Below, one piece after another: positions 1 through 38,806 of a stretch of 38,806 nucleotides of DNA; position 1 is the stretch's first letter, and each line of letters starts with the position of its first letter. A model generated the notes under the pieces. It was not told the origin of the DNA and ran no database searches. It was given only the letters and a program-made list of their open reading frames with translations. A program made the position numbers and the translations under genes. The stretch is from Thermoplasmata archaeon (GTDB taxonomy: Archaea > Thermoplasmatota > Thermoplasmata > Thermoplasmatales > Thermoplasmataceae). The stretch spans positions 1 through 38,806 of the forward strand of contig JAJZJR010000015.1 in NCBI GenBank assembly GCA_021810045.1, written 5' to 3'.

Positions 1-51
1 ATAAATCAATTCCAGGCAGCAGATGAAATGGGTGATTGGAGTTGGCACTGA
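1..51 (+). CDS. C-terminal tail of an upstream gene (partial)
   Basis: The first forward frame is open from base 1 and ends at a TGA at 49-51, giving 16 residues that end DWSWH. A strong hairpin follows 2 nt later, as expected at the end of a gene. Too little is visible to name the product, and a chance open frame of this length is quite possible. Confidence 0.25.
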   Translation: MNQFQAADEMGDWSWH

Positions 52-53
52 AT

Positions 54-77
54 GCTGTATAACCTATGTTATACGGC
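54..77. terminator. Hairpin at the end of the methyltransferase gene
   Basis: GTATAAC (57-63) and GTTATAC (68-74) are perfect inverted repeats around a 4-nt loop. The stem extends to 10 bp (54-77) through one G-U pair. It lies directly beyond the stop of the leftward methyltransferase gene (79) and just after the rightward open frame that ends at 51. A terminator or 3'-end hairpin is the natural reading, although archaeal termination does not require one. Confidence 0.4.
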
Positions 78-78
78 A

Positions 79-912
79 TCACTTTATTGCAATGATGACT
101 ATCACATCACAGTTTAAATCTGTTATATTATCTATTGTTGACTCGGTCAACCTGTAGTTAGCATAAGAATCCGGTTGCGATTGTTCTGTTTTTTTGGTAA
201 GATTACTCTTAATTTTTGAGGTTATACTGATTAATTTTGGAGGAAATGACTTGTAAATAAATTTCTTGATAAATGGCAATCTATATCCATTCGTCACGAT
301 ATTCAATTTTTTATAGATTTTTAAGATGTTAAAACTGCTGGAAGTGAGCATTTCTTCCAATTCTGATGGGTAGTATTCTGTTATGTGATACGGTGAGTGA
401 CTTTTGATTATCCGTTTATCTTTTTTTGCTATCAATCCATTAGGAGTAGTGAGTATTAAAACTCCCTTTACTTTCAGAATACGATAGCATTCGGCTAAGT
501 ATCTTATTGGGTCAGGAACATGCTCTAATACGTCAGCAGAAAGTACAACATCGTAGGATTCTGCGGGCATATTAGTATCATACCCATCAAACACGGAAAA
601 ATTAACATTACTAAGTGAATATTTTTCTTTCAGATAATTCGCTCTTGTGATAGCATTTGAATCTACATCGAATCCATCCAATCTTTCTACGTCTGCAGAA
701 AGTGCGATTGACATATACCCGTGTCCACAACCCATCTCAGCAATATATTTGCCTTTTATTAATTCAACGTTGGAGAAACTATTCGAATAGTCATACCCTC
801 TATAATTTCTTAAATAGTTGATGAGATCTTGTGCACTATTAAACTCTGGCATCCTAAATAAAACGTCACCTAAACTTCCACCTGAATTGATATTGCCGAC
901 CAATGTACCCAC
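79..912 (-). CDS. Class I SAM-dependent methyltransferase (Methyltransf_11 type)
   Basis: A 277-aa Rossmann-fold methyltransferase, probably modifying a sugar or lipid-linked glycan given the setting. Motif I is IAEMGCGHGYMSIAL (about residues 57-71), followed by the acidic end of beta-2 (FDVDSNAI). The motif IV/post-I region is VVLSADVLEHVPDP, and LILTTPNG follows as in Methyltransf_11/23 proteins. The start is GTG at 910-912, directly after an in-frame TAA (913-915), so no longer N-terminus is possible in this frame. Decayed transposase sequence lies just upstream (952-1290), so the original 5' end may have been altered. The acceptor substrate cannot be told from sequence. Confidence 0.85.
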   Translation of the reverse strand: MGTLVGNINSGGSLGDVLFRMPEFNSAQDLINYLRNYRGYDYSNSFSNVELIKGKYIAEMGCGHGYMSIALSADVERLDGFDVDSNAITRANYLKEKYSLSNVNFSVFDGYDTNMPAESYDVVLSADVLEHVPDPIRYLAECYRILKVKGVLILTTPNGLIAKKDKRIIKSHSPYHITEYYPSELEEMLTSSSFNILKIYKKLNIVTNGYRLPFIKKFIYKSFPPKLISITSKIKSNLTKKTEQSQPDSYANYRLTESTIDNITDLNCDVIVIIAIK

Positions 913-951
913 TTACCATTAATTCCATAGCGTCCCTAAATTTGTGTCAAC

Positions 952-1290
952 TTAAGGATACCTTTTTTGGAACATTTCCCTGATTTCATCCTGGCATTTA
1001 TAGAATTCTCTCAGCAAGCAATGGATGCAGATTCAGTATCAATGGAAGCACAGACTGCCATTGATAAGCTCAGGAAAGATTCGATTGCAGAACCTGTCAC
1101 ACAGTCGGATAACGGATCATCATTTATCGCAATGGAGTTCAGGATGGTGCTTAAGCAGAACAGTCTCACACAGAATATCATCAGGACACACACCTGAACA
1201 GAACGGCATCATTGAGAGGGCAAGAATATTAAGGAGGGAAAGAAACTTGAAAGAACGAAAGGGAGGGGAAACGGCAGGAACCGTATCATA
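952..1290 (+). pseudogene. Frameshifted C-terminal remnant of an IS481/IS3-type transposase (rve integrase core)
   Basis: The first frame contains TQSDNGSSFIA (about 1100-1132), which matches the second catalytic Asp region of DDE integrase cores (SDNG..F). The next frame continues with TPEQNGIIER (1190-1219), the region carrying the catalytic Glu. The two join only if 2 nt are restored in the short CA run near 1187-1195, where the first frame hits TGA after RTHT. The first catalytic Asp and everything N-terminal to it are missing, and the sequence degenerates beyond about 1225. It is clearly non-functional. Confidence 0.75.
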
Positions 1291-1537
1291 ATTCTTTTCG
1301 TGAATTGTCCAGAACTGTGAGAAACAGTACAAATTTTTGGATTATTCCTTTTATTTTTTCAATGTCAGTCCTGTTTGTCCTGAGAAAACTCCATAATGAT
1401 AGATCAGGAAAATAGTGTAATCTAAATTCAGAAATAGTAAGGGTCCTAACAGACTAAGAGGCTCTAAACAGTTTCAGAATACTATTCTATTGGTACATAA
1501 CAAATGGATAAAAATAGGATGTAAAGTCACAAGAAGA

Positions 1538-2683
1538 CTATAAAATCTTAAACCTCATATTTTTTTTCGCGTTCTCATCTAGTGCGACTTTCATTTCTAA
1601 TTCCAAAATTTTCGCTTGATCTTTGTAGTTATATCTTTTGGCCGTCTTTATTCCATTCTCCCTAAGTTTATTTCTTAGCTCCTCATTGTCAACAAGTGTT
1701 TTTATTTTCTGGGTCAGCATATCTACATTGTTTGGCTCTACGATCAGAGCATTTTCTTCATTTACAGCATAATCCTCAGTACCGTATGGTGTTGTTATCA
1801 CTGAAGAGCCACATGCCATTGCTTCCAGTGGTGGAAGCGGAAAACTCTCTGCAGTTGAAAATGTTATTTGGATATCAGAGTCCGAATATAAAAGTGCTAA
1901 ATCGCCATCACTAAGGTCCTTATGAAATACAGTAAATTTTCCGTCAAACGGAATAGACTTTGGTGGGGTGTGCCCAAAATAATGAAGTACAATGTTCTTA
2001 TTGCACCCACTAGTTTTAACATTCTTTACAGCGTTGTATATACCCACGGCGTTTTTCCACCCACCCTTTCCCAAGGCAACAATATTTATTTTATCAACAG
2101 TCTCACGTTCCTTTTTCATTTCTTTAATTCTTGGGTAAAAGTATTCGTGTTCAATAGCTGGATTTACTACTTTGAAATTATGTCCAGTTAATTCCAAAAG
2201 CTTGTCACGTAGCCAAGATGAATTCGCAATTTTATAAATAGGTAGAAAATAAGTATCACTGATGAACTTTTTCATCTGAGGGTCTTCAAAAAAAATAGTT
2301 TCAAAATGTTGCATATGATAAAAAGGGGTGGATCCTTCTAAACTTCTCCAACTAGCTAAATAAGCTGTCTGTGCAAATGTCGCAACATTGATATCATTTT
2401 TTTGAATAATGCTGTTTAACTTGTTTAACATGGAGACATTTAAAAGGATCCTTTTACTTTTTAGCATTCTTGACATTTCCCAAAAATATGCAGCATCAAT
2501 GTATGTTTTCTTAGAGATAATCTCGACATCTGAAGAGAGAGGAAACCACTTATTATAATGTAATGTAGTCATAGAAACCTCATGTCCCATTTTGGAAAGT
2601 TCATTCATAAAGTTAAGCAAAACTCGAGTTCCACCAGTTCTACCTGCGAAAGGAAGTAAGTAATTAATTCGAAAAGATTCCAA
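1538..2683 (-). CDS. Glycosyltransferase family 4 (GT-B fold)
   Basis: A 381-aa retaining GT-B enzyme that would transfer a sugar from an NDP-sugar to the growing surface glycan at the cytoplasmic face. The N-terminal half has the glycine-rich start FAGRTGGTRVLLNFM. The C-terminal half has the GT4 EX7E signature ESFPLPPLEAMACG, followed by SSVITTPYGTEDYAV and the usual C-terminal helix. Its start lies 6 nt downstream of the flavoprotein gene (2690-4009), so the two are co-transcribed. The architecture closely resembles the GT4 at 8374-9516, and the two look like paralogues. Donor and acceptor are unknown. Confidence 0.9.
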   Translation of the reverse strand: MESFRINYLLPFAGRTGGTRVLLNFMNELSKMGHEVSMTTLHYNKWFPLSSDVEIISKKTYIDAAYFWEMSRMLKSKRILLNVSMLNKLNSIIQKNDINVATFAQTAYLASWRSLEGSTPFYHMQHFETIFFEDPQMKKFISDTYFLPIYKIANSSWLRDKLLELTGHNFKVVNPAIEHEYFYPRIKEMKKERETVDKINIVALGKGGWKNAVGIYNAVKNVKTSGCNKNIVLHYFGHTPPKSIPFDGKFTVFHKDLSDGDLALLYSDSDIQITFSTAESFPLPPLEAMACGSSVITTPYGTEDYAVNEENALIVEPNNVDMLTQKIKTLVDNEELRNKLRENGIKTAKRYNYKDQAKILELEMKVALDENAKKNMRFKIL

Positions 2684-2689
2684 TATTTT

Positions 2690-4009
2690 TCACCTCAACA
2701 TATAAATTTCTTCAACTGCTTTATATACCATATCAGTGTTCCAGTAATGCCAAGATCCCCATCTGCCAACAGATTTAATTCCATAATTATCAAGTATCTT
2801 CATTGCTTCACGCCTCACCTCGTTGTGGTTCAAAGAATAGATTGGATATCCATATTTGTTGCACCATGCCCTTGTGAACAAAACTGAACTTTCATCTTCT
2901 ATTACGTCCATATCAAGTAATCCAGTTATAACTCTTTTTACTATATTCTCAAAATCTATTTCCTGACCTTTTGGTACGGTTACCTCTGCAATGATATTGC
3001 TATTATCCTGTTCTTTTGGAGGAACCAGAGAGCTCATCCACGTATAGCGATGAAAAATTATTTTTGGATCGGGAACATAAACTGTAGTTTGGTTAGGCGT
3101 TTTTCCCCTTATGGCTACACCAACAACGACAACACTGTTATAATCGAATTTTCCAGCCAAACCTTCATAATTGCTCCCGTCGTCCAACGACAGTAGCAAC
3201 TCCGGCAGCGGGATAGTACTTATGATTTTTTTTGTAATAATTTTATTATTTATGCTAAAGGTATTATTAGAATTAATTTTGACTCTAACAACTTTTTCGC
3301 CTTTTATGCTTTTCACACCATTTAAAGATAGTTTTTCATATAGAGAATTAAATAATGAAAAAATTCCACCCGTATTTGGATAGTAGAAATACGCCTGTTC
3401 TTTATATCCTGTATTCGGAATGCCAGCAACTGTTAACAACATATTCTCAAGTTCTGGAAAAGGTAATCTACCCGGAGAAAAAACCCAGTCTGCTGCCAAT
3501 TTATTTAGTGGTCTTTTCCAAATCTTTTCATTATAGGGAATTAAATATTCATTCGCCATGTAATCTCCAAAAAAACCTGTAATCCACTCAAGAAAATGTG
3601 CTGGTTTCCAGTCTTCGTTTCCTGCAATATAAAGCATGCGATCGATAATTCCCTTTACTATCTTTACTCTCTCTTCTGGATTAAGCCTATAAACTCCGTT
3701 TTCAAACGGATATGGAATAAATTGATCTCTATAGTAAACATAATTGTTGCGAATTCTCTTAGAATAATTTGACTTCAGTATTTCCGTAATTTTTGATAAT
3801 ATCCTTTCATCCCTGCTAAACAATAGATGTGGTCCTCCACAGTCAAAGGTAAACCCGTCAATCTCCTCAGTTCGAAGCAGGCCTCCCAATTCACCAGGCT
3901 GGTTTGCTTCTATCAGTGCAATATCTTTAATGTTAGTTTCAGCGATTCTCTCGGCAACTAATAAACCTGCCCAGCCGCCTCCTAAGATACACGTGTTGAA
4001 TTTTAGCAT
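2690..4009 (-). CDS. FAD-dependent amine-oxidase-fold protein, UDP-galactopyranose mutase-like
   Basis: A 439-aa flavoprotein. The N-terminal dinucleotide-binding motif is ILGGGWAGLLVAERI (residues 8-22), followed by the ADP-ribose acidic residue (LIEAN) and the FAD-contact segment GELGGLLRTEEIDGFTFDCG. The region around YYRDQFIPYPFENGVYRL resembles UDP-galactopyranose mutase and related sugar-nucleotide flavoproteins (COG1232/NAD_binding_8). In a glycan locus a UDP-Gal to UDP-Galf ring contraction or a similar sugar-nucleotide reaction is the best guess. Protoporphyrinogen-oxidase-like annotations of such proteins would be generic. It is first in a two-gene operon with the GT4 at 1538-2683. 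An AT-rich TATA-like stretch sits at about 4035-4050. Confidence 0.7.
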   Translation of the reverse strand: MLKFNTCILGGGWAGLLVAERIAETNIKDIALIEANQPGELGGLLRTEEIDGFTFDCGGPHLLFSRDERILSKITEILKSNYSKRIRNNYVYYRDQFIPYPFENGVYRLNPEERVKIVKGIIDRMLYIAGNEDWKPAHFLEWITGFFGDYMANEYLIPYNEKIWKRPLNKLAADWVFSPGRLPFPELENMLLTVAGIPNTGYKEQAYFYYPNTGGIFSLFNSLYEKLSLNGVKSIKGEKVVRVKINSNNTFSINNKIITKKIISTIPLPELLLSLDDGSNYEGLAGKFDYNSVVVVGVAIRGKTPNQTTVYVPDPKIIFHRYTWMSSLVPPKEQDNSNIIAEVTVPKGQEIDFENIVKRVITGLLDMDVIEDESSVLFTRAWCNKYGYPIYSLNHNEVRREAMKILDNYGIKSVGRWGSWHYWNTDMVYKAVEEIYMLR

Positions 4010-4366
4010 TATTTTTGAGATATCTTGGTATTAGTTATATATTTGTTTAACTAACCTAAACTCCCCCAAATTTAACCCATAGGTATCATGTCGCTGAACA
4101 TGATCTGCCCCACTTAATTTTGGACAGTTGATATTATTATTATCAATTGAAATTTAACAGGAAAACACAGGGTTTAATTCGTGCATTATCGTCATGCCAT
4201 ATCAGCGTCTTTGATATTATATAAGATAATATGAAACCTGTGCGGTCTGTGATTGATATTATACGAAAATAGATCCTATTTGATTAATGTCGAACCAAGA
4301 AGCTCTAGAAAGGCCAACATAACCATACATCATTAATTATAATATTTCATTGATATTGTCAAAATG
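4010..4366. other. Intergenic region with a short perfect hairpin
   Basis: No gene seen. It holds the putative promoter of the leftward flavoprotein operon next to 4010, and an isolated perfect inverted repeat ATCATGT (4085-4091) / ACATGAT (4098-4104) with a 6-nt loop. The right part adjoins the broken end of the transposase fragment 4367-4738, so a deletion or insertion scar lies near 4370. Confidence 0.5.
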
Positions 4367-4738
4367 TTAGCGGGAGCACATCACCTTTCTCCTTGCCGAT
4401 GTTGAATACCTGCATGTGTGGATCATGAATGAATCAATGGCGGCAATTGATTCCACTGCATAAAGAAAGGCAATTTCCCTGTTGATTGTGTGCATATCAA
4501 GTGATCCTGCCCTCCTGGAGAGTGTCTGGAACGATGGTATCTCACGAATTCCAATCATTTCCATATATTCCCCATGATTCCTGAGGAATATTGCAGATGA
4601 CCTGTATGATAGACGGAATATCTGCAGCAGGATGAAAATCTTCAGTATCTGTCTGTCTGTGAACTTTCTCTTCCTTTCATCAGGCGAAACTATCTTGTCT
4701 ATGATCTCCATAATCAACGGGATATGCTGTTCGGGCAT
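4367..4738 (-). pseudogene. N-terminal fragment of an IS4/IS5-type DDE transposase
   Basis: A 123-aa open frame containing a helical N-terminal domain (KFTDRQILKIFILLQIFRL), a linker (IPSFQTLSRRAG) and then AAIDSFMIHTCR, which resembles the first catalytic Asp strand of DDE transposases. The frame ends about 15 residues later at VMCSR, so the second Asp and the Glu are absent. Full-length members of these families are about 300-450 aa. It is therefore a 3'-truncated relic. The family (IS4 versus IS5/IS1182) is uncertain. Confidence 0.7.
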
Positions 4739-4782
4739 ATCCCAAAATTATGAACTGGTAGATAATGTTCGACATCAGTCGG

Positions 4783-4798
4783 ACATTTCATGAAATGT
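4783..4798. repeat. Perfect 16-bp palindrome ACATTTCATGAAATGT
   Basis: A perfect dyad with no loop, 11 bp beyond the stop of the GT2 gene (4810-5655) and 45 bp upstream of the transposase fragment's first codon. It could be a terminator, a regulator site, or part of the lost IS element's end. A near-inverted pair GTTCGAC/GTCGGAC lies next to it at about 4768-4783. Confidence 0.5.
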
Positions 4799-4809
4799 GA
4801 GACTCCCTA

Positions 4810-5655
4810 TTACTTTTCAATAAATTGTTGCTGAAGTTTGAAAGATTCAATATCGCCCATTTTACCTGCACAAGGCTCTGCTAAATGTATAGCCAATCCA
4901 GGTAAAGGGGCATATAATGTATATTTCTTTCCAAACAATACTTTGAATGCGTCTACAAGATACAGATTAATTGTACTTTTGATCCACCCCGTCCTTCTCT
5001 TAACATGCGTTAACATTAGCCATATTTGATAATCCCCCAAATTTTTTGTCATATATCGAAAGAAATATTTTTTTGTTTCTTTGAGAACTTTGACAGATGT
5101 AAGAAATGTTAGTGTAGTGGAAGATACAGTTCTATAATGCATACCTTGATAAAATTCTATTCTAGATTTATAGGTGTGTAAATATCTATTCGTACATGAA
5201 ATACTCATATAGTAATCCGGATGGTCATATGGGGTGACAAAATCTGCTTTATTAGAACTATTTAGAAAATTCACTATCTTCAAAAATGTGTCTTGCTTAT
5301 ACAAATAATCATCCTCTGCGAAAAAAATATTATCAGAAAAAGTTTGATTCAACAATACTTCAATTTGCCTCAAGAAAGTATTTCTATTTCCCGCATTAGA
5401 AAGATGTTCAATTGAAAATCTTTCCATGGGAACTAGGCTTTCTATAAACTCTGCGTACACAGGCGGGCAACTATCCAATATAAAATGAATTTTATAATCA
5501 ATGCCTCCTAGGGCAACGATGAAGCTGATTATACAATTTTTGAACATATCAAATTTATCAGCAAATCCTTCAGTAAAAGCGCTTTTGCTGAATCTTGGGT
5601 ATACTCGATAGGCAATATACAATTTTTCTAACCTATCTGTTCCAGAGTTGGTCAT
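4810..5655 (-). CDS. Glycosyltransferase, GT2-like (GT-A fold)
   Basis: A 281-aa soluble protein with the order of a GT-A transferase: N-terminal IAYRVYPRFSKS, a region that would bind the nucleotide (IHFILDSCPP), and a DXD-like metal site NIFFAEDDYLY at about residue 111. This is followed by FVTPYDHPDYYM and the acceptor-side segment NLGDYQIWLMLTHVKRR. It is likely to add one sugar residue to the surface glycan. A possible TATA (ATTTATTAA on the minus strand, 5678-5686) lies 25-30 nt upstream of the ATG, suggesting a leaderless transcript. It is a single gene between two transposase regions. Specificity is unknown. Confidence 0.75.
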   Translation of the reverse strand: MTNSGTDRLEKLYIAYRVYPRFSKSAFTEGFADKFDMFKNCIISFIVALGGIDYKIHFILDSCPPVYAEFIESLVPMERFSIEHLSNAGNRNTFLRQIEVLLNQTFSDNIFFAEDDYLYKQDTFLKIVNFLNSSNKADFVTPYDHPDYYMSISCTNRYLHTYKSRIEFYQGMHYRTVSSTTLTFLTSVKVLKETKKYFFRYMTKNLGDYQIWLMLTHVKRRTGWIKSTINLYLVDAFKVLFGKKYTLYAPLPGLAIHLAEPCAGKMGDIESFKLQQQFIEK

Positions 5656-5748
5656 TTAGAGAAAAATTAGTTCATCATTAATAAATTTGTGGGTTTATAC
5701 AGTATCTCCGAACCGAGTTAATCTTTTAGACAGCAATGGCTATCCTTA

Positions 5749-6905
5749 TTTGGAGAAAGGAAGAGAATGGCCCTCCTCAAACAGTCTTTATTCAGGACTG
5801 TTTGCGGTTTCTTTCCTTTCTCTCCACGTTATTGACCATTGTTGTGCATGCATCGCTCAGTTCCATGAGATACTTCTTGATACTCACCTCCCCATGATAG
5901 AAAAGATACCAGATTGATTCAACAAGCTGTTCGTATGCGAATAGAAAGTATCGAACGCGGATATCCTTGCTCTTTGTCTTGATTTTGCACTCATCCTGCA
6001 CCCTGAACATGGCCTCAATGCGCCATCGGAACCTGTATTTCGCAATGATATGATCCAGATCAATGTCGGATGTGTTTGAGGCAAAGCACCAGTCATAGTA
6101 TTCCTCAGTCCTGTGGCCGAATATCTGTTTCAGGAATGCAAGGTGGATGGAATCCCTGATCTTTTTGCCTTCACTGTATATGGAGAATTCATGCAGTATC
6201 ACTTTCTTCTGGTTCTGGTACATGTATGAGAACTCTTCCTTCACCTGTGGATTCTTTGGCACGAATATGAGGTAGTTCATTTTCCGTTGGTTCAATGACA
6301 TGATCAGTTCCTTTGAATAAAATCCCCGATCAAACAGTAACAGGTCTATATGGCCCAACAGAGATATGAGAAGATCAAGAATTGCTGAGATCTCAGATGG
6401 CGTGTCATTGCCCATTGGTGATGGTACTGACACCATGGGAAGCCTCAGGTCTTTGTTCACAATACTGGCAGTGAGATATGAGAATCTCCCAGTAACACCA
6501 TGATCGCCAGTCCATCCATGTATCCACAGGGAATCACGATCACAATAGAAATCCTCGTGGGTGTAGTCGAATGCGATCATAATGGGATATGTATTATCAG
6601 ATATGGATTTCCTGGACAGTGCTGATATGCGGGAAAACAGGGAATCCCTTATGCCTTTAACTGTATCATTGACAGGATAATGTTCTATTGCCAGATGTAT
6701 TGAATCCGCACTGTCACCGACGGTTTCCAGATACGTGCTGGCAACTGCTGCTTTCAATAATTCGTGGTTGAAATGGAATCCGTTCAGGTATCCCGGATCA
6801 TGCTTGAGTCTCAGGGCGTCGTTGGTGAAGCGTTCCAGAGCGCTCAATGATGTCAGGAGTCTGGTTGGATTGTTCATACCACTACAATGTATACGGTTCT
6901 CCAAA
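5749..6905 (-). mobile_element. Candidate complete IS element with DDE transposase (about 1.16 kb)
   Basis: The transposase 5792-6877 is bracketed by a 9-bp inverted pair, TTTGGAGAA at 5749-5757 and TTCTCCAAA at 6897-6905. This fits a compact IS if the transposase starts at ATG 6875-6877. No convincing target-site duplication is visible outside these ends, so the boundaries are provisional. The right side abuts an IS21 istB relic, so insertion into that relic is likely. Confidence 0.4.
5779..5803. terminator. Hairpin overlapping the transposase stop codon
   Basis: AAACAGTC (5779-5786) and GACTGTTT (5796-5803) form a perfect 8-bp stem with a 9-nt loop. The transposase stop (5792-5794) lies in the loop. 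It may act as a terminator or shield the transposase from outside transcription, as seen in other IS elements. Confidence 0.45.
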
Positions 6906-6922
6906 GGTATTCCTTGGGACAA
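5792..6922 (-). CDS. DDE transposase, IS4-clan (possibly ISH3-like)
   Basis: Up to 376 aa and apparently intact. It has an N-terminal helical domain, the first catalytic Asp in IMIAFDYTHEDFY (about residue 118), the second in LLLFDRGFYSKELI (about 200), and the Glu in YRFRWRIEAMFRVQDE with the Y..R..IE spacing typical of archaeal IS4-clan enzymes. The TTG at 6920-6922 gives the longest frame. The ATG at 6875-6877 (MNNPTRLL, 361 aa) is preferred because it lies inside the candidate inverted repeats and near the usual family length. No frameshift or internal stop is seen, so it may still be active. The exact IS family needs comparison with known elements. Confidence 0.85.
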   Translation of the reverse strand: MSQGIPLENRIHCSGMNNPTRLLTSLSALERFTNDALRLKHDPGYLNGFHFNHELLKAAVASTYLETVGDSADSIHLAIEHYPVNDTVKGIRDSLFSRISALSRKSISDNTYPIMIAFDYTHEDFYCDRDSLWIHGWTGDHGVTGRFSYLTASIVNKDLRLPMVSVPSPMGNDTPSEISAILDLLISLLGHIDLLLFDRGFYSKELIMSLNQRKMNYLIFVPKNPQVKEEFSYMYQNQKKVILHEFSIYSEGKKIRDSIHLAFLKQIFGHRTEEYYDWCFASNTSDIDLDHIIAKYRFRWRIEAMFRVQDECKIKTKSKDIRVRYFLFAYEQLVESIWYLFYHGEVSIKKYLMELSDACTTMVNNVERKERNRKQS

Positions 6923-7111
6923 TCCACCTTGACAGGATAATCCATCACTGCACTGTCATCAACATCAAGGGCGAGTCATACAGGCTGAAGGACAGGGGAA
7001 AGAATTCTTTACTGACAGAAAGAAGAGGTGAAAAGAATGAGCGAAAAGTTATACGGGGTGGAGCAATTTTATCCCAGTGATTTTGCACAAATCTTGACCG
7101 GCGTTTACAGA
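6906..7111 (+). pseudogene. IS21-family relic: C-terminus of IstB helper ATPase plus right-end repeats
   Basis: The forward frame at 6926-7080 reads LDRIIHHCTVINIKGESYR followed by LKDRGKNSLL, a close match to the C-terminus of IstB-type ATPases (..DRLLHH....IKG.SYRLK). The Walker motifs and all N-terminal sequence are missing, and the frame joins the DDE element on its left. Downstream, GGAGCAATTTTATCCCAG, GATTTTGCACAAATCTTGAC and TTTACAG (about 7055-7112) resemble the repeated terminal sequences of IS21 right ends. It is a decayed fragment. Confidence 0.7.
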
Positions 7112-7172
7112 AAAGATATCGTGATAGTAAAAGCAGGGAGATCAAGTTATTAACTAATTGAAGATTTAGCAC

Positions 7173-8096
7173 ATGATGCCTGTTGCTAGTATAATCATAA
7201 CAGTTTACAGAAGAACAACTTTTTTAAGGGAATCTGTACAGTCCGTTATAACACAGTCAGGGATGTCTAGAAATGACTTAGAGATTATTATCATTTCAAA
7301 TACCGATATTTCTTCCTTGAACCTTAATGCTGATAATGTGATTTACACTGAAGATAGAAGTGTAGGAGAGAAGTTATATCTTGGGATTAACGCATCTCAT
7401 TCAGAACTACTTTTTTTTCTTGAAGATGATGATTGCTTCCTTCCAGCAAAAATTGAAACTGTTCTTCCATTTTTCTCAAATGAAAGAGTTGGTTATGTTC
7501 ATAATAATGCCTTGGAATCTAATCACATCCTTCTTAATGAGAAAGCTGTTGAACGCATTGATTTTTCTTGGATGGATCATCAAAGCTTCATTAGTTTTTC
7601 AAAAAAATTCTGGCATTTATCTGGAAACATGAGTTCCATCGCTGTCAAGCGGAGCGCACTGGATGCTAAAGCGATCAGAAATATACAGATACTGCCAGAT
7701 ATTGTAATATTCCCTATGGTTTTGATTAAGGGAATGCAGTGCATCCATATAAATGAGCCATTGACCTTCATTCGGAAGCATTCCGACAATAGTACTTCTT
7801 TTTTGTTCAAGGAAGAACTAGCTGCGTTAGCTTTCAAAGAAGGTAAATTCTGGCTGGATTATTTCAAAGGAAAATCAGTTAACCTTGAAAAACAGAATAG
7901 AGCTCTTCTCTTAAAAAGATCATTAGCATTGGGTTACTCCAGTGTCAGATTAAATGAGTTTAAAGTTGAAGTCAAAGATATATTTCTACTGTTCCAGTAC
8001 GAGTTTGCAACAGGCTTTATTTTAAACGATATTAAATTTTATGTTCGAAAATTTCTATCAAAGTTCGAATCCGGGGCGAAAGTCCTGATTCCGTAG
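7173..8096 (+). CDS. Glycosyltransferase family 2 (GT-A fold)
   Basis: A 307-aa inverting GT2. It begins with the canonical PVASIIITVYRRTTFLRES; the nucleotide-binding strand is LEIIIISNTD, and the DXD region is LLFFLEDDDCFLPAKIE (about residues 86-102). The acceptor-side region ends in PLTFIRKHSDNSTS. It is organised like the GT2 at 31028-31975 (same S-x-GE motif before the DXD and a similar R..H..S region), so the two are probably paralogues. The ATG at 7173 is the first in frame, and a second ATG follows at once. The gene starts about 60 bp after the IS21 relic and stands alone. Sugar specificity is unknown. Confidence 0.85.
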   Translation: MMPVASIIITVYRRTTFLRESVQSVITQSGMSRNDLEIIIISNTDISSLNLNADNVIYTEDRSVGEKLYLGINASHSELLFFLEDDDCFLPAKIETVLPFFSNERVGYVHNNALESNHILLNEKAVERIDFSWMDHQSFISFSKKFWHLSGNMSSIAVKRSALDAKAIRNIQILPDIVIFPMVLIKGMQCIHINEPLTFIRKHSDNSTSFLFKEELAALAFKEGKFWLDYFKGKSVNLEKQNRALLLKRSLALGYSSVRLNEFKVEVKDIFLLFQYEFATGFILNDIKFYVRKFLSKFESGAKVLIP

Positions 8097-8104
8097 TATA
8101 AAAT

Positions 8105-8236
8105 TCAGGCTCTCTTTTCAATATACTCTCTAGCAACATCAACCATACTTGAATTCCCAAACCGTGTCGCCTCTTTATACACTATTACAGTATTTCTCCT
8201 TATTATCAGGACTTGTCCCTGAGGCTGATCTCTCTG
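8105..8236 (-). pseudogene. Orphan C-terminal coding fragment
   Basis: A reverse frame of about 43 codons reads ...VYKEATRFGNSSMVDVAREY and ends IEKRA before a TGA at 8105-8107. It has protein-like composition with no start codon and an in-frame stop at its 5' side. It may be the tail of a lost gene, or chance. I do not recognise the family. The rest of the 8097-8373 gap holds only the promoter of the next gene. Confidence 0.25.
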
Positions 8237-8344
8237 TCAGTCAGTATTAAGGTATATCCAGAGGCGTACACTGTTAAAAGTCCGTAGTAATGAATTATTG
8301 AGTACTACCATCTTCCCTCTTAAGTTTGGATAATTAAAGAAAGC

Positions 8345-8353
8345 AAATATAAC
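8345..8353 (+). promoter_or_regulatory. TATA box of GT4 gene 8374
   Basis: AAATATAAC is centred about 25 nt upstream of the GTG start at 8374, the spacing expected when transcription starts at the first codon (leaderless). This supports the GTG start. Confidence 0.5.
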
Positions 8354-8373
8354 ATAGGCGATATACCGGTAAC

Positions 8374-9516
8374 GTGACAGCAACCCAGGGAACGGAAAGT
8401 TCAGACAAAAATGATTTTGACCTTTTATTTGCAGTGAATGGCCTCCCACTTGCTGGCTCAGGAGGCTCAAGAATTGTTGTTGCTCTGGTGAATACCTTAC
8501 ATAAGAAAGGATATAGGATAGGGGCAATTTCATTGCCGAGGGAGCCCTGGACTCGAGTTCTTAGCAAAGACGCCGCAACCCCTTGGATTCAGCGGTTTCT
8601 TCTGAAATTTAATGATTCTCCACTTACGTACAGGCTTTTCAATCCTCTCTTTAGATACCTTATTAGATCACCACTGCACATAAAAATCAATAGGAATGTG
8701 AAAATTATAAAAGGATCAGACATTAAAAAATATAGTTGCAACATGTTCATTGCCACCAATTTCATCAATGCCAACCAGTTGAAATCATTCGGTATACCGC
8801 TTGAAAAGATAATATTATTTTCTCAAATAGATGAAACTGCCAGCCTCTATTCCGGCAAATATTCAAATTTTGCCTTGGAAACCTATAAAAAATTCCCAAA
8901 AAGATTATTCATAAATGAAGATGTGGTTAAACGCTTTCCAGGTTCGAAAAAGATTAACATGGCAATTGATTTATCGGTTTACCGCCTCTTGAATTCAATT
9001 GATTCTAGAAACCCTAAGAAGGTCATCTTCATTGCGAGATCTGGCGAACAGAAGGATCCAGATACGGCTATTGCAACTATGATTGCGATTCACCACACAA
9101 TGAATGATGTTGACATATGTGCTTATGGTAATCTTAACAAAAAAGATCTGCCAGATTTTGTTGATTATTATCTCACTCCTTCTGATGAAGATATTGTTGG
9201 TCTCCTGAATTCATGTTCAATATTTGTGATAACGTCAGTTCTGGAAGGATACCCTGCTCCGCCTCTTGAGGCAATGGCCTGCGGATGTGCAGTCGTTTCA
9301 ACGGATTCAGTCGGAGTCAGAGAATATTTAAATCACGGTGTTAATGGGATCATATGCCCGATTAAGAGCCCTGATTTAATAGCTAAATCTGTTTTAAAAC
9401 TTGTAGCTGATAATCAAGAAAGGATTGAGATTGCCAATAGAGGTTATAAAACTGCAATTAATCATTCATACGAAACGATGTGTCAAAATTTTCTGGACGC
9501 CATAAATTCATATTAA
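8374..9516 (+). CDS. Glycosyltransferase family 4 (GT-B fold)
   Basis: A 380-aa GT4. The N-terminal domain has the glycine-rich loop LPLAGSGGSRIVVALVNTL. The C-terminal domain has FIARSGEQKDPDTAI, then the EX7E motif LEGYPAPPLEAMACGCAVV, and ends with SVGVREYLNHGVNGI. GTG at 8374 is chosen because a TATA box lies 25 nt upstream. It resembles the GT4 at 1538-2683 in both halves, suggesting duplication within the locus. It probably acts in the cytosol or at the inner membrane face on a lipid-linked glycan. Convergent with the GT-C-like gene that ends at 9566. Confidence 0.9.
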   Translation: MTATQGTESSDKNDFDLLFAVNGLPLAGSGGSRIVVALVNTLHKKGYRIGAISLPREPWTRVLSKDAATPWIQRFLLKFNDSPLTYRLFNPLFRYLIRSPLHIKINRNVKIIKGSDIKKYSCNMFIATNFINANQLKSFGIPLEKIILFSQIDETASLYSGKYSNFALETYKKFPKRLFINEDVVKRFPGSKKINMAIDLSVYRLLNSIDSRNPKKVIFIARSGEQKDPDTAIATMIAIHHTMNDVDICAYGNLNKKDLPDFVDYYLTPSDEDIVGLLNSCSIFVITSVLEGYPAPPLEAMACGCAVVSTDSVGVREYLNHGVNGIICPIKSPDLIAKSVLKLVADNQERIEIANRGYKTAINHSYETMCQNFLDAINSY

Positions 9517-9565
9517 TTCCAAGCAATACTACTGTGACAATTTCTCAGGCACTGTTGGCAGATTT

Positions 9566-12500
9566 TCATTTCCTCGATCTTCTGTACACTATGGATGCAA
9601 TTAACCATAGTGGCACACCTATATCAATACCAATGGCTGTGATCCAATCACTTACCATATGAATTTGAGCACCACGAATGTGCAGACTGTAGTTTCCGAG
9701 ACCTGGGAGTGCATAAACTTGCTGCCCAAGGGGATTGGAACCAAGAAACTTGGCATTTTGGCTAACTTCCCAGTTATATTGATCATTATAACTTATTTCT
9801 ATGAATCTGCAGTTAATGTTATGTAATTCAAGTTTTGAACCGCCACCGGCATATTCAGGATAAATGGTCGTAATGTAATTGTGATCCGAAAATGCCTTGA
9901 AAATTGCAAAATTTCCAATATATTTAACCCCACTTAGATTAAAGTTCACAATTCCAGAAGCAGAAGAAAGGGCTGTCTCAGTATGCACACTGTGCATATC
10001 ACTATTATTTGAGGCCAAGTATGAAATGGTGTAATTGGTGTCTGCAGCTCCCTTATACACAACATTACCGTAGCTTGAACCAGTTGTGTTTCCAGATGGC
10101 ATTGTTCGCAGTTTAATGAGTGAGTTCTTTATAAACGTGTAAGAAATGTTAATGTCCCTGACAGTGAACTTGCCATTATATGAGGCGAATGAGAAACCTA
10201 TGGCAAAATCGGATGTTCCGACAGACATTGACATATCACCGCTAACGTGACCGAAGGATGTTGAATTCGAGAGTGCCAAGTAATTGGGCCCTGAGTAGAA
10301 ACCCACATCGCCGGTGGAATTAGACTCGTATGAAAATGAATAATTAAGGAGCACACTTTCACCAAATGGGACATGAATTGTCCCACCCCCAGTAGCATTA
10401 ATATTTGTATAACCAACAAAAAATAAAGGCGGACTGCCTGTATTGTTTTGGGAGGGAACAGGTGCTTTGTAAATTGACAATGTACCATTGCTCATTGAAT
10501 AGCTTACATTATAAGGTCCGTTGTATCGTACCACAGTGAAATTTTTCCCGATGTTAAAGATATCCGCACCGGAAGAACCACTCAAATTTCCTTTCAGATG
10601 TGGGATGGTTGCGGAAGGAAACATGCTTGCAACAGTATTTAAGGGATAGTACCTGTTCAAGCTGTGAGAACTGTAATTGCCAAACACAGCACTGGATATA
10701 TTTTCAGGGGACAATACCAGATTCTGCCCAGAGCCGGACAGCAGGTACGAGAGATTCAGAATTTGTCCAGGAGACAGGCCTTCAGCAGAAAAGCTGTTCT
10801 CATAACCAAGAACAGCCGAGGAGCTGTTAAGGGCAAATACTGTGGCTGACTCTGTGGATTTATAAATGGAAAGGCCGGAGTTGTTGAGGAAAGACAGCAA
10901 CTGCCAATCTGGGCTTACCTGGCTCTTATCAAAGAAGATATACTTGACTCCAAAATCCTGCATAATTGAAGGAAGCAGCCATGTCTGATTCTGTGAGACG
11001 ATTTCATTAAGCAAGGTGCCAAATTCGGGATTGGGGGAAATCCCCGGCGATGATCCAATGTTGAATGAGGAATACCAGTTCAAGAGGTTATTGTACGCAT
11101 CATTCGAATATACAGAATATGTAAAATTTTCAGTTTGGTACAGGGATTGGTAAGAAGATAACCATCCTGGTGGCGGTTGTACAGGGGTAAGGTACGTGTC
11201 ATGACCCACAGAATTTCCAGGCAACTCTCCTGGAAGCTGCTGCCCAATGGCATATGACTGGTCAATGAACTGCCAGTTGGCGAACAGAAACATGAATAGA
11301 ATCAGGGCAAACGGAAGGTATTTCAGCCCACGTCTAAAATTCACATTTAAATGAAAAAATTCCACATGTTTTTTACTCTTATGTAAGCTTGTTTCAATGA
11401 ACTGCGTAAGAGTAAGTACTGAAAATAGAGCAAGTACTATAAGAAAACTGGAGAGATATTGATCAATGAACTGTGGGGTGGAAACAGTAACTGCCCATAA
11501 CGGACCCACAATCGGGAGAGTTGAAAGGAAAGCAGATATCCTTACAACAGGCATGAATCCGATGTTCGTTCCAAGAGTAAGGATAAACAAAAGAATGAAG
11601 GGCAGGATGATTATACTGAGAGATTTATCATACTTACTTCTAAAAATGAGATATGGGGACAATATTGCAAAAAGTGAAACAACCGAAAGTGACACTGACC
11701 AGAAAATTGTAAGGGGTCCTCCAGGTACAATCGCTATTGCGTTTCCTGCGTAAATGGTTGGCATGAAATTCAGGCTCTTCAGACCAGTCAATATAACCGT
11801 GGGTGGTGCAACAACAAAGTTTGACCACCAGTTGGCCATGAAGTTAAAAATGAACATAGGCGCAGTGGAAGATGAAAAGGATTCTATGGTCAGCAGGTCA
11901 CCAGCCCTACCGGCACTGGGCTGGAAGACCGCTACAAATGAAGTCATGAAATACATTATTCCGAAAAGGGGAAGAACGACAGCATATGATTTAGCCAGAA
12001 ATTTACTCAGAGAGAAGGCTTTGTGAAAAAGTGGCGCCGAGAGCACCGTGCCTAATGTGATTATGAAAAAATATACAAGGGTTCTTGGATCACCAAACAC
12101 TGCAAATGCCACTGCGAATCCAACCAATATGGCATCATCCGTTCTGAACCGATCATACTTTACGCTTTCATAAATCTTTGACAGGACATAAGCAATCATG
12201 ATAGGTCCTATAATGAAAGAACTGAATCCCTCGGACCTGAAGATAAGATTAGCCAAAAAAAGGTAAGAAAACATTACTGAAAATAACGACTTGTTAAAAG
12301 ATTTGATACCAATAGCTCTGTATAGTACAGTCGAAACAGCCGCTGTAAGAAAATAGTAGAAGTAAAGTTCAAAAATTATGAGTATTTTTTGATACAATAG
12401 TAAAGGCATGGGGATAAGACTCAGCAGATTGGGATAGAAACTCTGAACTATGAAACCCTGCCCATTTCCGGTGTAGCCGGAAATCAGGTTGAAAGGGTAT

Positions 12501-12916
12501 ATCCAGAGATTGTTGAAGACAGAGTTGGGATTTGAAATTCCTGTTAAGGAATCCCCGAAAATCACAAGCCGGAAAGAGATGAAGATAAGCAATGAAGCAG
12601 CCAGTGCATTGACGAGAAAGAAACTGGAAAAGGAAGGGTCCTTTAATTTCGTTTCCTCAGCGCTGTTTTCATCTGCGTTTTTCTTCGATCTTAAAACAAT
12701 TCCTAGCAGCAACATCGCTGACGAGATTACCAGCGCGATGAATGATGCATATCCAAATTCCTGGGATAACGCATTATTCACTGTAAATAATACGGAGCCA
12801 GAAAATAACAGCACAGCCGATGCCAGTACTGAGAATTTTAAGAGAAGCGTTACCGTAATAGATCTCATCTTGCTTTCCAGCTTACTTCTCATTCTAGATC
12901 TGTGTTCCCCGCCCAC
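9566..12916 (-). CDS. Giant polytopic membrane protein with sequon-rich ectodomain, putative GT-C-type glycosyltransferase
   Basis: 1116 aa. The N-terminal ~550 residues hold about a dozen hydrophobic segments (from residues 20-45 and 56-75 onward). An Asp in the first large outside loop (IFGDSLTG, D122) and FGDPRTLVYFF are compatible with GT-C (AftD/PTPS-related/YfhO-like) enzymes, which use lipid-phosphate-linked sugars outside the membrane. Residues ~550-1085 form a large outside domain very rich in N-x-S/T sequons, including the GT-C-like stretch VKYIFFDKS. A final membrane helix and a basic RRSRK tail follow. The start is uncertain: GTG 12916, or ATG 12892 downstream of a TATA-like stretch at about 12930-12940. 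It is last in the uxs-ugd-galU-cgeB operon. No AglB WWDYG motif was seen, so it is probably not the oligosaccharyltransferase. Confidence 0.7.
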   Translation of the reverse strand: MGGEHRSRMRSKLESKMRSITVTLLLKFSVLASAVLLFSGSVLFTVNNALSQEFGYASFIALVISSAMLLLGIVLRSKKNADENSAEETKLKDPSFSSFFLVNALAASLLIFISFRLVIFGDSLTGISNPNSVFNNLWIYPFNLISGYTGNGQGFIVQSFYPNLLSLIPMPLLLYQKILIIFELYFYYFLTAAVSTVLYRAIGIKSFNKSLFSVMFSYLFLANLIFRSEGFSSFIIGPIMIAYVLSKIYESVKYDRFRTDDAILVGFAVAFAVFGDPRTLVYFFIITLGTVLSAPLFHKAFSLSKFLAKSYAVVLPLFGIMYFMTSFVAVFQPSAGRAGDLLTIESFSSSTAPMFIFNFMANWWSNFVVAPPTVILTGLKSLNFMPTIYAGNAIAIVPGGPLTIFWSVSLSVVSLFAILSPYLIFRSKYDKSLSIIILPFILLFILTLGTNIGFMPVVRISAFLSTLPIVGPLWAVTVSTPQFIDQYLSSFLIVLALFSVLTLTQFIETSLHKSKKHVEFFHLNVNFRRGLKYLPFALILFMFLFANWQFIDQSYAIGQQLPGELPGNSVGHDTYLTPVQPPPGWLSSYQSLYQTENFTYSVYSNDAYNNLLNWYSSFNIGSSPGISPNPEFGTLLNEIVSQNQTWLLPSIMQDFGVKYIFFDKSQVSPDWQLLSFLNNSGLSIYKSTESATVFALNSSSAVLGYENSFSAEGLSPGQILNLSYLLSGSGQNLVLSPENISSAVFGNYSSHSLNRYYPLNTVASMFPSATIPHLKGNLSGSSGADIFNIGKNFTVVRYNGPYNVSYSMSNGTLSIYKAPVPSQNNTGSPPLFFVGYTNINATGGGTIHVPFGESVLLNYSFSYESNSTGDVGFYSGPNYLALSNSTSFGHVSGDMSMSVGTSDFAIGFSFASYNGKFTVRDINISYTFIKNSLIKLRTMPSGNTTGSSYGNVVYKGAADTNYTISYLASNNSDMHSVHTETALSSASGIVNFNLSGVKYIGNFAIFKAFSDHNYITTIYPEYAGGGSKLELHNINCRFIEISYNDQYNWEVSQNAKFLGSNPLGQQVYALPGLGNYSLHIRGAQIHMVSDWITAIGIDIGVPLWLIASIVYRRSRK

Positions 12917-12930
12917 AGATATTGTTATAT

Positions 12931-13884
12931 TTACATATTATTAAGTATTATGGATGCCGAATCACTATATTTAAAGTTACTCAGACACTTTTCTCTGATC
13001 CTGTTTGCGATCCTATCTCTTTCATAAGTGTTATCTAAATAATAATCTATAAGATCTCTGAGCTCACCCGTATTCTCAAATGTCACAATATCAGGGAAGT
13101 ACCTCCTTAATGAATGCATAGCATCAGATATCTGAAAGCCGCCACAACCTGCAAGTTCGAAGGTCCGCATGGTGGGTGCATCCGCTTGAACGCTTATGCT
13201 CGCCTGCAGGTTCAGGTTGATTCTGCTCTCATTAACCGTTTTAACAAAATCTTCCCCATATACTGGTGGATGAGAGTGAACACCAAATCCAAACCAGAAA
13301 TCGCCGAAAACTTCAACTTCTCCGAGGTTCCGGATGATTCTTCGCCTTTCACGGTAAGCAGTGCCAATAAATGAAGCATTGTATTTCTTTTCAATTTCCA
13401 TTTTCCTATGAAAATCCGGATCGCAAGCCCAGGGTACTGTTACAACTTTTCTTGCTCCCATGTCATAGTAAGGACCCTTATTGTTTGAGGCTGTGTAAAT
13501 TGCAGTGAAGTAAGCCAATCTTCCCCTTAACAAGGCTGGAAATTTGTACGTGTCAGGATAAAAGAGATAGATGCTCCGGTTGTTGGATAACTCTGAAAGA
13601 ACTTCTGTACTGATCATATCGCCCTTGAAGAAGATAATGGCATCAGGGTCAATTTTATCAATACGTGCTCTCAGATTCTTGTTGATCCATAGGCTGTTTA
13701 TGGTGAATTTCAAAAAATTTGTACGCGTATGGATTATTCTGGACAGAAGCGGGTTACTGATACCGGTATAGGAATTAATAAGAAAAACTTCATTCCCAAG
13801 GTCAGAAAACGCTTTTTTGTAAAAAAATTCTGCGTTGTAAGGGGCTTCCCTTCCCACTATCAAAATTCTCATCTCAGTTCTCAT
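12931..13884 (-). CDS. CgeB/Glyco_trans_1_2-like glycosyltransferase
   Basis: A 317-aa GT-B-like protein. It starts MRILIVGREAPYNAEFFYKK after four possible extra residues, so the ATG at 13870-13872 is also a plausible start. The middle has LFYPDTYKFP and KVVTVPWACDPDFH. The C-terminal part has NASFIGTAYRERR, NLNLQASISVQADAPTMRTF and ELAGCGGFQISD, the pattern of the CgeB/Glyco_trans_1_2 family in which the TFE.AGCG segment stands at the EX7E position. Probable role: sugar transfer in surface glycan assembly. It lies 62 nt after galU and 14 nt before the GT-C-like gene, in the same operon. Confidence 0.8.
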   Translation of the reverse strand: MRTEMRILIVGREAPYNAEFFYKKAFSDLGNEVFLINSYTGISNPLLSRIIHTRTNFLKFTINSLWINKNLRARIDKIDPDAIIFFKGDMISTEVLSELSNNRSIYLFYPDTYKFPALLRGRLAYFTAIYTASNNKGPYYDMGARKVVTVPWACDPDFHRKMEIEKKYNASFIGTAYRERRRIIRNLGEVEVFGDFWFGFGVHSHPPVYGEDFVKTVNESRINLNLQASISVQADAPTMRTFELAGCGGFQISDAMHSLRRYFPDIVTFENTGELRDLIDYYLDNTYERDRIANRIREKCLSNFKYSDSASIILNNM

Positions 13885-13946
13885 CTCGTGAAACGATCAT
13901 AATGCGGTGTTTTCTCAGGACTTCATGGCACTGCATATTTACTCAA

Positions 13947-14756
13947 TCACGCTGTCATGACATCCTTTGAAAACTCAATGAAAGTTCTGTACCACATCTC
14001 TTTTGTTCCTATATCGTAACGTCTCCCGTTTATTATGTAACCAAATACATCACGCTCGTTGGCCATTAAGTTGACCGCGTCGCTGAGTTGCAATTCGCTG
14101 TTCCTGCCCAGAGATAACCTAGAAATGTAATCGTAGATTTCAGGGTGAAAAGCATAGATCCCAGTGATTCCAAGGTCACTTGGCGCTTGATTGATCTCAG
14201 GCTTTTCCACAACTCCCATGATTTTAAACATATTATTGTGTCGTGCTGCTGCATCTACGATTCCATAGTCGACAACCTTCTCTCTAGGTACCTTTTCCAC
14301 AGCTATGATCGGACTTCCAGTTCTGGAAAATTCTTCAACTACATGAGATGTAACTGTTTTCTCATCATTTGACCTGTATATTGTGTCTCCAAGCAGTACA
14401 ACAAAATCCTCGCTTCCTGTGAATTTCTGTGCATATTTAATAGCATCTGCAAGGCCTCTCTGCTCTTTCTGCCGAACAAAATATATGTCCGGAAGATCTC
14501 TGAAGCCGTAATCATCCATGGTTTCATCCAGTGTGTGCCTGTCAAAATAGTTTATTATGGAATCCTTTCCTGCCCCAACTATGATCAAAATTTCATCTAG
14601 GCCAGAGTTTACAGCTTCTTCAACCACATAATGGATTACTGGCTTGTCCAGTATTGGCAGCATCTCCTTGGGTTGTGCCCTGGTAAGGGGATAAAACCTT
14701 TTACCCATTCCTGCAGCAGGTATGACACACTTTCTAATTCTTTCCAATTCCAACAC
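13947..14756 (-). CDS. galU: UTP-glucose-1-phosphate uridylyltransferase
   Basis: 269 aa, a cytosolic enzyme making UDP-glucose from UTP and glucose-1-phosphate. The nucleotidyltransferase signature is CVIPAAGMGKRFYPLTRAQP followed by KEMLPILDKP, the usual UGPase form. LGDTIYRS gives the metal-site Asp and VEKP the sugar-1-P contact, as in GalU. Length is normal for the short archaeal/bacterial type. The start is TTG at 14756, overlapping the end of ugd by 23 nt; no in-frame ATG exists before the signature. Its product feeds the two genes upstream in the operon (ugd, then the UXS-like enzyme). The main alternative is the dTDP-glucose enzyme, but rfbA at 27560 already fills that role. Confidence 0.9.
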   Translation of the reverse strand: MLELERIRKCVIPAAGMGKRFYPLTRAQPKEMLPILDKPVIHYVVEEAVNSGLDEILIIVGAGKDSIINYFDRHTLDETMDDYGFRDLPDIYFVRQKEQRGLADAIKYAQKFTGSEDFVVLLGDTIYRSNDEKTVTSHVVEEFSRTGSPIIAVEKVPREKVVDYGIVDAAARHNNMFKIMGVVEKPEINQAPSDLGITGIYAFHPEIYDYISRLSLGRNSELQLSDAVNLMANERDVFGYIINGRRYDIGTKEMWYRTFIEFSKDVMTA

Positions 14757-15948
14757 CCATGGTAAGCTTTACTTCTTTAGGATCAAGGATTCTTCTTAGA
14801 TCAAACACCTCCTTACCTCTGAAAAGTGAAGGGTTGATTTTAGAAAATTCCGTCCATTCCGTTGCCGTGATAACAATTTCGGAGTCTGAAATGCACTTAC
14901 TCAAGTCATCATAAAGATCAATGTCGCCGATGTAATGCACCACTGGATCATAAGCTCTCACAACAGCTCCACGTCTTTTAAGATTTTCAATAATCATAAG
15001 TGACCTGCTTTCACGCAAATCGCCAGTATTATCCTTGAAACTAAGGCCGAGAACGCAGACCCTTTTGCCGTTAAGTGTATCTAAATTCTCTTCGATTCTC
15101 TTAACAAGGAAAGGCACCCTATTGTCATTATATTGGATGGCAGAATTGACTATGCTTAAGTCAAGACCTTTTTCTTTGGCGAAAGATGACATTGCGACCG
15201 TATCCTTGGGAAAGCACGATCCTCCATACCCTAGCCCGGCCCTTAAAAATTCTCTGCCTATCCTCCTGTCTAGGCCCATGCCTTCGGCAACAACGTTAAC
15301 ATCCGTTCCTGGAATTTTTTCGCAGAGGTCTGCAATCTGATTTATGAAAGATATCTTAACTGCGAGAAAAGCGTTGCTTGCATACTTGATAAGTTCAGCA
15401 TTCTCATTTGTGGTAACTATGATGGGTGAACCTGTAAATTCCCATATTTCTCGCACCCTTTCAACAGATTTTCCACCAATAACTATCCTGTCAGGTTTCT
15501 CCGTGTCATGAACAGCTGAACCCTCTCTGGTAAATTCTGGATTGGAAACAACATTCATTCCTGTCAGTTCTGACACTTTTCTTGCAGTTCCGGGTAATAC
15601 AGTGCTTTTTATGACAAGGTCGGATGAAGCATTGTATTCTTTAATTTCTGCCGCAGCGGCCATAACATATCTTAGGTCTATCCTGTTATCTGTATTCGGA
15701 GTCGGGACGCAGAGAAATATTACCTCGCAGTCTGATAGTTTCGAATAATCCTCTGAAAATTCTATGTTACTTCTTGCATTCCCGATTCTCTCATCAAGTT
15801 GAGGTTCGAAGATTGGGGATTTGCCCCTTTTTAGCATCTGAATCCTTGAAACATCCACGTCAACTCCAGTCACTGAGTTACCTCTGCTGGCTAGCACTGC
15901 AGCAGTTACAAGCCCAACATATCCTAGCCCCACAACTCCTATCCTCAC
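14734..15948 (-). CDS. ugd: UDP-glucose 6-dehydrogenase
   Basis: About 404 aa; oxidises UDP-glucose to UDP-glucuronate with 2 NAD+. The N-terminal NAD domain starts RIGVVGLGYVGLVTAAVLA; then come LCVPTPN, KSTVLPGT and NPEFTREGSAVHD. The catalytic Cys is in GLGYGGSCFPKD, and the C-terminal UDP-binding domain has VCVLGLSFKDNTGDLRESRS. The GTG at 15946-15948 is preferred: it overlaps the upstream gene's TGA in the classic GTGA arrangement and has a GGAG Shine-Dalgarno about 9 nt upstream. An in-frame ATG at 15969 would add 7 residues and run deeper into the neighbour. It lies between the UXS-like gene and galU, all leftward. Confidence 0.95.
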   Translation of the reverse strand: MRIGVVGLGYVGLVTAAVLASRGNSVTGVDVDVSRIQMLKRGKSPIFEPQLDERIGNARSNIEFSEDYSKLSDCEVIFLCVPTPNTDNRIDLRYVMAAAAEIKEYNASSDLVIKSTVLPGTARKVSELTGMNVVSNPEFTREGSAVHDTEKPDRIVIGGKSVERVREIWEFTGSPIIVTTNENAELIKYASNAFLAVKISFINQIADLCEKIPGTDVNVVAEGMGLDRRIGREFLRAGLGYGGSCFPKDTVAMSSFAKEKGLDLSIVNSAIQYNDNRVPFLVKRIEENLDTLNGKRVCVLGLSFKDNTGDLRESRSLMIIENLKRRGAVVRAYDPVVHYIGDIDLYDDLSKCISDSEIVITATEWTEFSKINPSLFRGKEVFDLRRILDPKEVKLTMGVGIGKN

Positions 15949-16874
15949 ATGGCATCTCTCCTTATCCATTCTATAGTTCCATTCAATCCTTTATCCAGAT
16001 TAGTTTCGGGTTTCCACCCCAATAGATTCTTTGCTTTAGTTATATCAGCTGACCTTCTTACTGGGTCATCTTCTCTCTTTCCCACATGGACGATTTTAGA
16101 AGGAGATTTGGTCTTTTTTACAATTAAATTAGCAAGATCAAGAATTGTGATTTCATCTGGCGATCCAATATTGAAGATATTGCCATCTAGGTCATCCATT
16201 GTTATCATTCGCCATGTTGCATCAACCCAGTCATCCACATACAAAAATGATCTTGTTTGTTTCCCGTCACCGTGTATCGTTATATTCTCACCATTTAGAG
16301 CTTGCTGAATGAATCTTGGTACAACTCTTCCATAGAGGCCGTCTGGCCTGATTCTGGGGCCATATACATTGAAAGGCCTCTGTATTCTTGTGTCAAGTCC
16401 AAATTTTCTGTGATATGCCATTGTGAGTGCTTCTGAATATCTCTTCCCTTCATCGTAGCAGCTTCTTATCCCCCAGGAGCTCACATATCCGTAATAAGTC
16501 TCTGGAGTTGGAATCGTTGCTGCATTGCCATAGACTTCAGATGATGACGTATAAACAAACCTGGAATTTCCACGTTTAGCCAGCTCCAAAAGTTTCATGG
16601 TGCCAATAGAGTTTGACATGAGTGTTTCCACAGGGTTAATTATATAATCTTCAGGAGATGGTCTTGCAGCGAGATGAACAATATATTCAAAATTATCCTG
16701 AATACTGGTATCTTCTACTCTCTCTTTGATAATAGTTACTTCCGTCGGAACATTCACTCTGTTGGATGTTGAAAAGTCATCTAAAACAGTTACCTTCAAC
16801 CCCTCCCTGATTGCCCTTTCAGCTAGATGCGAACCAAGGAAACCATTTCCTCCAGAGATTAGTATTTTGTCCAT
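15945..16874 (-). CDS. NAD-dependent sugar-nucleotide epimerase/dehydratase, UDP-glucuronate decarboxylase-like
   Basis: 309-312 aa extended SDR. The NAD loop is GGNGFLGSHL, the active-site Ser/Thr region is VYTSSSEVYGN, and the catalytic Tyr-Lys pair sits in RSCYDEGKRYSE. The CYDEGKR form and FNVYGPRIRPDGLYGRVVPR are characteristic of UDP-xylose synthases (UXS, UDP-glucuronate decarboxylase). The enzyme would turn the UDP-GlcA made by the next gene (ugd) into UDP-xylose. A 4-epimerase role is the alternative. ATG 16874 is preferred to GTG 16883, since a TATA box at 16895-16904 lies 25 nt upstream. First gene of the operon. Confidence 0.85.
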   Translation of the reverse strand: MDKILISGGNGFLGSHLAERAIREGLKVTVLDDFSTSNRVNVPTEVTIIKERVEDTSIQDNFEYIVHLAARPSPEDYIINPVETLMSNSIGTMKLLELAKRGNSRFVYTSSSEVYGNAATIPTPETYYGYVSSWGIRSCYDEGKRYSEALTMAYHRKFGLDTRIQRPFNVYGPRIRPDGLYGRVVPRFIQQALNGENITIHGDGKQTRSFLYVDDWVDATWRMITMDDLDGNIFNIGSPDEITILDLANLIVKKTKSPSKIVHVGKREDDPVRRSADITKAKNLLGWKPETNLDKGLNGTIEWIRRDAM

Positions 16875-16894
16875 GGATGCCACTATCAGACCGG

Positions 16895-16904
16895 TTTATT
16901 ATAA
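16895..16904 (-). promoter_or_regulatory. TATA box of the uxs-ugd-galU operon
   Basis: TTATAATAAA on the minus strand is centred 25 nt upstream of ATG 16874, predicting a leaderless mRNA for the five-gene leftward operon. The divergent GT4 starts at 16971, so this 96-bp gap holds two promoters. TTATA at 16954-16958 is too close to ATG 16971 to be a convincing TATA for the rightward gene. Confidence 0.5.
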
Positions 16905-16970
16905 TTTTGTCACAAGCTATTCCACTGCACAAAAAACTTTAGTTTCATCACAATTATACTTGGTTATCTC

Positions 16971-18080
16971 ATGAAAATCCTCTGGCTTGCGCACCGTGAT
17001 CCCCTGAATCCTAGAGCCGGTGGTGCAGAGCGAATAATTTATGAGGTTGGAATGCGCCTTATAAAAAATGGTCATCAGGTCTCAGTTCTGGCAGGCGGCT
17101 GGAAAAACTGTGAGAGAGAGGAAATACTGAACGGAATCCGCGTAATGAGATTTGGCCACCGTGTTGGCCCCCATGTCGCCCTGACCGTGCACCTTTTGAA
17201 GCACAGGTATGATGTTATCATTGCAGATTTGGGTCATGCTGTGCCATGGATATCCCCAGTCCTATTGAGGAGGAAGACTATAGTTTCATTTCTACATCTT
17301 CACGCGAGATCACTTCCAGGACAGGTTGGAAGGTTACTTGCGTATTTTATAACTGCTTTGGAGAAATTGTATTTCATAATTTACAATAATTCACATTTTG
17401 TAACCATTTCAAATACATCATTTGCTGATCTAGAAAGTCTGGGAATAAAATCAAAAAATATCTCCATAATACGTCCAGGTGTGAATAGTGAACTGTTCCA
17501 CCCTGCAATAAAAACTGGATATCCGTCAGTTGTTTATTTCGGTGGCATGCGTCGGTACAAGAGGCCTGAAGAATCGCTGTACCTCTTAAAGGAACTCAGA
17601 AATGAAATTAAAGATCTCAAGCTGACAATAATTGGCGATGGGCCTTGCAGGAGTAACCTTGAGAAATTGTGCGTGGAACTGGGTATAAGAGAGAATGTAA
17701 AATTTGCAGGTAGAATATCGGATAGCGAAGTAGCAGGGATTGTTGCATCCTCATGGTTAAACATTCATTCCTCGGTTACGGAGGGCTGGGGCATATCCAT
17801 AATTGAAGCCGCATCGGCCGGCACACCTACCGTTGCATTTAAAGTACCAGGGGTTTCTGATAGCGTGGAAAACGGTTTAAATGGCATAACCGTTGAGAAT
17901 GGCAACAGGCAATCACTGACTGAAGCTGCACTGGAGATCCTGAGAAATCCCGAAAAATGGCGGACATCCTCGGTCAAAGTGGCGCAGAAATATTCCTGGG
18001 ACAAAACCGCGGAATTGTGGGAAAAGCTGATCAAAGAAATAACTGACGAACGCCATAGCAAAGAAGACGTGAAATCATAA
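16971..18080 (+). CDS. Glycosyltransferase family 4 (GT-B fold)
   Basis: A 369-aa GT4 starting MKILWLAHRDPLNPRAGGAE, the classical N-terminal glycine loop (RAGGAER). The donor domain has VVYFGGMRRYKRPEE and LTIIGDGPCRSNLE. The EX7E motif is TEGWGISIIEAASAGTPTVA, followed by VPGVSDSVENGLNGI. The motifs are all intact, so it is likely active in transferring a hexose or deoxyhexose onto a lipid-linked acceptor. It is divergent from the uxs operon and followed 27 nt later by gmd, which has its own TATA box. Donor unknown. Confidence 0.92.
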   Translation: MKILWLAHRDPLNPRAGGAERIIYEVGMRLIKNGHQVSVLAGGWKNCEREEILNGIRVMRFGHRVGPHVALTVHLLKHRYDVIIADLGHAVPWISPVLLRRKTIVSFLHLHARSLPGQVGRLLAYFITALEKLYFIIYNNSHFVTISNTSFADLESLGIKSKNISIIRPGVNSELFHPAIKTGYPSVVYFGGMRRYKRPEESLYLLKELRNEIKDLKLTIIGDGPCRSNLEKLCVELGIRENVKFAGRISDSEVAGIVASSWLNIHSSVTEGWGISIIEAASAGTPTVAFKVPGVSDSVENGLNGITVENGNRQSLTEAALEILRNPEKWRTSSVKVAQKYSWDKTAELWEKLIKEITDERHSKEDVKS

Positions 18081-18087
18081 TATATAT
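18079..18087 (+). promoter_or_regulatory. TATA box of gmd
   Basis: AATATATAT, overlapping the stop of the upstream GT4 gene, is centred 25 nt before the gmd ATG at 18108. This predicts an independent leaderless transcript in addition to read-through. Confidence 0.5.
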
Positions 18088-18107
18088 CCCTTTCAATTCC
18101 CCGTAAT

Positions 18108-19118
18108 ATGAAAGCAGTAATCACTGGCATATCAGGTCAGGACGGATATTTTCTTTCACAGCTTCTTCTGTCAAAGGGATACGAGGTGCATGGCATTTTG
18201 CGCCGGAATAGCTCAATGACCCAGGGCACTGTAGATCTCCTGCCGGAGAGTATCAGAAAACAGATCATCATTCACTACGGTGATATAACGGATGGAAACT
18301 TTCTCTCAAATCTTCTTTTGAAGGAGAAACCTGAAGAACTCTATCATCTGGCTGCACAGAGTTTTGTGGGATACAGTTTTCAGAACGCTCTTTCCACATA
18401 CGATGCCAATATTGGAGGCACTCTCAATGTCTGCAATGCTGTGAAGGATTCATCTCCCGATACTAGAATGTATTTTGCTGCAACATCAGAACTGTTCGGG
18501 CAGCCAAAGGAGACCCCGCAGAACGAAATGACACCATTCTTCCCCAGGAGTCCCTATGCAGTATCAAAACTTGCAGGCATCTGGACAGTGAGAACATACA
18601 GGGAAGCATACAAACTATTCATGTCTAACGGTATATTGTTCAACCATGAATCAGAGGTTCGGGGACCTGAGTTTGTGACCAGGAAGATATCCCGTTCTGT
18701 GGCAAGGATATTCCATGGCTCAAAGGAACCAGTTGTACTGGGGAACCTCTCTGCAGTGAAGGACTGGGGATATGCCGGGGATTATGTGGAAGGCATGTGG
18801 ATGATGCTCCAGCAGGACTACCCGGATGATTTCGTTCTGGGTACTGGAGAATCACATACAGTCAGGGAATTTGCCGAGGCTGCATTCAAGGAGATTGACA
18901 TGGATATTGAATGGATTGGCAGCGGGATGAATGAGGTCGGGCTATCAGAAGGTATGACAAGAGTTAAGGTCAGCAGGGAATTTTACAGGCCTTTGGAATC
19001 TGATAACTATCGCGCAGACTATTCAAAGGCTAAACAAACCATTGGGTGGAAGCCAAAAACCGGGTTCAGGGATCTGGTAAAAATAATGGTGAAGAACGAT
19101 ATAGACCTCACGGGATGA
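18108..19118 (+). CDS. gmd: GDP-mannose 4,6-dehydratase
   Basis: 336 aa; converts GDP-D-mannose to GDP-4-keto-6-deoxy-D-mannose. The NADP loop is ITGISGQDGYFLSQLLLSKG, LRRNSS binds the phosphate, the catalytic region is AATSELFGQ (T126, E128), and SPYAVSKLAG holds Y150 and K154. The GDP-mannose signature NHES..RGPEFVTRKI is present with EV in place of the usual PR. Length is normal. The ketosugar normally needs a reductase, epimerase or aminotransferase (Rmd, GMER/Fcl, Per) to become GDP-rhamnose, GDP-fucose or GDP-perosamine. None is recognisable in this window, so the partner must be elsewhere. Confidence 0.93.
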   Translation: MKAVITGISGQDGYFLSQLLLSKGYEVHGILRRNSSMTQGTVDLLPESIRKQIIIHYGDITDGNFLSNLLLKEKPEELYHLAAQSFVGYSFQNALSTYDANIGGTLNVCNAVKDSSPDTRMYFAATSELFGQPKETPQNEMTPFFPRSPYAVSKLAGIWTVRTYREAYKLFMSNGILFNHESEVRGPEFVTRKISRSVARIFHGSKEPVVLGNLSAVKDWGYAGDYVEGMWMMLQQDYPDDFVLGTGESHTVREFAEAAFKEIDMDIEWIGSGMNEVGLSEGMTRVKVSREFYRPLESDNYRADYSKAKQTIGWKPKTGFRDLVKIMVKNDIDLTG

Positions 19119-19222
19119 CATCGGGTCCTTTTAAGCATATAAACTGAAACTATCATTCACTATACCGGTATCCTTCCGGAATGCACAACTTTATTGTTTT
19201 CATTTCACATGATTGTTTTATT

Positions 19223-19280
19223 GCCCCGTACGGCCGGTATACGGGACACCGTACGGTTAAGCATACGGAATGGTGTACGG
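19223..19280 (+). repeat. Iteron-like array: five TACGG units at 11-12 bp spacing
   Basis: TACGG occurs at 19229, 19240, 19252, 19264 and 19276, i.e. every 11, 12, 12 and 12 bp, close to one DNA turn. Two of the units sit in the palindrome CCGTACGG (19226-19233 and 19249-19256; the latter extends to ACCGTACGGT). A further GTACG is at 19307-19311. Helically phased repeats are typical of origin iterons, centromere-like parS sites and cooperative operators. Which of these applies is inference. Confidence 0.6.
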
Positions 19281-19332
19281 ATATACCGGCGGCGGTGCCG
19301 GCCGGTGTACGAAAAATGGCACATGACGATGA

Positions 19333-19345
19333 CCCCATCATGGGG
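19333..19345. repeat. Short perfect dyad CCCCAT-C-ATGGGG
   Basis: A 6-bp arm, 1-nt centre inverted repeat between the TACGG array and the larger hairpin. It adds to the density of symmetric sites in this gap. No specific role can be assigned. Confidence 0.4.
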
Positions 19346-19373
19346 GGCTATTCACTGCAACATCACGGGCTGA

Positions 19374-19396
19374 GAATTTGCAGTTTCTGCAAATTC
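19374..19396. repeat. Perfect 10-bp hairpin with TTT loop
   Basis: GAATTTGCAG (19374-19383) and CTGCAAATTC (19387-19396) are exact inverted repeats. A second, imperfect dyad centred on GCCGGCGG follows at 19399-19421 (CCGATTC / GAATTCGG). It lies about 320 bp upstream of any start codon, so it is not an attenuator. Possible cruciform, protein-binding site or small-RNA element. Confidence 0.5.
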
Positions 19397-19688
19397 ACGC
19401 CGATTCGCCGGCGGGAATTCGGATCAGATTTCGGGCTGGCTGGCAAAAATTCCGTACATGCTTCCGGCATGGCATCTCCGATCGTGTTTTAAGAAATTCC
19501 GGAGCAGATTGGACATCAATGAAAACTGACCGCATCGGGACCGGCAATGGACGCTTGATCAGTAGAGCATGCAGTAGCAAATTCAATTATGCTCCGGAAC
19601 TGCACTGTGCGATTATGAAAATTACAAGCTTTCCTTTCATCAATTGTACTGCAGACCCTGAAAATCTGGTTCGGAATTTCAATGTAAA

Positions 19689-19696
19689 TATAAATA
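19689..19696 (+). promoter_or_regulatory. TATA box of the 692-aa gene
   Basis: TATAAATA is centred 25-26 nt upstream of ATG 19718, an ideal leaderless archaeal arrangement that fixes the start codon. Confidence 0.6.
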
Positions 19697-19717
19697 CAAT
19701 GAACTCTTATTTTTTAC

Positions 19718-21796
19718 ATGGACATTCAAACGCTTCGCAAGGTAATTGAGCTCTACCTCAGGGGATTCGGCTATCAGGAGATATCAAAGCGGACTGGCAC
19801 TGCCAAATCCACGGTCCAGGACACAGTGAACAGATGGAGGGAGGGCCAGACAGACATATTCGACCAGGCTCTCAGCTATGTCGACGAAATCACGGAGATT
19901 GCCAGGGGCATGAGGCAGAACGGCACCAGGATTGAGGATTTGAAGATGCCTTTCCTGAACGCATCCGTTCTCAGGGGCCTCAACATTGATCTGCAGGAAC
20001 TTTATTCATTTTACGATGCTGTCAGGGGCTATGGGCCTGATGTCGTTTCAGCGATGGCAAAGACTGTCATTGCGCTCCAGTCCCATGGCATGGATCCTGC
20101 AGGCATGGTGCAAAGGCTGGAATCCCTTGGCAATGAAATAAGGGAGATGGAGAACAGGAAGGATCAACTCCTGCAGGATGTATCGGCAGTAGATAAGGAA
20201 CTGAAGGCAAAGAATGGGGTGAAGGCATCGCTTGAGAAAGAGGTATCAGAACTGCGCGAGTCGGTGAGTTCACTGAAGAAGCAGGGGAAAACCATGGCTG
20301 ATGGCATAAAGAGGGACAGCGGCCGCATTGCGAAATCCGACAGATTCTGGTCAGCCGTGGAGGGCATGGGCATCGATCCCGCAAGCATAGGGGAATTCAT
20401 GGAAAGCGCCAGATCCATGGGGTATGATGCAAGAACAATACCGGATATCAGGGAGATTGAAAAATACGGAATGGACCGGTCAATGTCACCGGATGACATG
20501 CGCACTCTTGTGGTGAGCCTGCGCCAGCTCAATTCCGCGGGATGGTCTCCGGACAGCATTGTCAAGCTCTCCATTGCAATGGGCGGTGTTGCCGATACTC
20601 CCGGCGCTGTGATTGAACACATGCGCAAATACTCAAAAAAGTACAGGAATGTGGATAAGGCCATTGAGGAACTGGACAGGCAGCTTTCCGCTGCTCATAA
20701 AGAACATGAACTGCAGATTGCCAACCTGAAAGCTGATGCTGAGGAAGTTGCAGCCCAGATCGGCGACCTGCAAAGGACACGGGATTCCATTGACAGCGAA
20801 ATCACCGAACTGAACCGGAAAAAGGAGGAGGCAGAGAGCGAATACAGACAGGCTGTGGAAATATTGAGGCAGTACACAGGCTCTGTTGTGAGTATGATTG
20901 ATCTCCAGGATACCATCAGCAGGCAGAACAAAATGAAAAAGGATCTGGAGACATCGATAGGCGCACTGAACAGAAAGCTTGCCGGGATGAAAATATCCGC
21001 TGAGGTTGCTGAGGCGCTCCCGTCCATCATAAAGGGAAGGGACATGAAGACGGCGGAGCTGTGCGTGGCCTTCACTGCCGGATCCAATTCCAATGCAGCC
21101 AGTGAAGAAATGATCAGGGATAGAATCATAAATGACATCATAGAAATAAGCGAGGGCGGCATTGTCCCGGTGCGTTACTCCTCCTATGATCGATTCATCT
21201 CCGGGTCCCAGTATGACAGCCTCATGAAGCTTGATAGGGAAAGGATAAAGATATCGGAGGAAAAAAATGAACTTGAAAACCTGCGTAATCTCTATGGCAG
21301 GGACATAGGATCATATCTGAATGATTATCTTTCAGGAAAACTTCCCGGCGATTCACCTGGCTACAGGATGATCAGGGAGATTGCCGAGAAGTCATTTCTC
21401 CATGAGGTGCAGAAAAGGCTCGACTTGAAGGCCATTGTGGAAATTGGGAAGGACAGCGGTGCCGGGAACCCGTTGATATTTTTCGTTGCACCCGGCGGAT
21501 CATCGGGCAGGGTTGATGTTGGATCAATAAGCATACAGGATCTGGTGGCAGGGATAAGGTCAGGTTCCGGAACCGTGGAAATGCAGACCGGTAACGGAAA
21601 GGTATCGCTTGACACATGCACCGCGGTCATGGAGTTACTGGAAATGTATCTGAATCCGGCCACGCTGGAGATGCTCAGGAAGGCGTGGAGGGAATCCGTT
21701 ATCAATAAGACTGATAAACACGAAAAGGCCGGTCTGCCAAGGTACGGAGGGCTGGTCAATAGGGATAAGATGGGGGAAAGGAAGAGGTCAGGATGA
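19718..21796 (+). CDS. HTH/coiled-coil protein with internal repeats, unknown function
   Basis: 692 aa, not recognised as a known family. Residues 5-42 form a homeodomain-like HTH (VIELYLRGFGYQEISKRTG, then TAKSTVQDTVNRWREG) like those of transposases and ParB/Trp-repressor-type proteins. Long heptad-rich coiled coils occupy about 134-200, 311-385, 397-425 and 505-525. Between them, short units with the pattern G-(M/I/W)-(D/S)-P recur: HGMDPAGM (123-130), MGIDPASI (217-224) and AGWSPDSI (274-281). A C-terminal compact domain (about 540-660) contains LIFFVAPGGSSG. There is no Walker A, nuclease or polymerase motif. Leaderless start. The 3' end overlaps the convergent 88-aa gene by 9 nt. An architectural, SMC-like or replication/segregation role is plausible but inferred. 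Confidence 0.85.
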   Translation: MDIQTLRKVIELYLRGFGYQEISKRTGTAKSTVQDTVNRWREGQTDIFDQALSYVDEITEIARGMRQNGTRIEDLKMPFLNASVLRGLNIDLQELYSFYDAVRGYGPDVVSAMAKTVIALQSHGMDPAGMVQRLESLGNEIREMENRKDQLLQDVSAVDKELKAKNGVKASLEKEVSELRESVSSLKKQGKTMADGIKRDSGRIAKSDRFWSAVEGMGIDPASIGEFMESARSMGYDARTIPDIREIEKYGMDRSMSPDDMRTLVVSLRQLNSAGWSPDSIVKLSIAMGGVADTPGAVIEHMRKYSKKYRNVDKAIEELDRQLSAAHKEHELQIANLKADAEEVAAQIGDLQRTRDSIDSEITELNRKKEEAESEYRQAVEILRQYTGSVVSMIDLQDTISRQNKMKKDLETSIGALNRKLAGMKISAEVAEALPSIIKGRDMKTAELCVAFTAGSNSNAASEEMIRDRIINDIIEISEGGIVPVRYSSYDRFISGSQYDSLMKLDRERIKISEEKNELENLRNLYGRDIGSYLNDYLSGKLPGDSPGYRMIREIAEKSFLHEVQKRLDLKAIVEIGKDSGAGNPLIFFVAPGGSSGRVDVGSISIQDLVAGIRSGSGTVEMQTGNGKVSLDTCTAVMELLEMYLNPATLEMLRKAWRESVINKTDKHEKAGLPRYGGLVNRDKMGERKRSG

Positions 21797-22054
21797 CTTC
21801 ATCTGCATTTCCTCAGCATGGGATGCGAGGATTGAAGCGGCCATGACACACGCATAGTCACCAGGGTCTGGTAATCCAATCCTCAGAAGCCTCTCCATGG
21901 TCTCAGCCGCAAGGTCAGGAATGCTGTCCTGGAATTCATGCAGAATTCCATTCATAATGGCATCATGGGATAGAATATCAACGAGGAATTCAACCGTATT
22001 CCTGAAATCTTCATCAACAGCATCGAGATCCCAATCCGCATTCCGTTCCGCCAT
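21788..22054 (-). CDS. Small acidic helical protein, unknown function
   Basis: 88 aa starting MAERNADWDLDAVDEDFRN. It is strongly acidic and appears all-helical (TVEFLVDILSHDAIM...), with no recognised motif. ATG 22054 is preferred over an upstream in-frame start at 22147 because the longer form would overlap the winged-helix gene by 77 nt, and an AT-rich TATA-like stretch lies at about 22065-22078. The stop overlaps the end of the 692-aa gene tail to tail by 9 nt. The next gene upstream on the same strand is the winged-helix regulator. The acidic charge would suit a partner of a DNA-binding or basic protein, which is inference only. Confidence 0.6.
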   Translation of the reverse strand: MAERNADWDLDAVDEDFRNTVEFLVDILSHDAIMNGILHEFQDSIPDLAAETMERLLRIGLPDPGDYACVMAASILASHAEEMQMKSS

Positions 22055-22070
22055 TGCGAAATCAATACAT

Positions 22071-22370
22071 TTATTTATATAAACTATACCCACGCAGCTT
22101 CTGCACGTCTGGAAATTCCTTCCTGACTGTGTCAAGAATGGATGCAATCCTCTTCCCCTTCTCAGTCAGCGATATGAAAAACACCCTCCTGCCCTGCATC
22201 TCCTCCCTCATGGCTGTGATGCCCTCATCCGTCAGTGTTTTCAGCAGCGCGTCAATGGTGTTTATGGAGGGGCCGAAATCCATGATCTGCATCTTCTTCA
22301 CCTCTCCCCTGTCGTATATGCCCAGGATAACCGAAACTGCATGCTTCTCCGACAGCGTCTTCAATATCAT
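22071..22370 (-). CDS. Winged-helix DNA-binding regulator (MarR/PadR-like)
   Basis: 99 aa. Helices H1-H3 run through LSEKHAVSVILGIYDRG, FGPSINTIDALLKTLTDEG (recognition-helix region), then the wing REEMQGRRVFFISLTEKGKR and a C-terminal helix IASILDTVRKEF. This is the size and order of single-domain archaeal wHTH regulators. Its start region overlaps an inverted repeat TGATTG-N28-CAATCA (22377-22416), so autoregulation and control of the divergent Rad52-like gene is likely. A similar wHTH (AspA of pNOB8) acts in archaeal plasmid partition, but there is no specific evidence for that role here. Confidence 0.8.
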   Translation of the reverse strand: MILKTLSEKHAVSVILGIYDRGEVKKMQIMDFGPSINTIDALLKTLTDEGITAMREEMQGRRVFFISLTEKGKRIASILDTVRKEFPDVQKLRGYSLYK

Positions 22371-22376
22371 AATTCA

Positions 22377-22416
22377 TGATTGAAGATGCATTCTTAATCC
22401 TTATGATGCACAATCA
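22377..22416. promoter_or_regulatory. Candidate operator in the divergent wHTH/Rad52-like promoter region
   Basis: TGATTG (22377-22382) and CAATCA (22411-22416) are inverted repeats flanking the putative wHTH promoter. The right arm is part of ATGATGCACAAT (22403-22414), which recurs exactly at the start codon of the RHH gene (23355-23366). A shared site would link regulation of both genes. This is inference from sequence identity. Confidence 0.4.
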
Positions 22417-22434
22417 AGCTTGATGGCGGATACC

Positions 22435-22441
22435 TTATATA
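22435..22441 (+). promoter_or_regulatory. TATA box of the Rad52-like gene
   Basis: TTATATA is centred 25 nt upstream of ATG 22463, predicting a leaderless transcript. The overlapping ACATGTATTACATGCATG stretch (22441-22458) is partly symmetric and could be bound by a regulator. Confidence 0.55.
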
Positions 22442-22462
22442 CATGTATTACATGCATGAATC

Positions 22463-23074
22463 ATGGACATCAAACTGGAGGGCTGGACATTCATGCCCAG
22501 CTATATGGCAGAAGCCATGAATGCAAGGCTTCGTGAGATATTTGCGGGAATGGCGGAGAACACGCACTTCATAATGAAAGGGGAGAAGCCCACGCTGCTC
22601 AAGGCAGGCGCTGAGGTTATCATGATGCAGATGGGGCTGACTTTCCACTCCCGCGTTGTGTCACACAGGCACAGCACGGGAGAGTTCATTGCCGAAACCG
22701 TGATCTACCGCGATGGCGTTGAACTGGGCAACGGTCTGGGCTATGCGGCCGCATCGGATCACGGCAGTGATGGGAATGCGGCACTGAAGATGGCAAAGAA
22801 GAGGTCATACATCGATGCTGTCCTGAGCGTCACGGGCGCATCCTCAATATTCACGCAGGATTACGGCGAATCCGGCAATCCCATAACAAGGAACCAGCTC
22901 TCATACATCTCCAGCCTCGCCAGGGGCAGCCAGATCCCCGATGATGTCATGGAGGCCATGGTGCATGCATGCGGCTCCGAAAAAATACAGGAGATGTCAA
23001 AGCAGCAGGCATCAAGGCTCATTGATTCCATGCTGAAGTACATCCACAGCGGGAACCATGGCGGAAACAGGTGA
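22463..23074 (+). CDS. Rad52/Rad22-like single-strand annealing protein candidate
   Basis: 203 aa. The N-terminal half has FIMKGEKPTLLKAGAEVIMM, like the fold start of phage and plasmid Rad52-type annealing proteins (GK.flt.aGae.l...fgl). The middle has ETVIYRDGVELGNGLGYAAA and then the hallmark ALKMAKKRSYIDAVLSVTGA followed by SSIFTQD. The C-terminal segment ITRNQLSYISSL...MSKQQASRLIDSML is an accessory helical domain seen after such cores. It would anneal complementary single strands in replication or recombination of a mobile element. Family assignment rests on motifs only. A related DNA-binding protein without annealing activity is possible. Leaderless ATG start; flanked by DNA-binding proteins. 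Confidence 0.65.
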   Translation: MDIKLEGWTFMPSYMAEAMNARLREIFAGMAENTHFIMKGEKPTLLKAGAEVIMMQMGLTFHSRVVSHRHSTGEFIAETVIYRDGVELGNGLGYAAASDHGSDGNAALKMAKKRSYIDAVLSVTGASSIFTQDYGESGNPITRNQLSYISSLARGSQIPDDVMEAMVHACGSEKIQEMSKQQASRLIDSMLKYIHSGNHGGNR

Positions 23075-23076
23075 AT

Positions 23077-23087
23077 TTTATATATTC
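23077..23087 (+). promoter_or_regulatory. TATA box of the small basic protein gene
   Basis: TTTTATATATT lies about 24 nt upstream of the GTG at 23106, supporting the GTG start over an out-of-frame ATG at 23102 that leads only to an 11-codon frame. Confidence 0.5.
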
Positions 23088-23105
23088 TCCTTCCTATATA
23101 CATGA

Positions 23106-23330
23106 GTGCAGAAGGACCGCAGCCTGAAGCTTCTTGACGATCTCGATCTGGTCATGGCGCAGATCATCAGGGAGAGCAAAACTGTCAGGAGGGATGCAAG
23201 GAAGGCCAGGAAGCTCATGGCATCCGGCAGGACACGTAAGGCGCTGAAGCGCATATCCCGCATCAGGAATGCGGACATGGATGAACTGATGTCATACATG
23301 AAGGGCATCATAAACCAGATGATCAGGTGA
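23106..23330 (+). CDS. Small basic helical protein, unknown function
   Basis: 74 aa, GTG start, rich in Arg/Lys (RESKTVRRDARKARKLMA, RTRKALKRISRIRN) and predicted to be entirely helical. No family recognised. The charge and setting between a Rad52-like and an RHH protein suggest nucleic-acid binding or contact with the acidic 88-aa protein. It has its own TATA box, and the next gene starts 35 nt later. Confidence 0.65.
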   Translation: MQKDRSLKLLDDLDLVMAQIIRESKTVRRDARKARKLMASGRTRKALKRISRIRNADMDELMSYMKGIINQMIR

Positions 23331-23335
23331 GTGAA

Positions 23336-23344
23336 ATTTTTATC
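23336..23344 (+). promoter_or_regulatory. TATA-like element of the RHH gene
   Basis: AATTTTTAT is centred about 25 nt upstream of ATG 23365. The start codon lies inside the repeated ATGATGCACAAT motif (23355-23366), so a bound regulator would cover the transcription start. Confidence 0.4.
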
Positions 23345-23364
23345 AGTGCTGGTCATGATGCACA

Positions 23365-23823
23365 ATGGAGAAGAAGCGCATATCATTATCAATACCTGCT
23401 GATTTATATGACAGGCTGGAGGACATAAGGGAGAAGAGGCAGCCCATGTCCGGGCTGATATCTGACATCCTGCATTTTTATGCGGACAACCACGGGAATA
23501 TACTGACGAAAGACGAGCACATGGCGATCATAGGAAAGAAGGACGAGGCCATTCAGGATCTGAGCAGAAGGATTGACGATCTGAATGCCACAGTGGACGG
23601 ACTGACGGAGAAGATCAGGTCGATATCACATGAACTGGGCATGGCTCTGGATGAGGTAAAGCAGAAGGACAATGATTTCAGGGAGATGCGTGACGACCGC
23701 AACAACATTGCAAGCATAAACAGGGTGCTCCAGAGCACCATTGAGGAACTCAGGGAGGAGAATGAAAGCCTCCGTGAGAGGGTGAACGGCCGGAGGATCT
23801 TTGGCAGAGGCCCGGGAAAATAA
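23365..23823 (+). CDS. Ribbon-helix-helix protein with C-terminal coiled coil
   Basis: 152 aa. Residues 3-42 fit the RHH (CopG/MetJ) fold: a beta strand KKRISLSIPADLYDRLEDI, then helix RQPMSGLISDILHFYADN. Residues about 65-140 are a continuous coiled coil (LSRRIDDLNATVDGLTEKI...ELREENESLRERV). RHH proteins bind DNA as dimers. The long coiled coil suggests higher-order assembly, as in segregation adaptors (SegB/ParG-type), rather than a simple repressor. No ParA/SegA ATPase is visible nearby, which weakens a standard partition model. Last gene of the module; about 100 bp separates it from the convergent GT2. Confidence 0.75.
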   Translation: MEKKRISLSIPADLYDRLEDIREKRQPMSGLISDILHFYADNHGNILTKDEHMAIIGKKDEAIQDLSRRIDDLNATVDGLTEKIRSISHELGMALDEVKQKDNDFREMRDDRNNIASINRVLQSTIEELREENESLRERVNGRRIFGRGPGK

Positions 23824-23924
23824 CATTCAGTTTGCAATGTTTCATTCACTGTTCCGGGGTGCATATGCCTGCCGCACCAGCACATGCAGCTGAAAGGTGG
23901 AGCAGGCTGATCCTGAGGGTCAGA

Positions 23925-24773
23925 TCATAACCATCTGAACTTTCTGCGGTAAAGCTTAATGAGGAATTGCGGAACATGAGCATAGAGCGGCGAATTCCTG
24001 ATCCTGAATGCAGCCAGTGAAATGCCGAAGCTCATTGCCATGGACAGGGGATTGAGTTTTCCGTTGTCGGCATGAGTGTATTCGGCCGGCGTTTCCGTAA
24101 TCCGGCCGCCCATCTTTTTTATATGGTACAGCAGAGCAACATCATACGATGCGTTTGTCACAGTCACTCTGCGCATTGCATGAATAAAGAAATCGCTCCG
24201 GAACAGTTTATAGCCGCTCTGTGTATCGGAAACATTTAAGCCGGTAATGGATCGGACAATTATGTTGAAGCCCCGGCTCAGGAAACGCCTCAGCAGTGGT
24301 ATCTTGTTTTTTCCGGTATAACGGGACAGAATTACGGCATCACACTTCTCCAGCAGTTGTACCGCCTCGACGATATCAAGGAAACCAATGCTGTTGTCAG
24401 CATCCATCAGTATGGTGAATTCGCCATCGATGTTTGGCAGCACCCTTTTTATTGCACCGCCTTTCCCACTTCTTTCATGGCTCTGATCGATACTTATGAA
24501 ATCGTATGTTTCAGCAAAACTTACTGCAATATCGTAGGTGGTATCGTTACCGTCTATTGCAACAATGACATCCCAGGGAAGCTTGTTTTCAGAGACGAAG
24601 CGGCATATGTCATTCAACACCGGAGCAATGCGTTTTTCCTCGTTGTATGCCGGTATAATGATGGTGAATCTCTTCAGATATATACCAGGAATTTGTTTTT
24701 TCTTTTCCGATGTTGTGAAGTCTGCCCGGTGAACTGTTTGGTTTGTTTCCAATACTAAGCATAATATGGGCAT
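23925..24773 (-). CDS. Dolichol-phosphate mannosyltransferase-like GT2
   Basis: Up to 282 aa, GT-A fold. It has RFTIIIPAYNEEKRIAPVLN, VIVAIDGNDTT, the DXD motif FTILMDADNS, ILSRYTGK and NVSDTQSGYKLFRSDF, the signature series of DPM1/DPG synthases. These make polyprenyl-phosphate-linked mannose or glucose used by GT-C enzymes outside the membrane. There is no C-terminal membrane domain, so it is the soluble type. The annotated ATG 24773 leaves about 30 unaligned residues. A TTAAATAA at about 24776-24785 would give a leaderless TTG start near 24752, so the start is uncertain. It could charge the lipid donor used by the GT-C-like protein at 9566. Confidence 0.85.
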   Translation of the reverse strand: MPILCLVLETNQTVHRADFTTSEKKKQIPGIYLKRFTIIIPAYNEEKRIAPVLNDICRFVSENKLPWDVIVAIDGNDTTYDIAVSFAETYDFISIDQSHERSGKGGAIKRVLPNIDGEFTILMDADNSIGFLDIVEAVQLLEKCDAVILSRYTGKNKIPLLRRFLSRGFNIIVRSITGLNVSDTQSGYKLFRSDFFIHAMRRVTVTNASYDVALLYHIKKMGGRITETPAEYTHADNGKLNPLSMAMSFGISLAAFRIRNSPLYAHVPQFLIKLYRRKFRWL

Positions 24774-25186
24774 TATTTAATAATTTTCCCTGTCTCATTT
24801 CAGATTCTGTTTCTTTTCGTGGTCTGGAACAGAATTTGTCATTCCCAGTGCTTGATTCCATATACGGAATTCTAGATATTATTTTAAGGGTATTAATTTT
24901 CCATATAAACATTAATTATCAATACATTACTACATGTTAGGGATGAACCGATTACATTGCCAAATATTCCATTGATAAGATCCAATACGATGTCTTTTGC
25001 TTTTTCATTTCCTTCTTCAGTGTTTGGCTGTGGTGTCATAACAGGAAATGACCACGTATTTCACCAACCGGGAGGAATTCTGCAACACACTTTAGGAAAA
25101 TAAAAAAAAGACAGGTTAGGGATAATTCACACATACTTCAAAAGACAAGGAGAGATTCGAAGTTTCGATCTATAGCTGGCAAATAG
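24774..25186. other. Intergenic region with a 48-codon orphan frame (24893-25039, minus)
   Basis: Between two leftward genes. A minus-strand frame from ATG 25039 to TAA 24893 reads MTPQPNTEEGNEKAKDIVLD and onward to LINGIFGNVIG, which looks protein-like but matches no family I know. It may be a relic of a deleted gene. No repeats or strong promoters seen otherwise. Confidence 0.35.
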
Positions 25187-26137
25187 CTATGGAGATATTA
25201 GAAAATGCATATAGTGCTTTACCGTTATTTCCAAGGCATTACTAAAGTTATATTTCGGCTTCCATCCTAATTCCGTTTCTATCTTTGTCGGATCAATGGC
25301 ATATCTGACATCGTGGCCCGGACGATCCTTCACAAAGTCGATGAGTGAATAATCCTTATTCATAAGTGAAAGAATCATTTTAACGACATCTATATTTCTC
25401 TGCTCATTTCTTGCACTCACAAGGTACGACTCGCCTTTTTTTCCATTCAAAAGTACCTTTTCAATGGCTCTGCAATGATCCTCAACGTAGATCCAGTCCC
25501 TAATTTGCAATCCATTTCCATATAGTGGTATTTTCTGGTTTTTTGAAGCCAGAACTATGGTCTTAGGTATGAGCTTCTCTGCGTGCTGGTTTGGTCCGAA
25601 ATTATTACTACAATTTGATATTGTTGCATTGAGGCCATAGGTATTCACATAGGAACGAACCAGAAGATCAGCTCCAGCTTTTGAAGCAGAATACGGATTG
25701 TTCGGATGATAAGAGGTATTCTCATTAAAAAGCTCTGCGGAATCTATGGGCAGCGAACCAAACACCTCGTCTGTGGAAATTTGGTGAAACCGGACGTCAC
25801 TTTTTCGGGCTGCCTCCAGCAGTGTGAATGTTCCAACATAATTTGAAGATATAAACTGCCCTGGCATACCGATTGAATTGTCCACATGGGATTCCGCTGC
25901 AAAATTAACAATACAATCTGAGTCATTTACAAGCTGTTCAACAAGGTTGCTATCTGTTATATCCCCCTGCACTAGAGTGTATCTACCCTTGAAATGTTCA
26001 TGCCAAACATAATTGGGATTGGCCGCGTAAGTCAATTTATCCAGATTAATTACGTTATCCTCAACGTGCTTTGATAACCAGTAATTGATAAAATTTGAGC
26101 CTATGAATCCAGCACCACCCGTCACCAGAATTTTCAT
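25187..26137 (-). CDS. rfbB: dTDP-glucose 4,6-dehydratase
   Basis: 316 aa extended SDR, second step of dTDP-L-rhamnose synthesis. The NAD loop is VTGGAGFIGSNFINYW, then NFAAESHVDNSI, the active site QISTDEVFGSLP (T122, D123, E124) and NPYSASKAGADLL (Y149, K153). NNFGPNQHAEKLIPKTIVLA is the RmlB substrate segment, and RPGHDVRYAIDPTKIETELG closes the family signature. Length is normal to slightly short. Its first codon overlaps the end of rfbC by 4 nt (26134-26137), so the two are translationally coupled. It is the last gene of the operon. Confidence 0.95.
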   Translation of the reverse strand: MKILVTGGAGFIGSNFINYWLSKHVEDNVINLDKLTYAANPNYVWHEHFKGRYTLVQGDITDSNLVEQLVNDSDCIVNFAAESHVDNSIGMPGQFISSNYVGTFTLLEAARKSDVRFHQISTDEVFGSLPIDSAELFNENTSYHPNNPYSASKAGADLLVRSYVNTYGLNATISNCSNNFGPNQHAEKLIPKTIVLASKNQKIPLYGNGLQIRDWIYVEDHCRAIEKVLLNGKKGESYLVSARNEQRNIDVVKMILSLMNKDYSLIDFVKDRPGHDVRYAIDPTKIETELGWKPKYNFSNALEITVKHYMHFLISP

Positions 26138-26682
26138 TGTTCCGCCATCCTTAAATCAGCCAACCTTCCAAGATCTGCATCTTTTAAAGAGACTATTGGA
26201 CTCTTTATCGGCCACTCTATTCCAATTTCTGGATCATTCCAAAGAATACCTCGTTCATGTTTAACTGAATATTCGTTAGTTGTCTTGTAGATCACATGTG
26301 AATTCTCTAAAGCCTGAAAACCATGAGCGAAACCCGGAGGAATCCAGAGCATGGTGTGATTCTCACCAGATAATATTTCAGACGTCCATTTTCCGTAGTA
26401 CACTGAACCCGGCCTGATGTCTATGGCTACGTCAAAAATTTTGCCACATATAACACTAACAAGCTTCCCCTGTTCCTTAGGTGCGATTTGGAAATGAAGT
26501 CCTCGAATTACGCCTTTGTGTGAAAATGAATGGTTATCCTGAATGAAATCAATGTTTATGAAATTTGATTTAAAACTTGAACTCTTGAATGTTTCCTCAA
26601 AAAATCCCCTTTCGTCAGAATGCGGTTCACAGTGTATGGATATTACATCAGGTATATTTTTTCGTTGAAACCTAAACGTCAT
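26134..26682 (-). CDS. rfbC: dTDP-4-dehydrorhamnose 3,5-epimerase
   Basis: 182-aa cupin, third step in making dTDP-L-rhamnose. It has DERGFFEETFKSS, QDNHSFSHKGVIRGLHFQ with the catalytic His (H63), KLVSVICGKIFDVAIDIRPG and WIPPGFAHGFQALE, all RmlC hallmarks. The sequence continues with HVIYKTTNEYSVKHERGILW and the family's IEWP segment. Length matches the family. It lies 23 nt after rfbD and overlaps rfbB by 4 nt. Confidence 0.95.
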   Translation of the reverse strand: MTFRFQRKNIPDVISIHCEPHSDERGFFEETFKSSSFKSNFINIDFIQDNHSFSHKGVIRGLHFQIAPKEQGKLVSVICGKIFDVAIDIRPGSVYYGKWTSEILSGENHTMLWIPPGFAHGFQALENSHVIYKTTNEYSVKHERGILWNDPEIGIEWPIKSPIVSLKDADLGRLADLRMAEQ

Positions 26683-26705
26683 AAATCACATATCTGTTGG
26701 GAATA

Positions 26706-27563
26706 TTACTTTTTTTCTTCAATCAAGGTTTCTTCCAGAAATTCCAGGTTATGTTCCATGGAGTAAAAGTCCGTTTTGAGAATGCTCTTTGCGTAACTTA
26801 TGTCAAGGGATGAATCAAATGGCCGAGCAGCCTTGAATCCGGATAAACTTTCAACCTCTCTTATAAGATCGGTACTCAAACTGAATTTCTCAGCAATCTT
26901 TCGAGCGAACTGCAGCCTTGATATCTTTTCACCAGCAATATTAATTATTCCCGTTAAATCTTCGTACTGCTTAATAAGATCCACAATTGCCGAGGCTAAC
27001 GATCTAGCGTGTATTGGTGAATAAAAACCTCTAATGACATTTACCTGTTTGTTGGCACGAAGAGATTCATAAGCAAACATGGGGAAATTCCTGCTGTGCC
27101 CATATATCCCTGAAGTTCTTATTATTAATGAGTTCTCATACGATAGTGCAAACGCATCTCCAATGGACTTTGAGAAGCCGTAATAATTTATAGGATTGAG
27201 CGTTGCGGATTCTTTGTAATCTCCAGATTTTCCATCAAAGACGTAATCGGTAGAAATTTGGTAAAGTTTTGACTTGTATTTTCTGCAAATGCTCACTATA
27301 TTGCGCACTGATTCGGCGTTTATTGCATAAGCTCTGCTTCTGTCGGTTTCACATGCATCAACATCTGTGAATGCAGCAGAATTTATGACCACATCTGGAT
27401 GAATTGATTTAAAGATCATGTTCAGTTCGTCTGTGTTCTCAACATTTATTTTTTTTCCCGGACCGGAATGCCCAAAGGCAGAAGCATTCGGCATCAAAGA
27501 GGACAGCTCTGTTCCAAGCTGGCCGTTTGAGCCTAGAATTATTATTCTTGATGTCATTATCAT
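26706..27563 (-). CDS. rfbD: dTDP-4-dehydrorhamnose reductase
   Basis: 285-aa SDR, the final NADPH-dependent reduction to dTDP-L-rhamnose. The loop is IILGSNGQLGTELS, then DVVINSAAFTDVDACETD, the active site QISTDYVFDGKSG, and NYYGFSKSIGD with Y128 and K132. The C-terminal part has IRTSGIYG and the RmlD-like RLQFARKIAEKF. The first codons are MIMTSRIII; starting at ATG 27563 gives a 4-nt overlap with rfbA (27560), the usual coupled arrangement. Length is normal. Confidence 0.94.
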   Translation of the reverse strand: MIMTSRIIILGSNGQLGTELSSLMPNASAFGHSGPGKKINVENTDELNMIFKSIHPDVVINSAAFTDVDACETDRSRAYAINAESVRNIVSICRKYKSKLYQISTDYVFDGKSGDYKESATLNPINYYGFSKSIGDAFALSYENSLIIRTSGIYGHSRNFPMFAYESLRANKQVNVIRGFYSPIHARSLASAIVDLIKQYEDLTGIINIAGEKISRLQFARKIAEKFSLSTDLIREVESLSGFKAARPFDSSLDISYAKSILKTDFYSMEHNLEFLEETLIEEKK

Positions 27564-28633
27564 AGTTCCATCTTGGAATCCCGGCCAAGAACAAGCTTGA
27601 ATGTTCTGGAACCAGATCCGTTCATCGTTATGTTGACATTGGCACCAATCAAAGACTGGCGGAGATTAAAATTCTTAGAAAGCGTAATTGTGGAACCATC
27701 CATAATGATGGAATCCTCTATCTCCGTGTCCTTAATGTGACAGTTTGATCCTATGCTTGTAAAAGGACCTATGTATGAGTTCTCTATCCTGGTCCCGTGA
27801 CCGATAAAGCAAGGACCAAGAATTCTACTGTCATCCGATATGTACGTATCGTTTTCCATCAGCACCCTTCCCGAAACGTTCCTTAAGGAAGTAGTAACTG
27901 AAGATTTACCGGAAACTCTATCAAGGACAAGTCTGTTACAGTCAAGGAAATCATCGACGGTTCCTGTATCCTTGAACCAGCCGGATATTATTGAGTAACC
28001 TATCTTCAGTTTTCTGTCTATCATATCCTGATATGCTTCGGTGATCTCATACTCACCCCTTCCTGATGGCTTCAGTTGATCAATGGAATCAAAAACAGCA
28101 GGAGAGAGAAAATACACTCCGGCAATTGCCAGATCGGACTTCGGTTGCCTTGGTTTTTCCACCAGTTCTATAATCCTGTCTCCATCGATTTCAGCAATGC
28201 CAAACTGTTCTGGGTTCCTTACATGAACAAGTGCCAGCATGCCATCATAATTATGCGATTCGTAATTCCTGTAAAGTGTTGAGATTCCATCCTGCAGGAA
28301 GTTATCGCCTAGAAATACCACAAAATTATCATCACCAACAAATTCTCTTGTCAGTCCTATGGCATGGGCAATTCCAAGAGGCTTCTCCTGATAAGTATAC
28401 GATATGTTGATATTCCATCTTTCTCCATTTCCGTAATATTTCTTGACCTCCTCACTGCCTGTGGAGCCTACGACAATATTCACCTCCCTGATACCAATCT
28501 CTATGAGATTTTCCAGTGCATACTCACTTATAGGCTTTCCGGCGATCGGAAGCAACTGTTTAACATCTGTGTATGTCAATGGCCTCAATCTGGTACCGGT
28601 CCCTCCATGAAGGATGATTCCTTTCATCATCAA
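27560..28633 (-). CDS. rfbA: Glucose-1-phosphate thymidylyltransferase, long archaeal type
   Basis: 357 aa, first step: dTTP plus Glc-1-P to dTDP-glucose. The signature is ILHGGTGTRLRPLTYTDVKQ then LLPIAGKP; FLGDNFLQDG holds a metal Asp, and LVEKPRQPKSDLAIAGVYFL and WFKDTGTVDDFLD follow. Unlike the ~290-aa bacterial RmlA, it carries a C-terminal left-handed beta-helix-like repeat region (about 240-350: GPCFIGHGTRIENSYIGPFT...), the archaeal long form related to GlmU-like enzymes. The ATG at 28625-28627 may be the real start (MKGIILHGG). It is first in the operon, with an AT-rich TATA-like TTTAAATT about 25 nt upstream. Confidence 0.93.
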   Translation of the reverse strand: MMMKGIILHGGTGTRLRPLTYTDVKQLLPIAGKPISEYALENLIEIGIREVNIVVGSTGSEEVKKYYGNGERWNINISYTYQEKPLGIAHAIGLTREFVGDDNFVVFLGDNFLQDGISTLYRNYESHNYDGMLALVHVRNPEQFGIAEIDGDRIIELVEKPRQPKSDLAIAGVYFLSPAVFDSIDQLKPSGRGEYEITEAYQDMIDRKLKIGYSIISGWFKDTGTVDDFLDCNRLVLDRVSGKSSVTTSLRNVSGRVLMENDTYISDDSRILGPCFIGHGTRIENSYIGPFTSIGSNCHIKDTEIEDSIIMDGSTITLSKNFNLRQSLIGANVNITMNGSGSRTFKLVLGRDSKMEL

Positions 28634-29059
28634 GATATATGTAGGAATTTAAATTAATTATGCTATGTCGATGTTGGAGAAGAACAGTTCAGTAAGTTTA
28701 TTATTAGTGTCTGATACAATTAACCCAGCGTTTCACTTTGTTCCAAATCATTACGTTAGGAAATGAGGTCTCTGAGGAATGGATATTGTCGGCATCAGGT
28801 AATTGAGATTGGAAGCTACTATAGCCGCGGGAAACCCAATTATTACAAATTTATTGTGAGTTATCACAATAAGATTTATAGGTCCGATCAAAATGAAGGA
28901 TGCATTGCATGTGAACATTTTCAGCATGAGGTTGGCTTAGATGAAGCGCTTTGTTTCTAAAATGTTCTGTTATCGTGTTGTGAAGCTTTTGAACGAAGTA
29001 AATATTGATCATTTGAGAATGCAAGTTGCAGTATTTTCAATTATTTAAAGGAGAGATGA
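28634..29059. other. Intergenic region with a doubtful 65-codon frame (28763-28960, plus)
   Basis: It holds the rfb operon promoter at its left edge and a Shine-Dalgarno AAGGAG (29048-29053) for the next gene at its right edge. The 65-codon frame (MRSLRNGYCRHQVIEIGSYY...) has no start signal and no recognised motif. It may be a relic or chance. Confidence 0.4.
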
Positions 29060-29827
29060 ATGAAGATAATATGGGGAATCAACAGGGAGAGGAATAATGT
29101 AGCGGTAATTCCCACAAGTGATGTTAGACAGGACATGACCATGAAGTTATTGGAAATTCTCGATCGGGAAGGGGTAGATTCATTGCTGATCGAAGACAGT
29201 TTGCCAGAATTCAGATTTTCAAAAAGCATGAATAGGGGAATTGATGAAGTGCTAAAGAAAGACTATGTGGAGCATATAATACTCAGTAATGATGATATAA
29301 CTGAGATCACATGCCTCGGTGAGATGATCAGTACTTTATCTGAAAATGCTAATGCTTACATTCATCCATTTGTTAATCATACTTCACCTTATGTCATTAT
29401 TACAGGTTCTCCGTTGAGATTTCTCATAAATAACGGAATCAGGAACTTATCTCCATTTTATTCATTGAATTTAATATTGAAACTCAAATGGTACGGTAAC
29501 AGAAATAAACTATGGATGGGGACTCCTGCATTCAATTTTCAATCGGATAAAATTGTTAATGTGCAGCCCTTTGGGGTATTTCCTGCTTACTTATTGCGTG
29601 ATAATAGATTTGATGAAAATTTTGTTAACGGAGTTGAGGACATTGAATTTGCATTTAGGTTAAATCGGAAGGGGTTTAAGGGAATAACTAACCCAAGATG
29701 GAATGTTACTCATAAAGGAGCTGCGTCGTTTCGTAAACTTAAACTTGACAATAGCGCGACGGGAAATTATACAAGCGATGAAGAAACGTTAAAAGCGATG
29801 AAATATTTCAGATCAAAATATCAATAA
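29060..29827 (+). CDS. Glycosyltransferase family 2-like (rhamnosyltransferase-type)
   Basis: 255 aa. HIILSNDDITEITCLGEM carries the DXD-like NDD. The GT2 acceptor-loop signature FDENFVNGVEDIEFAFRLNR followed by KGFKG (around residues 193-217) is typical of rhamnosyl/galactofuranosyl-transferase-like GT2 (ED..(F/L)..R motif). The N-terminal strand MKIIWGINRERNNVAVIPTS is shorter than in classical GT2. ATG 29060 is preceded by a good Shine-Dalgarno AAGGAG at 29048-29053, unlike the leaderless genes around it. Next to the dTDP-rhamnose operon, a rhamnosyl donor is plausible but unproven. IS21 remains start about 115 bp downstream. Confidence 0.8.
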   Translation: MKIIWGINRERNNVAVIPTSDVRQDMTMKLLEILDREGVDSLLIEDSLPEFRFSKSMNRGIDEVLKKDYVEHIILSNDDITEITCLGEMISTLSENANAYIHPFVNHTSPYVIITGSPLRFLINNGIRNLSPFYSLNLILKLKWYGNRNKLWMGTPAFNFQSDKIVNVQPFGVFPAYLLRDNRFDENFVNGVEDIEFAFRLNRKGFKGITNPRWNVTHKGAASFRKLKLDNSATGNYTSDEETLKAMKYFRSKYQ

Positions 29828-29941
29828 ACCGACAAACTACCACCAAGTTTTAAAATGGTTTGCCTTCTTAAAGTGGGATGGTATGCTTAAGAGCCCGGGA
29901 AAGGAAAAATTAGCATCCATCCTTTATTATTGGATGATCAC

Positions 29942-30010
29942 TGTTGTAATCGCTAATTCAAATTCACCCATTTTCGGCCATTGAAAAGTGTCCAGAAAGG
30001 GCCATTGAAT
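29942..30010. repeat. Putative IS21-type left-end repeats
   Basis: GGCCATTGAA occurs at 29976-29985 and 30000-30009, 24 bp apart, after a TGT-containing AT-rich edge (TGTTGTAATCGC at about 29942). IS21 ends carry several such short repeats just outside istA, and a decayed istA follows at 30075. The assignment depends on that context. Confidence 0.45.
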
Positions 30011-30074
30011 ATTTACCACCCTCTGCATTTACATCCTGAAGATGATAAATGCGCTTCCATCGAAGGATTGGCAT

Positions 30075-30420
30075 ATGTTAAGGGCCATGAGGGAGCATGG
30101 AATGAGCATAAGTGGGATATCACGGAGAACTGGGGTGAGCTGGATATCTGTGAGGAAATACATTGCAATGTAAAAACCAGCGAAATACTGCTGATCCAAG
30201 GCGGTCTGTCATTGCCCCTTACACAGATTATGTAAAGGGGAGGATGACAAATTTAACCTCTCTGCTGTCAGGTTATATAAGGAGATCAGAGAAAGATGTT
30301 ATCTAGGCTCCTCAGCAACTGTCAAGAGGCTGTGCGGGGAACTGTGAAAAGGTCGTAGTGTTGAGGCCGTATACCGCTATGAAACAGATCCGAGACTGCA
30401 GTCCCCAGTGGAAAATTCAC
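30075..30420 (+). pseudogene. IS21 IstA transposase N-terminal remnant with in-frame stops
   Basis: One forward frame reads MLRAMREHGMSISGISRRTG then VSWISVRKYIAM (the IstA HTH), a stop at 30171-30173 and a degraded linker with another stop. It resumes with FNLSAVRLYKEIRER, LGSSATVKRLCGEL, a third stop, and SVEAVYRYETDPRLQSP. The last segment corresponds to the RFET.PG.QAQVDW region just before the first catalytic Asp of IstA, where sequence similarity ends. So it lacks the catalytic domain and is killed by nonsense mutations rather than frameshifts. Confidence 0.75.
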
Positions 30421-31027
30421 AAATCGATATCAGTCTTCAATGTATTATATATTACTAGGATAATGCTTATTTTGGTTCTGAGTGCAAAGGGATCAGCGGC
30501 ACCATGGGTATATCTTTAAGAGATTATCCATTTTCAGTAAAGAGAATGCGCAGGAATCTCGGAATATCCCGTATAATATTAACTGTGGAACATCCCTATG
30601 CATTCTGCAAGGGAATGTTTTACTTTGGTCATGTGATTGTCACAACAGTTCAGAGAGTAAAGGTGAAGACATACTTCACTATAGTATGCAATAACCTTGT
30701 GAGGGCTGGGTTTATTGACAGGAGAGTGTAAGCTATAGCAATTATGGGAAAACTAGAGAGAAAAACATGGTGAAACGCACCATGTGTTTCACAGCTATTC
30801 AGGTAAAATGGGCTGAGTTTACAAAATACACGAATGGTGTGGAGTTAAAGAGAAGGTTTTAGGAAAACCTCGTTGGTTTATTGCTCGAACTATAAGCATT
30901 TAAATTTCTTTATTTTCAAATAATACGACAGGGGTTAAAGCTTATTAGAATCTAGGCTCTGTATTGCACGGAACAATGACACTAATAATAACGCATCAGA
31001 AGCCATATAGTGAAAGACCTTTGTAAA
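30421..31027. other. Gap after istA relic; one 75-codon frame of unknown nature (30504-30731, plus)
   Basis: ATG 30504 opens a 75-codon frame (MGISLRDYPFSVKRMRRNLG...) that ends DRRV. It is basic and hydrophobic in part, with no recognised motif and no promoter. It could be a further relic of the mobile element or chance. The remainder (30732-31027) shows nothing definite. Confidence 0.35.
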
Positions 31028-31975
31028 TCAACTATACTTTGGTCCACGAATGTCGATCCAATGGAGCACCTTGTCTCCCGCGAATGGAGAGGCAGATGAG
31101 ATCAGCACTACGGTAAGGAAGAAAATATCTGACACTTTTCGGGGCGGAAACTTGGAGAATCTCCTGAGAAGTTTAAGCGAATAACTTCTGTTCAGATTTC
31201 CGGATTTGTATGCAGAGAGTACTGAAAGTCTCAGTTTAGTTCTTTCCAGGTCATCCAGCGCCTTCTTGTTCCGGATTGACTCTGCAAGGACATTTAATGT
31301 TTCAATCTCCCTTGCGTAATCATTTCTATTTCTCGAATGTATGGCACTCAGGCAGTGGATACGATAGCGCGTTAGTGGTTCAGGATCCAGGCAAAAATTG
31401 CACTCTTCCTCCTGTGCAAGGTAAAATAATGCCAGATCCGGAGCCCCATTGATTCTACCAATCACATCATATTTGTTTTCAATAACATCCTTTCTGAATG
31501 ATATGCAACTGGCATTCATTCTCAGTTTGTTGCTCTGCATATGAAGTGCCTGGGCCCATCTCATTATTTTCAGACTGCCTGCACGATGTTTTGGTGATAT
31601 TATGTTGCCTTGGCTGTCCATCTCATTGTATCCATTTCTGTAATAACATAAATTCTCATTTTCACTGAAGATTTTTTTCAATTTCTGGAGTTTCGCGGGT
31701 TCAAACATGTCGTCATCATCCAGCAGTGCAATTATTTCACCCCTGCATAATTTCAGACCGTCGTGCATCATTTCACCTATGCTGCACTCACCCATTAATA
31801 GAGATATAATTGAGTTCTTCTGTATAAGCTCATCAATGCTGGGGTCTGCAAAGTTCTTTACCACCACTATTTCGAATTCATCATTCTTCAGTGTCTGGTT
31901 TAATACTGACCGTACTGCGTCGGCAATGAAATTTCTTCGATTGTATGCCGTGATTAGGACACTTATAGTTACCAT
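31028..31975 (-). CDS. Glycosyltransferase family 2 (GT-A fold)
   Basis: 315 aa. It begins TISVLITAYNRRNFIADAVR, with nucleotide-binding strand FEIVVVKNFADPSIDE, DXD region GEIIALLDDDDMFEPAKLQK, and acceptor-side RMNASCISFRKDVIE and PLTRYRIHCLSAIHSRNRND. It shares the S-x-GE, DDDD and R..H..S features with the GT2 at 7173-8096. The last 60 residues contain one hydrophobic stretch (DIFFLTVVLISSASPF) that may contact the membrane. ATG 31975 has an AT-rich TATA-like element (TTTTATTTC, minus strand) about 25-30 nt upstream. Single gene, divergent from the GT4 at 32121. Confidence 0.88.
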   Translation of the reverse strand: MVTISVLITAYNRRNFIADAVRSVLNQTLKNDEFEIVVVKNFADPSIDELIQKNSIISLLMGECSIGEMMHDGLKLCRGEIIALLDDDDMFEPAKLQKLKKIFSENENLCYYRNGYNEMDSQGNIISPKHRAGSLKIMRWAQALHMQSNKLRMNASCISFRKDVIENKYDVIGRINGAPDLALFYLAQEEECNFCLDPEPLTRYRIHCLSAIHSRNRNDYAREIETLNVLAESIRNKKALDDLERTKLRLSVLSAYKSGNLNRSYSLKLLRRFSKFPPRKVSDIFFLTVVLISSASPFAGDKVLHWIDIRGPKYS

Positions 31976-32120
31976 TCGAATATGCTGTTAGAAATAAAAT
32001 TCTATTAAGCCTTTCCCATGCATATCCCCTGAACTCAGAAAGCATGCGCAGTATCTTTGTTTCGCCCTGTCGATTTCGGTTATTGGGAAAATCTATTAAA
32101 GCGCACAGAGATATAAACTA

Positions 32121-33254
32121 GTGAGAATTGCCTTCATTTATCCATATCTGACAAGAATCAGCGGCAGCAGAGGACCGCTGGCCATTGCATCCGCACTCTC
32201 CTCTGAAAATGAGGTGGATATTTTTACATATTCCGTGCGTGAAAACTTAATCGACAGTGTTAAGTTCATATCCGGCAAGGCATCATTCTATTATCTACAT
32301 AATGTTGAAAAATCACGTTTCGGTATACTTTTTGCCATTAAGTATCAGGTTTTAAGGGGCATTGACCGGGAACTTTTCCGGATGATACACGAAAAGCATA
32401 GAGAGAATCCATACGACATGGTTATAGTGGCGTCCAATGAAGGCAGAAACATAGGGCAATATATGAAGAAGATTGATGAAAGAAAGCCTGTTACCTCATT
32501 AATCCTGATGGAGCTCCACGATCATGGTTTCCACATGTATTATGAAAGAAAATATGGGATGATAAGACTCTTGGCCTGGCCCATATACCCAATGATAAAT
32601 ATCATTGAGAGATGGAGATTCAGAAGCTTTGACCTCATATTCGCCAATTCATTGTGGACTTCAACAATATTCCAATATCTCTATGGCATTGAAGTTGCTG
32701 CATCTCTTCCTACTTTAGCTCCAGAAAACTTGTCAGAATCTCCATCAGATTCAGGATACATTGCTGTTCCCACAGTTTCCATTACAGCTGAGCAAATAAA
32801 AATCATTCAAAAACTTGCCAATGATGGATTCAAGTTGAAGTGTTTCGGTCCCAGAAAAGTAGATGTGGGCGAATACTTTGGTTTTGTGACTGACCAGGAA
32901 AGATTGAAATTAATGGCCGGTGCAAGAGCAACGCTGTTTTTGTTCGATTATGAGGCGTTAGGGCTTATACCACTAGAATCACTTCAGCTTGGAACACCTG
33001 TAGTGACAATCCCGAAGGAAGGACCCCTGTCGGAGCTTCGTGATTGCAGTGACGTCTATTTCGCAACTGAGTATGATCAGTTTCAGGAAATCCTTTCAGA
33101 ACTTGTCAGCCGGCCAAAGGCAACAGAAACTGTGGAAAGGTGCAAATCTTATGCTTCGAGGTTTGCGCCTGAAAATTCTGTGAAAAAGATACTTCAGGCT
33201 TATACATACCACCATGTACAACGTTTTAGCGGTACTTCCGGGCAAAGCAAATAA
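32121..33254 (+). CDS. Glycosyltransferase family 4-like (GT-B fold)
   Basis: 377 aa, GTG start. The N-terminal strand MRIAFIYPYLTRISGSRGPL has the expected G-rich loop; DLIFANSLWTSTIFQYLYGI lies at the interdomain segment. The donor domain has LKCFGPRKVDVGEYFGFV and the EX7E-type YEALGLIPLESLQLGTPVVT, followed by GPLSELRDCSD. Slightly divergent from the other GT4s here (short between domains), but the key motif is intact. A TATA-like CTATTAAAG at about 32092-32100 supports the GTG at 32121. It converges on the GT4 at 33261 with only 6 bp between stops. Confidence 0.85.
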   Translation: MRIAFIYPYLTRISGSRGPLAIASALSSENEVDIFTYSVRENLIDSVKFISGKASFYYLHNVEKSRFGILFAIKYQVLRGIDRELFRMIHEKHRENPYDMVIVASNEGRNIGQYMKKIDERKPVTSLILMELHDHGFHMYYERKYGMIRLLAWPIYPMINIIERWRFRSFDLIFANSLWTSTIFQYLYGIEVAASLPTLAPENLSESPSDSGYIAVPTVSITAEQIKIIQKLANDGFKLKCFGPRKVDVGEYFGFVTDQERLKLMAGARATLFLFDYEALGLIPLESLQLGTPVVTIPKEGPLSELRDCSDVYFATEYDQFQEILSELVSRPKATETVERCKSYASRFAPENSVKKILQAYTYHHVQRFSGTSGQSK

Positions 33255-33260
33255 ACTATC

Positions 33261-34457
33261 TTAATCTTTAAACTTTTTTTCTGTTATGTCAATAATTTTC
33301 TGAAATAGACGTTCAGTTATATTCTTCCAGTCGTAAATTTCGGCACTTCTGGCTATATTAAACCTTAACTTCCTAATTGCATCCACAGAAGATATGGCAG
33401 CTTTCATGGCCTGTGATACAGATTTTAAGTCGGGATTAACGTATTCAAGAAATGACTTTGCTTCAAAATCATCAAATATACCGTGTAAGCTGGATGAACA
33501 CAGTACAAACATCCCACTTGCAAGAGCCTCTTTGATCACAAGCGGATGCTGTTCTGGCTGGAGGGTTGGAAAAACAAACACATCGCACATTCTGTAGATA
33601 TCTGCCAGTTCCTTGCCTGATTTATAACCCAGATAATGTATCCTGGTATCCAGCCCCCCTGCTTCTTTTATTTTATCGGCCAATGAGCCGGATCCCACAA
33701 CATAAAGATCTATGTCTAAATCTTTCAGTGTCCTGAACGCTTCAATAACAATTTCCGTTCCTTTTATGGCTTCCAGGCGCGAAACAAAAAGGAACTTCAT
33801 ATTATTATTCGGAATAGATTCTGGCTTGAACTGAAATGTATCTACGCCACTTTCCTGCACAAAGTCAAATTTCTTATGAATTATGGAATTTTTCATCAGG
33901 TTCCTGTTGAGAAAATGGAGTGCATCCATTTTCTTTGCAAGGTAGCGGTAAACTGGTCTTAAGGCAGCATTAGAAAATTGAGCTTTTGGATTAAAATTTC
34001 TTCGAAGTGTGCCAATTCTTGCCTTCGATTTTACGAAAGGCATAAGTTTAACGAATTCTAAATCATAGTAAAGTATAGCATCTACTTCTCCAATCCTAGA
34101 AAGGGTTTTCCTGTTCTTGTAAAAGGAATATGGCGGAGCCAGGAAGAGTTTTACCGCTATGAAACCAAATCTTGCCAACGCCCTGACTATTATATTATTA
34201 TTTTGTGAGGTATATAGAACCTCGAACTTAAATTTGGATTCCGGGGAAAATATGGTAAGAAGGCGTATCCCTTGTGTATAACTCTTAATATCATCATCTG
34301 ATAGATTTCTGAAAGGAGAATAATCTGTCTGAACAACTGTCAGATTTACGGTCTCTCTGGGACAATACCTGGAATAATTCAGAATAGCCTTTTCCTCGCC
34401 CGCACCAAGGGTAAGATTCGTGTGAATGAAAATAAGAAGACGAAATTTTTCTTCCAT
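33261..34457 (-). CDS. Glycosyltransferase family 4 (GT-B fold)
   Basis: 398 aa. N-terminal LLIFIHTNLTLGAGEEKAIL contains the glycine-rich loop. The donor domain is MKFLFVSRLEAIKGTEIVIE, LDIDLYVVGSGSLADKIKEA and RIHYLGYKSGKELADIYRMC, a textbook GT4 series. The EX7E motif is QPEQHPLVIKEALASGMFVL, giving E-x7-E. All catalytic features are present. ATG 34457, with AAAATATAA on the minus strand about 20 nt upstream. Convergent with the previous gene. Substrate unknown. Confidence 0.9.
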   Translation of the reverse strand: MEEKFRLLIFIHTNLTLGAGEEKAILNYSRYCPRETVNLTVVQTDYSPFRNLSDDDIKSYTQGIRLLTIFSPESKFKFEVLYTSQNNNIIVRALARFGFIAVKLFLAPPYSFYKNRKTLSRIGEVDAILYYDLEFVKLMPFVKSKARIGTLRRNFNPKAQFSNAALRPVYRYLAKKMDALHFLNRNLMKNSIIHKKFDFVQESGVDTFQFKPESIPNNNMKFLFVSRLEAIKGTEIVIEAFRTLKDLDIDLYVVGSGSLADKIKEAGGLDTRIHYLGYKSGKELADIYRMCDVFVFPTLQPEQHPLVIKEALASGMFVLCSSSLHGIFDDFEAKSFLEYVNPDLKSVSQAMKAAISSVDAIRKLRFNIARSAEIYDWKNITERLFQKIIDITEKKFKD

Positions 34458-34738
34458 GATATTGGTTCCTTATATTTTTGTGAATGCCCGATTAGATTTA
34501 TCAATATATCTTTTTTTGCAAATTGTCAGTCTGTAGTCAAGATTAGCTGCTCAAAATATATATTTCCATCGACTTAACTCCATCCATTCTTAAAGTTGGA
34601 GGCGTTACCTCAAATTATGCTATAAAGTCCACAAGACTTTCTCGAAAATGGTATAGCCATGTTGGGAAGTAGAAGTATAATCCGAACCATTCCGGAAATA
34701 TTGTTATAAATTAATTCATATCTTTTTCCGTGATTGTT
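34458..34738. other. Promoter-bearing gap between GT4 and broken dehydratase gene
   Basis: It contains a short dyad AAAGTC-CACAA-GACTTT at about 34625-34642 and TTATAAAT (34704-34711), a TATA box for the rightward dehydratase pseudogene whose ATG is at 34739. Nothing else stands out. Confidence 0.4.
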
Positions 34739-35265
34739 ATGAAGATTTCAAAACTCGAGATTATGGCGCGAGAAGGGTGAATCAGCCGCTCTACCAGTAC
34801 GTAAAGCCAACAGACTATTACCTGGACATCCTTGGAGAGAAATCCCCAACAGAAGCTGCAATGATTGACGATGTAGCATTACTGAAAATGACCGCAGATG
34901 ACGGTTCCAGTTCCTATTTCAACACGTCCTCCCTGGTGGCCGATTACGCCATTACATTATTCAGGAAGATCGAAAAACGGGATGCATCCGAGATCGGAAT
35001 GGCGTGGGACTTTCTCTACCGTTATTCACTTCCCCTGGGAAAGGCGAGAGCCTCCATGCATGCAATCAGCGTAATCAACCTCATGATGTATGATCTCTAT
35101 GCAAGGCATCTGAAAGTCCCGGTATATGATCTCCTTGGAGGAAAAACAAGGGGTAAGATCAAAGCATACGCCAGCCACCTTCACCCTCTCCCCCTGAAGG
35201 AACTGCAGAAGGAAGCCCAGGAGTATGTTGAAGAGGGATACAGTGTTTTATATATAAATGAGTAA
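34739..35265 (+). pseudogene. Enolase-superfamily sugar-acid dehydratase (MR/MLE type), frameshifted and truncated
   Basis: The ATG at 34739 starts MKISKLEIMAREG and stops at TGA 34778-34780. The neighbouring frame continues from 34777 with NQPLYQYVKPTDYYLDILGE and runs to 35265. Restoring one G in the GGG at 34775-34777 joins them into a normal MR/MLE N-terminal capping domain (...GKARASMHAISVINLMMYDL, then VPVYDLLGGKTRGKI, KAYASHL). Family members are about 380-400 aa. Here the frame ends after about 160 residues at EEGYSVLYINE, before the barrel's catalytic Lys and metal ligands. In Thermoplasmata such enzymes are gluconate/galactonate- or fuconate-type dehydratases. This copy cannot work. 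Confidence 0.7.
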
Positions 35266-35430
35266 CAGATCGCCGGGAAGATCTGAGCCATTTTGAAACT
35301 AATGAGGGCATTTTGCCGAGAAATGAAATAATGTCTGGAATAACAGAGGTTCTCCAGCGTTCTCTTGGCTAATTTGATCATCGCTTACATCTAGGTTTGG
35401 ACAAACTAGCAAATTGCTATTATGATAAGA

Positions 35431-35438
35431 TTTATATT
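35431..35438 (+). promoter_or_regulatory. TATA box of the surface-protein gene
   Basis: TTTATATT is centred about 25 nt upstream of ATG 35460, again predicting a leaderless transcript. No Shine-Dalgarno is present. Confidence 0.5.
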
Positions 35439-35459
35439 TTCTTAATTCTAACTCTTACT

Positions 35460-38400
35460 ATGAATAAAAGAATTGTCATTGCAATTACAATATCACTTCT
35501 GATGCTTATACCAGCAGGAGCTTTCCTAGGTGTACATTATAGTTCCTATACCAATACTGGTAAATCCAACAGGTATAGCGGGGTTTCTGAATTAAACCCT
35601 TTTCAAACCCTTGAGAAAAGCAAAAGTATCATGACGTCTCACAAACTGCAAATTGAAGAATCAATTCTTCATGCTTCCAGTGGAGGCACAGAAGCAGGTT
35701 TCCAAAATATCTCCTCGCAGTATAAAGCTTCACTTAACGGCACCATAGGCATCTATTCTATGGCTTCAGATGGTGTTTCTATTGGCTATATTGGCGTTTA
35801 TTCCTCTGATGTCAATTACATTGAGATAGTTAACGGTAGCCAGTCATTTAACACTGAGCGGAAGAATTTTAATTTTGAAGATATATATTCATATTCACCC
35901 AATAATTACCTTGTTCTCGGTTACAACTTTACAGCTCCAGGGGGAAAATTCCAGTACTTTGTGGTTTCAGATAACGGCATAAGCCCTATTTCTTTCCAGG
36001 GTCTGATCTCATCAGATTCTGATTTCCTAGGCTTTTATAATGGATATGCATATATAGAATCCTCATCGGGACCAAACAGTTATCTAAACGCTTTTTATCC
36101 GAACGGAACACTGTATGAAAATCTCACATCTGAGTACAATATCCCAACAGGCGATACTTTCAACACAATGGTGTCGTACAACGATGAATATTACCTAGGA
36201 GGCAGTAATATTACCTTTTCAGGTGGAAAGGAGATAAGCCATTACCTTGTATCCAGGATTCATAACACATACAGTACAATATCCAACGGCGGAAGTGCAG
36301 TGTTCACCATTGGGAAGAATGATACTGGGTCGGGCAACGCTGTAGGAGTATACAATTTAGTAGCAAATGGTAATAGTCTTTTTGCCGTAGGGGGAGAATA
36401 TTACTTTGATGACCTTAACGGCTTTAACTCATCTGTATTCAAGACCATCAGGGATAATTTCACTGAAATTAACTTGGCCAATGACACATTAACCAACCTT
36501 TCCAATGAAATGGTAAATAATTCGATCCCCGATACACCTATTCAAGCAGCGAACCTGGGAAATTTCTCATTAATTGTTATGCAAACTTATGATCAGAACT
36601 TTTCAAACTACAATTTTGGCTATTATTTAGATTATGAGTACCTACTCAACAATACAAGTGGGGTGCTTCAGAATATTACTAATCTTTTCAGCTCAAACAT
36701 TGCAGTCTACGGTGCAGCAGCACTGAATGGAGCCTTCTATCTAGGCGTTTATGATTCAAATTTGAATCCCAACATGGAGGACGGCAAGTATGCAAACATA
36801 CAGGAATATATCCCCATAAAGGGCGCAAGTGTGACTCCGGCAAGTTTTTCCCCATCAACCGGACCTGATTCTGATAGCCCCACATATTGGGTTTCCCACA
36901 GCGTTGCTGGCGATAATGGAGTTCTTACAGTAGGAGGAAATGGATTCGATTTCTACCACAATGGTACGTTTGTGAGCTCGGGGGATATTTCCGCAGATGG
37001 TTTTCTACTCGGGGCGGCATGGAATGGGAAAGAGTTTCTTCTTGTCGGTCAGAAATATTTTGAAGAAAACTATCCTTCCCAGGGCGTTCTTGCCTACATC
37101 TATTATCCCGGCAATAATACAGTCGTGAACATTACTTCAGAGTTCCCATCATGGCTGAGCGTTAACGCCACACTTATATCTGTTGCTAACGTCTCTGGCA
37201 ATTTCCTCGTTCAGGGAATAGAAAACACAAGCACGACGAGCAATCCATTACTGTTTCTTTATAACTCCACGTCTGGACAGCTTACCAGTGAAGATGGCTA
37301 TATTCCAGCTTTCATTAAAGAAGTAAATAGTGGAGAGATAGTGTCTGCAAATGGCTATGCCTATGCAGCTTATGCTTGGTCCAGCGGCAGTACGTTTATT
37401 ATGTGGTATCACAACAATACTTTTGGTGATATTGGGCCCAACGTTACTTACTATTCACTATTACCATCATATTACGCCGCCTATCAGATCAATTCCATGT
37501 ATACAAATGGATCATCATTGTTCATATTTGAGCACGTCAATGGCATGTTTATTTATCAGAAATATTCATACAATACAAAGGAATTTGCTGCAACAAATGG
37601 ATACGTTGACTATTTCGGCGGCCTTAATTACGTCACAGGATACGATGGCAATGTAATCATATTCGGAAATTATACCGGACAGAAATTTTCAGACGCATAT
37701 GGATTTAATGTTTCAGATGGTATCTTTTCGATATACAATCAGGTACCGTCTGTAAGTACAGGAGAGCCATTTTCAGCTGTTCAATATGACAATTCAATTT
37801 TCCTTGTCTCTGGCGATTTCGGAAGCGTATATTATGGCGTCTGGAATGTCAACTTCTCGGCGTTCAACACCGGTATGTATAGAGTTACATTTAATTACCC
37901 AAATCTTTCAAAGATTGTTAAATCAAATTTTACTTGGACAGTTTACTTTTATTCTGATCCAGTGAGTTATGTAAATTCATCCAATAATGATACAATATCC
38001 ATGGTAGTACCAGAAGGAATGCAGTCATATGACGTTTATCTGAAAACACAGAATGAAGATCTTTATCTTCTGCAGGGAACAGTGGATGTTAATCGGTCGA
38101 TGGAGATAAATATATCGAACCCCATATACAACATAAGTTTCAATCCTTTGAACTACAACTCCAATTTAGAAGACTGGGGAGTATTCATTCAAGGCTTTAA
38201 TGGTGGTGCAACTGTAACTGAATCTAATTCCAGTCCAATAGTTTTCTACGTACCTTCTGGAATCATTTATTATACGGTTTTAGACAAAGCATATGGCACG
38301 AACCACACACTAATCTACTATGACTATGATTATGTAAACTCAAATCAGACAGTCAATGTATCTTTCCCCACATTGTATAGGGTCAATTTTGTGGCCAATC

Positions 38401-38806
38401 CCGTACACAACGAATCATGGTTCATTTCCTTGAATTACGGACATAACTCTACATACAATATAACGACAAATAATTCTATAACCCAGTATTTGCCAAACGG
38501 CACATACTCAGCGCAATTCGGGATTCTTAACCTTACCATGGAAAACGATCATAGCATATCATTCAAGATTAACGGTTCGTCCACGCAGGTAAATATATCA
38601 TTGCCAGAAGGTTATTCTGTAAAATTCCAAATGAGCAATCTCCCCTGGAATTTAAATAAGTTTTTAGGCTGGGATTATACCGTCAAAGTAAATTCTTTTA
38701 CCGTATACACCTCATCTGACTATTCATCCAATGTTACTTTTGCGGAATTTACAAATGGAACCTACAATATTTCGTTTAGGCTCAATTTTCAGACTAATAA
38801 TGGTGG
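35460..38806 (+). CDS. Giant secreted, sequon-rich cell-surface protein (3' end outside window)
   Basis: At least 1115 codons, open to the last base of the window. A signal peptide or anchor is clear: MNKRIVIAITISLLMLIPAG (residues 1-20). Residues ~80-780 consist of recurring blade-like units with short aromatic and Gly/Asn-rich strands (ALNGAFYLGVYDSN, TVGGNGFDFYHNGTF, NGKEFLLVGQKYF), suggesting one or more beta-propellers. From about 830 onward there are PEGA/Ig-like repeats ending in NGTY.(A/I).F (e.g. NGTYSAQFG, NGTYNISF). N-x-S/T sequons are very frequent (well over 25 by eye). The protein is very Tyr/Asn/Ser-rich and almost free of Cys. It is a plausible S-layer or surface substrate for the glycosylation locus next door. 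Exact role unknown. Confidence 0.85.
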   Translation, partial: MNKRIVIAITISLLMLIPAGAFLGVHYSSYTNTGKSNRYSGVSELNPFQTLEKSKSIMTSHKLQIEESILHASSGGTEAGFQNISSQYKASLNGTIGIYSMASDGVSIGYIGVYSSDVNYIEIVNGSQSFNTERKNFNFEDIYSYSPNNYLVLGYNFTAPGGKFQYFVVSDNGISPISFQGLISSDSDFLGFYNGYAYIESSSGPNSYLNAFYPNGTLYENLTSEYNIPTGDTFNTMVSYNDEYYLGGSNITFSGGKEISHYLVSRIHNTYSTISNGGSAVFTIGKNDTGSGNAVGVYNLVANGNSLFAVGGEYYFDDLNGFNSSVFKTIRDNFTEINLANDTLTNLSNEMVNNSIPDTPIQAANLGNFSLIVMQTYDQNFSNYNFGYYLDYEYLLNNTSGVLQNITNLFSSNIAVYGAAALNGAFYLGVYDSNLNPNMEDGKYANIQEYIPIKGASVTPASFSPSTGPDSDSPTYWVSHSVAGDNGVLTVGGNGFDFYHNGTFVSSGDISADGFLLGAAWNGKEFLLVGQKYFEENYPSQGVLAYIYYPGNNTVVNITSEFPSWLSVNATLISVANVSGNFLVQGIENTSTTSNPLLFLYNSTSGQLTSEDGYIPAFIKEVNSGEIVSANGYAYAAYAWSSGSTFIMWYHNNTFGDIGPNVTYYSLLPSYYAAYQINSMYTNGSSLFIFEHVNGMFIYQKYSYNTKEFAATNGYVDYFGGLNYVTGYDGNVIIFGNYTGQKFSDAYGFNVSDGIFSIYNQVPSVSTGEPFSAVQYDNSIFLVSGDFGSVYYGVWNVNFSAFNTGMYRVTFNYPNLSKIVKSNFTWTVYFYSDPVSYVNSSNNDTISMVVPEGMQSYDVYLKTQNEDLYLLQGTVDVNRSMEINISNPIYNISFNPLNYNSNLEDWGVFIQGFNGGATVTESNSSPIVFYVPSGIIYYTVLDKAYGTNHTLIYYDYDYVNSNQTVNVSFPTLYRVNFVANPVHNESWFISLNYGHNSTYNITTNNSITQYLPNGTYSAQFGILNLTMENDHSISFKINGSSTQVNISLPEGYSVKFQMSNLPWNLNKFLGWDYTVKVNSFTVYTSSDYSSNVTFAEFTNGTYNISFRLNFQTNNG

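Follow-up and report, generated by a model that had tools for sequence, protein, structure and literature searches.

The window, by which we mean the whole stretch of DNA that was analyzed, is an entire 38.8-kb contig (C5) of a 2.26-Mb genome (G000). It is a surface-glycan locus, with genes for glycosyltransferases, a GDP-mannose dehydratase and epimerases. Six open reading frames (ORFs) are present at 19718-23823, most of them under purifying selection, and all six were confirmed as the initial annotation had described them. We refer to these genes and the 600-bp leader that precedes them as the module. A GT4 glycosyltransferase gene (16971..18080, + strand) and a gene for GDP-mannose 4,6-dehydratase (GMD; 18108..19118, + strand) lie to the left of the module, and a GT2 glycosyltransferase gene (23925..24773, - strand) lies to its right. 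All three belong to a block that is shared with another genus (see below). As had been noted, the module is GC-richer (49.8% at 19119-23823) than the remaining window outside this block (39.0%); other sampled pieces of the same genome had a GC content of 38.7-45.9%. There were no tRNA genes within the window that could have been an insertion site, and no Rfam match was found at 16800-25000. Two matches to transposase DDE genes were seen within the glycan locus, at 4367-6922.

The first gene of the module (19718..21796, + strand) encodes a 692-aa HTH/coiled-coil protein, HCC, and is followed by five smaller ORFs, for which dN/dS was determined by comparison with the copy of the module in another genus (G104). 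An acidic 88-aa ORF (21788..22054, - strand) has its own TATA box, and its coding status is less certain (dN/dS 0.64). Next is a gene for a 99-aa wHTH regulator (22071..22370, - strand; dN/dS 0.14) from a family found beside integrases. The remaining three genes, all on the + strand, encode a 203-aa protein of the phrog_10048 family that is predicted to be a single-strand annealing protein of the Rad52/Sak fold (22463..23074; dN/dS 0.19), a small basic protein of 74 aa with a conserved GTG start (23106..23330; dN/dS 0.11), and a 152-aa RHH and coiled-coil protein that is found only in G000 and G104 (23365..23823; dN/dS 0.15). Several of the genes had been proposed to have their own promoters. 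The acidic, Rad52-like and basic genes each have a clear TATA-like box centered ~25 bp upstream of the start, the boxes of the HCC and RHH genes are weaker, and none was seen for the wHTH gene.

In the window, G104 and G088, the wHTH and Rad52-like genes point away from each other, and an exact 15-mer, ACAATCAAGCTTGAT, lies between them in all three genera. This putative wHTH operator is located in the divergent promoter (22410..22424 in the window), and with one mismatch it occurs at only one more site in G104 and one more in G088. A 12-mer, ATGATGCACAAT (+ strand), is present twice, once between the divergent genes (22403..22414) and once at 23355..23366, where it overlaps the start of the RHH gene. 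The pair is retained in G104 and could be a shared operator.

HCC has an HTH at residues 8-44, coiled coils at ~127-216 and ~295-423, and a C-terminal domain. The HTH matched the Homeodomain-like HTH_23 family above the model cut-off. A single-sequence AF2 model had two long helices with confident cores; as a whole it was poor (pLDDT 49) and unfit for a fold search. At the two ends of the protein, dN/dS against the copy in the other genus was 0.09-0.32. Searching with the 692-aa query and then with a six-member alignment (A1), we found that HCC founds a family of 650-720-aa proteins that can be aligned end to end at ~20-22% identity. Among 400 genomes of the class, full-length members were confined to this archaeal order, which gene content and the initial annotation suggest to be Thermoplasmatales, and the long relatives (in G088, G074, G059, G035 and G031) are all from it. 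The copy in G074 is split by a frameshift, that in G039 is truncated, and those in G048 and G104 are broken; HCC is therefore dispensable in these four genomes. A piece of HCC is present at a contig end in G106. A short form of ~330 aa (L075-L084) occurs in families f2 and f5, where its gene neighbourhoods are conserved and not glycan-related.

HCC is new: no protein family model covers it, and no paper that we found describes it. This part of the initial annotation, which had placed the 692-aa protein at the center of the module as a new component, stands, and the segregation or tethering role suggested for it is plausible from the iteron-like array described below. The KfrA model was absent among the Pfam families listed for six HCC-family members (E≤0.01). 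No sequence similarity to RacA or pSK1 Par was detected, and a PDB profile search gave only coiled-coil or repeat proteins and weak matches to transposase HTHs. There was no match above cut-off to an NTPase in HCC. Matches of HCC and of the RHH protein to PADLOC and NCBIfam models were coiled-coil noise. Known HCC copies sit in genome assemblies, mostly in glycan loci, and no copy was found in phages, plasmids, viral contigs or IMG/VR, where the scans reach close relatives only.

The 600-bp region preceding HCC had been noted as structured, and it contains both a repeat array and an inverted repeat. The array consists of five helically phased direct repeats of RTACGG (19228..19280, + strand), which start at 19228, 19239, 19251, 19263 and 19275 and are thus 11, 12, 12 and 12 bp apart; none of 60 shuffles reached five copies. 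TRF did not detect the window array. A second cis element, ~95 bp past the array, is the inverted repeat AATTTGCAG-TTT-CTGCAAATT (19375..19395, + strand). In G000, G106, G109, G088 and G074, this element has TTGCAG inside a GTGAACTTGCAGTTTCT-like sequence, 133-151 nt from the array start. HCC leaders are long (480-740 bp), and the arrays are 260-530 bp upstream of HCC, away from its promoter. A phased array of 5-7 short direct repeats precedes each intact HCC gene (5/5), and the core differs by lineage: RTACGG x5 in G000 and G104 (in G106 all five are present and one core is altered), YGTCCG x5 in G074, TGTCT x5 in G059, RTTCAA x6-7 in G035, G031 and G039, and CCAT x5 in G088 (spacing 12, 11, 12, 11). 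There was no array at the HCC pseudogene of G048; in that genome an array precedes a different small HTH ORF, by ~190 bp. In G028, a TTTACC x5 array is ~2 kb upstream of a 439-aa HCC relative, with two genes between them.

We scanned 721 kb of loci from this order for arrays with at least five copies of a 6-nt core, no more than one mismatch, and constant spacing. In the G000 and f5 groups and in G074 and G059, the arrays identified precede HCC; the remaining two adjoin further HTH/coiled-coil genes. All eight matches in a scan of 682 kb for exact 4-nt cores were by HCC-type genes, including that of G088. Bacterial control loci held nine such arrays in 850 kb, and therefore it is the recurrence of arrays at HCC that is diagnostic, and not the presence of an array by itself. 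With the bacterial background, the association between arrays and HCC had a P of 7.6e-8, and this and the other P values for that association are a guide only, because the search rule was chosen after the first arrays had been seen. A search of 117 genomes for TACGG triplets recovered the HCC loci of G000 and G106, a contig edge in G109 beside a glycosyltransferase relative, and three further matches, all in family f3. The TACGG pattern was also present in at least 120 viral contigs. These matches were uninformative; their exact-multiple spacing suggests coding repeats.

Independent support for the arrays is that their cores are kept while the spacers change. None of the 25 positions in the TACGG cores of the G109 array was changed, compared to 12 of 28 other array positions (P 1e-4), and in the f5 arrays the corresponding numbers were 0/35 and 4/37. 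The f5 leaders of G031 and G035 are 81.7% identical, slightly above the HCC coding sequences (76.9%). The most alike recognition helices (KSTVQDTVNRWR in G000 and KSTVQDYINRWR in G074) go with the most alike cores (GTACG and GTCCG), a single comparison that hints that recognition helix and array core may co-diverge.

The module and the genes on either side of it have been exchanged between genera. Window segments 16970-19853, 20845-20987, 21460-23823 and 23931-24802 are collinear in G104 at ~89-94% DNA identity. Identity by feature over the exchanged block (16970-24802) is 86-97%, compared to 78.2% for the rpoB region. Block identity is thus above that of rpoB, and the two genera recently shared all six genes together with the 600-bp leader, GMD and the glycosyltransferase. 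The GC content of the module (~50%) is close to that of the rpoB region of G104 (49.4%) and exceeds the value for its own genome (44.6%). This is compatible with a G104-like donor and leaves the direction of transfer unproven. In G104, HCC is broken by two internal deletions, and the other five ORFs are intact. The deletions (L034 10304-10446) removed ~998 and ~480 bp, have junctions with 7-8-bp overlaps, and look as if they had occurred between short direct repeats. In G106, the match starts at approximately 19225-19230 of the window, the start of the repeat array, beside a more diverged glycosyltransferase gene and without GMD; one edge of the module is therefore near 19.23 kb. Upstream of HCC in G088 (L036 ~8938-9200) are remnants of the end of the window's glycosyltransferase gene and of the start of GMD, which suggests that the linkage of glycosyltransferase, GMD and HCC is old.

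The AF2 model of the Rad52-like protein (59 sequences; pLDDT 89) has a core of a helix, a three-strand sheet and a helix, and contains the beta-beta-beta-alpha fold of the Rad52 type. In Foldseek, the best PDB match was the SSAP 80alpha-Sak (8qe9; E 9e-5, probability 1.00), and the next were RAD52 and Mgm101. Because TM-scores were modest (0.31-0.37), we base the fold assignment on the combination of E-value, probability and topology. This fold match agrees with the Rad52-type annealase proposed from the sequence, and the protein would, on its predicted structure, have strand annealing activity. No curated Pfam annealase family matched it; there was only a sub-threshold match to DUF3072. For the phrog_10048 family, annotated as unknown function, the genome collection contained 317 confirmed stretches; of the 80 kept, most were from Bacillota. 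Relatives of the Rad52-like protein in phages D6E and E2 adjoin Gp157 and replication genes, and relatives also occur on plasmids. The Rad52-like protein thus resembles the phage Sak/Rad52 annealing proteins (PMC8093625; PDB 8qe9) in its predicted fold and in the position of the phage genes beside Gp157, and differs from them in having no Pfam annealase match and an extra C-terminal helical domain. Stand-alone proteins of 184-186 aa from the order (L006, L009, L017 and L018) are three copies of this domain, which has the motif NQ..FI..L...EAS.LID.L.

Relatives of the wHTH and Rad52-like genes occur beside tyrosine integrases in the same family, in support of the mobile-element origin that had been put forward. 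In G050 (C58), a Rad52-like relative is directly upstream of a tyrosine integrase gene and a wHTH relative is 3 kb away. wHTH relatives adjoin integrases in G000 (three contigs), G050, G069 and G089. In other elements, a 120-143-aa companion ORF is directly upstream of the tyrosine integrase (L204, L205, L212 and L214); it could be an excision or accessory factor. The companion family also accompanies HCC in G035, G031, G039, G028 and G088, the last being a weak match (pairwise E 0.004). In f5 glycan islands it is found alongside HCC and flippase genes, with six matches in G039. The module is like the integrative elements of the same family in its wHTH and, for the G050 element, in its annealase, but it has neither integrase nor companion gene, and HCC was not seen in those elements. 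As previously reported, model searches of the module proteins found no integrase or Rep; none of the six matched an integrase model. Since phages, plasmids and viral contigs yielded no HCC gene, a mobile-element origin of HCC itself rests on its neighbours. In G088, HCC is on a different contig from the wHTH/Rad52 pair, and so they need not work together.

The module genes had been described as having no link to sugars. That is not the case for HCC, whose relatives recur in sugar loci. The glycan loci that hold the long forms also encode flippases, dehydratases, glycosyltransferases and S-layer-like proteins. Taking GT2 and epimerase genes as glycan markers, and counting a carrier when at least two markers were within 15 kb, we found that nine of ten HCC copies were near such markers (Fisher P 1e-6; 9e-6 without the duplicate in G104, and 9e-5 also without two f5 relatives). 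The single exception, in G059, is at a contig end. This is an association and not proof of function, because any accessory genes may gather in such islands. A literature search found nothing specific on glycan islands with such genes in this order.

Several known systems resemble HCC and its array. KfrA of the IncU plasmid RA3 has an HTH near its N terminus, a long alpha-helical oligomerizing tail and no ATPase, and it acts in autoregulation and plasmid maintenance; beside its gene is a single operator that comprises five short direct repeats (PMC7783346). HCC likewise has an HTH at the N terminus, a long coiled coil after it, and no ATPase domain, and its gene has a five-repeat array with conserved cores as a putative operator. 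However, the KfrA repeats are 9 bp, lie over the promoter and include two that are inverted, whereas the HCC array is well upstream and strictly phased at 11-12 bp. KfrA is also only about half as long as HCC and comes from a bacterial plasmid, whereas HCC is in a chromosomal glycan island, was not found to be carried by plasmids, and has no sequence similarity to KfrA. pSK1 Par, RocS and RacA (discussed in PMC11500499) are, like HCC, HTH and coiled-coil proteins, and act in segregation or anchoring without an NTPase. They have a MerR-type wHTH and a DUF536/amphipathic helix or disordered tail, in contrast to the Homeodomain-like HTH, two coiled coils and different C-terminal domain of HCC. 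The TubZRC type III partition system has direct repeats upstream of its operon that are bound by an HTH protein, and its TubY is an HTH/coiled-coil protein (PMC5016525), but the HCC module has no tubulin-like TubZ. No motor NTPase of the kind in ParABS, TubZRC or ParMRC was found above cut-off among the six module proteins. HCC resembles KfrA and pSK1 Par in architecture and may act in a similar way; sequence searches matched it to neither.

We favor, with a probability of roughly one half, the interpretation that the module combines an NTPase-free, KfrA/pSK1-Par-like DNA-tethering autoregulator with a wHTH-controlled annealase, that it descends from integrative elements, and that it resides, often decaying, in exchangeable glycan islands. 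It would be a domesticated, integrase-less fragment of such elements that travels with the islands, in which HCC and its array would form a recurring core without integrase or replication genes. The function that we infer for HCC begins with its HTHs, which would bind next to one another along the same face of the array. The coiled coils would oligomerize and bridge or tether the array DNA, adding to its stability, and the complex may also regulate HCC. The wHTH protein probably represses the divergent Rad52/Sak-type annealase gene through ATCAAGCTTGAT, and the annealase could help incoming DNA, or that of the island, to anneal and recombine. A stronger claim, which we make only tentatively, is that HCC and the phased array are a new kind of NTPase-free system in archaea, for DNA tethering or segregation, whose protein and repeat cores diverge together across lineages, and that this system was captured by surface-glycan islands and keeps the islands or moves them between genera.

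Other explanations give HCC or the module a different role. HCC might be a transcription regulator dedicated to the glycan genes around it, which, by binding the array, would loop or bridge DNA in the manner of a nucleoid protein and so switch or silence the island. Its recurrence in glycan islands of two families, its long and conserved leader, and the location of the G074 array ~95 bp upstream of a divergent glycan-locus gene could be accounted for in this way. In the window, however, the array is downstream of the GMD stop codon with no glycan promoter there, broken HCC copies are found within otherwise intact glycan loci, and some f5 glycan loci have the companion gene without HCC, making this role doubtful. 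It also seems unlikely that the module is unrelated mobile-element debris, with HCC, wHTH and annealase co-residing in islands that are recombination hot spots and having no function for them. Pseudogenes are indeed frequent (G104, G048, G074 and G039), transposase genes are nearby, and module gene content varies between islands. Nevertheless, most module genes have been under purifying selection since the inter-genus split of the block, and the array cores have been retained. Moreover, the three G000 contigs on which wHTH relatives adjoin integrases (C28, C33 and C48) lack a glycan marker, and thus mobile-element genes are not, as a rule, tied to islands.

It is very improbable that the module is an integrated replicon's complete core for replication and segregation, as envisaged in the initial annotation. 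An iteron-like array, an annealase and wHTH and RHH proteins are typical of replicons, and wHTH and annealase occur in integrative elements, but there is no initiator, primase, helicase or polymerase among the module genes, leaving the proposed replication function without its enzymes. Nor is the gene order conserved as a unit; the six genes are not conserved together beyond G000 and G104, and HCC is broken in one of the two. We give least credence to an anti-virus defence cassette. Surface-glycan islands face viruses, and phage conflict systems include annealases and coiled-coil proteins, but the module has no effector enzyme, and PADLOC models gave only the coiled-coil noise described above.

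On our preferred interpretation, of a DNA-tethering autoregulator and a controlled annealase, the phrog_10048 family would gain a predicted annealase function. If HCC binds the array, these archaea would have a centromere-like site that a single protein binds without an NTPase partner, and the site would mark gene islands that build the cell surface. It would then provide a concrete handle on the exchange of surface-glycan islands between genera of acidophilic archaea.
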